From Mariprofundus sp. NF (GTDB lineage: Bacteria > Pseudomonadota > Zetaproteobacteria > Mariprofundales > Mariprofundaceae), in contig NZ_VWNC01000011.1 of assembly GCF_013387455.1 (NCBI RefSeq), positions 1 through 64,000 of the forward strand: 64,000 nt of DNA, given 5' to 3'. The notes beneath the pieces were generated by a model. The model saw only the letters and a list, made by a program, of their open reading frames with translations. It was not told where the DNA came from and did no database searches. The number at the start of each line of letters is the position of its first letter. Position 1 is the stretch's first letter. Shown here piece after piece: positions 1 through 64,000 of this stretch. Position numbers and translations under genes: made by a program.

Positions 1-64
1 CTCGATCAACCACCTGTTTTACTGCTTCAATCTTGAATTCTTCTGTATATCGCTTGCCACTCAT
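1..64 (-). CDS. IS3-family transposase OrfA, N-terminal fragment
   Basis: Only the first 21 codons lie in the window. They read MSGKRYTEEFKIEAVKQV followed by VDR, the classic start of the helix-turn-helix OrfA protein of IS3/IS911-like elements, which binds the element ends. GGAGG stands six bases upstream of the ATG at 64. The gene is cut by the window edge, not necessarily broken. The subgroup cannot be named from this fragment. Confidence 0.8.
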   Translation of the reverse strand, partial: MSGKRYTEEFKIEAVKQVVDR

Positions 65-126
65 CGTGACCTCCATAGAGCTAATTTGTCACGCTCTTGG
101 GTGTCTAGCAATACGGTAGCGATTCA
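1..126 (-). mobile_element. End of an IS3-family insertion sequence
   Basis: The left edge of the window carries the transposase-proximal end of an insertion sequence that continues outside it. Read on the minus strand, the end begins TGAATCGCTACCG at 126 and runs about 60 bases to a transposase OrfA start with a GGAGG ribosome binding site. Ends of the form TGAAYCG...CGG...AGACACC just upstream of orfA are typical of one branch of the IS3 family (from memory). The other end and any target duplication are not visible. The exact boundary at 126 is inferred from the TGA that opens the end. Confidence 0.7.
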
Positions 127-252
127 ATCCTTGGAAGAAGCATGAATCATAATTAAAGAGTTTTTATCTTTTGCAGAAACATCTTTTGTAGCTGACATTA
201 CGCATGCTGATAGCATAAAGAAAAGAAGAAGAATAATTAATTTAAAAGGCAC
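124..252 (-). CDS. Small lipoprotein, probably truncated by the IS
   Basis: A GTG start at 252 is preceded by GGAGG at good spacing. The 42-residue product starts MPFKLIILLLFFMLSAC: a charged N-terminus, a hydrophobic core and a lipobox-like LSAC, so it is predicted to be a lipoprotein processed at Cys17 and anchored in a membrane. Only 25 residues follow the cysteine. The stop codon TGA at 124-126 is made from the first bases of the IS end, so the original gene was probably longer and was interrupted here. Its function is unknown. It is too short to show any domain beyond the signal. Confidence 0.6.
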   Translation of the reverse strand: MPFKLIILLLFFMLSACVMSATKDVSAKDKNSLIMIHASSKD

Positions 253-694
253 AGGCCCTCCATATGAAATTGAAAGGTAGCTTCTTGCGGCAACAACTCA
301 AATGAAATATTTCTTTGAGTTTTCAACAGTATTAGAGGCTATTGTGAATAACTGTTTTTTTGCAGAACTCAGCCGGTCACTTTCTTGCAGTAGCCTACCG
401 AATTCAATTGCACTGGCATGTCAGATTAGTGCAACCACTTGCCTGCTTCTCTGTAACCTGCGTGCTGGAATATACTGGTGTTTTTAATATATCTATTTTA
501 TAACGGAAGCACTCTAAGGGGAGGGTATTACTGCTCGGAATCAAATAACTTCACGTTGCATTTCACATTGGTCAATTAGTTACTATACTCAGAAAGGAAA
601 TTTGGCTTTCAGTACCTCTGTTGATTTTGTCTCAAACGTGATGGATAAACAGGCCAAAGCTTACAATGAGAGTACTTTCTAAATAGGGATGCAG
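253..694. other. Non-coding stretch with no convincing gene
   Basis: About 440 AT-rich bases lie between the lipoprotein gene and the first nuclease gene. A 61-codon open frame at 302-487 has no ribosome binding site and a low-complexity product, so I do not call it. A frame without a start ends at 680 with ...QAKAYNESTF and could be the tail of a decayed gene. No clear promoter or repeat was seen. Confidence 0.5.
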
Positions 695-1810
695 ATGGAA
701 TTAGAATCAACCATAAAACGTCTAGAGGAAATAGAGGATGAGCTGCAATCACTTCGAGTACAGCTAGAGGGTTCCAGGTGTGATTGTAAAAGTCACTTGG
801 AAATCAGAAGGCGAGAGTATTCAAACCGAAGCATTCATTATGTATATCAATGTACGAACTGTGGTGAACAGAATGGGAATCCAATAAGTAAAAATAATGC
901 CATGCTGAAACTGGGCGAGCAGTTACTGAAGCCTTTTGATGATCAGATTCTGAAGGCTCGAAATTCAGAACGGGAAATTGTGAATGCTCAGTTTATCCAT
1001 CTGATTCAAGAAAGAAGTGAACTTCATGGATATGAATACGATCCATCATTAATAATACAGAATGCCTCAGAGAAAGAACGGGAGACAACCACACAGCTAG
1101 AGAAGTTGATTGAGCAAATAGTATCTGATTATGATCGGGAACGTGCGATTAAATTTACAATTGATCAAACAAATCGATTAAAGAAAGATCAGTTTGAAGA
1201 GTTGTCACTAGCGTTGAATAGATTCAAAAGCGAAGATGAATTGAAAGAGTGGTTTGTTGCTCATCTTTCAAATGATTTCTATCTTCATACAGAAGTTAAA
1301 GGCAAGCACTTAGCTGAAAATGTAAATGTGAGAATTGACTATATTCTTTACCCAAAAAATCATTTAATCAGTGAAGGGTTTGAAAGTGCTCCATTTGGTG
1401 TGGAAGTAAAATACATTAAGCAGGAAGAGGGATTTACCCGAAAAGCTAGCAGAGCTTTTTGGCAAACCATTAGCTATGGTGACTGTGAATTTGAAATTAA
1501 TAACATGCAGATTAAGCCCAAGGTGTGTTTACTCTTTTCAAACCTTTCCTTTAAAGATGAGGAGAAGTTACTTTGTGATTTCAATGGTTATTATTCTAAT
1601 GACCACTCCGAGTGGAGTGGTATGCTTCATTTAGCTAACCATGCCAAAGCTGGGCGACTTCTTGTGAAAGGAAGTAGGTCTGATTATCGGGGATGGGAGA
1701 TGAGGTTTGCTTCTGGACTGTACTTTACATGTGCTAAAATCAAAGGGAAATGGACATACAGAGTCTCTAATGAGGATGTGATTAATAAAGTGCGAGTAGG
1801 AAACTTCTAA
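695..1810 (+). CDS. Zinc-ribbon, coiled-coil PD-(D/E)XK nuclease-like protein
   Basis: I do not recognise this as a named family. The start at 695 (MELESTIKRL) is preferred over 689 because AGGGA lies five bases before it. The product is about 371 residues. An N-terminal heptad-like helix leads into a zinc-ribbon-like CDC...CTNCG module around residues 28-60, then charged helices that may form a coiled coil. The C-terminal third holds RIDYILYP, then GVEVKYI about 25 residues later, then a helix with WQTISYGD. That is the D...ExK plus Q layout of PD-(D/E)XK nucleases, so a DNA-cutting role is predicted by motif only. The next gene starts 16 bases downstream with its own ribosome binding site, so the two are very likely co-transcribed. 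Both sit on the island. An anti-phage role is plausible but unproven. Confidence 0.6.
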   Translation: MELESTIKRLEEIEDELQSLRVQLEGSRCDCKSHLEIRRREYSNRSIHYVYQCTNCGEQNGNPISKNNAMLKLGEQLLKPFDDQILKARNSEREIVNAQFIHLIQERSELHGYEYDPSLIIQNASEKERETTTQLEKLIEQIVSDYDRERAIKFTIDQTNRLKKDQFEELSLALNRFKSEDELKEWFVAHLSNDFYLHTEVKGKHLAENVNVRIDYILYPKNHLISEGFESAPFGVEVKYIKQEEGFTRKASRAFWQTISYGDCEFEINNMQIKPKVCLLFSNLSFKDEEKLLCDFNGYYSNDHSEWSGMLHLANHAKAGRLLVKGSRSDYRGWEMRFASGLYFTCAKIKGKWTYRVSNEDVINKVRVGNF

Positions 1811-1826
1811 TCCTAATGGAGGATAA

Positions 1827-3347
1827 TTGTCTTCGGTGAAACTTGGATGGGGCATGTCTCATTCTGGCAAAATGCTTCATATTTCTGTCGTATCTCGCGG
1901 CAAGGCATGTAACTGTGTCTGCCCAGACTGTGAAGGGCAGCTAATTGCCAGGCATTGCAAAGAGCGATCAGACCATTTCGCGCATGCTTCATTGTCTGAA
2001 TGCAGTGGAGAGTCAGCTCTACACAAAGCTGCAAAGCAAATTCTTGAAATAGCATCCAAGGAAAATAAAAGGCTATTAATCCCTCCTCTTCATGGTATCG
2101 AAGAGTCGGAAGATTACTGCGGGATCCCTCACATAAAAGCGTGGGAGGTTGAGCAAGACCATATACTGATGGAATCAGCCCAACAGGAAGTATCCCTGGC
2201 TAATGGTCAACTAGTAGCAGACGTATTAGTAACCGAGCCAAATGGAGCAACTGTTGCTGTCGAAATACATGTCACCAACAAGAAAGGTTACGAGGAAATA
2301 AACAAATACAAATCTATAAATCAAGAAGCATTTGAGATTAATCTCTCAACACTGCCTTGGGATGCAACTGAAGAGGTGATTCATAATGCTGTGTTAGAAA
2401 AAGAAAACAGGCATTGGTTATATAGTCACCGGGAAACATCGTTAATTACTTCTACACGAAATCAACTAGATCGAGATATTGATGTAATCAATCAGAAGTA
2501 TTTTGATCGCTTTGAAGCCGAAATGAAGCTATTTAGAGAATCGAACAATCTTCTGGTAAAAGATCTAAATTGGCCTCTTCTTGAGCAGCTAAAAAAAGGT
2601 GTAAGTGTTTATGGAAAAAGTGTATCCAAAAAGGCAGAGGCTGTTCCAAAAGTGACAAGCATTTTAGGCGAATGGGAAAATCAAAATGGAGGATGGAAAG
2701 CTGACGGGATTGTAAATGGGAAGACAAAGGTTGAGGTATACTTCTTACTTTGTGGGTCTTCCAATGTTGTTGAACAAGCAAAGCGTCCTTCACTTATAGT
2801 TTGGTTTAATCCCATTGCTTCTTATTCTGATCCTGTCTTCATTTTAAAATGGGTAAATATTCAACATTGGATAGAGGAATTATCTCATCGAGCAACAAAG
2901 AAACTCACGTCTGAGTTAGAAGAGTTAAGACATAAAAAGCGTCGAGAAGAAGAATATGCAAAATATTTTTGCTTACTCAGCGACCAAGAGAAAATATACA
3001 ATGTTTCGGCTCGCCTCTCGATTCCATGCCCTACAGTAACAGCAAAACCCATGCATTCATGGAATTGCTCTAGACCAGTTTGGAAAAGCCTAATTTGGTA
3101 TTATAAAATAAAAAGACAACAAGGTGGGGCCATTAGTATCAAGCATATCGCGGCAGATGAGTGGCTAGCGAAAATGCTTGGTTGGTCGGATGATGAACTG
3201 TTGATTGAAAAGCGTTCAAAAGATCTTTGGTTTTGGTTCCAAGACCTAAATCAGTTTGGATTTCTTGAACATACTGGTCGCCAGAGGTTTTCAATTTCGA
3301 AGAAGTTGCCAAAGGATTTTGTACCATGGCAGCGAGTATATCCGTAG
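1827..3347 (+). CDS. CoiA-like competence/nuclease family protein
   Basis: This 506-residue protein starts with TTG at 1827, set by GGAGG at 1819-1823. The N-terminal region has CVCPDCEGQLIARHC followed by SDHFAH, the Cys-pair and HFAH signature of the CoiA-like zinc module. A helix SALHKAAKQIL follows, and then a nuclease-like core LVADVLV...VAVEIHVTN around residues 130-150. CoiA-family proteins are linked to DNA processing during transformation, and many members occur in mobile islands. Residues after about 200 are not recognisable. It follows the PD-(D/E)XK-like gene by 16 bases, so the pair probably works together on DNA. The family call rests on the N-terminal motifs; the cellular role is inference. 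Confidence 0.65.
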   Translation: MSSVKLGWGMSHSGKMLHISVVSRGKACNCVCPDCEGQLIARHCKERSDHFAHASLSECSGESALHKAAKQILEIASKENKRLLIPPLHGIEESEDYCGIPHIKAWEVEQDHILMESAQQEVSLANGQLVADVLVTEPNGATVAVEIHVTNKKGYEEINKYKSINQEAFEINLSTLPWDATEEVIHNAVLEKENRHWLYSHRETSLITSTRNQLDRDIDVINQKYFDRFEAEMKLFRESNNLLVKDLNWPLLEQLKKGVSVYGKSVSKKAEAVPKVTSILGEWENQNGGWKADGIVNGKTKVEVYFLLCGSSNVVEQAKRPSLIVWFNPIASYSDPVFILKWVNIQHWIEELSHRATKKLTSELEELRHKKRREEEYAKYFCLLSDQEKIYNVSARLSIPCPTVTAKPMHSWNCSRPVWKSLIWYYKIKRQQGGAISIKHIAADEWLAKMLGWSDDELLIEKRSKDLWFWFQDLNQFGFLEHTGRQRFSISKKLPKDFVPWQRVYP

Positions 3348-3375
3348 GCCATATACTATCTGTTCAATGAATGCA

Positions 3376-3437
3376 GATTGCATTCAAACCCGACACCCAT
3401 TGCAATTTTCAGGTGATTGCACTCCAAACCAGCACCC
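3376..3437. repeat. Imperfect direct repeat, two 23-bp copies
   Basis: Copies at 3376-3398 and 3415-3437 both begin GATTGCA and end CACCC and agree at 18 of 23 positions; each is followed within a few bases by GCAAT, giving a weak inverted pair with the opening GATTGC. They lie between the CoiA-like gene and an attC-like site. The function is unknown; recombination-site or terminal-repeat debris is possible. Confidence 0.4.
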
Positions 3438-3487
3438 TGCAGCAATCTAGCGAACGGTGACGTTTGGCCAATTTCTGATGATCGCAT

Positions 3488-3544
3488 TTTCAACTGACGC
3501 TCGCGAAGGGGATAAATTTGTCCCGCTTGCGCTGCTTGTTAGAA
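3488..3544 (-). other. attC-like integron recombination site
   Basis: On the minus strand the site opens TTCTAAC (3544-3538) and closes GTTGAAA (3494-3488), close to the RYYYAAC and GTTRRRY core boxes of attC sites. The 57-bp length is normal. Between them GCGCAAGCGGGA and TCCCCTTCGCG form an imperfect stem, the L''/L' arrangement. The stop codon TAA of the gene at 3539-4180 falls inside the first core box, as in many gene cassettes. No integrase is in the window. Confidence 0.55.
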
Positions 3545-4180
3545 GGCAGCTGCAAGTAGTTCAACACTGTTTGTTGCTCGGTCTCCCAAACCAGCCCCTT
3601 CTATTAGAGCCTTAGCTTTCCCACGAAGACGTTCTTCGCCAGATATTAGAAAAGCTCGTTTGAGGTAATCTATTGCTAAAATAGGATTACGATCTAATTG
3701 GTCAGCAACCAACTCATAATGATCTGCTTGCTCAGGAAGTGAGTTCAAGTACGAATTAAAGGTTTTTTCAAAGTCTTCATTGAATTCGATGTATTCGGTT
3801 CGGACAAAATCGCTAGGTACTTTTGCTAAAGGTGATTTGATAAGCAAAGTTTCCTTACCTAAAGCTTGCGCAACGCCCAACTCATAATAAATATTAGCTT
3901 GCGTTGATTGAGCGATATCCTCGTGGCATATGCCAATTGATAAAGGAGCTGAAGCAATTAGCTTCCATATTTTTAATAAAAAATCTCGCCCCGTAACTCT
4001 TGAACTAGCGTCAATAACTTGATAGTCGAAATTATTGCAAGCTTCCGTGACAGCATTGCGAATATCCTGCACTGGCTCAGGGACAGGTTTACCAAGCCTA
4101 GTCATTAGGAAGCAATGCCGTGGATTACTAGGGATTGAGCTTGTGAATGCATCGCCATCAAGCGGATTGTATACAATCAT
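3539..4180 (-). CDS. Nucleoside 2-deoxyribosyltransferase/TIR-like protein
   Basis: This 213-residue protein carries ANIYYELGVAQALGK near residues 95-110, then TLLIKSP and FVRTEYIEF. This 'N-YYELG-A-ALGK' segment is shared by nucleoside 2-deoxyribosyltransferase-like and TIR-like nucleotide-binding proteins, in which the Glu is catalytic or substrate-binding. The N-terminus (NPRHCFLMTRLG) fits the first beta strand of that fold. The last 60 residues look like a helical repeat. Its ATG overlaps the stop of the 55-residue gene upstream as ATGA, so translation is coupled. Its own stop lies inside an attC-like box, so it reads as a gene cassette. It could hydrolyse a nucleoside or NAD-like substrate as a stress or defence effector; that role is inference. 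Confidence 0.55.
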   Translation of the reverse strand: MIVYNPLDGDAFTSSIPSNPRHCFLMTRLGKPVPEPVQDIRNAVTEACNNFDYQVIDASSRVTGRDFLLKIWKLIASAPLSIGICHEDIAQSTQANIYYELGVAQALGKETLLIKSPLAKVPSDFVRTEYIEFNEDFEKTFNSYLNSLPEQADHYELVADQLDRNPILAIDYLKRAFLISGEERLRGKAKALIEGAGLGDRATNSVELLAAAF

Positions 4181-4344
4181 TTCCGCTTCCTTGCGACCGG
4201 CACACCTTTATAGGGTCCATCAGACTTCTTGTGGGATACAATTTTTCCTGCACTTCGGTCGATCTTTACATAGTGTCCCGATTTGGGGTTTTTTACCTGC
4301 ACGATATCTCGTTTTCCTGACCCAGTGGATTTTTTTGTTGCCAT
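4177..4344 (-). CDS. 55-residue basic protein, coupled to the next gene
   Basis: An ATG at 4344 opens a 55-codon frame, MATKKSTGSGKRDIVQ through VPVARKRK, rich in Lys, Gly and Ser and strongly basic. It contains SGHYVKIDRSAGKIVSHKK, which looks like a short two- or three-strand fold. The stop TGA overlaps the ATG of the deoxyribosyltransferase-like gene (ATGA). The 5' side starts 26 bases from an attC-like site, so the pair forms one cassette. I recall similar small 'hypothetical' proteins in mobile DNA but cannot name a family. An antitoxin, DNA-binding or adaptor role for the coupled enzyme is possible but not shown. Confidence 0.6.
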   Translation of the reverse strand: MATKKSTGSGKRDIVQVKNPKSGHYVKIDRSAGKIVSHKKSDGPYKGVPVARKRK

Positions 4345-4369
4345 AAATTTACCTCGATATTCTCTCGCC

Positions 4370-4406
4370 CTCTAACGCCATGCTCAGATGCAGTTATTTG
4401 TTAGGC
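4370..4406 (-). other. Short attC-like site between two cassettes
   Basis: Minus-strand reading gives GCCTAAC (4406-4400) and GTTAGAG (4376-4370), both good core-box matches, separated by only 23 bases with a small TGC/GCA inner pairing. At 37 bp it is shorter than usual attC sites (about 57 bp or more), so it may be a trimmed or divergent site. The TAA stop of the Mrr-like gene (4396-4394) lies three bases past the first box. Confidence 0.5.
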
Positions 4407-5389
4407 TTAATGATTTTATTCTCATGCAGGAATAAAGCCATATCAGCTTGATTCACGAGCGCTGTATTTTCTTGAATTATTTTCATTGCATCAAAGTCAT
4501 CATCTTCAATTACAATCTTGTCGTTGTCTCTATCATCTATGTTAAACAAAGCATCGACGTCATATGGTTCTATACCGTCAATTTCGAGTTTTGGGCTATC
4601 TGACATTTTTCTAAAAGAGAGGTCAATCATGTCAATTAGGTCATTATATGCTTTGTACCCAATACTTAGTTGGCCGATTCCAGCAATAGATCTATCATTT
4701 ATCGATTCAATTTCTTGCTTTGATTGAGAGGATACGTGATCACGTGTTGTCACTAGGTATCCGTTTGGGACGTTATTCACTAGCATACTACCAGCTAGCT
4801 CTCTTATTGTACTAATTGATTCTGCTTTATTTATTTCCCTTCTCCATTTCACCTGAATAATGCTCGTAATATCGTTGTTTTTTAACAAGTAACCATCAAC
4901 GCCGCCGTCCTTTGATCCGCCAACATATGTCACGTCACATTCAAACCAATCCCCTAATAAATCCATAACAAACTTCTCGGCTCTAAATGGATTCATATGT
5001 GTCATATTAGAGTGGTGGCTGGAAAGGTATTTCAATAGACTTACTGTTGATATTTCTCTAGAATCTAATGGTAATTTTCTTATTCTCCCATTGATTCCAA
5101 AATCATGTATTAATTCGAAAAACGTGCCATTTAATAGGCGACTATTATCAAAGCATGCTCTGCCTTTCCAGTACCCACATGAAGGGCATATTAAAATGTA
5201 ATAAAAATCTTCGTCCAGGCTTTCCGTGTGGTTCTTTTCAAATATCAGGCTTTTGTTACAAATGTCACATTTCTCAGTGGCGATCAAACTTTTAAAATGA
5301 TCGTCTGAATCATAAATGGCCGGAGAACCCTCTGGCCATAAAAAAAGTTTTCGTCTGTCATACGTGGCTATTCTAGGCGTCTTATCCAT
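4394..5389 (-). CDS. Mrr-like restriction endonuclease with zinc ribbon
   Basis: This 331-residue protein has an N-terminal zinc-ribbon pattern: CDICNKS near residue 40 and CPSCGYWKGRAC about 30 residues later. The central region begins NPFRAEKFVMDLLGDWF, followed by GGSKDGGVDGYL and SIIQVKWRR around residues 155-180. The GxDGGVDG...QxK pattern is that of the Mrr/restriction-endonuclease-like PD-(D/E)XK domain, where Asp and Gln/Lys form the metal site. A helical SISTIRELAGSML and a strand NGYLVTT follow, as in Mrr. The C-terminal 90 residues are acidic and unrecognised. The stop codon lies in an attC-like site, so it is probably a cassette gene. The likely role is cutting modified or foreign DNA. 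Confidence 0.7.
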   Translation of the reverse strand: MDKTPRIATYDRRKLFLWPEGSPAIYDSDDHFKSLIATEKCDICNKSLIFEKNHTESLDEDFYYILICPSCGYWKGRACFDNSRLLNGTFFELIHDFGINGRIRKLPLDSREISTVSLLKYLSSHHSNMTHMNPFRAEKFVMDLLGDWFECDVTYVGGSKDGGVDGYLLKNNDITSIIQVKWRREINKAESISTIRELAGSMLVNNVPNGYLVTTRDHVSSQSKQEIESINDRSIAGIGQLSIGYKAYNDLIDMIDLSFRKMSDSPKLEIDGIEPYDVDALFNIDDRDNDKIVIEDDDFDAMKIIQENTALVNQADMALFLHENKIIKPNK

Positions 5390-5410
5390 TTTCCTTTCTA
5401 ATACCTTAAA

Positions 5411-5453
5411 GCCTAACTAGGTAATACGTGCACTTGATTTTCAATGTATTACC
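5411..5453 (-). other. Half integron site with inverted repeat
   Basis: On the minus strand GGTAATAC (5453-5446) and GTATTACC (5427-5420) form an 8-bp inverted repeat, directly followed by GTTAGGC (5417-5411), a perfect GTTRRRY core. The matching RYYYAAC box is missing on the other side. It could be a degenerate attC or an attI-like site at the head of the cassettes. It lies 22 bases before the Mrr-like start and may also affect its translation. Confidence 0.35.
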
Positions 5454-5614
5454 CTCCTGTATACGCCCTTGTTTTCCATGTTATTGCATACTAAAGGCAA
5501 AACAAGGAACTCCTCCTGATTTCCTTAAGCGGATTTTCGATTTTTACAGAAAGATTGCTGACTGTCCATTTATGGCCGCACCTAGCCGGTCGCGACACAG
5601 GCGATAGTCGGCCA

Positions 5615-6016
5615 TTAGCGCTCATTCAAGAAATCAGCATCTTGGCCAAGAGAGATTTTTTTGGCGATTAAGACCTTAGCAATCGTCCCCATAGACTCAG
5701 GGTGAAATGGTTTATCCACATGCTGAAATACATGTGCTTCATTGATATTATTGCTGTCCCGATGAGCAGAAAGAACTACAATTAAACGATTAGGATAACG
5801 ATTTATGACTTTTTCTATCATCTCATAGCCACCCATTTTAGGCATATCAATGTCAGTAAATATTGCTACAGGGCAGATATATTCAGGGGAGTCCATGTGT
5901 TTGAGGTAATGTAGACCATTCTCAAATGAAACCATTTCGTGTCCGAATGATTTCATTATCTCAGAAAACAGTTCACACAATCCTTTGGAGTCTTCGACAT
6001 GATGGAACAGAGCCAA
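5615..6016 (-). CDS. Orphan single-domain response regulator
   Basis: The 133-residue product is a stand-alone receiver domain. EDSKGLCELF gives the acidic N-terminal residues, FTDIDMPKMGGYE carries the phosphorylated Asp near residue 55, LSAH supplies the Ser/Thr switch position, and HVDKPFHP the conserved Lys. A TTG start at 6016 is chosen because GGAGG lies seven bases upstream. There is no output domain and no kinase next to it. It is flanked by two similar 16-bp sequences (5563-5578 and 6130-6145), so it may have moved as a unit. It could be a phosphate sink or a partner of one of the hybrid kinases elsewhere in the window; nothing here decides that. Confidence 0.75.
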   Translation of the reverse strand: MALFHHVEDSKGLCELFSEIMKSFGHEMVSFENGLHYLKHMDSPEYICPVAIFTDIDMPKMGGYEMIEKVINRYPNRLIVVLSAHRDSNNINEAHVFQHVDKPFHPESMGTIAKVLIAKKISLGQDADFLNER

Positions 6017-6376
6017 TCTTCGCCTCCTTAGTTAGAAGCGACATCTTGGGCGGTCAAATTAATATTTAACTCAGGGTGAGGTCTCTAGCAGTGCAATAAA
6101 TCATATTCCAATTTATATTTGTTGTCGAATGTCCATAAGTGGCCGTGGGCTGCCTTTTCATCTGGCTTGCGGCCCAAGGGCGCATTGGGTAGGGAAAGAG
6201 CGTCAGGGCCCCTTGTATAGCCTGGTGTTCTAGCTATTTCGACTACTCGCGGCTAACAGCAGGTATTTAGACTTAAATAATATGTCCTCAGATTTTTTTC
6301 TCTACAGTAGATATTGATGAAACTCCTCAACTTATAGATTTTAGGCTATGATCTAAGTGGATGGAGGGAAAGTGAA
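6017..6376. other. Intergenic stretch upstream of the Gabija-like genes
   Basis: These 360 bases contain no credible reading frame. They hold one copy (6130-6145) of a short sequence repeated beyond the receiver gene, and an AT-rich run before 6377 that probably carries the promoter for the two defence genes. No confident -35/-10 pair was identified. Confidence 0.4.
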
Positions 6377-8587
6377 ATGCATATATCCAAAGCTAGCTTG
6401 GTGAATTATCGAAATTTTTCCAATACGAGTTTCTTTTTCAATAAAGGAGTGAACACGGTCATTGGTGAGAATGCTTCGGGGAAAACCAATCTTTTCAGAG
6501 CAATCCGACTATTGCTAGATGATTCAATGCCTCGCTCAGTCATCAAGCTTGATGAAAAGGATTTTTTTAGAGGACTGGGTGATTGGCGCGGTCATTGGAT
6601 TATCATCAGCTTGGAGTTTGATGAAATCTCCCAAGATGAATCGATTCAAGCGCTATTCCTCCATGGTCTAGGAAATATTGAAGGAGAAACAGTTAGTAGA
6701 GCAACCTACAATTTAATCTTTCGACCTAATGCATCGGTTCGAAGTGAGCTATCTCAACTTACGTTAGGAGATACCGTAGGTCTTGGACTCATACTTGGAA
6801 GACTAAGTCTTGATGACTATGAGGCTGTTGTAACGGGGAAAAGCAGTGCTGATTTTAACGATTCAAGTGTCTACAAACGTCTCGTTGGAGACTTTGTAGG
6901 TGTCCAGTTCCCCGCCCAACTAGATCCCCCCGAAATTGGAAGTAGAATGCCTCCAATTTTATCCATGAGTAAAGAAGTGTCTTTCACCTTTATTCAAGCA
7001 TTAAGAGATGTCGTTTCAGACTTTCATAACAATCGACGGAACCCTTTATTGACCCTTCTGAAAAGAAAAAGTGGTGAAGTCGACCCAGCCGAATTCGGTC
7101 CGATTGCGAATCAAGTAGATGTCTTGAATAGTTCAATTGAAGCTCTGTCTGACGTAATTGAAATTCGGGGTGACATCCATACCACCATCAATAACACAGT
7201 GGGTGATGCCTACTCACCAGTCTCCTTGTCGATTAAATCTGATCTCTCAGATGAAGCAGAACAGTTATTTCAATCTTTGAAATTGTTTATTGCAGAATCT
7301 GATGATGGGCACGAGGGCGCTATTCATGAGATGAGTTTGGGCGGAGCAAATTTGATTTACCTGACACTTAAGTTGCTTGAATTTAAGTATCAAAAGGCTA
7401 ATCAGTCTATTGCAAACTTTTTAATAGTTGAGGAGCCAGAAGCTCATATCCATACTCATATTCAGAAGTCTTTATTCGATAAGATTAATTATACAAATGC
7501 GCAAGTAATTTACTCAACACACTCATCTCATATTTCAGAGGTTAGTAATGTAAAAAGCGTCAATGTTATAGGTAAGGTCGATGGAAAATGTGAAGCATTT
7601 CAACCAGCAGCAGGATTATTGCCAAATCAAATCGGAAGCGTTCAACGCTATCTAGATGCTATTCGGAGTAATTTGCTTTTTGCTAGAAGCGTAGTGCTCG
7701 TAGAAGGCGATGCGGAAGAAATATTAATCCCCATTTTAATCAAAAAAGTGATGGGTGTCAGTCTCGATGAGCTGGGTATCAGTCTAGTGAATATCCGGAG
7801 TACTGGTTTTGAAAATGTTGCTTTGTTATTCCATGATGATCGGATTAGAAAGAAGTGCAGTATTATTACTGATCTGGATGAAACTTTTTTTGATACCACT
7901 GAAATTGTTGGAGACACCAACGCTGTAAAGAGTGCAAAAAAAAGAGCACTGGGTTCTCGCGCCTCTGGCATTGCTAGAAAGGCAGCTCTTGATGCATTCT
8001 GCAATGGTAACACTTGGGTTAGACCATTTTATGCCCCACATACATTCGAAGTTGATTTCATTGCAGTTGGGAATAGTAAGAGTCTTGTTAGTATTTTACC
8101 GGATGTCTATGTAGATACTACTACCATTGCCACATCAGAGGCTGAACTCGAATCAGGTGACATTGCAATATTTGGAAAGCGTGCTCTAACGATGGCGAAC
8201 CATTCAGGGAAAGGATGGTTTGCAATATTATTAGGTAAGGCTGTCGACTATAATACGATTATTCCAGAGTATATTGTAAACGCGATATTTTTTGCACATG
8301 CACATATCAGCAATGATGTTATTTTCAAAATTCTGAACCACCGTTTATTTTTGTTTGCTAAGGAATTAGACGCGAATAGAGCTATGGTGGATGCAGCCAG
8401 AGGGCAAACAGAACAATGGTATTCCAGTTGGGAAACATATATATCAACTAACCGAGCCGCTGTATTGGTATTGTACCCGAAGTTGAAAGGTTTCCGTGAT
8501 GGAGTATTGAATTTCAACCAAATTCGATCCGATATGCTCACACATTTGCCTAATGATAAAATCAACCCCATTCTTGCAAGGCTCTGA
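6377..8587 (+). CDS. gajA: OLD-family ATPase/Toprim nuclease, GajA-like
   Basis: The 736-residue protein starts with RNFSN and a Walker A GENASGKTN near residue 33. An ABC-type signature SLGGANLIYL (about 320), Walker B FLIVEEPEAHIH (about 350) and the switch STHSSH (about 380) complete the ATPase. A Toprim nuclease follows: VLVEGDAEEILI (about 435) supplies the conserved Glu and IITDLDE (about 495) the DxD metal site. This ATPase-Toprim order defines OLD-family endonucleases. Adjacency to a UvrD-like helicase makes it class 2, the GajA component of Gabija anti-phage systems. GajA from Bacillus is about 580 residues, so this copy has roughly 150 extra, mostly C-terminal. GGAGGG precedes the ATG; the helicase gene starts three bases after the stop. 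Confidence 0.8.
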   Translation: MHISKASLVNYRNFSNTSFFFNKGVNTVIGENASGKTNLFRAIRLLLDDSMPRSVIKLDEKDFFRGLGDWRGHWIIISLEFDEISQDESIQALFLHGLGNIEGETVSRATYNLIFRPNASVRSELSQLTLGDTVGLGLILGRLSLDDYEAVVTGKSSADFNDSSVYKRLVGDFVGVQFPAQLDPPEIGSRMPPILSMSKEVSFTFIQALRDVVSDFHNNRRNPLLTLLKRKSGEVDPAEFGPIANQVDVLNSSIEALSDVIEIRGDIHTTINNTVGDAYSPVSLSIKSDLSDEAEQLFQSLKLFIAESDDGHEGAIHEMSLGGANLIYLTLKLLEFKYQKANQSIANFLIVEEPEAHIHTHIQKSLFDKINYTNAQVIYSTHSSHISEVSNVKSVNVIGKVDGKCEAFQPAAGLLPNQIGSVQRYLDAIRSNLLFARSVVLVEGDAEEILIPILIKKVMGVSLDELGISLVNIRSTGFENVALLFHDDRIRKKCSIITDLDETFFDTTEIVGDTNAVKSAKKRALGSRASGIARKAALDAFCNGNTWVRPFYAPHTFEVDFIAVGNSKSLVSILPDVYVDTTTIATSEAELESGDIAIFGKRALTMANHSGKGWFAILLGKAVDYNTIIPEYIVNAIFFAHAHISNDVIFKILNHRLFLFAKELDANRAMVDAARGQTEQWYSSWETYISTNRAAVLVLYPKLKGFRDGVLNFNQIRSDMLTHLPNDKINPILARL

Positions 8588-8590
8588 TCA

Positions 8591-10384
8591 ATGTTTATGT
8601 GGAATGATAGTGACCTGAATGATGAACAGGTAGAGGCCATTGAGGAGGAAAAGAGCGTTTTCTTGGTGGCGTGCCCTGGTAGTGGAAAAACAAGAACGCT
8701 GACCTACAAAATAGCTCGCGAGCTATCAAAACTGAAAGAAGAAAAGAAATGGGTGGTAGCCATAACGTACACTCATAGAGCTGCTGATGAGATACATGAG
8801 CGCATTGAAATGCTTGGGGTGGACACTTCAAAGCTTTGGATTGGCACAATTCATTCTTTTTGTTTGGAGTGGATATTAAAACCTTATGGTATTTATCACG
8901 ACTCATTGAAGTATGGATTTAGGGTGATCAATTCCCATGACACAGAACAGAAAATTACTGAACTATGCTTACCTTTCCGAAACCCTAAAATAACAGTTTG
9001 GAACTGTGGCCATCATTACACATCAACGGAACGAGTTCTGACTTGTAGCGCTGTTCAAAGACCATATGTCGAAAATATTCTGGATCAGTATTGTGCGAAC
9101 TTGCACGATAATCAGCAAGTAGATTTCGAACAGATATTGTTGTTTGCTTACGAGTTAATTGTTCAGCACTCATCAATTAGCAAGCTACTTAGTTCATTGT
9201 TTTCTTACATATTGGTGGATGAGTATCAAGACACTAAAGAAATACAATATAGGATTGTAGCTGAAATTATAAAAGCGGGTCAGGGGAGGGTTAAGTCGTT
9301 CATTGTTGGTGACCCCAATCAAGCAATCTACGGATCTCTTGGTGGTTATGCGATTACAGCTAGAGAATTTCAAGCGATGGCAAATATTGAACAAAGAGAG
9401 ATGAGTCTATCGCTCAACTATCGTAGTTCAAATCGTATTGTTGAATATTTTAGTCACTACAACGTTTATGATACGTCTATATCGGCGGAAGGTGAATTCA
9501 GTGACTTCCCAAGTGTGATTACATTTGACACATTAACAGAAAAGAGTGAATTGGTAGAAATGCTAACTCAACTTATTCGACACCAAATTGAAGTGGAGGG
9601 TGTACCTCAAAATGAAATTTGTATTTTGGCCCCGCAGTGGATCTTCTTAGCTAGTATGACTCGAAGTCTGATGACTGCTTTACCCGAATATAGTTTTGAT
9701 GGCCCTGGTATGGTTCCCTTTACTCGTGATATTGATAACTTTTGGTACAAGTTAACGAGGATCATTTTATCCGAGCCATCTCCAACGATGTATGTTCGTC
9801 GTTTGCGATGGGCTGGTGAGGTATTATCATCATTAGAAGATGCAAATGTTGATATATCTAGCATCTCTAGGCGGATGTTACTTAGGGAATGTAACACGAT
9901 AATGCTGGCTGAGCAGGATGGCCTTGAGTACCTAGAGCAGTTTATGGATCAATTGTTCGAACGATTAAATATTGATTATAGCGATTTCCCTTCCCTTGTT
10001 GAGCATCACGATGCATTTTTTTCAAGTTCACGTGCTCGAATTCAACGTATCCAGAAAGAGGGCACTACGTTTATCAATACAATTGATGCATTTCGTAAAG
10101 TATTCGAAAGTCGAAGTGGAATAACAGTCTCTACAATCCATGGAATAAAAGGTGGAGAATTCGATGTTGTTATAGCTTATGCCTTGCTTCAAGGATTGGT
10201 GCCTTATTCTGGCAATTCAAATGATAGTGCGAAGAAATTACTCTATGTGATTGGTTCCAGGGCTAGAAAGCACTTACATCTAATTTCAGAGAGAGGGCGA
10301 CGAGATGCGTACACTAGGACAGAACGCATTCCTACAGAAGTTTTGAACGCCTGTAGCTTTGACTACGATGGGGAGCGTCCTTAA
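8591..10384 (+). CDS. gajB: UvrD-like superfamily 1 helicase, GajB-like
   Basis: The 597-residue protein shows the SF1 helicase motifs in order: Walker A ACPGSGKTRTL (about 28), ITYTHRAADEI (Ia), LVDEYQDT (II), VGDPNQAIYGSLGG (III), LNYRSSNRIVEYF (IV), VSTIHGIKGGEFDVV (V) and LLYVIGSRARKHL (VI). It belongs to the UvrD/Rep/PcrA group and is predicted to translocate on DNA. As partner of the OLD nuclease three bases upstream it corresponds to GajB, which in studied Gabija systems works in a complex with GajA. Usual GajB proteins are nearer 490 residues, so this one is longer. A general repair helicase is less likely because of the tight coupling and island setting. Confidence 0.8.
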   Translation: MFMWNDSDLNDEQVEAIEEEKSVFLVACPGSGKTRTLTYKIARELSKLKEEKKWVVAITYTHRAADEIHERIEMLGVDTSKLWIGTIHSFCLEWILKPYGIYHDSLKYGFRVINSHDTEQKITELCLPFRNPKITVWNCGHHYTSTERVLTCSAVQRPYVENILDQYCANLHDNQQVDFEQILLFAYELIVQHSSISKLLSSLFSYILVDEYQDTKEIQYRIVAEIIKAGQGRVKSFIVGDPNQAIYGSLGGYAITAREFQAMANIEQREMSLSLNYRSSNRIVEYFSHYNVYDTSISAEGEFSDFPSVITFDTLTEKSELVEMLTQLIRHQIEVEGVPQNEICILAPQWIFLASMTRSLMTALPEYSFDGPGMVPFTRDIDNFWYKLTRIILSEPSPTMYVRRLRWAGEVLSSLEDANVDISSISRRMLLRECNTIMLAEQDGLEYLEQFMDQLFERLNIDYSDFPSLVEHHDAFFSSSRARIQRIQKEGTTFINTIDAFRKVFESRSGITVSTIHGIKGGEFDVVIAYALLQGLVPYSGNSNDSAKKLLYVIGSRARKHLHLISERGRRDAYTRTERIPTEVLNACSFDYDGERP

Positions 10385-10581
10385 AATCAACTCTTTCAAT
10401 ATGTTCAAGTCTTATATCCACAATCAATCACGGCCAGATAAGGGCATGTGACTTTGTAAATTTTTCCTGAATGAGTACTATTAAAATGCTATGTGATGAC
10501 ATCAATTCTACGGTATAATTTACGGTATATATCATTAATAATAAAATAATATCATTTAATATTAAGTGTTTATGTGGCTAA
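10385..10581. other. AT-rich right margin of the island
   Basis: About 200 bases after the helicase gene are strongly AT-rich (for example around 10500-10570) and contain no open frame of note. The composition changes at the tRNA-like sequence that follows. Confidence 0.4.
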
Positions 10582-10604
10582 TTCGAGTCCCTGAAGCGCC
10601 ACCA
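10582..10604 (+). other. tRNA 3'-end copy, probable attR of the island
   Basis: TTCGAGTCCCTG then AAGCGCCACCA reads exactly as a tRNA T-loop, the 3' side of the T-stem, the acceptor strand, a discriminator A and an encoded CCA. The expected T-stem 5' strand (CAGGG) is absent: upstream bases are GGCTAA. So this is only the 3' portion, as left when an island integrates into a tRNA gene. The intact tRNA should lie at the left end of the island with a 5' acceptor strand near GGCGCTT. Its identity cannot be read here. Confidence 0.7.
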
Positions 10605-10610
10605 ACAAAG

Positions 10611-10645
10611 AAAGGGCAGAGTAACTTAATGTTACTCTGCCCTTT
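10611..10645 (+). terminator. Strong intrinsic terminator after the tRNA remnant
   Basis: AAAGGGCAGAGTAAC (10611-10625) pairs perfectly with GTTACTCTGCCCTTT (10631-10645) around a TTAAT loop. The stem ends in TTT. It was probably the terminator of the original tRNA gene, now separated from the promoter by the island. Confidence 0.75.
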
Positions 10646-10715
10646 CGCGTTAGGCCTGTATCAACTAAACAACTGACCTCATATCACTTCAATGACTACG
10701 TCAGGTTTTTCTATT

Positions 10716-10760
10716 ACCATCATATTTGATCGAAAAGGCCGCCACGGGTATGATGGTTTT
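10716..10760 (+). terminator. Terminator-like hairpin with large loop
   Basis: ACCATCATA (10716-10724) pairs with TATGATGGT (10749-10757), followed by a run of T. The 24-base loop is large for a terminator. It lies in the leader region before the TonB operon, so an attenuator is an alternative. Confidence 0.4.
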
Positions 10761-10917
10761 TTGACGATTTATTGAGAATTTGTTGAAAATAAAGGGTTTT
10801 CCTTGTCCCCCATATGGGGGATTGAAGAATCTGGCGGTGCGATCAGGCTTCCCATTCGTCTCGGAAGTTGCGAGACAGGTTCAGTGTCGATCGGTATTCA
10901 TTATTTTAGGGAGAGTA

Positions 10918-11040
10918 ATGTTACCGGTTAACCAGGCAATGAGCCGGGTTATGCAGGAAGCTCCATATGTTTCGAAGAGGATCTTCAGCCGTTTGAGTTT
11001 TTATGCCGATTTGGTGTGGAATGATAACGAGTATGGGTAA
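10918..11040 (+). CDS. Possible 40-residue small protein in the leader
   Basis: ATG at 10918 follows AGGGAGA at ideal spacing and opens 40 codons, from MLPVNQAMSRVMQEAPY to LVWNDNEYG. No family is recognised. It ends 55 bases before the TonB receptor start, with a GATTTGC/GCAAATC hairpin (about 11044-11078) between them, so it could be a leader peptide. The good ribosome site is the main support; chance is not excluded. Confidence 0.3.
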   Translation: MLPVNQAMSRVMQEAPYVSKRIFSRLSFYADLVWNDNEYG

Positions 11041-11095
11041 TGTGATTTGCTTTGATTTTATGTCGATAAAGGCAAATCAGGTTTGGGGAGTAGCT

Positions 11096-13060
11096 ATGGC
11101 AAGAAGCCATTTAATTCTAATTACGATGTTGTTTGGCTGGCTATTGATGCCGTCAGCGTCAGCCGCCGAATTTGAAGGCGCAAATCAGATCAATGATGAC
11201 CTTTCGCTGCTGTTTGAGGAGGATGAACTGTTCATCTCCGCGACTCAGTCAGCGCGCACACTGGGCAAAGCCCCGGCAATCGCCACAGTCATCACCGACC
11301 ACCAGCTGGAGAATATGGGCGCACGCAATATTTTTGATGCGCTGGTCACCGTTCCCGGTTTCGGTTACAGCTACCTGAATACCATCTCGACTGAATCAGA
11401 TATTGAAGTGCGAGGCATCAAATCACGTATGGATAAGGTGCTGTTGATGATTGATGGCCACCGCATCAATAATCCATTCCAAGGGAGTTTTAGCCACCTG
11501 TTTGACGAATTCCCGATTGAGCAGATCAAACGTATCGAGGTGATTCGAGGGCCTGGTTCAGCCCTTTATGGCGCCAACGCTTTTGTCGGTGTGATTAACA
11601 TTATCATGAAAAAACCGGGTGACTTTAAAGGGGTTAAACTTAAAGCCGGTGGCGGCAACAATAGTCGCAGGCATGGCAACCTGTTGTTAGGGCAGGGTGA
11701 TGCAGATGGCGGTGTTGTTGCATCGTATGACCGGCTGGACACCGACGGTAGCAGGCAGTTTGTCGCATCTGATGCGCTGGGTAACAGTGGTTATACGAAC
11801 TTCTGGCGTTCGACTGATACAGCGCACTTGATTGCCAGCATGGATAAGTTCTCATTTTCAGCCCTTTACCTTGATAAACGCCGAGGTACACCGCTTTCCA
11901 TCACCAATATGATCGATACGCGAACCCGTACCAACAATCGACAGGCCTATGGAAACATTCAATACAGAGACCGCCTGGGCAGTGTTGATGTTGAAGCAAG
12001 AGTGGGTGTTGATCAGTTTGAGTGGGACACCGAGTGGCAGATCAATCTGCCCGGTTTTACTACAGGTCATCCACTTCTGAAGAATCGCACCTATTCGGGA
12101 GAGCTGCGGTTACAGTTTGAACCTCTTCAGAGTCACCACCTTACCATGGGTGTTTCTCAGGAGTTCCAGCGCCAGTTCGATGTGCACCATATTGTTAATG
12201 GTGCCGATGTCTCAAATGTTTTTAATCACAATAAACCGGCCAAACGGCAGGTATCGGCAGTTTACCTGCAGGATGAGTGGGAAATCAGAGATGATTTAAT
12301 CCTGACTGCTGGTGTCCGCTTTGATCACTATAGCGACTTCGGCAATACGACCAATCCGAGATTAGCTCTGGTCTGGTCTGCCAATGATAATCTCGATATC
12401 AAACTACTCTATGCCACAGCTTTTCGCGCGCCGAGTTTTATTGAGATGTACGAAATCAATAACCCGGCATCGGTAGGCAATCCGAATCTAATACCGGAGA
12501 AAATGCAGACCTTTGAAGCAGGCCTTGTGTGGAAGCTGACACATAATTACCAGCTGAGCGCGAATCTGTTTCATAATCGTTTCACCGAACGAATTGTACC
12601 AACGACGCCATTAACGATTAACTCTGGTGGAGCAACGATTTGGGGTGGAGAGGTTGAGCTTAAAGCTGATTGGCAAGAGTATCTCTATGGATATTTGAAC
12701 TACTCCTATCAGAAATCGAAAGATAATCAGACGCAGCTAATATTGCCGAATGTACCTCAGCATCGGATCCGAGTCGGGGCTAATGCAGGCCTGTTTGATG
12801 ATTGGGTAAATATCAATGCTGCTCTGCGCTGGGATGGTAAACGTGGACGTGGAGCCGGGGACACTAGGGCAGCTATGCCTGCAACTACTGTGGTCGATCT
12901 GGGGGTTTCCACAGAGAGGCTGATGAAAGGGCTTACACTCTCATTCAAAGCGCACAACCTTTTCAATACGAAAAATTATGACCCATCACCGGTAACGGTT
13001 GCCAATGGTTATCCTCGGCCTGGACGCACACTGCTAGCTGAGGCGGAGTATAAATTCTGA
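11096..13060 (+). CDS. TonB-dependent outer-membrane receptor
   Basis: The start at 11096 is chosen because GGGGAG lies eight bases upstream and a normal signal peptide follows (MARSHLILITMLFGWLLM, cut near ASAA); an upstream in-frame start at 11003 would bury that signal. The 654-residue product has a plug domain (GKAPAIATVITDHQLENMG, DIEVRGIKSRMDKVLLMIDG, RIEVIRGPGSALYGANAFVGVINII) and a beta barrel ending in YKF with the terminal Phe of outer-membrane proteins. Such receptors import scarce ligands, using energy from TonB-ExbBD, which is not in the window. The substrate is unknown. Its stop overlaps the next start (TGATG), making it the first gene of a six-gene operon, so it probably imports the compound the operon handles. 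Confidence 0.85.
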   Translation: MARSHLILITMLFGWLLMPSASAAEFEGANQINDDLSLLFEEDELFISATQSARTLGKAPAIATVITDHQLENMGARNIFDALVTVPGFGYSYLNTISTESDIEVRGIKSRMDKVLLMIDGHRINNPFQGSFSHLFDEFPIEQIKRIEVIRGPGSALYGANAFVGVINIIMKKPGDFKGVKLKAGGGNNSRRHGNLLLGQGDADGGVVASYDRLDTDGSRQFVASDALGNSGYTNFWRSTDTAHLIASMDKFSFSALYLDKRRGTPLSITNMIDTRTRTNNRQAYGNIQYRDRLGSVDVEARVGVDQFEWDTEWQINLPGFTTGHPLLKNRTYSGELRLQFEPLQSHHLTMGVSQEFQRQFDVHHIVNGADVSNVFNHNKPAKRQVSAVYLQDEWEIRDDLILTAGVRFDHYSDFGNTTNPRLALVWSANDNLDIKLLYATAFRAPSFIEMYEINNPASVGNPNLIPEKMQTFEAGLVWKLTHNYQLSANLFHNRFTERIVPTTPLTINSGGATIWGGEVELKADWQEYLYGYLNYSYQKSKDNQTQLILPNVPQHRIRVGANAGLFDDWVNINAALRWDGKRGRGAGDTRAAMPATTVVDLGVSTERLMKGLTLSFKAHNLFNTKNYDPSPVTVANGYPRPGRTLLAEAEYKF

Positions 13061-13938
13061 TGCCAACCTTTTTTCCACCGCGGCCGAAACGGGAATCTAT
13101 TCGCACAACGATCTGTCATGAAACATCTTCTGAAACCAATCCGTTTGTTGCCGAAAAGACTCTCTGGCACGGCTACGCTGCCGAGAAGCTGAGTGCAAAT
13201 TATGGTTGGACTGAGATGCTGTTTCTTATGTCTCAGGGCGAATTGCCTACACCTGAGCAGAACCTGTTACTCAATAAGGTTATGGCTTTTTTAGCTAATC
13301 CCGGTCCTCGAGATGCAGCTGTACGGGCTGCGATGAACTGCGGAATAGGAAAAACGCCGTTACCAACGATTTTGACTACGGGGCTTACCGTAAGAGGTGG
13401 TATGGCGGAAGGCGGAATGCACATTGAGGCGGCTATGCGCTTACTGAATGGGCAACTGCCTGCAAATGAAAGTCGCTCTAATCACAAATCCACCTATGCG
13501 AAACAACTTATCCACGATTACCGGACGTTCTGGAACGATCACAAGGATGATGAAATCATACCCTGGCCTGAAATACCTCCCGGGTTTGGTCTTTATTATG
13601 GGGAGCGAGACAGAAGGGCTGAGAAGTTAATGACCTTGATTTACGGATTCGAAGGTGAAGCATTGGCTTTAGCACGATCAATTGAATTGATATTGTCAGA
13701 AGAAAAAACTCCGGTTTATCTTTCATTGCCCGGAGTGATTGCAGCCGTGTTAAGTGATCTTGGATTTAGTCCTGAACATGGTGCCGGTATTTACATGATT
13801 GCTGGTTCGGCAGGGATTCTCGCTCATGGGGTTGAACAACTACCTCGCAACTGGAACGAATACCCTTTTTGGGCTGACCCATCATATTATAACTATGAAG
13901 GCCCTGAACCTACGAAAAAAGTAGGAAGTGAAAAATGA
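13060..13938 (+). CDS. Citrate-synthase-fold protein A (citryl-CoA lyase-like)
   Basis: The 292-residue protein resembles the small citryl-CoA lyase-like branch of the citrate synthase family: WHGYAAEKL, LFLMSQGELPTPEQ, LANPGPRDAAVRAAMNCGIG and DLGFSPEHGAGIYMIAGSAG are in family order. The canonical catalytic residues look lost. The HGG histidine position reads AEGGM, the GFGH signature reads PGFGLYY, and the NVD aspartate position reads SLPGV. Only the Arg after GFGx (RDRRAE) remains. Comparison is from memory of citrate synthase (His274, His320, Asp375 in the pig enzyme). It overlaps genes on both sides (TGATG and ATGA) and is followed by a second such protein, suggesting a heteromer. The base composition looks somewhat more AT-rich than that of the flanking genes. 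Confidence 0.65.
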   Translation: MPTFFPPRPKRESIRTTICHETSSETNPFVAEKTLWHGYAAEKLSANYGWTEMLFLMSQGELPTPEQNLLLNKVMAFLANPGPRDAAVRAAMNCGIGKTPLPTILTTGLTVRGGMAEGGMHIEAAMRLLNGQLPANESRSNHKSTYAKQLIHDYRTFWNDHKDDEIIPWPEIPPGFGLYYGERDRRAEKLMTLIYGFEGEALALARSIELILSEEKTPVYLSLPGVIAAVLSDLGFSPEHGAGIYMIAGSAGILAHGVEQLPRNWNEYPFWADPSYYNYEGPEPTKKVGSEK

Positions 13939-14735
13939 GTTGGAATGAATTTTCTGAGCAACGTGACCGTGTTACATCCAAGTCAGGTGGGTGGACTATC
14001 GGAGGAGATGCGACGCTTCATGGTTTTAACCTTCATCAAGAATTGGCATCTAGAGCAACGTGGATGCAAACAATGGTATTGTCAGCAACGGGACAATTTG
14101 TATCAGCAAAGCAAGCTCAGTTGATCGAAACTGCCTTCATCATGACAGGGTACCCTGACCCTCGCCTTTGGTGTAACCGAGTGGCCTCTCTTGCGGGATC
14201 AGCAAAATGTACTGCTACCGCTTCTTTTGCAGCTGGAATCGCCAGTGCTGAAGCAAGCTTGTATGGAAGACAATCTGATTACAAGGCGGCGTGTCTGTTA
14301 CTGAATGCCAAGCGAATCTATGACGCGGATGGCAAAGAAGGACTATCATTATTTATTCAGTCGCAACTTCAAGAAAAACGCATTGTGTATGGCTTTGGTC
14401 GCCCCTTGCTTCGAGGTGATGAACGAATTGCTCCCTTATCAGCGGCGGCAGCAAAGCTTGGCATTGATGATGGAAATTATCTCTCAGTTGCTATGGAAAT
14501 AGAGCAGTTGTTGCGGAAATACAAAATGATCATTAATTACGGCGGCTACATGATGGCTCGCTTCCTTGATATGGGGTTCATGCCCAAACAAATCTATAGG
14601 ATGTTGTCATTAGCCTTTTATACAGGTGTTGTTCCTTGTTACATCGAAGCCTTTGAAAACGAGTCAGGGACGTTTCTGCCGATTGCCTGTGAGGACATCC
14701 TCTATGAAGGCGTAGAGGAGCGAGAGCTACCCTGA
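13935..14735 (+). CDS. Citrate-synthase-fold protein B
   Basis: This 266-residue protein is a second, shorter relative of the citrate synthase/citryl-CoA lyase family. DPRLWCNRVASLAGSAKC, SFAAGIASAEASLYG and YGFGRPLLRGDERI align with the large and small domains. In the GFGH signature the His is Arg, and the NVDG segment reads INYGG, so the catalytic Asp is Gly. The Arg of the DPR motif survives as DER. It is coupled to protein A by an ATGA overlap and to the thiamine enzyme by TGATG. Citrate synthases act as dimers, so A and B may pair. Either they catalyse a different reaction, or they bind a CoA ester or carboxylate without the classical chemistry. The product cannot be deduced. Confidence 0.6.
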   Translation: MSWNEFSEQRDRVTSKSGGWTIGGDATLHGFNLHQELASRATWMQTMVLSATGQFVSAKQAQLIETAFIMTGYPDPRLWCNRVASLAGSAKCTATASFAAGIASAEASLYGRQSDYKAACLLLNAKRIYDADGKEGLSLFIQSQLQEKRIVYGFGRPLLRGDERIAPLSAAAAKLGIDDGNYLSVAMEIEQLLRKYKMIINYGGYMMARFLDMGFMPKQIYRMLSLAFYTGVVPCYIEAFENESGTFLPIACEDILYEGVEERELP

Positions 14736-16513
14736 TGAGTAATGTAATCAAATACCCGGTGCCTGAAAAAGTGCCGGATGAGATTCAGAATGGCGATCTT
14801 CTTGTCCACTACCTTGAGAAAGAGGGGGTGGAATATGTATTCGGTATTCCCGGTGGCGCACTTGAACCTGTCTATAACGCTTTGGCAAAAGCCGAGCTCA
14901 GGGGTGGCCTTAAACCTATCCTGACCAAGCATGAGCAGGGTGCTGCATTCATGGCTGATGGATACTCCCGTGTCAGTGGCACCCTTGGCGTCTGCTGTGC
15001 AACGACAGGTCCGGGTGCAACCAATCTCTTTGCAGGTATTACCACCTCCTATGCTGATTCGATTCCGGTGTTGGCTCTGACTGCCCAGATTCCGATCAGT
15101 AAATTCGGTAAGAGCGCTTTTCAGGACTCGTCGCATGAAGGCATAGATGTGGTCGAAATATTCAAGAAGAGCACCAACTACAGTGCGATGATCATCAACG
15201 CGTCGCTTGCCGATGATATGTTCCGTAAAGCGATCCGTATGGCACTTTCGGGCAAGCGGGGGCCTGTACACCTGAGCCTTCCATCCGATGTGATGGCAGA
15301 GAAGGTAGATGAGAACGCCATCTCCCATTCACTGTTCAGCAGTTACAACCAACCACAACATTTTGACCGCAGTTCGGTTAAAGAGGCGGTTAAACTGATT
15401 GGTCGGGCCAAGAAGGCGGCCATGCTGGTTGGCAGTGGCACGCTCTGGTCGGGGGCTACAAAAGAGGTTAAAGAGCTGGCCGAGCTGCTGACGATTCCCA
15501 CTGCGACCACACCCAAGGCCAAGGGGACATTCCCTGAAAATCATGAGCTGGCACTGGGCTGTTTCGGTTTTGGCGGCTCACCGAGAGCCGATGCCTATCT
15601 GCTGGATGAGGATGTCGATCTGCTGATTGCTGTAGGCACCAGCTTTAATGAGTGGGCCACGCATGGCTGGAGTGAGAAGCTGGCCAGAGGCAAAACCATT
15701 ATCCAGATCGATATCGACCCGAACCAGTTCGGACGCAATTACGCCTCTGTGATACCGCTTTCCGGTGATGCCAAGGTGGTCGTGAAAGAGCTGCTTTATG
15801 AGCTGGAACGGATGCATCGGGTGACCAGCGTGGAGCGGCATATTCGCACCAGACGGTTTGTTGAGTTTGCTGATAAACATCCGATGATGCTTGAGTTGGA
15901 GAAGATCACTTCAGAGGCCTCGCCGATTAAACCGCAGCGACTAATGGCTGATATCAGAGCTGCAGTGCCGGATGAGACCATCTTTTTTATCGATATCGGC
16001 AACAATCTGGCCTGGGCTCTGCACTACCTGCCGATTATAAAACCGGGAACCTTTTTTGCGGCACTTGGTTTCTCCTGTATGGGATATGGAGTGGCCGCTT
16101 CAATCGGTGGCAAGCTGGCTGCAAAAGAGCGGCCAGTGGTGGCTATCGTCGGTGATGGTGGATTCCTGATGAATGGTACAGAGCTCTCCACTGCCGTGAG
16201 TCACTGTATTCCTGTGATCTGGGTGATTCTCAATGATGGTGGGTTGGGCATGGTGCGCCATGGGCAGTCGATGTCGGAGCAGGCGATGGAGACATCACAC
16301 ACCTTTGCCTCTATTGATTTTGTCGGCTGGGCCGAGAGTTTTGGCGCAGTCGGTGTTCGCATCAACAAACCCGGAGCGCTGAATCGCAAACTTATTAATA
16401 AGCTGATTGCACTGAAACGACCGGTTGTGATTAATGTGCAGATCGATCGTGATGAAGTGCCACCGATCGGTAGTCGCCTGAGCGCCTTGCGAGAGGTATA
16501 CCGTGAGGAGTAG
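14735..16513 (+). CDS. Thiamine-diphosphate enzyme, acetolactate synthase family
   Basis: The 592-residue protein has the three-domain layout of acetolactate synthase-type enzymes. The N-terminal pyrimidine domain carries FGIPGGALEPVYNAL and ILTKHEQGAAFMADGYSR with the activating Glu near residue 68. The central domain includes AMLVGSGTLWSGA, and the C-terminal domain has VGDGGFLMNGTELSTA and ending NDGG, the GDG...N cofactor motif. The catalytic equipment looks intact, so it should decarboxylate or carboligate a 2-oxo acid. No ilvN-type regulatory subunit follows, and the neighbours are two citrate-synthase-fold proteins, so ordinary isoleucine/valine synthesis is unlikely. The substrate is unknown. 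The start overlaps the previous stop; its end overlaps the GTG start of the binding protein. Confidence 0.75.
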   Translation: MSNVIKYPVPEKVPDEIQNGDLLVHYLEKEGVEYVFGIPGGALEPVYNALAKAELRGGLKPILTKHEQGAAFMADGYSRVSGTLGVCCATTGPGATNLFAGITTSYADSIPVLALTAQIPISKFGKSAFQDSSHEGIDVVEIFKKSTNYSAMIINASLADDMFRKAIRMALSGKRGPVHLSLPSDVMAEKVDENAISHSLFSSYNQPQHFDRSSVKEAVKLIGRAKKAAMLVGSGTLWSGATKEVKELAELLTIPTATTPKAKGTFPENHELALGCFGFGGSPRADAYLLDEDVDLLIAVGTSFNEWATHGWSEKLARGKTIIQIDIDPNQFGRNYASVIPLSGDAKVVVKELLYELERMHRVTSVERHIRTRRFVEFADKHPMMLELEKITSEASPIKPQRLMADIRAAVPDETIFFIDIGNNLAWALHYLPIIKPGTFFAALGFSCMGYGVAASIGGKLAAKERPVVAIVGDGGFLMNGTELSTAVSHCIPVIWVILNDGGLGMVRHGQSMSEQAMETSHTFASIDFVGWAESFGAVGVRINKPGALNRKLINKLIALKRPVVINVQIDRDEVPPIGSRLSALREVYREE

Positions 16514-17438
16514 TGGGTTCAGCTACAACAGACTCTTTTCGCTTGTCGGCTTGTTGCTCCTGCTGTTGCCAGCTACTGCGACGGCCAAAGAGGTGGTTGT
16601 GCTACTGGATCCCAATGTGCGCCCCTATGTGGAGGCGCTGGCGGGATTCAAATTAACATCAGTCGCCAATACCAAGGTGTTTGCTCGTAAAGAGGATGGC
16701 GATTTGAGTGATGAACGCGCCATGATCGGCGCAATCAGGGCTCGTAAACCGGATCAGATTTTGGTGATCGGCAGTGAGGCTATGCTGGCGCTTGCCGGAG
16801 AGGTGACCGATATACCGATTCTGTTTGTTATGGTGTTAAACCCTCATGACCGATTGCAAGTGATGCCGAAGAATATGACCGGTGTCTCTATGAGTGTCGC
16901 CCCGGAACGACAGATGAAGGTGTTAAGTCAGCTGCTTCCGGATGTGAAACGTGTGGCTGTGGTGTATGACCCTGATCAAAGCAAAGCTCTGATTCGCCGT
17001 GGAGAAAAAGCCTGTCTGGCGGTGAATCAACAGCTGCTTGCTAAACAGGTGAAATCGACGACGGAGGCTGTGGAGCAGGCTAAGCTGCTATTAGCCGAGC
17101 AGAATACAGCCTACTGGATGATTCCTGATCAGTTGATGCGCTCCAGGGATGTTGTGCGTTATCTCTTTTTTACAGCCCGTGAACAGAACCGGGCATTGAT
17201 CGGCCTCTCTGATAAATATGTGCGCGCCGGAGCACTGTTTGCATTCACTGTTCAGAATGAGACGCTCGGTCGTCAGGTCGGGGAGCTCTCCAATCGTATG
17301 TTGGCAGATAGAAACATGAACCACTTTCCCATTGAGATGGCGCGTGATGCCGATCTTTCGATCAATCTTAAGGTCGCCAAAAAGATGGGCATTACTGTGC
17401 CGGAAACGCTTCTCAGGCAGGCGAGGGTGAGCAAATGA
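16503..17438 (+). CDS. Periplasmic ABC-type binding protein
   Basis: A GTG start at 16503 overlaps the end of the thiamine enzyme. The 311-residue product has a signal peptide (LFSLVGLLLLLLPATATA) and then an ABC substrate-binding-like fold: VVVLLDPNVRPYVEAL, DQILVIGSEAMLAL, VKRVAVVYDPDQSK and INLKVAKKMGITVPETLL, the last being a hallmark near the C-terminus of this family (PF04392 type, from memory). No permease or ATPase genes are adjacent; instead a hybrid kinase follows by ATGA overlap. The protein may therefore present a ligand to the kinase rather than to a transporter. The ligand is unknown, perhaps the same compound taken up by the receptor that begins the operon. Confidence 0.75.
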   Translation: MRSSGFSYNRLFSLVGLLLLLLPATATAKEVVVLLDPNVRPYVEALAGFKLTSVANTKVFARKEDGDLSDERAMIGAIRARKPDQILVIGSEAMLALAGEVTDIPILFVMVLNPHDRLQVMPKNMTGVSMSVAPERQMKVLSQLLPDVKRVAVVYDPDQSKALIRRGEKACLAVNQQLLAKQVKSTTEAVEQAKLLLAEQNTAYWMIPDQLMRSRDVVRYLFFTAREQNRALIGLSDKYVRAGALFAFTVQNETLGRQVGELSNRMLADRNMNHFPIEMARDADLSINLKVAKKMGITVPETLLRQARVSK

Positions 17439-19750
17439 AACGCATCAAACTGGGCTTTGGAGCCAGAATCTACCTGTTGGTCGCGCTGCTGATTATGGCC
17501 ATTATGGCTGCCGCAGCCAGTTACTTTCTGGTGACACAGAGTCAGGCACTGAAAGGTGCATTGAGCCAGCAGGCGCGCTCCCTCTCAGAGAGCCTTGCTG
17601 AAGGTGTACGTCTGGGTGTCGTACTGGAGGATGGTGAGTTTGTGCAGCAGGTCGCATCGGGGATGTTGGGGCTGCCCAATATTCTCTATATCGATATCTA
17701 TCTGGCTGATGGCACGCTATTGCAGAGACTCGGTGAGAAGAAGCATGACTTGAAACTTCCTGAGGCCATGAAAGCCAGGGCGCTCAGCACCGGCTTTTCT
17801 GAAAGTAAAAGTGAGATTAATCAGAGTAGCAGCGGTTACGTGGATTTCATGGTGCCTGTGCGTTTTGAAGGAGAAGAGAGCCAGGTGGCTGGTTTTGTGC
17901 GTCTGGGCCTTTCAACAACAGGAATCACAAAAAAATGGCAGGAGACACTGATCACTACCATTTGGGCTACGTTGCTACTGATGATGATCGGTTGCGCTCT
18001 GATCTATCTGCCTATGCGACGCATCATTAAACCGATTGAACAGCTATCGGATGGGGCACTGAAAATCGGCCAGGGTAATCTCGATTTCAAAATTTCCGTC
18101 GATCATAAGGATGAGATTGGCCGTCTGGCCGGAAACTTCAACGATATGGCATCCTCACTACGTAAACAGAACCGTGAGATTCAGAAGAAAACGCATGAAC
18201 TGGAGAGAAGTGAGCGCAAATTCAGAGAGCTGTTCGAGAATATTGCTCAGCCTCTCTATATCAATGCGTTGGATGGTCAGTTGATTGACTGCAATATGGC
18301 TATGGTTCATCTGTTCGGTTTTACCGATAGAGCTGAGATGATCCAGGAGATTCGAGATGGTGCTCTCATCTATGCTGATCCTGATGAACGTCAAAATGTG
18401 ATCAGAGAGCTTCTGGCCAAGGGGGAGATTAAAGAGCGCGAGATTGAGTTTAAACGCAAGGATGGCGCCATTCTTAAGACACTGGTGACATCACGTGTAC
18501 GTTTTGATGATGAAGATGAGGCGATCGGTTTTGAGGGTATTATTCAGGATGTGACCCAGATGCGCAGCCTTGAAGAGCAGCTTTTCCATGTCCAGAAAAT
18601 GGAATCCATTGGCACGCTGGCCGGCGGCATTGCCCACGACTTCAATAACCTTCTGGCGGCCATTTTGTCATCGGCAGAGATGGCCAGAATGAAAATCGAA
18701 GATCGCGAAAGCGTTGAGCGTTATATCACCACCATCACCTCGGCCTCCTTGCGTGCAGCCGAGCTTACCAAGGGGCTTCTTGGTTTCGCCAGAAAAGGAA
18801 AAACCAGAGTGGAGGAGATCGATGCCGGTGCTCTTGTCGCAGAGGTTGAGGCGCTGCTGCGCGAAACGATAGATCGAAGTGTGCGCATCTATACTGATGT
18901 CTCTCCCTCTCTCTGGCCGATCAGAGGCAATCCAACTCAGGTACATCAGGTATTGGTGAATCTCTGTGTGAATGCCAGAGACGCAATTCTTGATGCCGGT
19001 GGCCATGAGCTGAAAATCTCACTGCGTAATGAGGTGATAGATCAGGCCTTTGTTGATACTCACCCCTCAGCGCTATGTGGCAGTTACGTGTTGATCGATG
19101 TGACTGATGATGGCGGTGGCATTCCCGATGACGTGCGTGATCAGATTTTTGATCCGTTCTTTACCACCAAAGCGATTGGTAAAGGCACAGGTCTGGGGTT
19201 GGCAACGGTTTATGGCATCATCAAAAACCATGGTGGTTTCCTCTACCTGGACAGTGCCCTTGGCAAGGGGACAACATTCCATATTTATCTTCCTGCGGCC
19301 ATTGAAGAGGAGATAGTAGAAACTGAAAGTCTGCTTCATACTGAAATCGGGGAACTTTCACCTTTGCCTGAGGGAGAGATGAACGGAGCCATTCTCTTTG
19401 TTGATGATGAGGAGGTATTAAGGTTTATTGTCTCCGAGTTTTTGAAGGAGAGGGGATACCACGTATTGCTTGCAGAGAATGGTAAACAGGCGCTGGAGAT
19501 GATGGCTAAATATAGCGATCTCATCGACCTGATGGTGCTGGATCTGATCATGCCGGAGATGGGGGGTGAAGAGGTGCTCAAGGTGGTCAAACGAGACTAT
19601 CCTGAAATTCCTGTGATCGTGGCATCCGGTTATTCGGCGCAAAGCCTGGATCGTAAAATGGTCTACCAGAACTATGATGGATATCTTGAAAAGCCCTACG
19701 ATCTGGCCCATTTCAGCACGGTTATTGAAGAGGTGATTAGCAGCAGTTGA
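17435..19750 (+). CDS. Hybrid sensor histidine kinase with receiver
   Basis: This 771-residue protein has an N-terminal membrane helix ([20 protein letters not shown]), a periplasmic sensor of about 130 residues, a second helix ([14 protein letters not shown]), a HAMP linker with [18 protein letters not shown], a PAS domain ([20 protein letters not shown]), a HisKA region with the phospho-acceptor in [12 protein letters not shown] near residue 398, an HATPase domain ([18 protein letters not shown]) and a C-terminal receiver with [13 protein letters not shown]. It is the last gene of the operon and overlaps the binding-protein gene by four bases, so the two likely form one sensory unit. No DNA-binding output partner is nearby. 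Confidence 0.85.
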
Positions 19751-19761
19751 GGGGGGGCTGG

Positions 19762-19798
19762 TTAATTGCCGGCCGCATGATTACAGGCCGGCAATTAA
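19762..19798. terminator. Bidirectional terminator between convergent genes
   Basis: TTAATTGCCGGCC (19762-19774) pairs perfectly with GGCCGGCAATTAA (19786-19798) around an 11-base loop. It lies between the converging kinase and EF-G-like genes and should serve both, although neither side has a long T run. Confidence 0.65.
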
Positions 19799-19807
19799 TT
19801 ATACCGG

Positions 19808-21814
19808 TTAGTCGGCAGCCGACGGATTGAGAATACGCTTCTGAATTGCAGCAGGAACCACATCGTAGTGATCGAACTCAATGGTGTAACTGCCTTCACC
19901 GCGAGTCATCGCTTTGAGCTGTGCCTGATAGGATTGAATTTCTGCCATGGGCGCCTGGGCTTCGATGATGGCGCTACTGCTTTTCATATCCGTGGCGAGA
20001 ATCTGAGCCCGGCGTGAATTGAGATCACCCATAATATCACCGATATGATCCTGCGGCACTGAGATGGCCATTTTCACAATCGGCTCAAGCAGTACAGGCT
20101 GGCACTGTTTAAAGGCCTTTTTGAAGGCTTTGTGTCCGGCGATCTGGAAAGCGATATCCTTGGAGTCGACGCTATGGGTTTTGCCATCCACCAGGGTGAC
20201 ACGCACGTCTGCTACCGGATAACCGGCCATTACACCCTCCTGCATGGCCGCTTGCACCCCTTTATCCACTGAACTTCGGAACACCGCATCAATGACGCCG
20301 CCATGGATTTTATCGACAAATTCATAACCTTCACCGCGAGCAAGTGGTTCCACATTGATCACCACCCGTCCGAACTGCCCGGCACCGCCGGACTGCTTTT
20401 TGTGTGTATAATCAATGCCTTGCACAGCCGCCGTAATGGTCTCCATATAGGCGACTCGAGGCGTGGACGTATCCACCTTCACCTTGTAGCGGCGTTTGAG
20501 TTTATTGAGGACCAGACGCAGATGCAGGTCAGACATGCCACTAATGACCAGATCGTGGGTTTGTGAATCACTATGCACCTGGAAGGTGCGGTCATCATTT
20601 TCAAACTCATGCAGGGCCATGCCCAGTTTCTGGTCATCCTTAGTTGTTTTGGGGCGGATTGCCAGCGACACCATAGGCATCGGAAACTTCATCTCATCAA
20701 GTTTAATATCGGTTGTTGCATCAGTAATCACATCACAGGCGTGCATATCGGCAACTCTGGGTATGGCCACAAGATCACCGGCTACGGCTCTGCTGATATC
20801 CTGCTGCTGTTTGCCGATCACCCGGAAGATATGACCCGCTTTCTCCTCTTTTCCAGAGCGGCGATTGATGAATGTATCGTGGGCTGAGATGGAACCGGAG
20901 AGAACGCGAAGATAGGAGATGCGCCCGACAAATTCATCGGATTCAGTATGGTAGACATAACCCGAGAAACCTTTGATATCGTTAATCGAGACAGGCTCAC
21001 CACACTGCTCAACGATGCGTTCAATCTTATCCGGAGCCGGGGCCAGATCGCTCAAAAGATCCAGAAGCGCCCTGGTGCCTGTTTCATGCTCTCCTGCAGT
21101 CGGTATGACCGGAAACAGGTTGCCATGCAGTAGCGCCTCTTTCAGGGCGCCTGTAAGCTCGTTTTCACTGATTGTCTCACCTTCAAGGTAGCGTTCCATC
21201 AGATCATCATCGGTTTCGACAATCGCCTCAACGATCTGCTCATACGCTGCAGCCGTTTCAGCGTTGGCATCTCTGTTGTGCAGTACCGAATAAACCTCGG
21301 TGAATGCTGCAGATGAGGCGTTGGGAATGTAGAGAGGGATACAGCGGTTACCGAATTCAGTTTTAACCGCTGCAAGTGCGGTCGTAAAATCTGCCGTATC
21401 CGCATCAAGTTTGGTTAGCGCGATAATGCGTGGAATACCGCGTTGGCTGGCCAGTCGCCACACCCTGCGCGTATTAACCTTGACGCCATCACAGGCATCC
21501 ACACAGATCAGGGCTGACTCGGCTGCATGCAGGGCGGTCATTACTTCGGCGATGGCATCGGGTGAACCCGGCACATCAAGACAGTTAAAATGCAGATCGT
21601 TGTAATCAAATGAGAGGGTGGAGCAGTAGAGTGACTTCTCATACTGCTTCTCATCAGGATCGAAATCACTAACGGTGTTGTGGGCATCAATATGGCCCAT
21701 GCGGTTGGTCACGCCGGCGCTGTGCAGCATCGACTCCAGCAGCGTGGTTTCACCCGCGCCTTCGTGATCCAGTAGTGCAATATTTCTAATTTGTGAGCTG
21801 TTTAACCGGTCCAA
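19808..21814 (-). CDS. EF-G paralogue with degenerate GTPase motifs
   Basis: The 668-residue protein spans the domains of elongation factor G: a GTPase domain, domain II (GISYLRVLSGSISAHDTF region), and domains III-V ending in YTIEFDHYDVVPAAIQ. It resembles the FusA2-type EF-G-like paralogues rather than the essential factor. The GTPase motifs are altered. The P-loop reads DHEGAGETTL, with Glu in place of the invariant Lys. The switch II motif reads DVPGS where EF-G has DTPGH, so the catalytic His is gone. The base-recognition motif is TKLD, not NKxD. It starts with TTG behind GGGAGG. It may bind ribosomes without normal GTP turnover. The sequence at 21757-21774 clearly encodes the Glu, so it is not my reading error. 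Confidence 0.75.
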   Translation of the reverse strand: MDRLNSSQIRNIALLDHEGAGETTLLESMLHSAGVTNRMGHIDAHNTVSDFDPDEKQYEKSLYCSTLSFDYNDLHFNCLDVPGSPDAIAEVMTALHAAESALICVDACDGVKVNTRRVWRLASQRGIPRIIALTKLDADTADFTTALAAVKTEFGNRCIPLYIPNASSAAFTEVYSVLHNRDANAETAAAYEQIVEAIVETDDDLMERYLEGETISENELTGALKEALLHGNLFPVIPTAGEHETGTRALLDLLSDLAPAPDKIERIVEQCGEPVSINDIKGFSGYVYHTESDEFVGRISYLRVLSGSISAHDTFINRRSGKEEKAGHIFRVIGKQQQDISRAVAGDLVAIPRVADMHACDVITDATTDIKLDEMKFPMPMVSLAIRPKTTKDDQKLGMALHEFENDDRTFQVHSDSQTHDLVISGMSDLHLRLVLNKLKRRYKVKVDTSTPRVAYMETITAAVQGIDYTHKKQSGGAGQFGRVVINVEPLARGEGYEFVDKIHGGVIDAVFRSSVDKGVQAAMQEGVMAGYPVADVRVTLVDGKTHSVDSKDIAFQIAGHKAFKKAFKQCQPVLLEPIVKMAISVPQDHIGDIMGDLNSRRAQILATDMKSSSAIIEAQAPMAEIQSYQAQLKAMTRGEGSYTIEFDHYDVVPAAIQKRILNPSAAD

Positions 21815-22096
21815 GAGAGCCTCCCTGATGTGGGGAACATGGTAAAGATGAGCGTGACCTGATGAATCAGTGAGACAGCTTTGATGGCTATGATGAGCTT
21901 GGTCATGCCTGTTCCCGATGATTAGAAAAGCATACAGAAAAGATGGATCAGCGTCTATCCGTTTTGACTCTTCCGGCGTGAATATAAGATGCTGCCATGA
22001 TGGCAGTAAGCTGCGTCGTTACGTGTCGTGAAGTGGTGGCAGGCAGTGCGTAAAGCTGCAGGTGAATTCCAGAAAAAAAGCGGATAGGGTCAGGGG

Positions 22097-23716
22097 ATGG
22101 GAATCTTCAATAAACATTTCCGCAACTATCTGCTCTATCTCTGGCCGCTGCCGCTGATTTTTGTGCTCGGGCAGTTGGTGATGCGGGTCAATGGTAACGC
22201 CTCGGATCTGGGCATCTCTTTTGTCTTGTCACTACTCGATATTTCAGTGTTTACCGTACTCTTTTGTGGTGCCGCATGGTGGTCCTTTCAGCCACTGAAA
22301 ACATTCCTTATCTCGCGTGATAACCCGGAAAAACATCGGCGTCTGATCGAATCGGTGATGGCCGATTTTCCCTGGCGAACACTCAAAGCCTATACGATAG
22401 CCGGCTGGATTTTTGCCTTTTATCTGATCATTGTGATCAGTTCAGTGGCATTGATGGGAGAGCACCTCTTCACATGGCGGATGTTTCTCGCCCTGACCCT
22501 GAATTTTAGTTTCGGTGCCGGTGTGCTGGCTCCGGCCCTGGCAGTTGCAAGTTCGGTTGTTTACAGCACGCGCCTGCGGGCAAAGTTTGCCCATCAGGGT
22601 TTGTTTGTCTCTGAATTGGGCAGTGAACATGTGGAGCGCTATCTCACCTCATCGCAATATCGACCCTGGCTTGTTTTTCTGGTCACCGGCTTTATTCCAA
22701 CGCTGATTCTCGGCCTGTTTGTTTATCTCTCGCAGGAGGGGCAGGTCGCGGAGGAACATTTCATTCTCGCCCAGGCGATGGTTCTGCTGGCCATGAGCAT
22801 CACTGCCGGTGTGATTCTTGTTGGTTTTATCAGCCATATTCTCAAGCAGGTGACGCTGTCACTGAAAACCGGCCTTCATCACCTGACTGAAGGCCAGTTT
22901 AGCGGGCGGGTGCCGGTACTGCTCGATGATGAGTTTGGTGAGCTGGCCAGAGGTTTGAATACCGCCATGCTTGGTCTGCAGGAGCGTGAGGATCTGAAAG
23001 ATTCACTGGCCATTGCAGCAGAGATTCAGCAGGGATTGCTACCCAAACATGCACCGGTTATTCCATATTACAAGCTGGAGGGGTTTCAGCAGACCTGTTA
23101 TTCGGTCGGTGGCGACTATTTCGATTACATCGAGCTTGAGGATGGGCGTGTATGGCTGATGGTGGCTGATGTGTCCGGTAAGGGTTATCCGGCGGCATTG
23201 ACCATGGCCAACCTGCAGGCGATGTTGCGCGGTCTGGCGGCTGTGGACTGGCCGATTGAGGTGGCAGCCAACTATCTCAATGAGACGCTCTGTGACTCCA
23301 TGGCTGCCGGTCGTTTTGTGACCCTGTTTATGGGTAAATTGCAGCCCGAGACCCATTCGCTGGTCTGGATGAATGCCGGACATGTGCCGCCACTGCTGGC
23401 CAATGCTGAGGGAATCAGGCCGCTTGAGGCCTCTTCACCACCGCTGGGTTTGATGAAAGGCATCACCTATGAGGTAGTGCGAACCGAGCTTGAGCCGGGA
23501 GATACTTTGCTGGCCTATACCGATGGTGTCACCGAAACATCCAGTCGGCTTGGCAAAGAGATGTTTGGCGAGGCCCGGTTGAGGACGTGGTTAGCGGATC
23601 ATCTGGAAGAACCGCTTGATCACTATCCAACCATGCTGTTGGATGAGTTAAACGAATATGGACGCAATGAGCAGGATGACGATTTGACCATCTTGTGCGT
23701 TAGACGGGAGAAGTGA
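22097..23716 (+). CDS. Membrane SpoIIE/RsbU-type serine phosphatase
   Basis: The 539-residue protein has several N-terminal membrane helices (YLLYLWPLPLIFVLGQL, ISFVLSLLDISVFTVLF, WIFAFYLIIVISSVALM and others to about residue 250), a HAMP-like linker (LTEGQFSGRVPVLLDDEFGE) and a C-terminal PP2C-like domain: EIQQGLLPKHAP, SVGGDYFDYIEL, MVADVSGKGYPAAL, WMNAGHVPPLL, LAYTDGVTE and DDDLTILCV. The Asp residues that bind metal are present. Such phosphatases act on anti-anti-sigma factors in partner-switching pathways, but no STAS or anti-sigma partner is adjacent. fumC follows with a TGATG overlap, so the two are co-translated. Confidence 0.85.
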   Translation: MGIFNKHFRNYLLYLWPLPLIFVLGQLVMRVNGNASDLGISFVLSLLDISVFTVLFCGAAWWSFQPLKTFLISRDNPEKHRRLIESVMADFPWRTLKAYTIAGWIFAFYLIIVISSVALMGEHLFTWRMFLALTLNFSFGAGVLAPALAVASSVVYSTRLRAKFAHQGLFVSELGSEHVERYLTSSQYRPWLVFLVTGFIPTLILGLFVYLSQEGQVAEEHFILAQAMVLLAMSITAGVILVGFISHILKQVTLSLKTGLHHLTEGQFSGRVPVLLDDEFGELARGLNTAMLGLQEREDLKDSLAIAAEIQQGLLPKHAPVIPYYKLEGFQQTCYSVGGDYFDYIELEDGRVWLMVADVSGKGYPAALTMANLQAMLRGLAAVDWPIEVAANYLNETLCDSMAAGRFVTLFMGKLQPETHSLVWMNAGHVPPLLANAEGIRPLEASSPPLGLMKGITYEVVRTELEPGDTLLAYTDGVTETSSRLGKEMFGEARLRTWLADHLEEPLDHYPTMLLDELNEYGRNEQDDDLTILCVRREK

Positions 23717-25095
23717 TGTCGAATATGAGAGTAGAAAAGGATTCGATGGGTGAGATGATGGTGCCCGAGCACGCCATGTATGGCGCTTCAACGGCGCGTG
23801 CAGTGGAGAATTTTCCTGTTTCTGATCTGCGTTTCCCGCGCGAATTTATCCGTGCACTTGGCCGCATTAAGCAGGCATCGGCCACAGCTAACAGTGCACT
23901 GGGTAAACTCGCTGCAGATCAGGCTGAGTTGATTGTTCGTGCCTCTGCTGAGGTGGTAGAGGGAACATGGGATGAGGAGTTTGTCGTTGATATCTTCCAG
24001 ACCGGTTCCGGCACCTCAACCAATATGAATGCCAATGAGGTGATCGCCCATCGCTGTGCCCAGATCGATGAGAGCATCTCCGTACACCCCAATGATCATG
24101 TCAATATGGGGCAGTCTTCCAATGATGTAATTCCTACTGCGATCCATCTGGCCGCAGCCGATCTGCTGGTGCATGAGCTTCTGCCTGCACTTCGTTACCT
24201 GCACAGTGCGCTGGAGTTAAAGGCTACTGAAACCATGGATGCCGTGAAGATAGGGCGCACCCATCTGATGGATGCTACACCGATTACGCTGGGTCAGGAG
24301 ATCTCCGGCTGGGCACGTCAGATCGAACTGGGTATTAAACGGCTTGAATCCACCTTACCAAGAGTCACCGAGCTGGCTCAGGGTGGTACAGCGGTTGGTA
24401 CAGGGCTGAATACACATCCGAAGTTCGGTGCAAAAGTGGCTGCTGAACTCTCCAAAAGTTACGGTATCGAGTTCCATGAAGCCGCCAACCATTTCGAGGC
24501 ACAGGCAGCTCAGGATGCTGCTGTTGAGCTCTCAGGACAGCTGAAGACGGTGGCTGTCTCTCTGGTCAAGATTGCCAACGATGTGCGTCTGCTCAATGCC
24601 GGCCCACGCTGTGGCATTGGTGAAATCACCGTGCCTTCTGTGCAGCCCGGTTCATCGATTATGCCGGGTAAAGTCAATCCGGTGATTGCCGAATCTCTGG
24701 CTCAGGTCTGTGCACAGGTGATCGGTAATGATGCAGCCATCGCTTTTGGGGGTGCATCAGGCCTGCTCGATCTGAATGTGATGTTGCCGATGATGGCGCA
24801 TAACCTGCTCGAATCAGAGCGTCTGCTGGCCTCTGCCTCGCGTATGTTTACCGATAAATGCATCAACGGGCTTGTGGCAAACAGAGAGCGTTGTGCAGAG
24901 CAGATTGAGTGGAGCATGAGTATGGTCACCTCACTGGCACCGGTGATTGGATATGACAGGGCATCACAGATTGCCAAGCAGGCGGTGAGTGAAGGTAAAA
25001 CCGTGCGTCAGGTATGTCTGGATGAATCGATCCTTGATGCCGATGAACTTGACCGCCTGCTTGATCCGCTCACTATGTTAAAACCGCAGGCATAA
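23716..25095 (+). CDS. fumC: Class II fumarate hydratase
   Basis: The roughly 459-residue protein matches FumC along its length: RVEKDSMGEMMVP, GSGTSTNMNANEVIAHRC, VNMGQSSNDVIPTAIH, IGRTHLMDATPITLGQE, GGTAVGTGLN and the signature GSSIMPGKVNPV. It interconverts fumarate and malate in the cytoplasm without an iron-sulfur cluster. ATG at 23716 is preferred, with GGGAGAAG upstream; a GTG at 23713 is also in frame. The start overlaps the phosphatase stop. In an autotroph it could serve either direction of the TCA pathway. Confidence 0.93.
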   Translation: MSNMRVEKDSMGEMMVPEHAMYGASTARAVENFPVSDLRFPREFIRALGRIKQASATANSALGKLAADQAELIVRASAEVVEGTWDEEFVVDIFQTGSGTSTNMNANEVIAHRCAQIDESISVHPNDHVNMGQSSNDVIPTAIHLAAADLLVHELLPALRYLHSALELKATETMDAVKIGRTHLMDATPITLGQEISGWARQIELGIKRLESTLPRVTELAQGGTAVGTGLNTHPKFGAKVAAELSKSYGIEFHEAANHFEAQAAQDAAVELSGQLKTVAVSLVKIANDVRLLNAGPRCGIGEITVPSVQPGSSIMPGKVNPVIAESLAQVCAQVIGNDAAIAFGGASGLLDLNVMLPMMAHNLLESERLLASASRMFTDKCINGLVANRERCAEQIEWSMSMVTSLAPVIGYDRASQIAKQAVSEGKTVRQVCLDESILDADELDRLLDPLTMLKPQA

Positions 25096-25122
25096 ACTAG
25101 GAATCCATGGAAGGATGAAACT

Positions 25123-28100
25123 ATGACGCTGACGATTGCAGATATTATAACGCACAATGTGATCACGGTTTCACCTGAAACCACACTGAGTGCAGCTGCA
25201 CATCTGATGGCCAGCCATAAAATCAGCTGTCTGGTGGTTGTCACCGATGCAGGCAAACCCAGTGGCATTATCACTGAAAGTGATCTGGTACATGCTGGTA
25301 GTCAGCAGCGGGATGTGGATAAGACACTGGTCTCTGAGATGATCAAGCACGATCCGGTAACTGTGGAGAGTAACCAGAACGTCTACGAAGCCTTTGATTT
25401 TCTTGCTGAGCACCATATTCGACACCTTCTGGTGGTGAATAAGCATGGAAAGCTTGAAGGGCTGGTCACCTTCACCGATATTCTCAGAGCAGTCTCCTAT
25501 GATGATTTCCTGAAAGCCAAACCGGTTGCCGATGCAATGAGCCGTAATGTGGCGACCGTAGAATCTGAAGCCAGTCTGCTTGATGCGCTCTCCTTGATGC
25601 ATGATCGCTCGATCAGTTGTGTGGTCATCAGTAGTGGCGACAGAGCAGTTGGGATATTTACCGAGCGCGATGCAGCCAGACTGGTGGCTGAACGCGTTGA
25701 CCTTGCTGAGATTACTGTCTCTGAGGTGATGACATCACCGATCAAAACGATGCTAGGAAGCGCCTCTCTTCTGGAGGCTTCTGTGACCATGCGCGAATCA
25801 GGTATTCGGCGCATGGTGATTGTCGATGATGAGGGTAAACCTGCGGGCATTTTGACCCAGTTTGATGTAATTCGTGGTCTTGAAGGTGATCGCATTCAAC
25901 GTTTTAAACAGCTTTATGAGCAGGCTGAAGAGAAGCTGGTTGAGAGCCAGAAGCTACTGGCCCTGAAATCTGAACTGGAGCGCATCGTTGCCGTTTCTCC
26001 GGCTATTTTGTACCGCTGTGAATGGCGGCAGGTGGAGGGCGAAGGTACGTTTGTACCGACCTATTTCAGTCCCCAGATGCAGGATGTTCTGGGTTACTCC
26101 CCCTGCACATTTATTGAGACGCCGTGGTGGAAGGAGCATGTGCACCCTGATGATCTCCCCGCTGTAGAAGAATGCCTGAATCGTGTTGTTGAGAAGGGAG
26201 AGACTGATTTAACCTATCGGGTGCGAGCGCACTCAGGCGATTGGATGCTGATCCTGGATCATGCACGTGTGATTAAAGATTCGCACGGAGTACCTGTCGA
26301 GATGGTGGGTTCGTGGCTGGATGTTACAGGTCGCAGGCAGGTTGAACGCAAGTTGAGTGATACTGAACAGCGCTATAGTAGTCTGTTCAATGAGGCTCGG
26401 GATATGATGCATATTGTAGATGTCGATGGCCGCATTATAGATGTGAATCAGATGGAACTCGATACGTTGGGTTATACCCGGGAAGAGATGATTGGCATGC
26501 CCGTGATGGAGCTTATTTGCCTCGAATTCCAGGAGGAAACAAGCAAGCGCATCAAAGGTGTGTTTGCAGGGGAACTCCACCCTCTGGCGGAGACAGCACT
26601 GCGTAAAAAGGATGGCGGTTGCATTGATGTCGAAGTCTCAGCCACGCCACAGTATGATGCTGATGGTGTTATTATTGCAGGTCGAGCGATTATCAGGGAC
26701 ATCTCCGAGCGTAAGCAGGCCGAGAAGGCTTTACTCACAAGCCGTGCTCGACTGGATTTTGCCCTGCAGGGTGCCGATGATGGTTTGTGGGACTGGAATC
26801 TGGAAACCAATGGGGTCTATTACTCGCCTCGCTGGAAGGCCATGCTTGGCTATAAGGAAGATGAACTGGGTAACACGCTGGATGTGTGGGCAAAACTCGT
26901 TGATCCGGCTCAGAAGGAAGAAGTACTAAGCCATGCCCAAGCCTATATCGACGGAAAATCGTCCAAGTATGAAGTCGAATTTCGCATGCGCCACAAAGAC
27001 GGACACTGGGTAGATATCCTGGCGCGCGCCAGATTGGCGGTAGATGCTGATGGCAAGCCGCTTACCCCTCCCCGCCTTGTGGGAACCCATGTCGATATCA
27101 GCGAGCGTAAAGCTGCAGAGAATAAACTGAAAGCATCAGAAGAGAAGTATCGCAAGATGATAGAGTCATCCTATGATGCGGTATTTGTAGCAGAGACCGA
27201 AACCGGTATTTTGATTGATGCCAATGAACAGGCTGAAAAAATGCTTGGTTTGCCGCGTAACCAGATTATCGGTATGCATCAATCAGAGCTTCATCCTCCC
27301 GAAGAGAAAGAGAGATATAAGCAGATATTTATTGATAATGTCCAAGATGACAGGGCCTTTATGCCTGATCTGCTGGTGCGCCGAGCCGATGGTAGGGATG
27401 TGCCGGTAGATATCAGCGCCAATATCACTGCGGTCAATGGTAAAGGCATTGTTCAGGCTGTTTTCCGTGATATCAGTGAACGCAAAACAGCAGAGATCAA
27501 GTTGAAAGCATCAGAAGAGAAGTATCGCAGGATGGTTGAATCATCCAATGATGCAATATTCGTCGGTGATGTAGAGACCGGTATCCTGATTGATGTGAAT
27601 GAACGCGCAGAGAAGATGCTGGGTCTGCCACGTGAGAAGATCATCGGCATGCATCAGGGACAACTACATCCGCCTGAAGAGCTTGAGCATTATAAGAAGG
27701 TATTTGCTGATCATGCTCATGAAGAGCGTTCATTTATTCCTGATGTGGTGGTGCGCCGCGCTGATGGTAAAGATGTGCCGGTTGATATCAGTACCAATAA
27801 GACTGAAATAAATGGCAGACCTGTACTGCAGGGTGTTTTTAGAGACATTACGGAGAGAAAGTTGGCTGAGCAGAAGGTCGCTAAAACTGCAGAACGAATG
27901 CAACGTATTCTTGATGCGGATTTTGATGCGGTAGTGGTGCATCAGCATCAGAAGGTGGTATTTGCCAACAGGGCGGCACTGGAGATGTTTGGAGTGCCGT
28001 CAATTGATGCTGCCATCGGTAGTGATGCCCGTGATTATGCCAGTAAACGATTCAGACGTTTTTATGAAATGGCGGATAGACGGGCACACCGTTTTAAGAT

Positions 28101-30171
28101 GCCTATAGGCCCTTCTGAAATCGAAGGGCTCCGTAAAAGTGATGGCAAAGTATTTCCGATTGAAGTAATTGCTACGGCTATGGAGTGGGAAGGTGGGCCT
28201 GCCACGGTGACAGTTATCCGTGATATCACCGAAAGAAGAGAGGCGCAGCAGCAATTGACCTTGGCGCTTAAGCAGGCTGAAAGCGAACGTAGCTCCTTAC
28301 ATGCGATATTGAATAACCTGCCATTCCTTGCCTGGCTGAAGGATGAACAGGGGAACTATCTTGCAGCCAATGAAAATTTTGCCAGAGCCTGTGGCATGGC
28401 CAGTGCAGAGTCACTGGTAGGTAAAACCGATATGGATGCATGGCCGCAAGAGCTTGCCCTTGGCTATCAATCGGATGACCGTGATGTGATGGCGCGGGGT
28501 GAACCTAAGCAGGTGGAAGAGCTGGTGAAGGTGGATGGGGAACTGCGCTGGTATGAAACCTTCAAGTCGCCAGTGTTTGATGCTGAAGGGAATGTAGTCG
28601 GTACTGCTGGTATCGCGCGTGATATTACCGGGCGCCTTGAGCAGGATGAGAAGATGCGTCTACTGACCAGTGCCATAGGATCGGTAAGTGAGAGCATCAT
28701 CATTACGGACGCTGAAGGCACCATTCAGTATGTGAATCCGGGATTTACTAAGAATACCGGTTTTTCGATAGGGGACGCGATTGGCAATACACCTGCAATT
28801 CTAAACAGTAAGCAGCAGCCAAAAGGATTTTATCAGCAGTTCTGGCAAACCATTAAGGATGGCAAACCATGGGTCGGGCGTATCCTGGACCGTAAAAAGG
28901 ATGGGACCATTTTTCCTGTGCACCTCTCTGTGGCTCCAATTTTCAATGATCAGCAGGAGATTACCCATTTTGTCGCAGTGCATGAGGATTTAAGCGAGGC
29001 TGAATCGATGCAGAAGCAGGTGATGCAGTCACAGAAGATGGAGGCTGTTGGTACCATGGTTGGTGGTGTGGCCCATGATTTTAATAATCTTCTGGCCAGT
29101 ATTGTTGGCAATCTTTATCTGATGCGTAACCATCACAAGGATGATGCCAGAACAGTGGCTCGGATCAGGAGTATGGAGTCCTCCATGCAGCACGGTGCGC
29201 AGCTTATTCAGCAGATGCTTACCTTTGCGCGCAAGGATAGAACTGATATGCATGCGATGGATCTGAAGGTGTTTATGAAAGAGGCACATAAACTCGCACA
29301 CGCCTCAGTTCCTGAGAATATTTCGTTCAGGCTTGATTACCCTCGATCTGATGAAATGTGGATCAAAGGTGATGCAGGGCAACTGCAGCAGGTGCTACTA
29401 AATCTGGTTACCAATGCGCAACATGCAGTAAGCGGTTGTGAAAAACCTGAGATCGAGGTGAAACTGGCAGTGGTAAGACCAGAGAGCGATAGTCGATTAG
29501 TAGCCAGATTCCCTGAGATGGCGAATGAAGAAGCCTGGTGCTGTCTAAGCTGTAGTGATAATGGTTGTGGTATGAATGCAGGGCTTCTGGAGCGGGTATT
29601 CGAGCCCTTTTTTACAACCAAGCCGGTGGGTGAGGGCACAGGCCTGGGGCTATCGATGGTCTATGGGGCAGTGCAGAACCATCGCGGTTTTATTGATCTG
29701 CAAAGTGAACCTGACAAGGGCACGCAGGTTTCGATCTATCTGCCGCTATACAGTGCTGAGCCTGTCGAAATCAGGGGGCATGATGAGGCCGTAGTTGACG
29801 GTGCCGGTTTCACTATCCTGCTGGTTGATGATGAAGAGAGCTTGCGTCAGGTGTTGGCAGAGGTGCTCAGGCACAGCGGCTTTAGCGTATTACAGGCTGC
29901 TGACGGTGAACAGGCGGTTGAGGTGTTCGAAACACAACAGTCAGAGATCGATCTTGTGTTGATGGATGTTGTGATGCCGAATAAGGGTGGCGTGACTGCA
30001 GCCAAAGAGATCAGAGATATCGATGCAACTGTGCCGATCATATTCCAGACTGGTTATGGCGAAGCGACTCAACTGGAGGCCGCTGCCTCCATTTCTCATA
30101 GTGATGCAATACAGAAACCCGTTGAAATTCCACTGCTGATGGAGTTGATTATGCGCAGGGTATCGCGCTAA
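25123..30171 (+). CDS. Giant CBS/multi-PAS hybrid histidine kinase
   Basis: At 1,682 residues this is one of the largest proteins here. Four CBS domains come first (residues about 1-250: SDLVHAGSQQ, VTFTDILRAV, FTERDAARLVAE, TQFDVIRGLEG), which usually bind adenine nucleotides. About eight PAS domains follow to residue 1300; two of them, beginning at LKASEEKYRKMIESS and LKASEEKYRRMVESS, are nearly identical. Then come HisKA ([14 protein letters not shown], His near 1320), HATPase (NLVTNAQHAV, GTGLGLSMVYG) and a C-terminal receiver (LVLMDVVMPNKGG). There is no membrane segment, so it is predicted cytosolic and sensing energy state, redox or small ligands. It follows fumC by 27 bases, so co-transcription is possible. 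Confidence 0.85.
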   Translation: MTLTIADIITHNVITVSPETTLSAAAHLMASHKISCLVVVTDAGKPSGIITESDLVHAGSQQRDVDKTLVSEMIKHDPVTVESNQNVYEAFDFLAEHHIRHLLVVNKHGKLEGLVTFTDILRAVSYDDFLKAKPVADAMSRNVATVESEASLLDALSLMHDRSISCVVISSGDRAVGIFTERDAARLVAERVDLAEITVSEVMTSPIKTMLGSASLLEASVTMRESGIRRMVIVDDEGKPAGILTQFDVIRGLEGDRIQRFKQLYEQAEEKLVESQKLLALKSELERIVAVSPAILYRCEWRQVEGEGTFVPTYFSPQMQDVLGYSPCTFIETPWWKEHVHPDDLPAVEECLNRVVEKGETDLTYRVRAHSGDWMLILDHARVIKDSHGVPVEMVGSWLDVTGRRQVERKLSDTEQRYSSLFNEARDMMHIVDVDGRIIDVNQMELDTLGYTREEMIGMPVMELICLEFQEETSKRIKGVFAGELHPLAETALRKKDGGCIDVEVSATPQYDADGVIIAGRAIIRDISERKQAEKALLTSRARLDFALQGADDGLWDWNLETNGVYYSPRWKAMLGYKEDELGNTLDVWAKLVDPAQKEEVLSHAQAYIDGKSSKYEVEFRMRHKDGHWVDILARARLAVDADGKPLTPPRLVGTHVDISERKAAENKLKASEEKYRKMIESSYDAVFVAETETGILIDANEQAEKMLGLPRNQIIGMHQSELHPPEEKERYKQIFIDNVQDDRAFMPDLLVRRADGRDVPVDISANITAVNGKGIVQAVFRDISERKTAEIKLKASEEKYRRMVESSNDAIFVGDVETGILIDVNERAEKMLGLPREKIIGMHQGQLHPPEELEHYKKVFADHAHEERSFIPDVVVRRADGKDVPVDISTNKTEINGRPVLQGVFRDITERKLAEQKVAKTAERMQRILDADFDAVVVHQHQKVVFANRAALEMFGVPSIDAAIGSDARDYASKRFRRFYEMADRRAHRFKMPIGPSEIEGLRKSDGKVFPIEVIATAMEWEGGPATVTVIRDITERREAQQQLTLALKQAESERSSLHAILNNLPFLAWLKDEQGNYLAANENFARACGMASAESLVGKTDMDAWPQELALGYQSDDRDVMARGEPKQVEELVKVDGELRWYETFKSPVFDAEGNVVGTAGIARDITGRLEQDEKMRLLTSAIGSVSESIIITDAEGTIQYVNPGFTKNTGFSIGDAIGNTPAILNSKQQPKGFYQQFWQTIKDGKPWVGRILDRKKDGTIFPVHLSVAPIFNDQQEITHFVAVHEDLSEAESMQKQVMQSQKMEAVGTMVGGVAHDFNNLLASIVGNLYLMRNHHKDDARTVARIRSMESSMQHGAQLIQQMLTFARKDRTDMHAMDLKVFMKEAHKLAHASVPENISFRLDYPRSDEMWIKGDAGQLQQVLLNLVTNAQHAVSGCEKPEIEVKLAVVRPESDSRLVARFPEMANEEAWCCLSCSDNGCGMNAGLLERVFEPFFTTKPVGEGTGLGLSMVYGAVQNHRGFIDLQSEPDKGTQVSIYLPLYSAEPVEIRGHDEAVVDGAGFTILLVDDEESLRQVLAEVLRHSGFSVLQAADGEQAVEVFETQQSEIDLVLMDVVMPNKGGVTAAKEIRDIDATVPIIFQTGYGEATQLEAAASISHSDAIQKPVEIPLLMELIMRRVSR
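27131..27880 (+). repeat. 375-bp in-frame tandem duplication of a PAS module
   Basis: A stretch beginning AAGCATCAGAAGAGAAGTAT occurs at 27131 and again at 27506, exactly 375 bases (125 codons) apart. The encoded modules share ETGILID, EKMLGLPR, IIGMHQ and HPPEE in the same order. It is a recent duplication inside the giant kinase gene. Outer limits are approximate. Confidence 0.8.
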
Positions 30172-30262
30172 TTCAGGATTAGACCATCACTGTTTTCATC
30201 ACATGAATGAGCGTTGCTCAATTCTTCTGGAAAGGGGCAGGCGCATCGGTCACACTGCCGCC

Positions 30263-31225
30263 ATGCTTGAAGTTCGTAATCTATCACTCTCCGTTTCGAT
30301 TCAGGGAAAGCGGGTTGAGGCCGTATCCGGTGTTTCACTTCAACTGGAGCCCGGACGTGTGCTTGGTCTGGTCGGTGAGTCCGGTTGCGGTAAATCTCTG
30401 ACAGCTCAGGCGATTCTGCGCCTTGGCGAGTTTCAGGGTGTAGAGAAGAGCCGCGGCGATATTCTGCTTGATGGCGAAAGCCTTTTTGAGATGAGTGATG
30501 AACAGTTGCGTCGCACCCGTGGTGGTCATGTCGCGATGGTCTTTCAGGAGCCGATGACCGCACTCAATCCGGTCTTTTCGATCGGCAGTCAGCTTATTGA
30601 GGTGATCCGCCTGCATCTGGATCTGAGTAAGCAGCAGGCAAGGCAGCGAGCCATCGACCTGCTGGATGATGTCGGCATGCAGGATACCGAACAGCTGCTT
30701 AAGCAGTATCCCGATTCACTCTCCGGAGGCATGCGTCAGCGTGTATTGATTGCCATGGCTATGGCTGCCGACCCCGATTATATCATTGCTGATGAACCGA
30801 CCACGGCACTGGATGTGTCGGTGCAGAAACGCATTATCGCACTGCTGCTAAACCTTCAGAAAAAAAGAGGTATAGGGCTCCTGCTTGTAACCCATGATTT
30901 CGGTCTGGTGGCTGAGATGTGTGATGATGTGGCGGTGATGTATGCCGGTCAGATTGTTGAGTCCGGTCCTGTAAAAGAGATTTTTGATCATCCCTCCCAC
31001 CCCTATACGCGTGCATTGATGGGATGCAGGCCTGAGGTTTCGCAAAGCGGTGGTTCACTGCCGGTGATCGGTGGGCAGGTACCACCACCGGGCAGTTGGC
31101 CAAGCGGTTGCCACTTTGCACCACGCTGCGCGCTGGCCGATGCGAGTTGTAGTGCACCGGTTGCGGCCGATGCATGGCATGAGGGTAGTCACACTGCCCG
31201 CTGCGTGCATGGGGAGGCGGGATGA
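30263..31225 (+). CDS. Oligopeptide/dipeptide ABC transporter ATPase, DppD/OppD type
   Basis: Walker A GESGCGKSLTAQ, the Q-loop FQEPMTALNPVF, signature LSGGMRQRVLIAMA, Walker B DYIIADEPTTALDV and the switch VTHDFG are all intact, and the C-terminal extension has CRPEVSQSGG...CHFAPRCALADASC with the Cys cluster typical of OppD/DppD. The start at 30263 (MLEVRNLSL) fits the family; an in-frame ATG at 30203 adds 20 unusual residues, and neither has a clear ribosome site. It pairs with the next gene to form the two ATPase halves. No permease or binding-protein gene is adjacent, so those must be elsewhere. Confidence 0.88.
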   Translation: MLEVRNLSLSVSIQGKRVEAVSGVSLQLEPGRVLGLVGESGCGKSLTAQAILRLGEFQGVEKSRGDILLDGESLFEMSDEQLRRTRGGHVAMVFQEPMTALNPVFSIGSQLIEVIRLHLDLSKQQARQRAIDLLDDVGMQDTEQLLKQYPDSLSGGMRQRVLIAMAMAADPDYIIADEPTTALDVSVQKRIIALLLNLQKKRGIGLLLVTHDFGLVAEMCDDVAVMYAGQIVESGPVKEIFDHPSHPYTRALMGCRPEVSQSGGSLPVIGGQVPPPGSWPSGCHFAPRCALADASCSAPVAADAWHEGSHTARCVHGEAG

Positions 31226-32187
31226 GCAGCGTACTCAGAGCCACAGGCCTGAATAAAACATTTGCCGCTGGCGGCATGTTCCGCTCCATTGGCGCAGATA
31301 AAAAAGCGGTGGTTGATCTCTCCTTTGATCTGCAGGCAGGCCAGACACTGGCTATCGTTGGTGAGTCGGGTAGTGGCAAGTCGACAGTGGCGCGCATGGC
31401 GATGCAGCTGCTTGCAGCTGATAGTGGTGAGATTTTCTGGGGTGATGAAGAGGTGACGCATCTTTCAGGCTCTGCACTGCGATCGCGTCGCCGTCATATT
31501 CAGATGGTGTTTCAGGACCCCTTTGCCAGCCTTAATCCGCGTATGAAAATCTGGGAGAGTGTGGCAGAAGGGTTGAAGGTGCATCAGCCATCGATGAATC
31601 GAGGTCAGCGCCGCGATGCGGTAGCTGCAGTGTTGAATCAGTGCGGTCTTGATGAGGGTGGCATGGATCGATATCCGCACCAGTTTTCAGGCGGTCAGCG
31701 CCAGCGTATCGGTATTGCCCGGGCACTGATTGTGGAGCCCAAGGTGCTGGTGCTTGATGAACCGGTTTCAGCTCTGGATGTATCGGTACAGGCTCAGATT
31801 CTTAATCTTCTCAATGATATCCAGAAGGATCGTGGTCTCTCATATCTGTTTATCTCGCACGATCTCTCAGTGGTGCGACATATTGCCGATCATGTGGCGG
31901 TGATGTTTGCCGGCTATGTGGTGGAGCAGGGGGCTGTGGCTGATGTTTTCGGCAACTGCCGACACCCCTATACCGATGCCCTGCTTAAAGCGCGGCCGAT
32001 CGCCCATCCTGATGAGCGAACTCCGGTTGATACGCTTGCAGCTACCGATGAAGGTGTGGCTGAGAGTGGTTGTCCGTTCAGAAATCGCTGTACTGTTGTA
32101 CAGAGTGATTGCGCTAGCTTTGATGCCAGACTCAATGCACAGGGTTTCGCCTGCCTGCACCCACTGAATATTACCACCGATGAGTAG
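31222..32187 (+). CDS. Oligopeptide/dipeptide ABC transporter ATPase, DppF/OppF type
   Basis: This 321-residue ATPase starts inside the stop of its partner (ATGA). It carries GESGSGKSTVARMA, VFQDPFASLNPRM, FSGGQRQRIGIARAL, VLVLDEPVSALDV and FISHDLSVV, the full ABC set, and a C-terminal Cys-containing tail (CPFRNRCTVVQSDC) like OppF/DppF. It should form a heterodimer with the upstream ATPase and power uptake (or, less likely, export) of peptides or similar molecules. Its end overlaps the DinG-like gene by eight bases, so three genes may be read together. Confidence 0.88.
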   Translation: MSSVLRATGLNKTFAAGGMFRSIGADKKAVVDLSFDLQAGQTLAIVGESGSGKSTVARMAMQLLAADSGEIFWGDEEVTHLSGSALRSRRRHIQMVFQDPFASLNPRMKIWESVAEGLKVHQPSMNRGQRRDAVAAVLNQCGLDEGGMDRYPHQFSGGQRQRIGIARALIVEPKVLVLDEPVSALDVSVQAQILNLLNDIQKDRGLSYLFISHDLSVVRHIADHVAVMFAGYVVEQGAVADVFGNCRHPYTDALLKARPIAHPDERTPVDTLAATDEGVAESGCPFRNRCTVVQSDCASFDARLNAQGFACLHPLNITTDE

Positions 32188-34042
32188 TCTGGTCGGCACT
32201 GTCCGGCATGATTTCGATGATGCGTCTGCATTGGTTGATAGCTTGCCCGGTTATGCCCGGCGCGAGGAGCAGATCAAGTTGGCCGGTGAGATTGCCGCAG
32301 CCTTTGATCAGAAGAGTATGCTGCTGGCTGAAGCGGAAACAGGTACCGGCAAAACGCTGGCCTATCTGATTCCTGCACTGCGTTCCTCCGATAAAATACT
32401 TATCTCAACCCATACCCGTTCTCTGCAGGATCAGCTGGTGCATCGTGATCTGCCTGCCGTGCAGAAGGCGCTGGGAGTCCGGCGCAGGGTGGCGCTGTTG
32501 AAAGGGCGCAGCAACTACCTCTGCCCGCAAAACTTGCGTCGTTCGGCCAGTGGTGCGCAGCTGGAGATATGGCAAAAGAAGTCGCTGCTTAAGGTATTGG
32601 AGTGGTCGCAGACAAGCAGCGATGGTGATCTCTCGGGGCTCGATTTTGATGTTTTTGCCAAAGGCATCGGCCAGATGGTCACAACAACGGCTGATCAGTG
32701 TCTGGGCTCAAAATGTGGTGATTTTGAGGAGTGTCCGCTGATGAAGGCGCGCCAGAAGGCGCAGGTAGCTGATATCGTGGTCACCAATCATAGCCTGCTG
32801 CTTGCCGATGCCGCGCTGAAATCGGGTGAGTATGGAGAGATTCTGCCCGGTTTTGATGTCTATGTGATTGATGAAGCGCACTCACTGCCTGAATTGGCCT
32901 GTCAGCATTTTGGTATCCAACTGACCCGCCTGACCCTGATTCAGTGGCTCAATGATATGCAGGCGCTGCTTGATGAGCTGGGTGATGAACCAGCCCTGAA
33001 ACAGGATGCTGTTCTGCTGGGGCGAGAGCTTCTTGAGGCCTGGCAAAAGAGTGATCTGGAAGCTGTTGATGAGTATTGGCACCAGATGACCAAACTTGCC
33101 GAATCGCGACGTGAGCGCAGCGAAGAGCTGGCTAGAATGGCTGATCGTGCTGTGCAGATTGTTGCTGAAATCGCCATGGTTCGGAAACCGGCTGAAGGGT
33201 TCGTGGGCTGGAGTGATGGCGATGCAGATAATCGCCGTTATGTGGTGGCACCTGTAGAGACAGGGCCGGTTCTTAAACAGCATCTCTGGGAGCGCCCCTC
33301 TGCATTTATACTGGTGTCTGCCACCTTGCGGGTATCCGGTTCATTTGCCTATACAAAACAGAGGCTGGGCTTTGAGGATGCGGCTGAAAGCTTTCACGCC
33401 TCCCCGTTTGATTACGGAACTCAGGCGATGATCTATCTGCCACGTAATCTGCCAGACCCCCGTTCAGAGCAGGGTTTGGATGCGATGACCGATGAGATGG
33501 AGACACTGATCCGTGCCGCCCACGGTCGTGCCTTTGTGCTGTTTACCTCATGGCAGGCTCTGAATCAGATTGGCCCTGAACTGGCCCGACGGCTACCGTG
33601 GAACGTGTTGATTCAGGGTGAGAGTGGTAGCCGCGATGCTATTCTCGAAACCTTTCGCAACGATACCCACTCCGTGCTCTGTGGAACACGCAGCTTCTGG
33701 GAGGGGGTGGATGTGCCGGGTGAAGCGTTAAGTCTGGTGATTATCGATAAAATGCCATTTGCGCCACCCAATGATCCGCTGCTGCAGGCACGTATCAGAC
33801 GCTGCGAGGAGCAGGGAGGAAATGGTTTTGGCGATATTCAACTGCCCGAAGCCATTGCCACGCTCAGGCAGGGGGCAGGGCGGCTGATTCGCTCGGTTCA
33901 TGATCGCGGTGTCATGGCGCTGCTTGATTCCCGGCTCTATGTGAAGGGTTATGGCCGTGAAGTGGCCAGAAACCTGCCGCCAGCTCCGATCAAAGATGAT
34001 CTCTCCGAAGTCCGCTGGTTCTTTGAGGAACAAGATAATTAA
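32180..34042 (+). CDS. DinG/YoaA-family iron-sulfur DNA helicase
   Basis: The 620-residue protein is an XPD-like superfamily 2 helicase. Walker A is AETGTGKTLAYLIP near residue 55 and the DEAH box is VIDEAHSLPE near 235. Between them lie NYLCPQNL and ADQCLGSKCGDFEECPLM, supplying the four Cys of a likely 4Fe-4S cluster. Later motifs include ILVSATLR, FVLFTSWQAL, GTRSFWEGVDVPGE, and a final QGAGRLIRSVHDRG. No exonuclease domain is fused, so it is closer to YoaA/DinG of Gram-negatives than to the Bacillus type. It unwinds DNA at damaged or stalled structures. The last base of the stop is the first base of a tandem repeat array. Confidence 0.88.
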   Translation: MSSLVGTVRHDFDDASALVDSLPGYARREEQIKLAGEIAAAFDQKSMLLAEAETGTGKTLAYLIPALRSSDKILISTHTRSLQDQLVHRDLPAVQKALGVRRRVALLKGRSNYLCPQNLRRSASGAQLEIWQKKSLLKVLEWSQTSSDGDLSGLDFDVFAKGIGQMVTTTADQCLGSKCGDFEECPLMKARQKAQVADIVVTNHSLLLADAALKSGEYGEILPGFDVYVIDEAHSLPELACQHFGIQLTRLTLIQWLNDMQALLDELGDEPALKQDAVLLGRELLEAWQKSDLEAVDEYWHQMTKLAESRRERSEELARMADRAVQIVAEIAMVRKPAEGFVGWSDGDADNRRYVVAPVETGPVLKQHLWERPSAFILVSATLRVSGSFAYTKQRLGFEDAAESFHASPFDYGTQAMIYLPRNLPDPRSEQGLDAMTDEMETLIRAAHGRAFVLFTSWQALNQIGPELARRLPWNVLIQGESGSRDAILETFRNDTHSVLCGTRSFWEGVDVPGEALSLVIIDKMPFAPPNDPLLQARIRRCEEQGGNGFGDIQLPEAIATLRQGAGRLIRSVHDRGVMALLDSRLYVKGYGREVARNLPPAPIKDDLSEVRWFFEEQDN

Positions 34043-34275
34043 AGCCATGGGATGGCTTTAATTATCGCGTTAGTTGTAATAGAACAAGCCATGGGATGGC
34101 TTTAATTATCGCGTTAGTTGTAATAGAACAAGCCATGGGATGGCTTTAATTATCGCGTTAGTTGTAATAGAACAAACCATGGGATGGCTTTAATTATCGC
34201 GTTAGTTGTAATAGAACAAGCCATGGGGTGGCTTGAGTTGTCGCGTCAGTGATAACAGAACAAACCGAAGTGGCT
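34042..34275 (+). repeat. 44-bp tandem repeat array with hairpins
   Basis: Five nearly identical 44-bp units (starting at 34042, 34086, 34130, 34174 and 34218) and a decayed sixth follow each other without gaps. Each begins AAGCCATGGGATGGCTT, a palindromic hairpin, and then runs through ATTATCGCGTTAGTTG. Copies 1-3 are virtually identical; copies 4-6 diverge progressively. The array begins at the dinG-like stop codon. The repeated stems could act as transcription terminators or mRNA-stabilising elements. The copy number is likely to vary between strains. Confidence 0.9.
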
Positions 34276-34402
34276 GTTTAGATAGCAGGTCATTCAAGAA
34301 AAATTATCGTCTAGGTAATAATTCAAATTCATATAATCAGCTGTCGGGTTTTCTTTGTTGCCTTGTTTAGGCATAGTTTCAACATACTGGGGAGAGTAAA
34401 TC
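34276..34402 (+). other. Upstream region of the amino-acid symporter
   Basis: The AT-rich stretch contains a good -10-like TATAAT at 34332-34337 without a convincing -35 partner, and GGGGAG ahead of the ATG at 34403. It probably holds the symporter promoter. Confidence 0.35.
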
Positions 34403-35923
34403 ATGAGACAGGTACTAATTAAAATATCGCTTTTCATTGCGTTGTTGCTGCCAGCTCAGCTTGCCTTTGCTGAAACTGAATCGGCAGGTATCGATGCGTT
34501 TTTCGGCACGCTTAATGGTTATCTGGCATCGGTTCTTTTTTATGATGTGATGCCGGGTAAAGGTGCCATGCCATTTATTGTGGCCTGGCTGATTGTCGGT
34601 GCTGTTTATCTCACCATCCGTTTTGGTTTTATCAATCTGCGCATGATGGGCCATGCCCTGCAGGTGATCAGGGGCAAGTACCGTTCATCTGATGATGTCG
34701 GTGAGGTCTCACCATTTCAGGCGCTGACCACAGCACTCTCAGCAACCGTGGGTCTTGGTAATATCGCAGGTGTGGCTATTGCCGTGAGTATTGGTGGTCC
34801 CGGTGCAACCTTCTGGATGATTGTAGCCGGATTCTTCGGTATGACCGCCAAGTTCACCGAAGTGACACTGGCCCAGATGTACCGAGAATTCCGCCCTGAT
34901 GGCCATGTCATGGGTGGTGCCATGCAGTATCTCTCCAAAGGTTTTGCCGAGAAGGGGATGGCCGGAATGGGTAAGGCTCTGGCTGTGCTGTTTGCTATTC
35001 TCTGTGTCGGAGCATCACTGGGCGGTGGCAATGCCTTTCAGGTATCTCAGGCGCTAGGCGCGGTTCAGAATGAGATATCCTTCTTCAAAGATTATCCGTG
35101 GGTGTTTGGTGTGTTTATGGCCACAGCTGTGGGTATCGTGATTATTGGTGGCATCAAGCGCATTGCCCATGCTGCTGAGGCACTGGTGCCCACCATGGTA
35201 TTTATCTATCTCACGGCATGTCTGTGGATTATCCTCACCTCTATCAGTGATGTGCCTGCTGCCATCACTCTGATTGTTTCTGAAGCCTTTGCACCGACAG
35301 CTGTTGCCGGTGGCCTGATTGGTGTGCTGGTGCAGGGCTTTAAACGAGCTGCATTCTCCAGTGAAGCTGGAATCGGATCTGCGGCTATTGCCCACTCTGC
35401 TGCATCGGTGAAATATCCGGTGCGTCAGGGTTTTGTAGCACTCTATGAGCCGTTCATCGATACCGTGGTGATCTGCACGATGACGGCACTGGTGATTGTT
35501 CTGACCGGTGTCTACAACGCACCGGAACATGCTGCTCTGGTAGAGGCGAGCAAGGGGGCAGCCCTTACTGCCGTGGCCTTTGGCTCGGTCATCTCATGGT
35601 TTCCGGTGATTCTCTCCATTTCAGTCGTGCTGTTTGCCTACTCCACAATGATCTCATGGTCCTATTATGGCGAGCGCTGCTGGACCTATGTCTTCGGGGA
35701 GCGTTTCTCGATGGTATATCGATTGATGTTTCTGATGTTTATCGTACTGGCATCGCTGGTGAGTGCAGGCAATATCCTTGATTTCAGTGACCTGTTACTG
35801 CTCTCCATGGCATTCCCGAATTTCCTCGCCCTCTATCTGTTACAGGATAAGGTGGCCGATGCGTTGAAGGATTATCTGGCCCGCCTGCGCAGCGGTCAGC
35901 TGGATAGAGAGGTGGGGCGGTAA
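34403..35923 (+). CDS. Alanine/glycine:sodium symporter (AGCS family)
   Basis: The 506-residue protein has an N-terminal hydrophobic segment that looks like a signal peptide (LFIALLLPAQLAFA) and about ten further membrane helices. Family hallmarks are present: SPFQALTTALSATVGLGNIAGVA, GPGATFWMIVAGFFGM, AKFTEVTLAQMYR, GGGNAFQV and RAAFSSEAGIGSAAIAHSAA. AGCS carriers import alanine or glycine together with sodium ions across the inner membrane. It is a single gene with its own leader. It fits a sodium-using lifestyle together with the oxaloacetate decarboxylase pump and Na+/phosphate carrier further on. Confidence 0.9.
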   Translation: MRQVLIKISLFIALLLPAQLAFAETESAGIDAFFGTLNGYLASVLFYDVMPGKGAMPFIVAWLIVGAVYLTIRFGFINLRMMGHALQVIRGKYRSSDDVGEVSPFQALTTALSATVGLGNIAGVAIAVSIGGPGATFWMIVAGFFGMTAKFTEVTLAQMYREFRPDGHVMGGAMQYLSKGFAEKGMAGMGKALAVLFAILCVGASLGGGNAFQVSQALGAVQNEISFFKDYPWVFGVFMATAVGIVIIGGIKRIAHAAEALVPTMVFIYLTACLWIILTSISDVPAAITLIVSEAFAPTAVAGGLIGVLVQGFKRAAFSSEAGIGSAAIAHSAASVKYPVRQGFVALYEPFIDTVVICTMTALVIVLTGVYNAPEHAALVEASKGAALTAVAFGSVISWFPVILSISVVLFAYSTMISWSYYGERCWTYVFGERFSMVYRLMFLMFIVLASLVSAGNILDFSDLLLLSMAFPNFLALYLLQDKVADALKDYLARLRSGQLDREVGR

Positions 35924-36071
35924 ATAGTTCTTCATCTTATTGCAGTTGAGTCGGGTTAGGCAGTTTCGTTGTTTTATGCTATAACTGATAGAGGCTGTCA
36001 GGGAGTTCAAAAGGGATAGCACAATTTGATAGGGCATAGGAGTTGCCATGGTCCAGGAGAGACAGCTGTAG

Positions 36072-37919
36072 ATGCATCGGATATTCTCAGGATACGAAGG
36101 TGCTGCACCTGATGAGCGCAGCCAGCATGGTCTGTTACTCGTCTTTTATTCGTTCTCTGTTCTGCTTGAGACCGTTTTCAGTTATATCAATTACATGCAT
36201 GGCCTGCAGCTGCTCTCACTGGTGCAGATAATCTCCGTCGTTGTGTTGGTGCCGTGGTTGGTGACGGGGCTGCAACAGAGATGGTTACCTTATCCTCGTG
36301 AAGTTCTACTTAGTTGCATCTTTATTGTCTTGGGCATGCTGATTGTTGATGGTGGCATTGGTAATACAGGTATCTACTGGGCACAGATGTTTCCCTTTGC
36401 TGCATTTATGTTGATGGGGATTCGTCTGGGTTGGCATTGGAGTGGTGCATTTATCATCTTTTATGCCACGCTGCTTCTGTTGCATGGTCTGCAGGTCATC
36501 GATTTTACATATGATCACGATACCCTCAATTATGCGCCCTCCATGTTTTTTGTTTTCACATTGACCGCATACCTGTTTCAACGTCAACAGGAGCGGCGAC
36601 AGTTTGATCTGAACCGTGTTAACTTAAGTCTGAAAGAGAGTGAGCAGAAGCTTACAGAGGCCAAAGAGGATCTGGAAAACATAGTGCAACTGCGCACCAT
36701 CCAGTTGCAGCAGATCAATGAAAAACTCAGCAGAGAAGTGGACGAGAAGATTGAGGCGATTCAGCAGCATGAGCTTGCAGAGATGAAATATCAGCATGCC
36801 CAGAAGATGGATGCCCTTGGCACACTGGTGGGTGGCATTGCCCACGACTTCAATAATATGCTCTCCGGTATTTCTGCAAATCTCTATCTTCTGCAGCGCA
36901 AAGTGGAAGCGCCTGATCTCAAGAAGCGCATTGATAAGATCGGTGATCTGACCATGCATGCGGCTGAAATGATTCGTCAGCTGATGACCTTTGCCCGTAA
37001 AGATGATGTAGATCTAAAGGTGTTTAATCTGGGGCTGTTTATCAAAGAGGCGTACAAGCTGGCGAAGATATCCATCCCTGCCGATATTCGCTGTGAGTGT
37101 CAGTTCCCTCAGGAGGATCAGATGATCAGGGGAGAGGCGACCCAGATCCAGCAGATTCTGATGAACTTGATGAATAATGCCCGTGACGCGCTTAAAGGTG
37201 TTGATGCTCCTTTTATATCAGTCTCTCTGACGCCGAGCAGGGTTGATGAATCTATTATCATAAATCAGCAGGAGATATTGCCGGGAAATTATACCATTCT
37301 CTCTGTTCAGGATAATGGCTGTGGTATGAGCGAATCTGAAGTTAGCCATATTTTTGAACCCTTTTATACCACCAAGGCGGTAGGTGCTGGAACCGGGCTC
37401 GGGCTCTCAATGGTCTATGGCGCTGTTCACTCTCACGGTGGTTATATTGATGTGGTCAGCTATCCGGGCTCGGGTACACGCTTTAGTATCTATTTCCCCA
37501 TCGTGGATGGGCAGGAGGGCATGCATCTGAAAAGCAGTGTAGTAGAGCAAGGTCATCAGGAGACAATCCTTCTGGTCGATGATGATGAATCACTGCTTGA
37601 GGCAAATGAACAGCTGCTTATCGAGCTTGGTTACCAGGTGATGACGGCAAAAAATGGATTTCAGGCTGTGGAAGTTTATAGAAACAAAATTGATAGTATC
37701 GATCTTATTTTGATGGATGTGGTGATGCCGGTACTCGGTGGGCATGCTGCTGCCGAGCAGATTCGTAAAATCAATCCTGAGGTGAAGGTACTTTTTGTCA
37801 CTGGTTACGACAAAACACATGAATCGACTTGTGAAATGGTCAGCGAATGGGAGATCGTGCTGAATAAACCACTGGCTGTTGATGAGTTAAGCAGGGCAAT
37901 CCGTGAGAAACTCTCCTGA
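36072..37919 (+). CDS. Membrane hybrid histidine kinase with receiver
   Basis: This 615-residue protein has five or six membrane helices in its first 165 residues (HGLLLVFYSFSVLLETVF, ISVVVLVPWLVTGL, LLSCIFIVLGMLIVDGGI, SGAFIIFYATLLLLHGL, MFFVFTLTAYLF), then a coiled-coil linker. HisKA carries [13 protein letters not shown], HATPase has NLMNNARDAL and GTGLGLSMVYG, and the C-terminal receiver LILMDVVMPVLGG. There is no separate periplasmic domain, so the signal is probably sensed within the membrane or by the bundle itself. GGAGAG lies upstream of the ATG at 36072. It is monocistronic, with no regulator alongside. Confidence 0.85.
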   Translation: MHRIFSGYEGAAPDERSQHGLLLVFYSFSVLLETVFSYINYMHGLQLLSLVQIISVVVLVPWLVTGLQQRWLPYPREVLLSCIFIVLGMLIVDGGIGNTGIYWAQMFPFAAFMLMGIRLGWHWSGAFIIFYATLLLLHGLQVIDFTYDHDTLNYAPSMFFVFTLTAYLFQRQQERRQFDLNRVNLSLKESEQKLTEAKEDLENIVQLRTIQLQQINEKLSREVDEKIEAIQQHELAEMKYQHAQKMDALGTLVGGIAHDFNNMLSGISANLYLLQRKVEAPDLKKRIDKIGDLTMHAAEMIRQLMTFARKDDVDLKVFNLGLFIKEAYKLAKISIPADIRCECQFPQEDQMIRGEATQIQQILMNLMNNARDALKGVDAPFISVSLTPSRVDESIIINQQEILPGNYTILSVQDNGCGMSESEVSHIFEPFYTTKAVGAGTGLGLSMVYGAVHSHGGYIDVVSYPGSGTRFSIYFPIVDGQEGMHLKSSVVEQGHQETILLVDDDESLLEANEQLLIELGYQVMTAKNGFQAVEVYRNKIDSIDLILMDVVMPVLGGHAAAEQIRKINPEVKVLFVTGYDKTHESTCEMVSEWEIVLNKPLAVDELSRAIREKLS

Positions 37920-38040
37920 GTAATCTGTAGTAATATCAACTATTCTGCGTGTGACACGACTCACATCCACCTCTAAATTTATCTCTAAGATTCGCTCCAT
38001 GAGCAGGTGACCGGATTGGTTATCTGGCAAGGAGGTCAAC

Positions 38041-38217
38041 ATGGGTTTTCTTAACAGTGTGATGGATAGTGTTGCAATGAACAGACTCAAGTATGAGAGC
38101 GAACTGGTGGCCGCAACCTCAATTTGCCAGATATTCGGTGAGGAACCTGCTGATGCCCATGGTTATGAAGATAGCGCTGGTGAGTGTTTTTACACATCTT
38201 ATCAGGTGATGATCTGA
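38041..38217 (+). CDS. 58-residue small protein, unknown function
   Basis: AAGGAGG stands six bases before the ATG, an excellent ribosome site. The product begins MGFLNSVMDSVAMNRLKYE and ends in a Tyr/Ser-rich tail (GECFYTSYQVMI); it has two Cys and no membrane helix. No family is recognised. The good ribosome site and the following small gene in the same direction suggest a real two-gene unit between a kinase and thpR. Confidence 0.55.
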   Translation: MGFLNSVMDSVAMNRLKYESELVAATSICQIFGEEPADAHGYEDSAGECFYTSYQVMI

Positions 38218-38256
38218 CCATAAAAGGCAAGCCGCAGATATTAAGAGGGGGATCAA

Positions 38257-38370
38257 ATGAGTTTTCGGAAAAAAACAGTGATTCAGATGGATGATCGTAG
38301 CGATGAAGTGTTTCAGCGCGCCTATAACGGTGTGATGTATGATATTCCTGAGTGGTTGAACGGTTTCTAA
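38257..38370 (+). CDS. 37-residue small protein, unknown function
   Basis: GAGGGGG precedes the ATG by five bases. The product starts MSFRKKTVIQMDDRSDEV and ends DIPEWLNGF. It is hydrophilic with mixed charge. It lies 39 bases after the 58-residue gene, with a terminator 75 bases downstream, so the two look like a micro-protein operon. The function is unknown. Confidence 0.5.
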   Translation: MSFRKKTVIQMDDRSDEVFQRAYNGVMYDIPEWLNGF

Positions 38371-38443
38371 TCACAACATGAGTTAATTCGACTGCACGGT
38401 TTTCATATTAAGGTGCTGATGCGGTCCAATAGCAGAGCTGACA

Positions 38444-38472
38444 GGGCAGGAGTTTATACTCCTGCCTTTTTT
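38444..38472 (+). terminator. Intrinsic terminator after the micro-protein genes
   Basis: GGCAGGAGT (38445-38453) and ACTCCTGCC (38458-38466) form a 9-bp stem with a TTAT loop, followed by six T. This is a textbook intrinsic terminator and supports transcription through the two small genes. Confidence 0.85.
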
Positions 38473-38523
38473 ATGGTTTGAAATAAGTGGAGATTTAATC
38501 TGCCGCTGCCATATGATCCCTGC

Positions 38524-39129
38524 ATGCGCCTGTTTACCGGTATTGAAATTCCAGACTCTGTGAAAGAGCAGTTGATGCTCTGGTGGTCGGCATCATGCCC
38601 TGCACTGGAAGCTGAGCAGTGGCGAGCGGTCTCACCACACTTGTGGCATCTGACGCTGGCATTTTATGGCGAAGTATCGGGACATGAGGCTGATGACATT
38701 GCTGAAGAGCTGGCCCAGTGCACATCCGAAGCAGCGCCAATCAGCCTGAAAACGGGTGGATATGGCCTGTTTGCAAAGCCATCAAAAGCGCGAGTGTTCT
38801 GGGTGGGGGTTGAGGAAGATCCCGATTGCAATAGCCTTAAACATCTTGCCCGTTGTTGCAGACGGGCAGGGCATGCTACCGTTCGCAAACGCACGGCCAG
38901 AGAGGCGGCTTTTCAAGCCCACATCACAGTTGCCCGATCCACTGCCCAGCATGGGTTTTTGGACCTGCAGCGACTGCAGATGATGGCCGATGTGCCAGAG
39001 ATTAACTGGCGTGCGGACAGGATTAACCTGTACCAGTCCATATTAAAGCCTGAAGGGCCGCAATACCGGCGACTGGAAACATTTGAATTGAACAGTTCGA
39101 GGTTTCGAACGAGGGGAAAATATGTCTGA
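38524..39129 (+). CDS. thpR: RNA 2',3'-cyclic phosphodiesterase
   Basis: The 201-residue protein belongs to the 2H phosphoesterase (LigT/ThpR) family. The two HxT/S motifs are HLTLAFYG near residue 43 and HITVARS near residue 137. The family hydrolyses RNA 2',3'-cyclic phosphates and can ligate tRNA halves in reverse. The recA start lies eight bases before its stop, so thpR and recA are co-transcribed. The start at 38524 has no clear ribosome site, though the N-terminus [10 protein letters not shown] is that of the family. Confidence 0.88.
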
Positions 39130-40129
39130 TAAAAGCAAAGCACTGGAATCCGCACTGAGCCAGATTGAACGTCAGTTTGGTAAAGGCACAGTGATGCGTC
39201 TGGGTGATAATGCCAAGGTGCCTGTTGAGGTGATCCCCAGCGGTTCACTGGCACTGGATGTTGCCCTCGGAATTGGTGGTTATCCGCGTGGCCGTGTGGT
39301 TGAAATTTACGGCCCTGAGTCATCGGGTAAAACCACGATGGCGCTGCATGCGATTGCAGAAGCCCAACGTATGGGTGGTTCAGCTGCCTTTGTTGATGCC
39401 GAGCATGCACTGGATCCCAATTATGCTGAAAAGCTTGGCGTGGATGTTGATAACCTGCTGGTTTCACAGCCCGATTCCGGTGAGCAGGCGTTGGAAGTGG
39501 TGGATATGCTGACCCGCTCCGGTGCACTCGATGTGATCGTGGTCGATTCTGTAGCTGCCCTGACGCCGAAATCAGAGCTGGAAGGTGACATGGGCGACTC
39601 GCACATGGGCCTGCATGCACGTCTGATGAGTCAGGCCCTGCGTAAACTCACCGGTTCTATTTCCCGCTCCAATACAACGATTATCTTCATCAACCAGATT
39701 CGTATGAAGATCGGTGTGATGTTCGGCAATCCTGAAACCACTACCGGTGGTAATGCGCTGAAGTTTTATGCTTCAGTCAGGCTGGATGTGCGCCGTACAG
39801 GTTCGATCAAGAAGGGTGATGAGATACTTGGCAATGAGACCCGAGTGAAAGTGGTGAAAAACAAGATGGCGCCACCATTTAAGAAGGCGGAATTCTCGAT
39901 CATGTATGGTGAAGGTGTATCCCATGCCGGTGAAGTGCTTGATATGGGCGTGCAGTACGGCTTTGTGAACAAGAGCGGCGCCTGGTATGCCAAAGATAAT
40001 GAGAAGATCGGCCAGGGCAGGGATAACACCATCAACTTCCTCAAGGCCAATCCTGAAATATTGGCAGAGATCGAAACCAAGGTGCGTACAGAGCTGGGTT
40101 TGATCGATGAGGTTGCAGGCGCTGAATAA
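39122..40129 (+). CDS. recA: Recombinase RecA
   Basis: The 335-residue protein is a standard RecA: Walker [13 protein letters not shown] near residue 66, [17 protein letters not shown], Walker [13 protein letters not shown], loop L1 [19 protein letters not shown], loop L2 ending [18 protein letters not shown]. It forms filaments on single-stranded DNA for recombination and SOS induction. The start overlaps thpR, and recX overlaps its end. I saw no clear LexA box close to the thpR start, so SOS control is not evident here. The acidic C-terminal tail is short (EVAGAE). Confidence 0.97.
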
Positions 40130-40577
40130 AGAGGAGCTGGCAGCATACACATATGCTGTCCGACTACTGAGCCAACGCGAGTTTAATACCCGTGAGATGG
40201 CTGATCGTCTTGCCAATCGCGATTATGATGCAGAGATCGTCACTGAAGTTATCAGGCAACTTAAGTCTGATAACTACCTCAGTGAACAGCGTTATGCCGA
40301 AGCATTTCTGCGTTCACGCCTGAAACGGGGCGAGGCGCCATGGCTGGCGGCTCAAAAAGCAAAGCAGAAGGGCGCTGAATCTTCAGCCCTGCAGGCAGCG
40401 CTTGCTGAGATTAGTGAGGCTTACGATGATGAGCAGGTCTGTTGTGAGTTGCTGGATCAGCGTGATCCGGGCGGCTTGAGATTTGATGATGAGCGGGTCT
40501 GGCAGCGTCAGGCCCGTTTTTTGCGGAATAAGGGGCACAACAGTGCTACGATTCTGCGCGTACTAAAACAGCGATGA
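40107..40577 (+). CDS. recX: Regulatory protein RecX
   Basis: The 156-residue protein has the three-helix repeats of Rec[45 protein letters not shown] and [17 protein letters not shown]. It binds and restrains RecA filaments. Its frame opens with ATG at 40107, 23 bases inside recA; a TTG at 40113 is also possible. Position directly after recA is the common arrangement. Confidence 0.88.
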
Positions 40578-40632
40578 TGGTGGGACTGAAATCCTTACAC
40601 AGCTGTTATTTGAATAAGGTGGAGGATTCCCG

Positions 40633-43248
40633 GTGAAAACATCCGAGATTCGACAGAAATTTTTAGATTACTTTGCAGGCAAAGGGCATGAGGTTGTGGC
40701 TTCAAGCTCGCTTGTGCCGCATGGTGATCCAACCCTGATGTTTACCAATGCAGGCATGGTTCCGTTTAAACATGTTTTCCTCGGTAATGAATCCCGCCCT
40801 TATGTGACTGCAACCTCCAGTCAGAAGTGTGTGCGTGCCGGTGGTAAACACAACGATCTGGAAAATGTCGGTCATACTGCCCGTCATCACACCTTTTTTG
40901 AAATGCTGGGTAACTTCTCCTTTGGCGACTATTTCAAGCATGATGCGATCCGCTATGCTTGGGAGTTTCTCACGGTTGAGATGAAACTTGATGCCGACCG
41001 CCTGTTTGTCACCGTCTTTGAAGAGGATGATGAGGCTTACGATATCTGGGTTAACGAGATCGGTGTTCCAGCTGAGAGAGTTGCCCGTATCGGTGCCAAG
41101 GATAATTTCTGGGCCATGGGTGATACAGGCCCCTGCGGCCCATGCTCTGAGATCTTTTTCGATCACGGCGCCGATGTCTGGGGTGGCCCTCCGGGAACAC
41201 CTGAAGAGGAGGGCGACCGTTATATCGAGATCTGGAATCTCGTGTTCATGCAGTATAACCGCGATGAAGAGGGAACACTGACGCCGCTGCCTAAACCCTC
41301 TGTTGATACAGGCATGGGGCTGGAGCGCATGACTGCGGTGATGCAGGGCGTACACAACAATTACGATATCGATCTGTTCAAGGGGCTGATTGCTGCTGCA
41401 TGCAGAGAGATCGGCATTAAGTTTGGAGAGAATGCCGAGTCTGATGTTTCACTGCGTGTTCTGGCCGATCATCTGCGCTCAGTAGCGTTTCTGCTTGCTG
41501 ATGGTGTGCTGCCCAGCAATGAGGGGCGTGGTTTTGTCCTGAGACGAATTCTACGTCGTGCCTGCCGTCATGGCCGTCTGTTGGGTAAACAAGAGGCATT
41601 TATCTACAAACTGGTGGATGCACTGGTGATTGAGATGGGTAGTCACTTTGTTGAACTGCGCGAAGGTCAGGCCAACATTGAGCAGGTGATCCGCATCGAG
41701 GAAGAGCGTTTTATCAAAACACTGGATAAGGGATTGAAACTGGTGGAGCAGGCTGTAGCCGATGCAGGTGAGGGCGGCGTGATTCCGGGTAAAACCCTGT
41801 TCACGCTTTACGATACCTTCGGCTTCCCGACCGATCTGACTGCCGACATTCTTAAAGGTACGAATACCGGACTGGATATGGCTGGTTTTGACACCTGCAT
41901 GCAGGAGCAGCGCACCCGTGCGCGTGCCGCATGGGGTGGAAGTGGCGAAGCCAGTCTGCCCAAAGCACTGTTCGAGTTGCGCGAGAAACATGGCCCGACC
42001 GAATTCCTCGGTTATACAACCCTGAATGCTGAAGGTGTGATTACGGGCCTGATCAAAGATGGCGAAGCTGTTGAATCGCTGAGTGAAGGCGATGAGGCGT
42101 GGCTGATCTGTAACCAGACACCATTTTATGGCGAGTCCGGTGGCCAGGTTGGCGATACCGGTGTGATCATCTCTGGTGATGCCGAGTTTGTGGTCAGCGA
42201 CAGCAAGAAGCTGCTCTCGGATCTGTTTGTGCATGTCGGCAAGGTAAAGCGGGGCACGTTAACTGTTCAGGGTATTGCTAATCTGTCCGTTGGTGGCGAA
42301 CGCCGTGATGCAATCCGTCGCAATCATACGGCAACGCACCTGATGCATTCGGTACTGCGTGAGGTATTGGGCGATCATGTGAAGCAGGCTGGATCTCTCG
42401 TTAATCCTGAGAGATTACGATTTGATTTCAACCACTTCCAGCCTATAGCTAAAGAAGAACTGCATAAGATTGAGGCTGCAGTGAATGCGGCAGTCTGGGC
42501 TAATGACCCGGTCCAGACCAAGCTTATGACTCAGGATGAAGCGGTTGCTTCAGGTGCTATGGCGCTGTTCGGCGAGAAGTATGGTGATGAGGTGCGCGTG
42601 GTCTCTGCAGGCTTCTCCACCGAGCTTTGTGGTGGCACCCATGTGAAACGTACCGGTGATATCGGTCCGTTCCGTATCGCGTCGGAAACCGGTATTGCAG
42701 CAGGTGTACGCCGTATTGAAGCGGTGACAGGCCCGGCAGCTTACCAGAGTTTTATTGCTGATATCGATACCCTGAATGAGACGGCCGGTGCCTTGAAGGT
42801 GCGTCCGTTTGAAGCGTCTGATGCGGTATCAAACCTGCAGGCTAAGTTGAAAGAGACAGAGAGAGAGCTGACCAGTCTGCGTGCCAAACAGTCAACCGGT
42901 CTGTTGGATGATCTGATTACATCGGCTGTTGAAGTCAATGGTGTGAAGCTGCTGGCTGCAGAAGTATCCGGCGTGAAGGATATGCGCGACTTCATGGATA
43001 AAGCCAAGGGCAAGATGAAATCCGGTGTTCTGGTGTTCGGCCAGAAGAGTGGTCCGAAAGTTCAACTGGTTGCCGGTGTTACTGCCGATCTGGTTGGCAA
43101 ATACAATGCAGGTAATATCGTACGTGAAGTGGCGATCATCTGTGGTGGTAAAGGCGGCGGCAAACCCGATATGGCCATGGCAGGTGGCACTGAGCCTGAT
43201 AAGCTGAAAGAGGCGCTGGCGGCTGTTTCAGGGCTATTGAAAGGGTAA
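40633..43248 (+). CDS. alaS: Alanyl-tRNA synthetase
   Basis: The 871-residue length is standard. The catalytic domain shows SSSLVPHGDPTLMFTNAGM, KCVRAGGKHNDLENVG and the class II GMGLERM. The editing domain carries RNHTATHLMHSVLR and ELCGGTHVKRTGDIG, whose His and Cys residues bind zinc. The C-terminal domain ends in GGKGGGKPDMAMAGG, like other AlaRS. It charges tRNA-Ala and clears mischarged Ser and Gly. GGTGGAGG lies upstream of a GTG-ATG-type start region at 40633. The recA-recX-alaS order is conserved in many proteobacteria. Confidence 0.97.
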   Translation: MKTSEIRQKFLDYFAGKGHEVVASSSLVPHGDPTLMFTNAGMVPFKHVFLGNESRPYVTATSSQKCVRAGGKHNDLENVGHTARHHTFFEMLGNFSFGDYFKHDAIRYAWEFLTVEMKLDADRLFVTVFEEDDEAYDIWVNEIGVPAERVARIGAKDNFWAMGDTGPCGPCSEIFFDHGADVWGGPPGTPEEEGDRYIEIWNLVFMQYNRDEEGTLTPLPKPSVDTGMGLERMTAVMQGVHNNYDIDLFKGLIAAACREIGIKFGENAESDVSLRVLADHLRSVAFLLADGVLPSNEGRGFVLRRILRRACRHGRLLGKQEAFIYKLVDALVIEMGSHFVELREGQANIEQVIRIEEERFIKTLDKGLKLVEQAVADAGEGGVIPGKTLFTLYDTFGFPTDLTADILKGTNTGLDMAGFDTCMQEQRTRARAAWGGSGEASLPKALFELREKHGPTEFLGYTTLNAEGVITGLIKDGEAVESLSEGDEAWLICNQTPFYGESGGQVGDTGVIISGDAEFVVSDSKKLLSDLFVHVGKVKRGTLTVQGIANLSVGGERRDAIRRNHTATHLMHSVLREVLGDHVKQAGSLVNPERLRFDFNHFQPIAKEELHKIEAAVNAAVWANDPVQTKLMTQDEAVASGAMALFGEKYGDEVRVVSAGFSTELCGGTHVKRTGDIGPFRIASETGIAAGVRRIEAVTGPAAYQSFIADIDTLNETAGALKVRPFEASDAVSNLQAKLKETERELTSLRAKQSTGLLDDLITSAVEVNGVKLLAAEVSGVKDMRDFMDKAKGKMKSGVLVFGQKSGPKVQLVAGVTADLVGKYNAGNIVREVAIICGGKGGGKPDMAMAGGTEPDKLKEALAAVSGLLKG

Positions 43249-43251
43249 CCA

Positions 43252-44685
43252 TTGATTGATTGGGGAGTACTCAACGAGCCTGTAGCCATTGGGCTACTTA
43301 TTCTGACTGCACTATTCCTGCTTGGCTGGCTGCTTACCTATCATAATCAAAACAGGAATATCAGCGAACTTGAAGCGGATTTGGCTTCGAAGGAGCTGCT
43401 GGTGGACTCCCACATTCAGGAATCCACTGAACTGAAGATAAACAGTGTTCAGCTCTCAGAACAGCTGCGCAATTCAGTGATGCATATTGGCGATCTTGAG
43501 AAGAGGCTGGCAGCGAGCAGTGCCGCTGTTGATGGGTTAAACCGGGAAATGTCCGATGCCAAGGCCAACATCCGCGAACTTGAAACGCGCAGTAGCGAGG
43601 AGCGTAAATCGTCGGCTGAGAAGCTGGCACTTCTTGAAGATGCGAAGAGTAAACTCGGTAACGAATTCAAAATTCTGGCTAACCAAATTTTTGAGGAGCG
43701 GGGTAAAACCTTTTCCGAACAGAACCGCAATAGCATCGATGAAGTGCTCAAGCCGATGCGCGAACAACTCAGTGAGTTTCGTAAACGAGTGGATGATGTC
43801 CACCTGACCGATTCCAAAGATCGTGCCTCTCTGAAAGAGCATCTGGCGCAGTTGGAGAAACTTAATCGTCAAATGAGTGAAGATGCCGTTGGTCTGACTC
43901 AGGCACTCAAAGGCGAGAGCAAAGCGCAGGGTAACTGGGGAGAAATGATTCTCGAGCGGATACTGGAGACTTCCGGTCTGCGTGAAGGGCATGAGTTTCT
44001 GCGTGAGGACTCCACCACGATTGATGTGAACAGACGCCTGCGCCCGGATGTGATTGTGCGCATGCCCGGTGAAAAGCACATTATTATCGATTCCAAGGTA
44101 TCACTGACCGATTATGAGAGGGCGATATCTTCTACCGACACAAGTGAACGGAGCAGACATACAAAGGCTCTTGTGGGCAGCATGAAGAGCCATATCAAGG
44201 GGCTCGCTGATAAACATTATGCGCATCTTCCCGGCCTGAACTCACCTGATTATGTGTTGATGTTTATGCCCATTGAAGGTGCCTACATGATGGCGATTGA
44301 GGCAGACCAGGGCGTATTCGAAGCGGCCTTTGAGAAGGGGGTGGCAGTGGTAACCCCTTCTACGCTCTATGCAACACTTAAGCTGATTGAGCAGCTCTGG
44401 AGAGCAGAGAAGCAGAGTGAGAATATGGTGAGGTTGATTGATCGGGCCGGAAAGTTACATGACAAGATGGCCTCATTCGTGGAGTCGTTTGAAGAGATCG
44501 GCATGCGTCTGGATCAGGCTCAGAAGGCCTTTGATACATCACTGAATCGTATCAAAACCGGCCCGGGAAATGTGATCAGCCAGATTGATACGCTGGGTAA
44601 ACTTGCAGGCAAGACCAAAAAAGAGCTGCCCAAATATCTAACTGAAACAGCAGCACTGCAGGATCAGACAGAAGAGAAGCCGTGA
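43252..44685 (+). CDS. rmuC: DNA recombination protein RmuC family
   Basis: The 477-residue protein starts with TTG at 43252 just after alaS. It has an N-terminal membrane anchor (AIGLLILTALFLLGWLL), a long coiled coil to about residue 150 and the RmuC domain: KGESKAQGNWGEMILERILE, RRLRPDVIVRMPGEKHIIIDSKVSL, MFMPIEGAYMMAIEAD and a final GPGNVISQIDTLGKLAGKTKKELP. The D...DxK layout is that of a PD-(D/E)XK-like nuclease fold. RmuC limits inversions at repeats, by an unclear mechanism. The next gene overlaps its end by four bases (GTGA). Confidence 0.88.
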   Translation: MIDWGVLNEPVAIGLLILTALFLLGWLLTYHNQNRNISELEADLASKELLVDSHIQESTELKINSVQLSEQLRNSVMHIGDLEKRLAASSAAVDGLNREMSDAKANIRELETRSSEERKSSAEKLALLEDAKSKLGNEFKILANQIFEERGKTFSEQNRNSIDEVLKPMREQLSEFRKRVDDVHLTDSKDRASLKEHLAQLEKLNRQMSEDAVGLTQALKGESKAQGNWGEMILERILETSGLREGHEFLREDSTTIDVNRRLRPDVIVRMPGEKHIIIDSKVSLTDYERAISSTDTSERSRHTKALVGSMKSHIKGLADKHYAHLPGLNSPDYVLMFMPIEGAYMMAIEADQGVFEAAFEKGVAVVTPSTLYATLKLIEQLWRAEKQSENMVRLIDRAGKLHDKMASFVESFEEIGMRLDQAQKAFDTSLNRIKTGPGNVISQIDTLGKLAGKTKKELPKYLTETAALQDQTEEKP

Positions 44686-45170
44686 GCTCAGGTTCCTCTC
44701 AAAGAAACTTGCTCGGATTTATTCTCTGGATCATATCATCGCTTCTGTTACTTGCCGGCATGGTTCTGCCGATGTTCTCATTTCATAAGTTCTATATTTT
44801 TGATGATACCTTTTCGCTGTTTGGCGGTGTGATCTATCTGCTGGAGGAGGGGGAGCTGTTCCTGTTTCTGATTCTCTTTGCATTCAGTATTGCACTGCCG
44901 ATCTACAAAATGGTTCTCTCGTTTCTGCTGGTGAACAACAGCATCAAAGAGGCAGAGCGCAAATTAAAAATAGTGAACCGATTGGCTATTGTCGGAAAGT
45001 GGTCCATGACAGACGTTTTTGTGATCGCCATTCTCGCTGCCACGGTGAAGCTGGGCATGATCGCTACCATTGAAGTGCATACCGGGTTGTTTGTCTTTGG
45101 TGCTGGGGTAATCACCAGCATGCTTCTTGTACATCGACTGCTCGCAGGTTATGAACTAAGAGCGGTTTAG
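44682..45170 (+). CDS. PqiA-like inner-membrane protein
   Basis: The 162-residue protein has four membrane helices (LGFILWIISSLLLLAGMVLPM, LFLFLILFAFSIALPIYKMV, WSMTDVFVIAILAATVKLGM, VFGAGVITSMLLVHRLL). VLPM near the first helix and KWSMTDVFVIAILAA are hallmarks of one half of paraquat-inducible protein A. PqiA works with MCE proteins in envelope lipid transport, but none is adjacent here, and this copy is a single half without the N-terminal zinc ribbon. A GTG start overlaps rmuC. Confidence 0.75.
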   Translation: MSSGSSQRNLLGFILWIISSLLLLAGMVLPMFSFHKFYIFDDTFSLFGGVIYLLEEGELFLFLILFAFSIALPIYKMVLSFLLVNNSIKEAERKLKIVNRLAIVGKWSMTDVFVIAILAATVKLGMIATIEVHTGLFVFGAGVITSMLLVHRLLAGYELRAV

Positions 45171-45210
45171 TGCTTGTCGTGGTTCTAATAAAAAGAATAA
45201 AAAACTTACT

Positions 45211-45471
45211 TCAATAGTGATAGCGGCAGGAGATGATGGTTAAGCGATTATCATCGACGGCATAAATCAGACGGTTGGTTTCATCAATTCGGCGTGACCA
45301 GAAGCCGGAGAGGTTTTCCCGCAGCGCTTCGGGTTTGCCGATACCTACGAAAGGGGTGCGTATCGTATCCTGAATGAGTCTGTTGATACGCTTCAGAGTT
45401 TTATGATCCTGTGTCTGCCACCAGAGATAATCACTCCACGCTTCATCAGTCCAGCAGAGAAGCTTAGTCAT
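45211..45471 (-). CDS. yoeB: Toxin YoeB, ribosome-dependent mRNA interferase
   Basis: The 86-residue protein matches the YoeB/Txe family throughout: LCWTDEAWSDYLWWQTQD, KRINRLIQDTIRTPFVGIGKPE, LSGFWSRRIDETNRLIYAV and the C-terminal IISCRYHY with the catalytic His and terminal Tyr. It cuts mRNA at the ribosome when free. Its start overlaps the antitoxin gene by eight bases, the usual layout. All key residues appear present, so the toxin should be active when released. Confidence 0.95.
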   Translation of the reverse strand: MTKLLCWTDEAWSDYLWWQTQDHKTLKRINRLIQDTIRTPFVGIGKPEALRENLSGFWSRRIDETNRLIYAVDDNRLTIISCRYHY

Positions 45472-45718
45472 TTGTCAGTGGGTGCTCTGCTGTTTTCCCC
45501 TGATTGAACTGCTCAATAGATCTTTGCAGATGTGTTGCATTGGCTGATGATCTCAGCAGGTGAACGGTCTCCATCAGGCTGTTAAATGAATCCAGAGACA
45601 TGACAACGGTATCATCAGCATCACGGCGATTGATGACGGTGTAATCGGCATCTGCAACCACTTCGTCCAGTATTCGCTTCAGATTATTTCGCGCTTCGGT
45701 GAAGTTCACTACCTGCAT
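45464..45718 (-). CDS. yefM: Antitoxin YefM (Phd/YefM family)
   Basis: The 84-residue protein begins MQVVNFTEARNNLKRILDEV and continues DYTVINRRDADDTVVMSLD, the DNA-binding and dimer region of YefM. The acidic C-terminus that binds the toxin follows. It neutralises YoeB and represses its own operon. Two palindromes with TGTACA/TGTGCA cores lie directly upstream, fitting the known YefM operator core. Confidence 0.95.
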   Translation of the reverse strand: MQVVNFTEARNNLKRILDEVVADADYTVINRRDADDTVVMSLDSFNSLMETVHLLRSSANATHLQRSIEQFNQGKTAEHPLTND

Positions 45719-45733
45719 GGTTAACTCCTTATG

Positions 45734-45794
45734 TGTACAGTTTACTGTGCAAGTATAGTTAGAGCTTATAACATGTGCAATATATTGTGCATGT
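45734..45794 (-). promoter_or_regulatory. Operator palindromes of the yefM-yoeB operon
   Basis: The first palindrome, TGTACAGTTTACTGTGCA at 45734-45751, is perfect except for one base. The second, 45771-45794, is built on TGCAATATATTGTGCA. Both carry the TGTACA/TGTGCA-type core recognised by YefM, and lie 16-76 bases upstream of the antitoxin start, where YefM-YoeB would block transcription. Confidence 0.7.
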
Positions 45795-45856
45795 AAGGAT
45801 TACATATTAAATAAGAGCAAGTTCTCCAGTTGGGAGCCAATTAATACTGTTCAAGT

Positions 45857-46276
45857 TTAGTGTGGTTCTGACGGGTCAAAATCGTTGGCTGAGAGGGGAT
45901 CAAAAAGCATCTCCTCCTGCGTAAACTCCTTCAGGCATTGATCGGGATCATTGGAGCTGGTGAGGATTTTACGCTCCAGCTCTTCGTTGGATTCAACACC
46001 GACAGAGTCAAATTGAATCGCAAAATCGCTACCCTGGATCCTTACGACTGAACCCTCGGCAGTGATCGGCAGTTCTTGCTGGTAGTGGCCAACCATGATT
46101 CGAATCTGACACTTTTGCCCGATCTCCAGTAGCTTCTCGGCATGAACCATGATGCCATGAAGACTCAAATCTTTGACCTCAACCTGCATCGCTTCGCCAC
46201 CCTCGGGAATAAGCTCAGCAGCTATCGATATTTTGGATCGTGAATACTCTCTGCTCTGATGTTGTTGCATATTCAA
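45857..46276 (-). CDS. PilZ-domain protein
   Basis: This 139-residue protein is a single PilZ domain. REYSRSKI supplies the RxxxR-type arginines and DLSLHGIMV the D/NxSxxG motif about 30 residues later; both contact cyclic di-GMP in this family. RIQGSDFAIQFDSV closes the barrel. There are no other domains, and no diguanylate cyclase is nearby. It is probably a c-di-GMP effector affecting motility, surface growth or stalk formation, but the target is unknown. Confidence 0.85.
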   Translation of the reverse strand: MNMQQHQSREYSRSKISIAAELIPEGGEAMQVEVKDLSLHGIMVHAEKLLEIGQKCQIRIMVGHYQQELPITAEGSVVRIQGSDFAIQFDSVGVESNEELERKILTSSNDPDQCLKEFTQEEMLFDPLSANDFDPSEPH

Positions 46277-46498
46277 GCCTCCAGTAACCAGCGATCAAAC
46301 CCCAGACAGGTCCATATATATCCAACCTGCGCAACTCCATACTTTGAATCGCTCATCACATTGTCAAATATTTACAGGCATGGGCTGCAAACAGGTTTGA
46401 TTCACGGCCTTGATTTATAACCATATCAGCCAGAATGGTTGTTATTATCTCTGTATGTGAATAATCCGTCATGACTTCAATTCAGACACGGCGGTAAT

Positions 46499-46828
46499 AT
46501 GAACGATTTCCCTGAAAAAACCTGCGACATCACGCGACTTGTGCGCCATCCAAAACTGGTTGCAGCAGCTCTGGATGGCAGTAAAACCGAACAGCGTCGT
46601 GATGGCGTTTATGCCTATCCTGATGAGACGTTTGAACTTGATGGAGTGCCATTCATTGTGACTGCACTGAAACGACAGAATCTTGGTGATATGAGTGATG
46701 CAGATGCAAAAGCTGAAGGTTATGAATCATTTGAAGCTTATAAGTCACTGATTCTCAGAATGCACAAAGGTATGCAGTGGAAGAGTGATGCCCGGGTATG
46801 GGTTCACTGCTTCCAGCGTAAGGTTTAA
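46499..46828 (+). CDS. ASCH-domain protein
   Basis: The 109-residue protein has the ASCH fold pattern: LVAAALDGSKTEQRRDGV with the conserved K-T-x-R-R region near residue 28, a proline-and-glutamate strand FELDGVPFIVTALK, DADAKAEGYESFEAYKSL and RVWVHCF. ASCH domains are PUA-like and bind RNA or modified nucleosides; some have amidohydrolase activity. It stands alone, converging on the next gene with a four-base overlap of stop codons. The ATG at 46499 has weak ribosome-site support. Confidence 0.75.
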   Translation: MNDFPEKTCDITRLVRHPKLVAAALDGSKTEQRRDGVYAYPDETFELDGVPFIVTALKRQNLGDMSDADAKAEGYESFEAYKSLILRMHKGMQWKSDARVWVHCFQRKV

Positions 46829-47202
46829 TCACTCTGGCTGGGTTCAGGCTCACACAGTTTCATGCGCAGCAGGTAGGTGACGGTAAAGAGGATCAGGGCT
46901 GCACCAAAGGTGATGAGATAGGGGTTGGCCAGAGCAAAGGCCACTGAGTAACCACCAAACAGAATCACCGATAACAGTGCAATGCGCCTTGAGCTGCAGG
47001 TGATGCACTGGTGCTGCTGCCAGTTGTTAATTATCGGGCCGAAGGTGCGATTGGCTAATAACCAGCGATGCCAGCGTTCGGATGATTTCGCAAAGCAGCC
47101 TGCAGCCAGAAGAATGAATGGCGTGGTTGGCAACAGTGGTAGGAAAATTCCAATAAAGCCCAGTCCGAGAAAGAGAAAACCCAATGTTTTGTAGATGACC
47201 AT
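46825..47202 (-). CDS. YbaN-like (DUF454) inner-membrane protein
   Basis: The 125-residue protein has the DUF454 pattern LGFLFLGLGFIGIFLPLLPTTPFILLAAGCFAKSS at its start (written here in parts: LGFIGIFLPLLPTTPF, AAGCFAKSSERWHRWL), then two further membrane helices (LLSVILFGGYSVAFALANP, FGAALILFTVTYLL). The family, including E. coli YbaN, is widespread in membranes and has no agreed function. Confidence 0.85.
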   Translation of the reverse strand: MVIYKTLGFLFLGLGFIGIFLPLLPTTPFILLAAGCFAKSSERWHRWLLANRTFGPIINNWQQHQCITCSSRRIALLSVILFGGYSVAFALANPYLITFGAALILFTVTYLLRMKLCEPEPSQSD

Positions 47203-47328
47203 AATGGAAACTCTATGCCATTAATCGCCAGAGCCAAGAGAGAAGTAGCTGTTCTTTTTCTAATTAGCTCTATCGCTTTTCTCACAGACGTTTATGTACG
47301 ATCAGCATCTTTATTAAGATACAGACTT

Positions 47329-47355
47329 AAAAGCCCTCCGCGGGGAGGGCTTTCT
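47329..47355. terminator. Bidirectional terminator
   Basis: AAAGCCCTCC (47330-47339) pairs with GGAGGGCTTT (47344-47353) around GCGG, with T-rich ends on both strands. It directly follows the minus-strand 63-residue gene. Confidence 0.75.
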
Positions 47356-47357
47356 TG

Positions 47358-47549
47358 TTAGATATTTAGCAGGCTTGCTGTCAGTAGGAGGTCCCGTTTG
47401 ACCTCTTGCTTCTCATCTCGCCTCAGACGTTTGTTCATGGCTCTTTTCAGACGTCTTTTCTCCTGAGTGTGCCAGCTGTGAAGTTGTTTCCAGCCTACAG
47501 TGATTAGCGTGGCCTCCTCAGGTGAGGTGTGTTGGTGTCTACCTAGCAT
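47358..47549 (-). CDS. Small basic protein, 63 residues
   Basis: AAGGAG lies seven bases upstream of the ATG at 47549, so I place the start there rather than at the longer in-frame start at 47621. The product begins MLGRHQHTSPEEATLITVGW and continues with a Lys/Arg-rich helix (EKRRLKRAMNKRLRRDEKQE). A clean terminator follows three bases after the stop. The charge suggests binding to nucleic acid or the ribosome; no family is recognised. Confidence 0.55.
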   Translation of the reverse strand: MLGRHQHTSPEEATLITVGWKQLHSWHTQEKRRLKRAMNKRLRRDEKQEVKRDLLLTASLLNI

Positions 47550-47635
47550 AAGCGTTCTCCTTATTGTGAGATCTACTCTCCAAGCAGGAATATTTATACC
47601 AGATTCAGGCGATTTTAGCAATCGATTATTGACAG

Positions 47636-48088
47636 TTACGAGTCAGGGATCTCTTCTTTGGACGCTTCGCGAACGGCTATAATGTCAACATCAAAGTTGA
47701 GTGTCTCACCGGCCATGGGATGGTTGGCATCAACGATGATCTCCTCTTCATTCACCTGCATCACAGTGACCAGCTCAACACCGTTGCCGGTATCGGCCTG
47801 AAAGCGCATGCCGGGTTCTATCTCTCCATCAAAATGGAAAATGTTACGAGGAATAGTCTGGATCAGTTCATCACTGCGCAGGCCATAACCCTCTTCAGGT
47901 TTCACGCTGACACTGACCCGATCTCCGGCAGTTTTGCCAACCATGGCGCTTTCAAGGCCGGGAACCAGTGCTTGAGTGCCGTGGATATAGGAGAGGGGAT
48001 CACCATCACGTGAGGATTCAATAATGTATCCACCCGGACGGGTTAGCGTGTAGTGAATGGATACGACTGCATTGTCAGATATTTGCAT
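47636..48088 (-). CDS. slyD: SlyD-like FKBP peptidyl-prolyl isomerase
   Basis: The 150-residue protein has SlyD features: VVSIHYTLTRPGG, PLSYIHGTQALVPGLESAMVG, VKPEEGYGLRSDELIQTIPR and VDANHPMAGETLNFDVDI. The first and last parts form the FKBP domain, the middle the insert-in-flap chaperone domain. It lacks the long His/Cys-rich metal-binding tail of E. coli SlyD and ends soon after VREASKEEIPDS. It assists protein folding in the cytoplasm. Confidence 0.88.
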   Translation of the reverse strand: MQISDNAVVSIHYTLTRPGGYIIESSRDGDPLSYIHGTQALVPGLESAMVGKTAGDRVSVSVKPEEGYGLRSDELIQTIPRNIFHFDGEIEPGMRFQADTGNGVELVTVMQVNEEEIIVDANHPMAGETLNFDVDIIAVREASKEEIPDS

Positions 48089-48115
48089 GTTAGCCCTGCT
48101 AATGGGTTGAAGTGA

Positions 48116-49255
48116 TTAGCCGCCGACGATGGCCAGCAGAATGCCCGCAGCAACAGCAGAACCGATCACACCGGCCACATTCGGGCCCATAGCATGCATC
48201 AACAGGAAGTTATGGTGATCGGCTTCCAGGCCAACCTTGTTCACAACACGTGCAGCCATCGGTACAGCAGATACGCCTGCGGCACCAATCAGTGGATTAA
48301 TTTTACCACCACTTAAGCGACACATCAGCTTACCCATCAGCAGGCCTGCGGCAGTACCAACGGCAAATGCCAGCATACCGAGTACGAGAATGCCCAGTGT
48401 TTCGACATTGAGGAACTTCTCAGCTGAGAGTTTGGAGCCAACAGCTAAGCCAAGGAAGATGGTGGTGATGTTGATGATCTCATTCTGTGATGCGTTGGAG
48501 AGACGGTCTACCACACCACACTCACGCAGCAGGTTACCGAAGGTGAGCATGCCGATCAGAGGTGCAGCAGTCGGCAGGAAGATAACGCAGAGCAGCAGCA
48601 CGGTAAGCGGGAAGATGATCTTCTCTGTACGGCTGACAGGGCGCAGCTGTTTCATCTTGATTTTACGCTCAGCCTCTGTGGTCAGCAGCCTCATGATCGG
48701 TGGCTGAATCAGTGGCACCAGTGCCATGTAGGAGTAGGCAGCAACGGCAATGGCACCGAGCAGATCAGGGGCAAGACGAGAGGCAAGGAAGATGGCTGTG
48801 GGGCCATCTGCGCCACCGATAATGCCGATAGCGGCAGCATCCGCGAGACTGAATTCAAAGCCAGGTACGGCATTGAGTGCCAGTGCGCCGAGCAGCGTGG
48901 TGAATATGCCGAACTGGGCGGCAGCACCGAGCATCAGTGTTCTCGGCATGGCGATCAGAGCACCAAAGTCGGTGAGAGCTCCCACACCCATAAAGATCAG
49001 CAGCGGGAAGATGCCTGTTTCAATGCCGACATGGTAGATCATGCCGAGCATGCCATCCGGGCCTGAAATTGCAGCGACAGGGATGTTGCTCAGGATGGCG
49101 CCAAAGCCGATTGGAACCAGCAGTAACGGCTCGAATTTTTTGACGATGGCAAGGAAGAGTAGTAGCAGGCCTACGCCGATCATCAGCAGTTGCCCCCATT
49201 CAAAGTTGGCAATGCCGGTGGTTACCCAGAGTTTGTCTAACAGTTCATTCTGCAT
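48116..49255 (-). CDS. oadB: Oxaloacetate decarboxylase beta subunit, sodium pump
   Basis: The 379-residue integral membrane protein matches the beta subunit of Na+-translocating decarboxylases: [28 protein letters not shown], here in parts, with [20 protein letters not shown] carrying the conserved Asp of the sodium channel and [19 protein letters not shown] near the C-terminus. It couples decarboxylation of the biotin-carried CO2 to outward Na+ transport. It lies last in the oadG-oadA-oadB order on the minus strand. Confidence 0.93.
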
Positions 49256-49290
49256 AGTGACTTCTTATCTCGCTTTGCTTATCGGAATTA

Positions 49291-51078
49291 TCAGGCAATG
49301 GTGACCAGAGCCTGGCCAACATCTACAGCGTCACCCTCTTTGACCTCAACGCTGATGATGGTACCGCTGTGGGTGGAACGCACTTCAGTCTCCATCTTCA
49401 TCGCTTCCATGATCAGGATGACATCACCATCTTTAACTTGCTGGTTAGGTGTAACATTAACTTTAAAGATGTTACCAGCCATAGGCGCACCGACTGCGGT
49501 AGCAGGTGTATTCACTGCCGGTGTCGCGGCAGGTGCAGCTGGTGCTGGTGCCGAAGGTGCAGCAGCAGGGCTCAATGAGGTGACTTCACCATCCGGAGAG
49601 ACCACAACACTGTAATCTTTGCCGTTTACTGTGATGGTATAACGCTCAGCAACGGTTGGCATGGCAGGTTTAGCTGCTTCCTCTTTCTCCAGCCATGGTT
49701 CCGGTTCAAAGGCTTCCGGATTGTCACGGTTTTTCAGGTATTTAAGGCCAACCTGAGGGAAGAGGGCATAGATCAGTACATCTTCAACAAGTTTATCGGA
49801 GAGTTCAAAGCCTTTCTCATTGGCAATAGCACAGAGTTCAACGGTCAGGCGATCCATCTCATCAGCAATCAGATCCGCAGGGCGGCAGGTAATTGGCTTG
49901 CCACCATCAAGAACCTGAATCTGAAGCTCTTTGTTTACATCTGCAGGCGTTTTGCCGTATTCACCTTTGAGTACACCGGCAGTCTCTTTGGTGATGGTTG
50001 AATAGCGCGCACCGGTAAGTACGTTAAATACTGCCTGGGTACCGACAATCTGTGACGTAGGGGTAACCAGAGGCAGGAAACCGAGATCTTCACGAACCTT
50101 AGGAATCTCTTTAAGTACCTCATCAAAACGGTCGGCAGCGTTCTGCTGCTGCAACTGGCTCTCAAGGTTGGTGAGCATGCCACCGGGAACCTGAGCAACC
50201 AGAATGCGCGAGTCGATGCCACGCAGGGAGCCTTCAAAACTATCATATTTAAGACGAATCTCTCTCAAATCACCGGCAATCTCTTCAAGCAGCTTCAGAT
50301 CAAGCCCTGTTGCCCGTTTCTCGTCTTCCATGATGGCAACAACAGATTCAGTCGCAGAGTGGCCATAGGTGTGGCTCATCGATGAGATGCTGGTATCGGC
50401 AACATCCAGACCTGCTTCAACTGCTTTAAGGATTGCAGAGGTGCTCATGCCGGTTGTGGCGTGGCAGTGCAGTGAGATCGGGATAGCAACAGACTGTTTA
50501 AGGCGTTTGACCATCTCTTCAGCCACATAAGGTTTCAGCAGGCCAGCCATATCCTTGATGCAGATGGAGTGGCAGCCGATATCTTCCAGCTGTTTGCCCA
50601 TATCGATCCATGTATCAAGCGTATGTACCGGGCTAACGGTATAGGAGATGGTGCCCTGCGCATGTTTATCTACATTCAGCGTGGCTTTTACGGCTGTTTC
50701 CAGATTGCGCATATCATTCATGGCATCAAAGATACGGAATACATCCATGCCATTTTTGGCAGCGCGTTCAACAAAGGCATTTACAACATCATCGGCATAG
50801 TGACGATAACCAAGAATATTCTGGCCCCGGAACAGCATCTGTTTACGGGTATTAGGCATCGCCTGGCTTAAGATGCGCAGGCGCTCCCAAGGATCTTCGC
50901 CGAGAAAGCGAATGCAGGAGTCAAAGGTGGCACCACCCCACATCTCAACAGACCAGAAACCAACACGGTCCAGCTTTTCTGCGATAGGTAGCATATCATC
51001 AATGCGCATGCGTGTGGCAAGCAGTGACTGATGGCCGTCACGCAGGACGAGTTCTGTTATTCCCAGCGGTTGATTCAT
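49291..51078 (-). CDS. oadA: Oxaloacetate decarboxylase alpha subunit (biotin)
   Basis: The 595-residue protein has the carboxyltransferase domain ([58 protein letters not shown]) and, after an Ala/Pro-rich linker (residues about 500-525), a biotinyl domain with the lysine in [13 protein letters not shown]. It transfers the carboxyl group of oxaloacetate to biotin. With OadB and OadG it forms the membrane-bound sodium pump. In an autotroph it may supply Na+ gradient or feed CO2 and pyruvate balance; that part is inference. Confidence 0.93.
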
Positions 51079-51109
51079 CTGAAAGCTTCTCCTAAATATC
51101 CTATTCGGC

Positions 51110-51346
51110 TTATCGGTGGTGGTCGGCGCGATAGCGCTTCACAGCTTCTGTAACCACTTCGATCAAATCTTCATCGTTGCCTGTAGCGGAACCGGCAGCA
51201 CCCGCAGCTTTTGCTTCAAAGCTCTGGATGAGACGGGAAACCAGTGAAATAACAGCTACAAGTAGTCCCAGGAAAAGGAATACAACACCCATTCCCACAC
51301 CCATTAACTGTAAGCCCTCTGCTAATAGTTCGCTCATTGCTGACAA
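51110..51346 (-). CDS. oadG: Oxaloacetate decarboxylase gamma subunit
   Basis: This 78-residue protein has one membrane helix ([25 protein letters not shown], in parts [17 protein letters not shown]), the typical [10 protein letters not shown] start of OadG, and a hydrophilic C-terminus ending in DHHR, which may bind zinc. It holds the alpha and beta subunits together. It leads the oadGAB operon, 31 bases before oadA. Confidence 0.88.
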
Positions 51347-51567
51347 CGCTCCTCATGCTGCTTAAGACCAAAATCTGTTAAAATTAAAAACAGAGGACTC
51401 TATGTTATGAGGCTCTAAATTTCCACTTCTGATATGGTCATCCTGATATGAACAACAATGTTCATTGTTCCTATCCCGATTGGTGGCGCATGTTAATACT
51501 TCTGGGCTGTGCAATAAAGGTGGAACTGACTATTGTTGCTGAAATCGTAGGGCTTGGAGAGGTAACC

Positions 51568-52044
51568 ATGTTTAAAACCACTGATCTGTATGATGCGCAT
51601 CTGGAAGCTTTGCAGGTGGCTGCACCGATATTCAGGGATTTCGGCGGCAGACAGCGGTTTCATGGAGAGATTGTTACGCTGAAAGCATTTGAGGATAACA
51701 CCTACCTGAAAGCTGCATTTGAGACCGATGGTAGAGGCAAAGTGCTGGTCGTTGATTCTGCAGGCTCTATGCAGCGCGCCATGATGGGCGATGTGATGGC
51801 GGCGCTCGGTGCCTCTAATGGTTGGGAAGGGGTGATCATCAACGGCTGTATTCGTGATTCAGCTGATGTGGCCGGTGTGCACATAGGTGTGAAGGCGCTG
51901 GCAACGATTCCCAGGAAAACTGTTAAACGGGATCAGGGTGTGATGGATGTGCCTGTTCGCTTTGCTGATGTACTGTTTGTTAGCGGTGAATATCTCTACG
52001 CTGATGAAGATGGCGTTGTTATCTCCAAGTGCGCCATTGTGTGA
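51568..52044 (+). CDS. RraA-family protein / HMG aldolase-like
   Basis: The start at 51568 (MFKTTDLYDAHLEAL) has GGAGAGG six bases before it and matches the family N-terminus; an in-frame ATG 120 bases upstream adds unrelated residues. The 158-residue product shows VLVVDSAGSMQRAMMGDVMA, GWEGVIINGCIRDSADV and ADVLFVSGEYLYADEDGVVI. Members either inhibit RNase E (RraA) or act as 4-hydroxy-4-methyl-2-oxoglutarate aldolases with oxaloacetate decarboxylase side activity. Metal-binding R-D of the aldolases is present in GCIRDSAD. It lies divergent to the sodium oxaloacetate decarboxylase, so the enzyme reading is worth keeping open. Confidence 0.8.
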   Translation: MFKTTDLYDAHLEALQVAAPIFRDFGGRQRFHGEIVTLKAFEDNTYLKAAFETDGRGKVLVVDSAGSMQRAMMGDVMAALGASNGWEGVIINGCIRDSADVAGVHIGVKALATIPRKTVKRDQGVMDVPVRFADVLFVSGEYLYADEDGVVISKCAIV

Positions 52045-52130
52045 TTGCTGTTTTCAATTTACGCCTTATTAAATAGTGGCATAGGAATAAGAGTTAATGC
52101 TACACATTTCTCTCTCTATCGTGCTAATAT

Positions 52131-52218
52131 CGGGGAGGTAGGCCCCGTTAACGGGGTAGTTTAGGAGATGCTGATTACTGGCTTCTGCCAAAAATCAGCG
52201 CCTCCTTAGAGGTGCCTA
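52131..52218 (+). promoter_or_regulatory. Structured leader, riboswitch-like, of the Na+/phosphate carrier
   Basis: The 88 bases before the TTG start contain GGGGAGG (52132-52138), the palindrome CCCCGTTAACGGGG (52143-52156), and a long stem: AGGAG (52163-52167) with CTCCT (52202-52206), GCTGATT (52170-52176) with AATCAGC (52193-52199), and TGGC/GCCA around TTCT (52179-52190). CCTC (52201-52204) can instead pair with GAGG (52209-52212), which is the ribosome binding site. The two pairings exclude each other, the logic of a translation-controlling switch. The ligand is unknown; sodium or phosphate would suit the gene. Confidence 0.55.
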
Positions 52219-53997
52219 TTGAGTTGGCAGATTATTACCGGACTGGCTGGTGGCGTTGGACTTTTCCTGCTTGGCATGGAGTTGATGACTGATGGTCTGA
52301 AGCTCTCAGCAGGTAAATCGCTGCAGCGCATCCTCAGGAGCTCTACCAAAACACCACTAAGAGGCGTGTTGTCCGGTGCTCTTATCACCTCGCTTGTACA
52401 ATCCTCCAGCGCAGTGACAGTGGCAACAATCGGTTTTGTGAATGCTGGGCTTCTCAAGCTTAAGCATGCCATTCGTGTGGCTTATGGCAGTAACCTTGGC
52501 ACCACCATGACCGGTTGGCTCGTAGCTGTTGTCGGTTTCCATGTTAATCTGAAAGCTTTTGCACTGCCGGCCATCGGTATTGGTATGTTGATGACACTGC
52601 TGATTCAAAATAACCGTTATGCCGCTATCGGCAAGGTGATTGCCGGTTTCGGCCTGTTTTTTCTCGGTATTGATCTGATGAAATCAGGGTTTGAGGGGCT
52701 TGAAGGGGCGATATCGCTAGAGGCCATTGAAGAGGGTGGTCTGCTAAGTCTGTTTATCTTTATCGCTGTCGGTTTTGTCATGACGTTGATGATGCAGTCC
52801 TCCAGTGCCGCGATTGCTATCACGCTTACTGCTGCTGCAGGCGGCGTGATCACCATCGCATCAGCCGCCTGCATGGTGATTGGTGCCAATGTGGGTACAA
52901 CCTCAACGGCGGTGATTGCAGCTATTGGTGCAACGCCCAATGCCCGCAGGATGGCAGCCGGGCATGTTATCTTTAATGTTATTACCGGTGGCGCGGCACT
53001 GCTGCTGTTGCCACTGCTGCTGTTTGGCATCAACTGGTTTCAGGAATACAGCGGTATGGCCGGTGGTCCGGCCACCTTCCTGGCGTTGTTTCACACCACC
53101 TTTAATCTCCTTGGGGTACTGCTTCTCTGGCCATTTACCAGCAGGCTGGTGAAATTTCTTAAACGACAATTTGTCGCGGCAGAAGAGGATGAGGCACAGC
53201 CGAAATATCTTGATAGCACCCTGATCGGCACCCCGCAGCTGGCACATGAGGCACTGGTGAAAGAGTTGCAGCGTATTCAGGCAATAGCAATTCGCATGGC
53301 TGAGGATGCGATCAATACCGAAGCGAGTTTAAGTCCTCGACTGAAAGTCGATCTGGAGGTGCTGCATAAGCTTTCTGATGCTGTAGGTCTCTTCTGTTCC
53401 AAGTTGCGCAGTCAGGGGCTGCCTGAAGAGATTGCCGATGCGCTACCTCTGGCGCTGGCATCAATGCGTTACTTTATAGATGTGGCAGAGATGGCTGAGG
53501 AGATCGATCAGCTGCAGAGTAAAGAGGTGACGGGAGTGTTTCAGGAACTGGAGGAGGCTTTGGCGGATATGCGCCGTCAGGCCATTGCGATTCTCGAGGA
53601 TGTGAAGCAGTCAGCCTCCAGTGAAGAGTCACTGCAGCGAGAAACTGATGCTATTGTGGTGCTTGAGCGCAACTACGAAACGATTAAAGCACAGCTGTTG
53701 CGTGCCGGGGCAACCGGTAAATTAACTGCCAGGCATATGGTTTCACTGATTGAGCTGATGAAGAGTATCGAGCGTCAGGCAAGCCACTGTGTCAAAGGGC
53801 AGGCTACCCTGCAGCTATTTGCCCAGCAGGCAGTTGATGAAGCTAAATCAGAGGATGACGTTGAAAGAGATGACGTTGAAGGGGATCAGGACGAGGTCAC
53901 TGACCTCAATCAGGGCGATAGTGAAGAGGTCAGTTTAATAGAGCCTGAGGCTTCAGAAAAAAATATGGGGAATTTGAAAAACTCAGAATCTCCCTAA
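52219..53997 (+). CDS. Na+/phosphate cotransporter with PhoU-like domain
   Basis: The 592-residue protein starts with TTG at 52219 behind AGAGG. Residues 1-320 hold the NptA-type transport domain with its two inverted QSSSA motifs: SLVQSSSAVTVATIGFV and LMMQSSSAAIAITLTAA, and GSNLGTTMTGW and GANVGTTSTAVIAAIG, typical of Na/Pi cotransporter II. Residues 350-560 form a PhoU-like helical domain. The final 40 residues are very acidic. It imports phosphate with sodium and may sense it through the PhoU part. The leader upstream may control its translation. Confidence 0.9.
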   Translation: MSWQIITGLAGGVGLFLLGMELMTDGLKLSAGKSLQRILRSSTKTPLRGVLSGALITSLVQSSSAVTVATIGFVNAGLLKLKHAIRVAYGSNLGTTMTGWLVAVVGFHVNLKAFALPAIGIGMLMTLLIQNNRYAAIGKVIAGFGLFFLGIDLMKSGFEGLEGAISLEAIEEGGLLSLFIFIAVGFVMTLMMQSSSAAIAITLTAAAGGVITIASAACMVIGANVGTTSTAVIAAIGATPNARRMAAGHVIFNVITGGAALLLLPLLLFGINWFQEYSGMAGGPATFLALFHTTFNLLGVLLLWPFTSRLVKFLKRQFVAAEEDEAQPKYLDSTLIGTPQLAHEALVKELQRIQAIAIRMAEDAINTEASLSPRLKVDLEVLHKLSDAVGLFCSKLRSQGLPEEIADALPLALASMRYFIDVAEMAEEIDQLQSKEVTGVFQELEEALADMRRQAIAILEDVKQSASSEESLQRETDAIVVLERNYETIKAQLLRAGATGKLTARHMVSLIELMKSIERQASHCVKGQATLQLFAQQAVDEAKSEDDVERDDVEGDQDEVTDLNQGDSEEVSLIEPEASEKNMGNLKNSESP

Positions 53998-54003
53998 GCT
54001 TTG

Positions 54004-54414
54004 TTATTTAGGGCGTTTTTTCTGGCCAGCCTGATAGCACTCGATCAGGGCCGCTTGAATATCCTTATGTTGTGCAAGGTCCGATATATTCAGATGTTTT
54101 TCGGCAATCGGTTGAACTGCCGTTATAATCTGTTGTCGCGCCCACTGCAGTGCAAAACCATCGAAATCGAATTTTCCATCGCAGATGAATTCGCAGGCTA
54201 AGCCTGTGGGCTCTGAAAAGGTGATCTCTTGCATGACCATAACATCGTATTCATATCTGTAGGAGTCCAGGCCAATCGATGTGGCCAGCATGTCATAGAG
54301 TTTTTCCAAGTGGCCATTTCTTATGATGGCGCTGTCCAGGTCGACGGTGATGCTAGGAGTGAATCGCTCACCGCGAAAATCGAACTCAAGCGTGGCCTGT
54401 AGGCTGTTTTTCAT
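54004..54414 (-). CDS. 136-residue protein of unknown function
   Basis: The product begins MKNSLQATLEFDFRGERFTPS and has GHLEKLYDMLATSIGLDSYRYEYDV, in parts, then ACEFICDGKFDFDGFALQW. It is hydrophilic with a probable alpha/beta fold. Its ATG overlaps the LysR regulator stop by four bases (TGA/ATG), so it is translated with it and is probably part of the cbb control unit. I recognise no family. Confidence 0.6.
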   Translation of the reverse strand: MKNSLQATLEFDFRGERFTPSITVDLDSAIIRNGHLEKLYDMLATSIGLDSYRYEYDVMVMQEITFSEPTGLACEFICDGKFDFDGFALQWARQQIITAVQPIAEKHLNISDLAQHKDIQAALIECYQAGQKKRPK

Positions 54415-55349
54415 GGGGTATCCTTATGGTTGATATCAAGTGGCACGATATTGATTAGTGATTCGGCATGTTCAAGTACATAGTTTTTAAAGGCTTCCGG
54501 TATGGCAGCAAAGCGTTTGCCATTACGATAGACAATGAACCACTGGCGCATAATAGGGAAATCTTCAATCTTTAGAACTACGACTCTTTTCAGCGCCAGT
54601 TCCATCTCAATGGTATGAAGTGAGACGATTCCAAGTCCAAGTTCAGCCATGACAGCCTGTTTGATCGCTTCGGAGCGGTTCATCTCCATGCCTGCCTTTA
54701 ATTGCAGGTCATGAACGGCGAAAAAATTTTCTGCGGCAATGCGTGTGCCTGATTGGCGCTCACGCACAATAAACGGTTCATCAGCCAGATCGCGCAGTGG
54801 AATGACCTTTTTCTGTTTGGCCAGTGGATGAGCGGGGGATGCAATAACTACAAGTGGGTTATCCATAAAGCGGATCGCATTCACATTGTGCCCTTTCGGA
54901 GGTTTACCCATGATCACCATGTCGGTGGTGTTGTTATCCAGTGAGGCAAGCAGGCCGCTTCGGTTAGTCACATCAAGCGTCACCTGTGCGCCGGGATAGT
55001 CGTGATGGAAGGCGGCAATCAATTGAGGGGCAAAGTAGTTGGCAGTCGAGGCCATGGTGAGGTGTAATTTACCCCGCTTGAGCCCCTTGAGCTCCTCCAG
55101 CATCAGCTCCGCCTCATCCAGCTGCTGGCGGATATTACGGGCATAGTGCAGTAGCTCACCACCGGCTTCAGTCAGTGATACCTGTTTGCCGTCTCTCTCA
55201 AATAGCGGCATGTCGATCTGCAGCTCCATCTGTTTAACCTGCATGGATACTGCTGGCTGGGTCATGAACAGCGCTTTGGCAGCATCGGTATAACTATTAT
55301 GTTCAACGACCGCTTCGAGTATCTTCAACTGCTTCAGGGTAATGTTCAT
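54411..55349 (-). CDS. cbbR: LysR-type regulator, CbbR-like
   Basis: The 312-residue protein has the LysR helix-turn-helix (LKQLKILEAVVEHNSYTDAA, then FMTQPAVSMQVKQME) and the two-part effector-binding domain. It is divergent to the RuBisCO gene with 170 bases between, the usual CbbR layout. CbbR activates RuBisCO transcription in response to metabolites such as RuBP or NADPH. The symbol rests on context plus family; the effector is not known. Confidence 0.85.
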   Translation of the reverse strand: MNITLKQLKILEAVVEHNSYTDAAKALFMTQPAVSMQVKQMELQIDMPLFERDGKQVSLTEAGGELLHYARNIRQQLDEAELMLEELKGLKRGKLHLTMASTANYFAPQLIAAFHHDYPGAQVTLDVTNRSGLLASLDNNTTDMVIMGKPPKGHNVNAIRFMDNPLVVIASPAHPLAKQKKVIPLRDLADEPFIVRERQSGTRIAAENFFAVHDLQLKAGMEMNRSEAIKQAVMAELGLGIVSLHTIEMELALKRVVVLKIEDFPIMRQWFIVYRNGKRFAAIPEAFKNYVLEHAESLINIVPLDINHKDTP

Positions 55350-55359
55350 AAAACCTACC

Positions 55360-55425
55360 TATAAGTAAAATTTATACTGCGCATCATAACCTTTGATTTT
55401 ACATTATGGAACCCACTTCTATACT
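55360..55425 (+). promoter_or_regulatory. cbbM: CbbR operator-like palindrome and cbbM promoter
   Basis: TATAAGTAAAATTTATA at 55360-55376 is a LysR-type palindrome (TATAA-N7-TTATA). Downstream, TTTACA (55398-55403) and TATACT (55420-55425) are separated by 16 bases and make a good sigma-70 promoter for cbbM. The 5' leader of about 90 bases then carries a GGAGGG ribosome site. Confidence 0.6.
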
Positions 55426-55519
55426 TCACAACGTCGCCAAAGAGGACTAAAGTGCTCTACCGCGAAGGAGGGGGGCTTCAAGCTTCCTTTATATAAAAAA
55501 ATTTGGAGGGTACACTCTA

Positions 55520-56935
55520 ATGGATCAATCGAATCGTTACGCCGATCTCAGTCTCAATGAAGACGACCTGATCGCAGGCGGCCAGCATCTGCTTGTTGCT
55601 TATAAACTTATTCCAGCCGAAGGCTATGGCTTCCTGGAAGTAGCTGCTCACGTTGCAGCTGAATCTTCAACAGGTACAAACGTTGAAGTATCTACTACAG
55701 ATGACTTTACCCGTGGCGTAGATGCACTGGTATATGAAATTGATGAAACTGCATTTGGCGATGACCCTGTCAAAGGCGGCGGTTTGATGAAAATCGCTTA
55801 CCCGGTCCCTCTGTTTGACCCGAACCTGAGTGATGGTCACTTCAATGTGTCACACATGTGGTCACTGATTCTGGGTAACAACCAGGGCATGGGCGATCAT
55901 GATGGTCTGCGTATGCTCGACTTCATGGTTCCTGAGTGCATGATCAAGAAATTTGATGGCCCAAGTACTGGCATTGCTGATATGTGGGAAGTTCTGGGTC
56001 GTCCACGTGAAAACGGTGGTTACATCTCCGGTACTATCATCAAACCTAAACTGGGTCTGCGTCCTGAGCCATTTGTTAAGGCATGTTACCAGTTCTGGCT
56101 TGGCGGCGACTTCATCAAGAATGATGAGCCTCAGGCTAATCAGCCGTTCTGCCCAATGGAAACTGTTATCCCTATGGTTGCTGAGACCATGGATCGTGTA
56201 CAGCAGGAAACTGGCCAGGCTAAGATCTTCTCTGCCAATGCTACAGCTGACTGGCATACTGAGTGCATCAAACGTGGTGACTTCATCCTTGAGTCCTTCG
56301 CTAAATACGGTAACGAAAAGCATGTTGCATTCCTGATTGATGGTTTCGTAACTGGTCCTGCTGGTGTTACCACTGCACGTCGTGCATTCCCAGACACATT
56401 CCTGCACTTCCATCGTGCTGGCCATGGCGCTCTGACTTCTTATAAATCCCCAATGGGCATGGATCCACTCTGCTACATGAAGATCTCCCGTCTTTCAGGC
56501 GCTTCTGGTATCCACACTGGTACCATGGGCTACGGTAAGATGGAAGGCCACGGCAACGAGACTGTTCTTGCATACATGCTTGAGCGTGACGAGTGCATGG
56601 GTCACTACTTCAACCAGAAATGGTATGGCATGAAGCCAACTGCTCCAATCATCTCCGGTGGTATGAACGCACTGCGTCTGCCAGGTTTCTTCGAGAACCT
56701 TGGCCATGGCAACGTGATCAACACTTGTGGTGGTGGTTCATTCGGCCACATCGACAGCCCTGCTGCTGGTGCTAAGTCTCTTAGCCAGGCATACGAGTGC
56801 TGGACATCCGGTACTGACCCAATCGAATACGCTAAGACTCATAACGAGTTCGCACGTGCATTCGATTCATTCCCAGCTGACGCCGACAAGATCTACGGCG
56901 CTGACTGGCGTGAAAAAGTGGGCGCACACAAGTAA
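55520..56935 (+). CDS. cbbM: RuBisCO form II large subunit
   Basis: This 471-residue protein is a complete form II RuBisCO. The active-site Lys lies in [10 protein letters not shown], the carbamylated Lys and metal ligands in [10 protein letters not shown], the substrate His in HRAGHGAL, and the mobile loop 6 Lys in GYGKMEG. It fixes CO2 onto ribulose-1,5-bisphosphate as a dimer without small subunits, and suits low-oxygen, high-CO2 habitats. Codon choice is biased to GGT, GCT and CGT more than its neighbours, as in highly expressed genes. A terminator follows; no cbbQ/cbbO activase genes are adjacent. Confidence 0.97.
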
Positions 56936-56962
56936 GTCCAGACTTCACAGTCGAAAAAATGA

Positions 56963-56994
56963 AAAGGCCTCCACGCAAGTGGGGGCCTTTTTTA
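56963..56994 (+). terminator. Terminator of cbbM
   Basis: AAAGGCCTCCAC and GTGGGGGCCTTT form a 12-bp stem (with one G-T pair) around GCAA, followed by T residues. It ends the single-gene cbbM transcript. Confidence 0.88.
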
Positions 56995-57024
56995 TTTCAA
57001 GTGGTGGATACGGGCATTCCTGTC

Positions 57025-57108
57025 TATAATGGATAGACAACATTACGAGGGAATATGGATGTTCAAGCGTTATTTGGTTTCCAAAAGATGATTCAGTTAC
57101 GTTTGTAA
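57025..57108 (+). promoter_or_regulatory. Promoter and 17-codon leader frame before the large kinase
   Basis: A perfect -10 TATAAT lies at 57025-57030 with TG four bases before it; no clear -35 is seen. Then GAGGGA precedes ATG at 57055, opening a 17-codon frame (MDVQALFGFQKMIQLRL) that stops at 57108. It might be a leader peptide. Evidence is limited to spacing. Confidence 0.3.
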
Positions 57109-57139
57109 TCTCCATGAATAATATTAATCTCAAGAGAGA

Positions 57140-57149
57140 GGGGGGGGGG
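57140..57149 (+). repeat. Run of ten G before the kinase start
   Basis: Ten consecutive G residues lie nine bases upstream of the TTG start at 57159, preceded by GAGAGA. Such tracts slip easily during replication. It may act as, or change the spacing of, the ribosome binding site. Confidence 0.6.
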
Positions 57150-57158
57150 ATCTAATCT

Positions 57159-60100
57159 TTGCTGATACTTAGCAAAATGGTCTATAGTAATGCCATGCGT
57201 GCCAGCTCTTTTATTCGGCTTTTATCCTCTACCCTGTTCTGCTGCCTTCTGGTTACGGGGTTTTCAGCTCACCTGTTTGCTCAAAACAGCGCCTATATTA
57301 CATCATTGCACTTAACTGAAGCAGAACGAGATTGGCTTAAAACAGCTCCGATGATCGAGTTGTTGGTTCCAACCAATCTTGAGCCATACAGTTATATAGA
57401 TGCGGCAGGGGAGGCCAATGGCGTCACGATTGATGTGGTGAAAGCACTGGGGAAGAAACTGGGCATCAAGTTTGAAATCAAAGCAGTGCATGACTCCGAA
57501 TTAATCAGAAGAATGAAGCAAAACGAGATTCAGGCAGCTGCCTATTTTATTAAGCCAGGAAACGACTCAAGATACCTAAGCTCATCCGTTTATGCCTCAA
57601 TTGATCTGGGGCTTTTTGTTAAAAAAGGGGCTGTCGAAAAACCATTTTCTTTCGAATATTTCACAGGTAAAAAGATCGCCATGTATAAAGGGGTGAATCC
57701 CGACTGGATTCAGATAGATGCGCTACAGAACAATGAGATTGTCTACTACGAAACGGTGAAGGATGGTTTGAATGCTGTATTGACAGGTGAGGTGGATGCA
57801 TGGCTTGACTCATATCAGACAGCAGCCTATTTCATCAACAGTGGTTTTCTGGATGAATTTGAGGCGGTCTATATTGATTCTGATGTTTCAGCTATGCGGT
57901 TTCATATCAGAGATGACAATCCCGAACTTCTGTCGGTGATGAATAAGGCAGTGGAAGCGATTACGCCTCGCGAAAAGCAGCAGCTTGTCAAAAAATGGGG
58001 GGGAGTAGCACTCGCCGCAAGGGAAATCGTGAGCATGCCCTTGTTGACGGCTCAGCAGAAGCAGTGGCTGAAAGCGCATCCTGTGATCAGGGTGGGTGTG
58101 GATGCCGACTTTCCACCCTACGAATTTGTTGATCAGTACAATAAACATAGCGGTATATCCAGTGATTATCTCAAAGAGCTGTCAAAGGTCTTGGGTGTTA
58201 AGTTTGAAGTTGTAACGGGCCTCAGTTGGTCTGAAGTTTTGAACCATGCCAAAGATAAACAGATTGATTTACTGCCTCTTGTAACGGCCTCGCCGGAGCG
58301 TGGAAAATATCTTTCCTTCACGGCTCCTTATATACGCTATCAGCTGGCAATTATGTCGCCAACCGGGGTTGTTTCGGCACAGGCGCTTGCCGATCTGGCG
58401 GGTAAAAAAGTGGTGTTGGTTAAAGATTATGCTGCCAGCAAACAGGTGCTTGAGCGGCAGCCGGATATTCAACCCTATTATGTAACCACGGTGATTGAGG
58501 GCTTGAACGCTGTGTTGGCGGGAAAAGCCGTGGCGATGATAGCCGATGCAGGCACCATGAGTTACAAAATCAAGGAGTTCGGCTTGACCACCTTGCGTCT
58601 TTCCGGTTTTGTGGAGATACCCGTTCAGGGTTTTTCTATGGGAGTGCGTGATGACTGGCCTGAATTGACAGCTATGCTGGATGAAGCATTGAGCGCCATG
58701 GCCGAGCATAGGCACCAGCAGATATTGCAGAACTGGAGCAAGTCTGTTGAGGCAGCAGAGAAGACTATTCAGCTGAGCAGAAACGAAAAAGCCTTTATAA
58801 AAGATCATACCATCATTCGACTGGGTATCGATCCTGAATTTATCCCGTTCGAATTTATTGATGAGGCTGGTCAATACAGCGGCATGGTTTCCGATTATAT
58901 CAAGTTGCTTAATGAGCGCCTCGGAACGAATATGGTGATTGCCCATCAAAGCGGATGGAAAGATGCTGTGGCCAAGGCCAAAGCCCGAGAGTTAGACGTG
59001 TTGCCCTGTATCGGCCTCACCCAGGAGCGTAAACAATTTTTTGATTACTCCGATGCATATATTCAATACTACCGGGTAGCCATTGCCCGTTCGGATGCGC
59101 CCTTCGTAGTGGATTTAAGTGATCTCGAAGATAAGCGGGTTGCTGTGCAGGCCAACAGCTCGCACGAAGGCTACCTTAGAGATCACTCAGCCATCGTTCC
59201 GGAAATATTCCCGACGTTGCAGGAGACTATTCTCTCTGTCTCCAAGGGTAAAAATGACGTGTTTGTGGGTAATCTGGCATCGGCGATGTACTGGATTCGG
59301 AAAATGAATCTGACTAATCTCAAGGTTGCCGGTGCGGTCTCCCCTGAGGCTGGCAATCTCCATTTTGCAGTCAGAAAGGATTGGCCGGAACTGACCAGCA
59401 TGATCAACAAAGGACTGGCCACCATCAGTAAGGCAGAGCGCAAGCAGATTTCCGAGAAGTGGGTCAACGTCAAATATGAAGCCATCACAGACTACGCTTT
59501 GATTTGGAAGTTGGTGCTGGCTTTTGTGCTGATTATTCTGGGTGTGTTGGTCTGGAACTTTAAGATAAACCAACAGAAACGGTTGGCGCAGGCCGCAAGG
59601 GATGAGGCTGAAAAGGCCAAAGATCAGCTTGAACAGGCCAATATGCAGATGCTTGCCATTTTCGATTCGGCCAGTTCCGGAATCGCAATGATTAAAGGCA
59701 GAGTGATCACCAGTTGTAATCGTCGCATGGATGAAATGTACGGTTGCGAACCGGGTGAGCAGGTGGGGCAATCCACACGTATCTGGTATGCCGATGATGA
59801 GACCTATGCCCGAATCGGGCAGGAGGTGTATGAGAAAATAAGCATTGATGAGACCCATCGCAGCGAGACACTGGCTGTACGCAAAGATGGCAGCCGCTTC
59901 TGGGCCCGGGCTGGCATTCATGCACTTGATCATAATGATCTGAGCAAAGGGATTGTGGCGGTCATTGAGGATATCAGCAAAGAACGTGAAATCATGCAGG
60001 AGATGGAAAAATCAAAAGGGCAGATTGAGCAGGCCAATATGCAGATGCATGCCATCTTCGATTCAGCCAGTGCCGGCATTGCGATGATTAACAATAGAGT

Positions 60101-62708
60101 CATCATCAGTTGTAACCGTCGCATGGATGAGATGTACGGTTACGAACCGGGTGAACAGGTGGGGCTCTCCACACGTATGTGGTATGAGGATGATGAAATC
60201 TACGCCCGCATTGATCAGGAGGTGTATCAGAAGTTAGGCATCAATAAGACTCATCGCTGCGAGAGATGGGCTGTGCGTAAAGATGGTTCCCGCTTCTGGG
60301 CCCGCTCGGGTATTCATGCGCTCGATCATGATGACTTGAGTAAAGGCGTTGTGATGGTTGTTGAGGATATCTCCAGAGAGCGTGAAATTATGCTGGAGAT
60401 GGAGAATGCCAGAGAGCAGGCCGAAGAAGCAACGCGCGCAAAAGCTGATTTTCTGGCCAATATGTCGCATGAGTTGCGTACGCCGATGAATGCTGTGCTG
60501 GGTATGCTCTACCTTGCCCTCAGATCCGAGATGCCACCGGCATTGCATAATTATCTCGCCAAGGCACAGGGAGCAGCCAACTCTCTGCTCTCTATTATCA
60601 ACGACATCCTTGATTTCTCTAAAATTGAGGCAGGTAAGCTGGATGTTGAGTCGATTGAATTTTCTCTCGATAGCGTGCTTGAGCAGTTAACCGATGCCAT
60701 CGGCTTTCAGGCTGAGCGGAAGGGGGTTGAATTCCTCATTCGCTATGATGCCAATATCCCGATCACACTGATAGGTGATCCACTACGACTGGGGCAGGTG
60801 CTACTTAATTTGTGCAGTAATGCTATCAAGTTTACGGATGCGGGTGAGGTGGAGCTCTCATTCCACTGCCTGAAATCGACGAAAAAGAGCATGACGTTGC
60901 AGATTGCAGTACGCGATACAGGCATTGGTATGACGCCAGCATTGCAGAAACTGGTGTTCAATAAATTCACCCAGGCTGACCAGAGCACCACCCGTCAATT
61001 CGGAGGCACAGGCCTTGGCCTGGCGATCAGTAAGCTGCTGGTTGAGTTGATGGGGGGGCGTATTTGGATTGAGGATTCTGTGCCAGATCAGGGGAGTACG
61101 TTCTGCTTTACAGTGAAGCTTGCTGTTTCCCTGCAGGCACAGGTTCATCGTCATGAACTGGCCGAACAGGCGGGGCCATTACTTAAAGGGGTGCGTGCAC
61201 TGGTGGTCGATGATAATGAGACCTCATCTGAAATCCTTAGCGAGATGTTACGATTCTTCCATATCGATACTGAAATCGTGAATAGTGGCAGTGCGGCCAT
61301 TGAAAAACTGGAAAACAGTACCGCCAAACCATTTGATATTGTGTTGATGGATTGGCGGATGCCCGGCATGAACGGTGATGAGGCGACCAAACGTATCCAT
61401 GCCGATTGCAATATTCAGCCGCAGCCAAAAGTGGTGATGGTTACCTCATTCGGTCGCGAAGAGGTGATGAATCTGGCTAAACAGGCCGGCGTGGATGGGT
61501 TTCTGCTTAAACCGGTCTCACCATCTACATTGCTTGACACAACGCTCTCCGTTCTGGGCCGAGGTCGTATTCTTGAGTCGGGTAAACAACAGGTGAAAGA
61601 TAACCGTTCGCTGGACTCACATGGCTTCGCTGGGGCACATTTGCTTCTGGTCGAGGATAACGACATCAACCGTGAATTCGCCACAGAGCTTTTGCAGAGT
61701 ATGAATGTAAGCGTGGATGAAGCAGTTAATGGAGAAGAAGCGGTTGCCATGGTGCAAAAACAATCCTATGACGGCGTGTTAATGGATATCCAGATGCCAG
61801 TTATGGATGGACTGCAGGCAACAGAGGAAATTCGAGCTTTGCTGGATGAGTCAGGAGATAAGCGCTTTGCTGATCTTCCGATCATAGCGATGACTGCCAT
61901 GGCGATGGCAAAAGATGCGGAAAAATGTCTGCAGGCGGGCATGAGTGATCACATCACCAAACCGGTTTCGCCGGAGCGTTTAATTCAGGCGTTGAGCAAG
62001 TGGCTGCCGGTGACAGATAAAGCTATATCGGCTTCTGCTGATAGCGCTGTTGATACAGAACTCTCCGACTATCCTGCCGATCTGATGAACCTCTCGCATT
62101 TCGATGCCGTAGCGGGAATCCGACGCATTGGAGGCAAACCGCAAGCCTACCGCAAGCAGCTGAAACGCTTCCGTGAACGCTATCCCGATGCTGTGGACAA
62201 ATTACAACAACTGGTCAACAGCAAGAGGATGCAGGCTGCTGAGGATTTTTGCCATGCCATCAAGGGTGTGTTTGGTGCACTCGGAGCAGATGCACTGTTT
62301 GATAGCGCAACTGAAATTGATCTATTGCTCAAAGATGGGAAAACACCTGAACTTCAACAGTTTGAACAAATGCGTATGTTGCTTCAGCAAACCATGGATG
62401 AAATCGATGGCTTGACCATGCCAGCATCTGAACAGCCGCTGGCTGCAGATGTGATGGAGAGGGAAGAGCTGCTAGCTAAGCTCGCAGCATTGAAAATTCT
62501 GCTAGAGAGTGATGTGGGTGCTGCAGAAGATCTATTGGGTAAAATTCGTGCTGGAGTCGCCGGGACGGCCATAGAGCAAGCAGTAGGTGAGATGAGCGCC
62601 AGCATGGAGCTGTTTGAGATTGATGGCGTTCTCAAGCAGCTCGAGAGGTTGCGCGAGCAAGTTGGTGAGGATGAGAAGGTAAGCAGAAAGGGGGCTGGAG
62701 ATGAGTGA
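57159..62708 (+). CDS. BvgS-like hybrid kinase with three binding domains
   Basis: At 1,849 residues this protein combines a membrane-targeting N-terminus, three tandem periplasmic solute-binding (SBP type 3) domains (MIELLVPTNLEPYSYID, VIRVGVDADFPPYEFVD, IIRLGIDPEFIPFEFID), one membrane helix (LVLAFVLIILGVLVW), two near-identical PAS domains, HisKA (ANMSHELRTPMNAVLG), HATPase (FGGTGLGLAISKL), two receivers (VLMDWRMPGMNG, VLMDIQMPVMDG) and an Hpt domain (FCHAIKGVFGAL). This is the BvgS/unorthodox phosphorelay plan. The start is uncertain: TTG at 57159, or ATG at 57177 or 57195. Its last eight bases overlap the next gene. The binding domains suggest amino-acid-like or other small ligands. Confidence 0.87.
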   Translation: MLILSKMVYSNAMRASSFIRLLSSTLFCCLLVTGFSAHLFAQNSAYITSLHLTEAERDWLKTAPMIELLVPTNLEPYSYIDAAGEANGVTIDVVKALGKKLGIKFEIKAVHDSELIRRMKQNEIQAAAYFIKPGNDSRYLSSSVYASIDLGLFVKKGAVEKPFSFEYFTGKKIAMYKGVNPDWIQIDALQNNEIVYYETVKDGLNAVLTGEVDAWLDSYQTAAYFINSGFLDEFEAVYIDSDVSAMRFHIRDDNPELLSVMNKAVEAITPREKQQLVKKWGGVALAAREIVSMPLLTAQQKQWLKAHPVIRVGVDADFPPYEFVDQYNKHSGISSDYLKELSKVLGVKFEVVTGLSWSEVLNHAKDKQIDLLPLVTASPERGKYLSFTAPYIRYQLAIMSPTGVVSAQALADLAGKKVVLVKDYAASKQVLERQPDIQPYYVTTVIEGLNAVLAGKAVAMIADAGTMSYKIKEFGLTTLRLSGFVEIPVQGFSMGVRDDWPELTAMLDEALSAMAEHRHQQILQNWSKSVEAAEKTIQLSRNEKAFIKDHTIIRLGIDPEFIPFEFIDEAGQYSGMVSDYIKLLNERLGTNMVIAHQSGWKDAVAKAKARELDVLPCIGLTQERKQFFDYSDAYIQYYRVAIARSDAPFVVDLSDLEDKRVAVQANSSHEGYLRDHSAIVPEIFPTLQETILSVSKGKNDVFVGNLASAMYWIRKMNLTNLKVAGAVSPEAGNLHFAVRKDWPELTSMINKGLATISKAERKQISEKWVNVKYEAITDYALIWKLVLAFVLIILGVLVWNFKINQQKRLAQAARDEAEKAKDQLEQANMQMLAIFDSASSGIAMIKGRVITSCNRRMDEMYGCEPGEQVGQSTRIWYADDETYARIGQEVYEKISIDETHRSETLAVRKDGSRFWARAGIHALDHNDLSKGIVAVIEDISKEREIMQEMEKSKGQIEQANMQMHAIFDSASAGIAMINNRVIISCNRRMDEMYGYEPGEQVGLSTRMWYEDDEIYARIDQEVYQKLGINKTHRCERWAVRKDGSRFWARSGIHALDHDDLSKGVVMVVEDISREREIMLEMENAREQAEEATRAKADFLANMSHELRTPMNAVLGMLYLALRSEMPPALHNYLAKAQGAANSLLSIINDILDFSKIEAGKLDVESIEFSLDSVLEQLTDAIGFQAERKGVEFLIRYDANIPITLIGDPLRLGQVLLNLCSNAIKFTDAGEVELSFHCLKSTKKSMTLQIAVRDTGIGMTPALQKLVFNKFTQADQSTTRQFGGTGLGLAISKLLVELMGGRIWIEDSVPDQGSTFCFTVKLAVSLQAQVHRHELAEQAGPLLKGVRALVVDDNETSSEILSEMLRFFHIDTEIVNSGSAAIEKLENSTAKPFDIVLMDWRMPGMNGDEATKRIHADCNIQPQPKVVMVTSFGREEVMNLAKQAGVDGFLLKPVSPSTLLDTTLSVLGRGRILESGKQQVKDNRSLDSHGFAGAHLLLVEDNDINREFATELLQSMNVSVDEAVNGEEAVAMVQKQSYDGVLMDIQMPVMDGLQATEEIRALLDESGDKRFADLPIIAMTAMAMAKDAEKCLQAGMSDHITKPVSPERLIQALSKWLPVTDKAISASADSAVDTELSDYPADLMNLSHFDAVAGIRRIGGKPQAYRKQLKRFRERYPDAVDKLQQLVNSKRMQAAEDFCHAIKGVFGALGADALFDSATEIDLLLKDGKTPELQQFEQMRMLLQQTMDEIDGLTMPASEQPLAADVMEREELLAKLAALKILLESDVGAAEDLLGKIRAGVAGTAIEQAVGEMSASMELFEIDGVLKQLERLREQVGEDEKVSRKGAGDE
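59635..60426 (+). repeat. 396-bp tandem duplication of a PAS module
   Basis: AGGCCAATATGCAGATG occurs at 59635 and again at 60031, 396 bases (132 codons) apart. Both copies encode AIFDSAS, GIAMI, CNRRMDEMYG, GEQVG, VRKDGSRFWAR and IHALDH in the same order. The duplicated unit is a PAS/PAC module of the large kinase. Limits are approximate. Confidence 0.8.
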
Positions 62709-64000
62709 GAACAAGGATAAAAAATATAGAATACTCATTGTTGATGATGTGGCTGAAAACCTGCATGGCATGATGAATGTATTACGAGATCAATACTCCC
62801 TTCTTGTTGCGACCAATGGCGTAAAGGCGCTGGAGCTTGCGGCAAATGAACCTCAGCCTGATCTGATCCTACTGGACATCAAAATGCCGGGCATGGATGG
62901 CTATGAGGTGCTCAAGAGGCTTAAGAGTGATCCTGTAACAGCAATGATTCCGGTTATTTTTGTTACCGCACTGGCGGAGGCTACGGATGAGGCCAGAGGC
63001 TTGAATCTGGGGGCAGCTGACTATATCACCAAACCTGTGAATGCTGATCTGCTTAAAAGGCGTGTGCTTACACAGCTTGAACTGAAACACTATCGCAGAA
63101 CGCCATTGGTATTTGGAATCGATGAGGAGAAGATGACACAAACTTCTCCCGGAATTCTGGTGGTTGATGATATGCCGGAAAATGTACATGGACTGATTTC
63201 TGCACTTTCAGACGAGTATCGCGTGCAGGTAGCCGAAAGTGGAGAGAAGGCAATTGAAATCGTCAACAGTACCAACTCACCCGACCTTATTCTGCTGGAT
63301 ATCAAGATGCCTGGCATGGATGGTTACGAGGTGTGTCAGCATATCAAGGCTGATAAGAAGGGGCGCAATATCCCCATTATATTTCTCAGTATCCTGGATG
63401 AACCCATTGAAAAGGTGCGCGGTTTTGCCATTGGCGGAGCTGATTATATCACCAAACCATTCGATATTGATGAGGTGCATGCCAGAATTCGAACCCATCT
63501 GGAGTTAAGGCAGTATCGCCTCCATCTTGAGGAGCTGGTGAAGCTGAGAACAGCAGAGCTGAACGAGAGTGAAAAGAATTTTCGCCAGGCCCAGAAGATG
63601 GAAGCGCTCGGCACACTGGTTGGCGGTATCGCACACGATTTTAATAATATTCTTGCCGCCATGCTGGGCTCGATCTATCTGGCCAGACACTCATCAGATG
63701 ATTCTGAAATGGTTAACAAATCGCTTGAATCTGCTGATGAACTAGGCTTTCGAGCTGCTGATATGATCAAACAGCTTCTTACCTTTGCCCGTCAGGAGGA
63801 GGTGAGCAAAAAGAGATTCTCGCTTGTGCCATTCTTTAAAGAGGCCAACAAGCTGGTAGGCAGAGCGTTGGAGGAGAATCTCCAATTCACTACCAGAATC
63901 AACTGTGATGAGCTGTCTGTTAACGCCAACTCTACCCAACTGCAACAGATTCTGTTTAATTTGGTGAATAATGCACGTGATGCCCTGCATGGCAGTGAGG
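62701..64000 (+). CDS. Receiver-receiver-histidine kinase, cut by the window end
   Basis: ATG at 62701 lies inside the end of the previous gene; the frame is open to the window edge. Two receiver domains come first: LILLDIKMPGMDGYE (Asp near 60) with ITKPVNADLL, then LILLDIKMPGMDGYEVC with ITKPFDIDEV. HisKA follows with [15 protein letters not shown], and the start of HATPase (LQQILFNLVNNARDAL) is the last part visible. No membrane segment appears. It probably takes phosphate from the BvgS-like kinase, with which it is co-translated. Confidence 0.85.
   Translation, partial: MSENKDKKYRILIVDDVAENLHGMMNVLRDQYSLLVATNGVKALELAANEPQPDLILLDIKMPGMDGYEVLKRLKSDPVTAMIPVIFVTALAEATDEARGLNLGAADYITKPVNADLLKRRVLTQLELKHYRRTPLVFGIDEEKMTQTSPGILVVDDMPENVHGLISALSDEYRVQVAESGEKAIEIVNSTNSPDLILLDIKMPGMDGYEVCQHIKADKKGRNIPIIFLSILDEPIEKVRGFAIGGADYITKPFDIDEVHARIRTHLELRQYRLHLEELVKLRTAELNESEKNFRQAQKMEALGTLVGGIAHDFNNILAAMLGSIYLARHSSDDSEMVNKSLESADELGFRAADMIKQLLTFARQEEVSKKRFSLVPFFKEANKLVGRALEENLQFTTRINCDELSVNANSTQLQQILFNLVNNARDALHGSE

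Follow-up and report, generated by a model that had tools for sequence, protein, structure and literature searches.

The 64,000-nucleotide stretch of Mariprofundus sp. NF DNA analyzed here (the window) carries a gene for an elongation factor G (EF-G) paralogue whose GTP-binding site departs from that of ordinary EF-G proteins, raising the question of what such a factor might do on the ribosome. An initial annotation had drawn attention to GAGETT in the P-loop, DVPGS in switch II, and TKLD in place of NKxD, and had proposed a pseudo-GTPase that might park on ribosomes or bind another nucleotide. All three motifs are borne out by the sequence and by our alignments, with the open reading frame (ORF) on the minus strand (Table 1). 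The complete P-loop reads D16-H-E18-G-A-G-E22-T-T-L25, and the alignment reveals that the canonical EF-G signature (P-loop Lys, RGITI, DTPGH, and NKxD) is absent from the protein.

Table 1. Features of the EF-G paralogue gene, given in window coordinates.
Feature	Position	Strand	Basis or remark
EFG II-branch EF-G paralogue	19808..21814	(-)	668 aa, TTG start at 21814, stop at 19808, five EF-G domains
Promoter-like TAGACG-N17-TATGCT	21929..21957	(-)	By-eye reading of upstream alignment
Shine-Dalgarno GGGAGG	21820..21825	(-)	6-11 nt upstream of TTG
Codon GAA (Glu22), in place of P-loop (G1) Lys	21749..21751	(-)	E in 9/9 clade members, K in 114/114 EFG I rows
Switch I E59-K60-S61-L62	21629..21640	(-)	Alignment of clade and EFG rows
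Codon TCA (Ser84) at switch II His site, D80-V-P-G-S84	21563..21565	(-)	Ser also in Bacteroides EF-G2
G4 T134-K-L-D137 (NKxD, Asn to Thr)	21404..21415	(-)	Thr codon ACC from 21415; alignment
Domain IV (about residues 452-572)	20099..20461	(-)	Pfam, alignments

The Pfam domains GTP_EFTU, EF-G_D2, EFG_III, EFG_IV, and EFG_C are all recognized in the protein. The TTG start is supported by orthologous genes, because a GGAG core is located just 5′ of the start in nine of nine orthologues when their upstream regions are aligned and read by eye. The same reading assigns TTG to seven of these genes, ATG to one, and GTG to one. Further upstream, the promoter-like candidate is recognizable in the orthologous loci of genomes G015, G011, and G007, and in weaker form in G020 and G028. 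This candidate was not picked up by a promoter scan, which gave no hits in the intergenic region and whose total number of sites did not exceed that of shuffled sequences. Likewise, an Rfam scan of the window at the gathering threshold yielded no match to a regulatory RNA. The codon adaptation of the paralogue is 0.59, which ranks seventh among the 29 of 42 window ORFs that were included, versus 0.796 for the second EF-G of this genome. The latter protein is canonical, is 33% identical to the paralogue, and is encoded at G000:C2:266113-268155 adjoining an EF-Tu-like ORF.

Orthologues (E ≤ 1e-140) are found in 10 of the 78 genomes of the class, all within a single family (f1). Glu22 is present in each of the nine orthologues that retain an N-terminus, a count that includes the window protein and leaves out L097 (G008), which lacks this region. 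The other eight are 65-93% identical to the window protein, with the 93% value coming from Mariprofundus strain KV. One orthologue (L096, from G019) ends at residue 527, and L089 and L001, whose alignments are identical, represent one genome. Residue 84 is Ser in eight of nine orthologues and Cys in G019, whereas the G4 motif is TKLD in seven and TRLD in two, with Thr134 and Asp137 present in all nine. Since these residues recur in this way, sequencing error or chance is an unlikely source of the motif changes.

The remodeling of the site extends well beyond the motifs noted initially. A total of 43 clade-specific invariant changes are spread across the whole protein, with Glu18, Glu22, Glu59, Lys60, and Val81 among those located in the pocket. 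Glu59, Lys60, and Ser61 of switch I are each found in nine of nine clade members, as are Thr23, Asp80, and Gly83, and residue 16 is Asp in all members but one (Gly in G027). Lys60 is rare elsewhere, and Ser61 replaces the canonical Thr as it does in EFG II proteins.

Selection appears to have maintained this altered site. Estimates of dN/dS range from 0.060 to 0.075 for six orthologue pairs and from 0.08 to 0.112 for the G domain in the four pairs that could be computed. Only the pair of the window protein and G015 (dS 0.63, dN/dS 0.061) lies clear of saturation at synonymous sites; the other pairs are close to it or beyond it. No stop codon interrupts the frame in any of the 10 orthologues. 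Moreover, 29 of 36 GTP-site motif positions are invariant within the clade versus 79 of the 219 other G-domain positions (Fisher p 7e-7), with the caveat that we chose the motif positions from known G motifs, which are conserved in most G proteins. Judged from these comparisons, the GTP site is one that has been rewritten and kept, not freed from selection. The initial annotation had reasoned that Lys and His residues in close homologues would mark the gene as a decaying copy; what we find instead is that the changes recur in the close homologues and that these genes evolve under purifying selection.

To which branch of the EF-G family does the clade belong? Two quick trees computed without bootstrap group it with EFG II and outside EFG I. 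In the tree with SH-aLRT values, which covers 72 of 217 rows of our choosing, the clade itself receives a value of 100, as does a 49-row branch in which it is joined by Planctomycetota, Myxococcota, and other proteobacterial EFG II proteins. The branching order among these kin has no resolution in the trees. Actinobacterial EFG II proteins join the EFG II branch with a value of 89. These trees were built without the EF-G2 proteins of Thermus, Bacteroides, Borrelia, and mitochondria. The rows were assembled in part from a phylum search with matches in 84 of 398 genomes, from which loci were taken at the best 30 places, and from 30 loci out of a longer list of relatives of the planctomycete. Identical sequences and repeats (L168, L169, L171, L172, L173, L174, L176, L177, and L207) were dropped before conservation was counted. 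The resulting 80 EFG II rows outside the clade exclude L107, L108, L140, L144, and L147, which are placed with EFG I (SH-aLRT 99).

The initial annotation had suggested alignment with FusA2-type paralogues as a check, and this comparison proves informative. The P-loop Lys is present in all 114 canonical EF-G rows, in 62 of the 63 near EFG II relatives that have a letter at the site, and, with gaps set aside, in 76 of 77 EFG II rows outside the clade, where Glu is fixed. In contrast, the switch II His is missing from 77 of 79 EFG II rows outside the clade and kept in two, and G4 is variable, such that Asp137 is kept in 64 of 80 rows and lost in 16. Because these EFG II rows rarely have the His, vary at G4, and almost always keep the Lys, the alignment identifies the His and Asn changes as family background and the Lys to Glu change as the clade's own step. 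Two of the three signs that had been taken to indicate a dead GTPase are therefore commonplace within the EFG II branch and carry little information by themselves; for example, Thermus thermophilus EF-G-2 carries DAPGY and TKLD. The substitution of Lys by Glu retains its weight, as it is real, fixed in the clade, and hard to square with normal GTP binding, which makes pseudo-GTPase a fair label.

Other marks of the EFG II group are shared only in part. Leu at the last P-loop position, given for 99% of EFG II proteins (Margus et al. 2011), is present as Leu25 in nine of nine clade members, whereas EFG I mostly has Thr there (108 of 114 rows). Ser61 likewise agrees with the EFG II consensus xxxSx for G2, in which Ser is described as replacing Thr (PMC3150367). 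Asp16 differs from the Gly reported for 86% of EFG II proteins (Margus et al. 2011), a feature that is thus frequent rather than universal. The G1 (GhxxxGKT) and G4 (NKxD) motifs are reported to be conserved in EFG II (Margus et al. 2011), and the GAGETT and TKLD/TRLD motifs of the clade break this consensus. Therefore, we class these proteins as EFG II-branch variants and not as standard EFG II.

Attempts to place the paralogue in named protein families led to the rejection of each. It scores 542.8 bits with the canonical EF-G model (TIGR00484; cutoff 659.4), with which the other EF-G of the genome scores 1174.4, and 524.9 bits with the Bacteroides-type EF-G2 model (NF058620; cutoff 1000). 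The score with the actinobacterial EF-G2 model (NF009377) is 546.6 against a cutoff of 890, whereas the actinobacterial row L132 reaches 1216.1. The tetracycline ribosomal protection model (NF012153) gives 304.4 bits (cutoff 775). The paralogue does pass NF009891 (657.6 versus 597), but this model was set aside as a marker of EFG II because it also accepts several canonical EF-Gs from the same genome family. Both EF-Gs of the genome pass NF009381, which hence offers no discrimination. Among the literature matches listed, none deals with this clade.

Several known EF-G2 proteins nonetheless provide useful points of comparison. The EF-G2 of Bacteroides thetaiotaomicron (BT2167; PDB 8dmf and 7uvp; NF058620) coexists with a canonical EF-G, as does the window protein, and we take it to carry a 26-residue insert. 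The two proteins both have Ser at the site of the switch II His (DCPGS in Bacteroides, giving a common DxPGS) and Ser in switch I, but in the Bacteroides protein the P-loop Lys is retained (GSGKTT) and G4 reads NQLD. Its ribosome-bound structure, 8dmf, is the top PDB match of residues 1-150 of the paralogue (95.1 bits, with Thermus EF-G-2 at 89.0). The corresponding chain of 7uvp is labeled 'Tetracycline resistance protein TetQ', even though its sequence is the same as that of 8dmf, which is titled as ribosome-bound B. thetaiotaomicron EF-G2. Bacteroides EF-G2 reportedly supports translation without GTP hydrolysis, a finding credited elsewhere to Han et al. (EMBO J).

Thermus EF-G-2 (1WDT/2DY1) is an EFG II protein that resembles the paralogue in its lack of the switch II His, its TKLD motif, and the Leu that ends its P-loop, but this loop still contains the Lys (GSGKTT). 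A figure legend in Margus et al. describes it as drawn with bound GTP from 1WDT, and ribosome-dependent GTPase activity is reported for it (PMC3832671). The EF-G2 of Mycobacterium smegmatis (FusA2; 9k0z, on the 70S ribosome) also lacks the switch II His (DTPGY) and has TKLD, and again differs in keeping the Lys (GGGKTT); an excerpt of the same source states that no ribosome-dependent GTPase activity was found for this protein (PMC3832671). Because the activities of these three proteins differ, loss of the His alone does not fix the biochemistry. Escherichia coli EF-G His91 mutants are described as having varied degrees of defect, with H91Q hydrolyzing GTP like wild type (PMC4532990). All three EF-G2 proteins keep the Lys, and therefore none is a precedent for its loss. 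The nearest non-orthologues are Planctomycetota and Myxococcota EFG II proteins (L002, L004, and kin; 41% and 37% identity), whose domain IV loops are nearly identical to those of the clade. These proteins differ from it in having the P-loop Lys in every row with a letter at that position, except for L220 (Met).

The domain IV tip of EF-G enters the decoding site, and this domain is the best kept in the clade. The clade retains the following shares of the columns that reach 97% conservation or more across the 114 EFG I rows: G domain, 27 of 107; domain II, 7 of 31; domain III, 8 of 27; domain IV, 20 of 28; and domain V, 14 of 32. The domain IV loop THKKQSGGAGQF is invariant in nine of nine orthologues, and H547-x-V-D-S is invariant in the eight that reach that far. 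H547 aligns with a His that is implicated in tRNA movement (H580 in Mycobacterium tuberculosis; PMC8446442).

An AlphaFold2 model of the paralogue is of moderate quality (pLDDT 81.3, pTM 0.68). Its superposition on EF-G as bound to the ribosome in 9rtu has a Z of 46.1 (rmsd 10.2), and that on Bacteroides EF-G2 in 8dmf a Z of 39.4 (rmsd 9.2); the high rmsd values probably result from differing domain arrangements in the predicted and experimental structures. Mitochondrial EF-G2 is also among the structural matches of the model (7nsh, Z 42.8; 7l20, Z 39.0). When the planctomycete EF-G L124 is used as the query, canonical EF-G is the first match.

These findings bear on function as follows. Domain IV is the best-kept domain, the model aligns with ribosome-bound EF-G, and EF-G blocked from GTP hydrolysis is described as still unwinding and translocating, with delayed release (PMC12775393). 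For these reasons we infer a ribosome-binding translocation factor that is silent as a GTPase. Specifically, we see about an even chance that the paralogue is an EFG II-branch factor that would carry out translocation without GTP hydrolysis in the manner of Bacteroides EF-G2, possibly without binding GTP at all. The paralogue probably docks on the ribosome like EF-G, carrying the domain IV translocation tip. Glu22, together with the new Asp16 and Glu18, would prevent the phosphates of GTP from being bound normally, such that GTP would not be hydrolyzed, and a slow translocation might be driven by binding energy alone, as has been reported for the Bacteroides protein. Such a factor would probably be used when GTP is scarce. 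The host is, we presume, an iron oxidizer like other Mariprofundus, and it is plausible that an energy-poor organism of this kind would have reason to keep the paralogue. The published Bacteroides precedent points to GTP-independent translocation over the parking or alternative nucleotide binding put forward in the initial annotation. A counterpoint is the poor retention of EFG I-conserved positions in domain III, which is reported to affect both GTP hydrolysis and translocation (PMC3150367).

A more radical version of this proposal can be put forward, though we consider it rather unlikely. Lys60 of switch I could, speculatively, pair with Glu22 and keep the switch in its 'on' shape. If so, an internal salt bridge might replace GTP and create a nucleotide-free EF-G with a permanently active shape, for which ribosome binding alone would pay for translocation. 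Parsimony on the 72-row tree requires at least three losses of the P-loop Lys (to Glu in the clade, to Ala or Ser in family f8, and to Met in the planctomycete L220), which hints at repeated evolution of GTP independence among EF-G paralogues.

Alternatively, the protein might occupy ribosomes rather than move them, by binding on the A-site side, releasing slowly in the absence of GTP hydrolysis, and thereby protecting or silencing ribosomes during starvation. The combination of a diverged G domain with a preserved domain IV, the part that enters the ribosome, would suit such a role, and loss of hydrolysis is described as mainly delaying EF-G release (PMC12775393). A ribosome-occupying factor would not obviously need a translocation tip, yet both THKKQSGGAGQF and H547-x-V-D-S are invariant wherever they are present, and we consider this function unlikely.

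The pocket might also not be empty. In ordinary G proteins, the counterparts of Asp137 and Thr23 contact guanine and Mg2+, respectively. Because both residues are found in all nine clade members, and Asp137 is lost from 16 of 80 other EFG II rows, some guanine-nucleotide binding by the paralogue may remain. This leaves alive the prospect of a slow switch that holds GDP, GMP, or an alarmone in its altered phosphate site, since the constancy of Asp137 speaks against a wholly abandoned guanine site. The retention of Thr23, Ser61, Asp80, Gly83, Thr134, and Asp137 throughout the clade fits this model, as does the greater conservation of motif positions than of the remaining G domain. However, an acidic residue at the Lys site of P-loop proteins is electrostatically hostile to phosphates, Asp16 and Glu18 are close by, and the conserved residues may be structural, making a slow switch unlikely in our estimation.

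EF-G paralogues specialized for recycling are reported (PMC9067457, PMC3832671), and the paralogue could in principle split ribosomes with RRF like mitochondrial or Borrelia EF-G2. Consistent with this idea, mitochondrial EF-G2 entries appear not only among the structural matches noted above but also, for residues 1-150, among the top five PDB hits. The paralogue is nevertheless located outside the EFG I part of trees that were built without the mitochondrial and Borrelia proteins, and H547, the counterpart of the His linked to tRNA movement (PMC8446442), is retained in all eight orthologues covering the position. A dedicated recycling function therefore strikes us as improbable. Finally, a decaying duplicate would be suggested only by the motif losses taken in isolation, and it is ruled out for practical purposes by the low dN/dS, the clade-fixed substitutions, the 10 intact frames, and the conserved start signals.

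Which translocation steps need GTP hydrolysis by EF-G is described as still debated (PMC12775393). These proteins are natural, conserved EF-Gs with an acidic residue at the phosphate-holding site, and they have Lys-bearing relatives that could be used for comparison. They make nucleotide-free translocation open to direct testing by a natural experiment, which would be the main value of the clade. Bacteroides EF-G2 is reported to skip hydrolysis but keeps its Lys.

Unusual GTP-site motifs were also observed in rows outside the clade. The paralogue of family f8 (L107, L108, and L144, from G045, G048, and G051), which groups with EFG I, has GGGGATT or GGGGSTT as its P-loop and has lost the Lys in all three f8 genomes covered, while its kin L140 and L147 retain this residue. 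The P-loop of the planctomycete EFG II protein L220 is GAGMTS. In four other planctomycete EFG II proteins (L224, L225, L227, and L229), the switch II Asp is replaced by Val (VAPGM), and in eight from Myxococcota (L181, L182, and L184-L189) the G4 motif has degenerated to SHIG.

No conserved operon is seen around the paralogue in the orthologue neighborhoods, and its neighbors change between genomes. Genes for a SpoIIE phosphatase and fumarase adjoin it in the window and in G015, G011, and G007. In G020, these two genes are located four genes away, and the intervening genes are common to G019 as judged by eye. The neighbors differ in G012, G027, and G008, and the contig of G028 is too short for comparison.

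Two other loci in the window deserve mention. A Gabija anti-phage pair is encoded by GajA (6377-8587; 1005 bits) and GajB (8591-10384; 836 bits), which have a GC content of about 40% and share their low codon adaptation with the ORFs at 689-3347. The gene for the RuBisCO large subunit (55520-56935) has a codon adaptation of 0.796, equal to that of canonical EF-G, which fits an autotroph.
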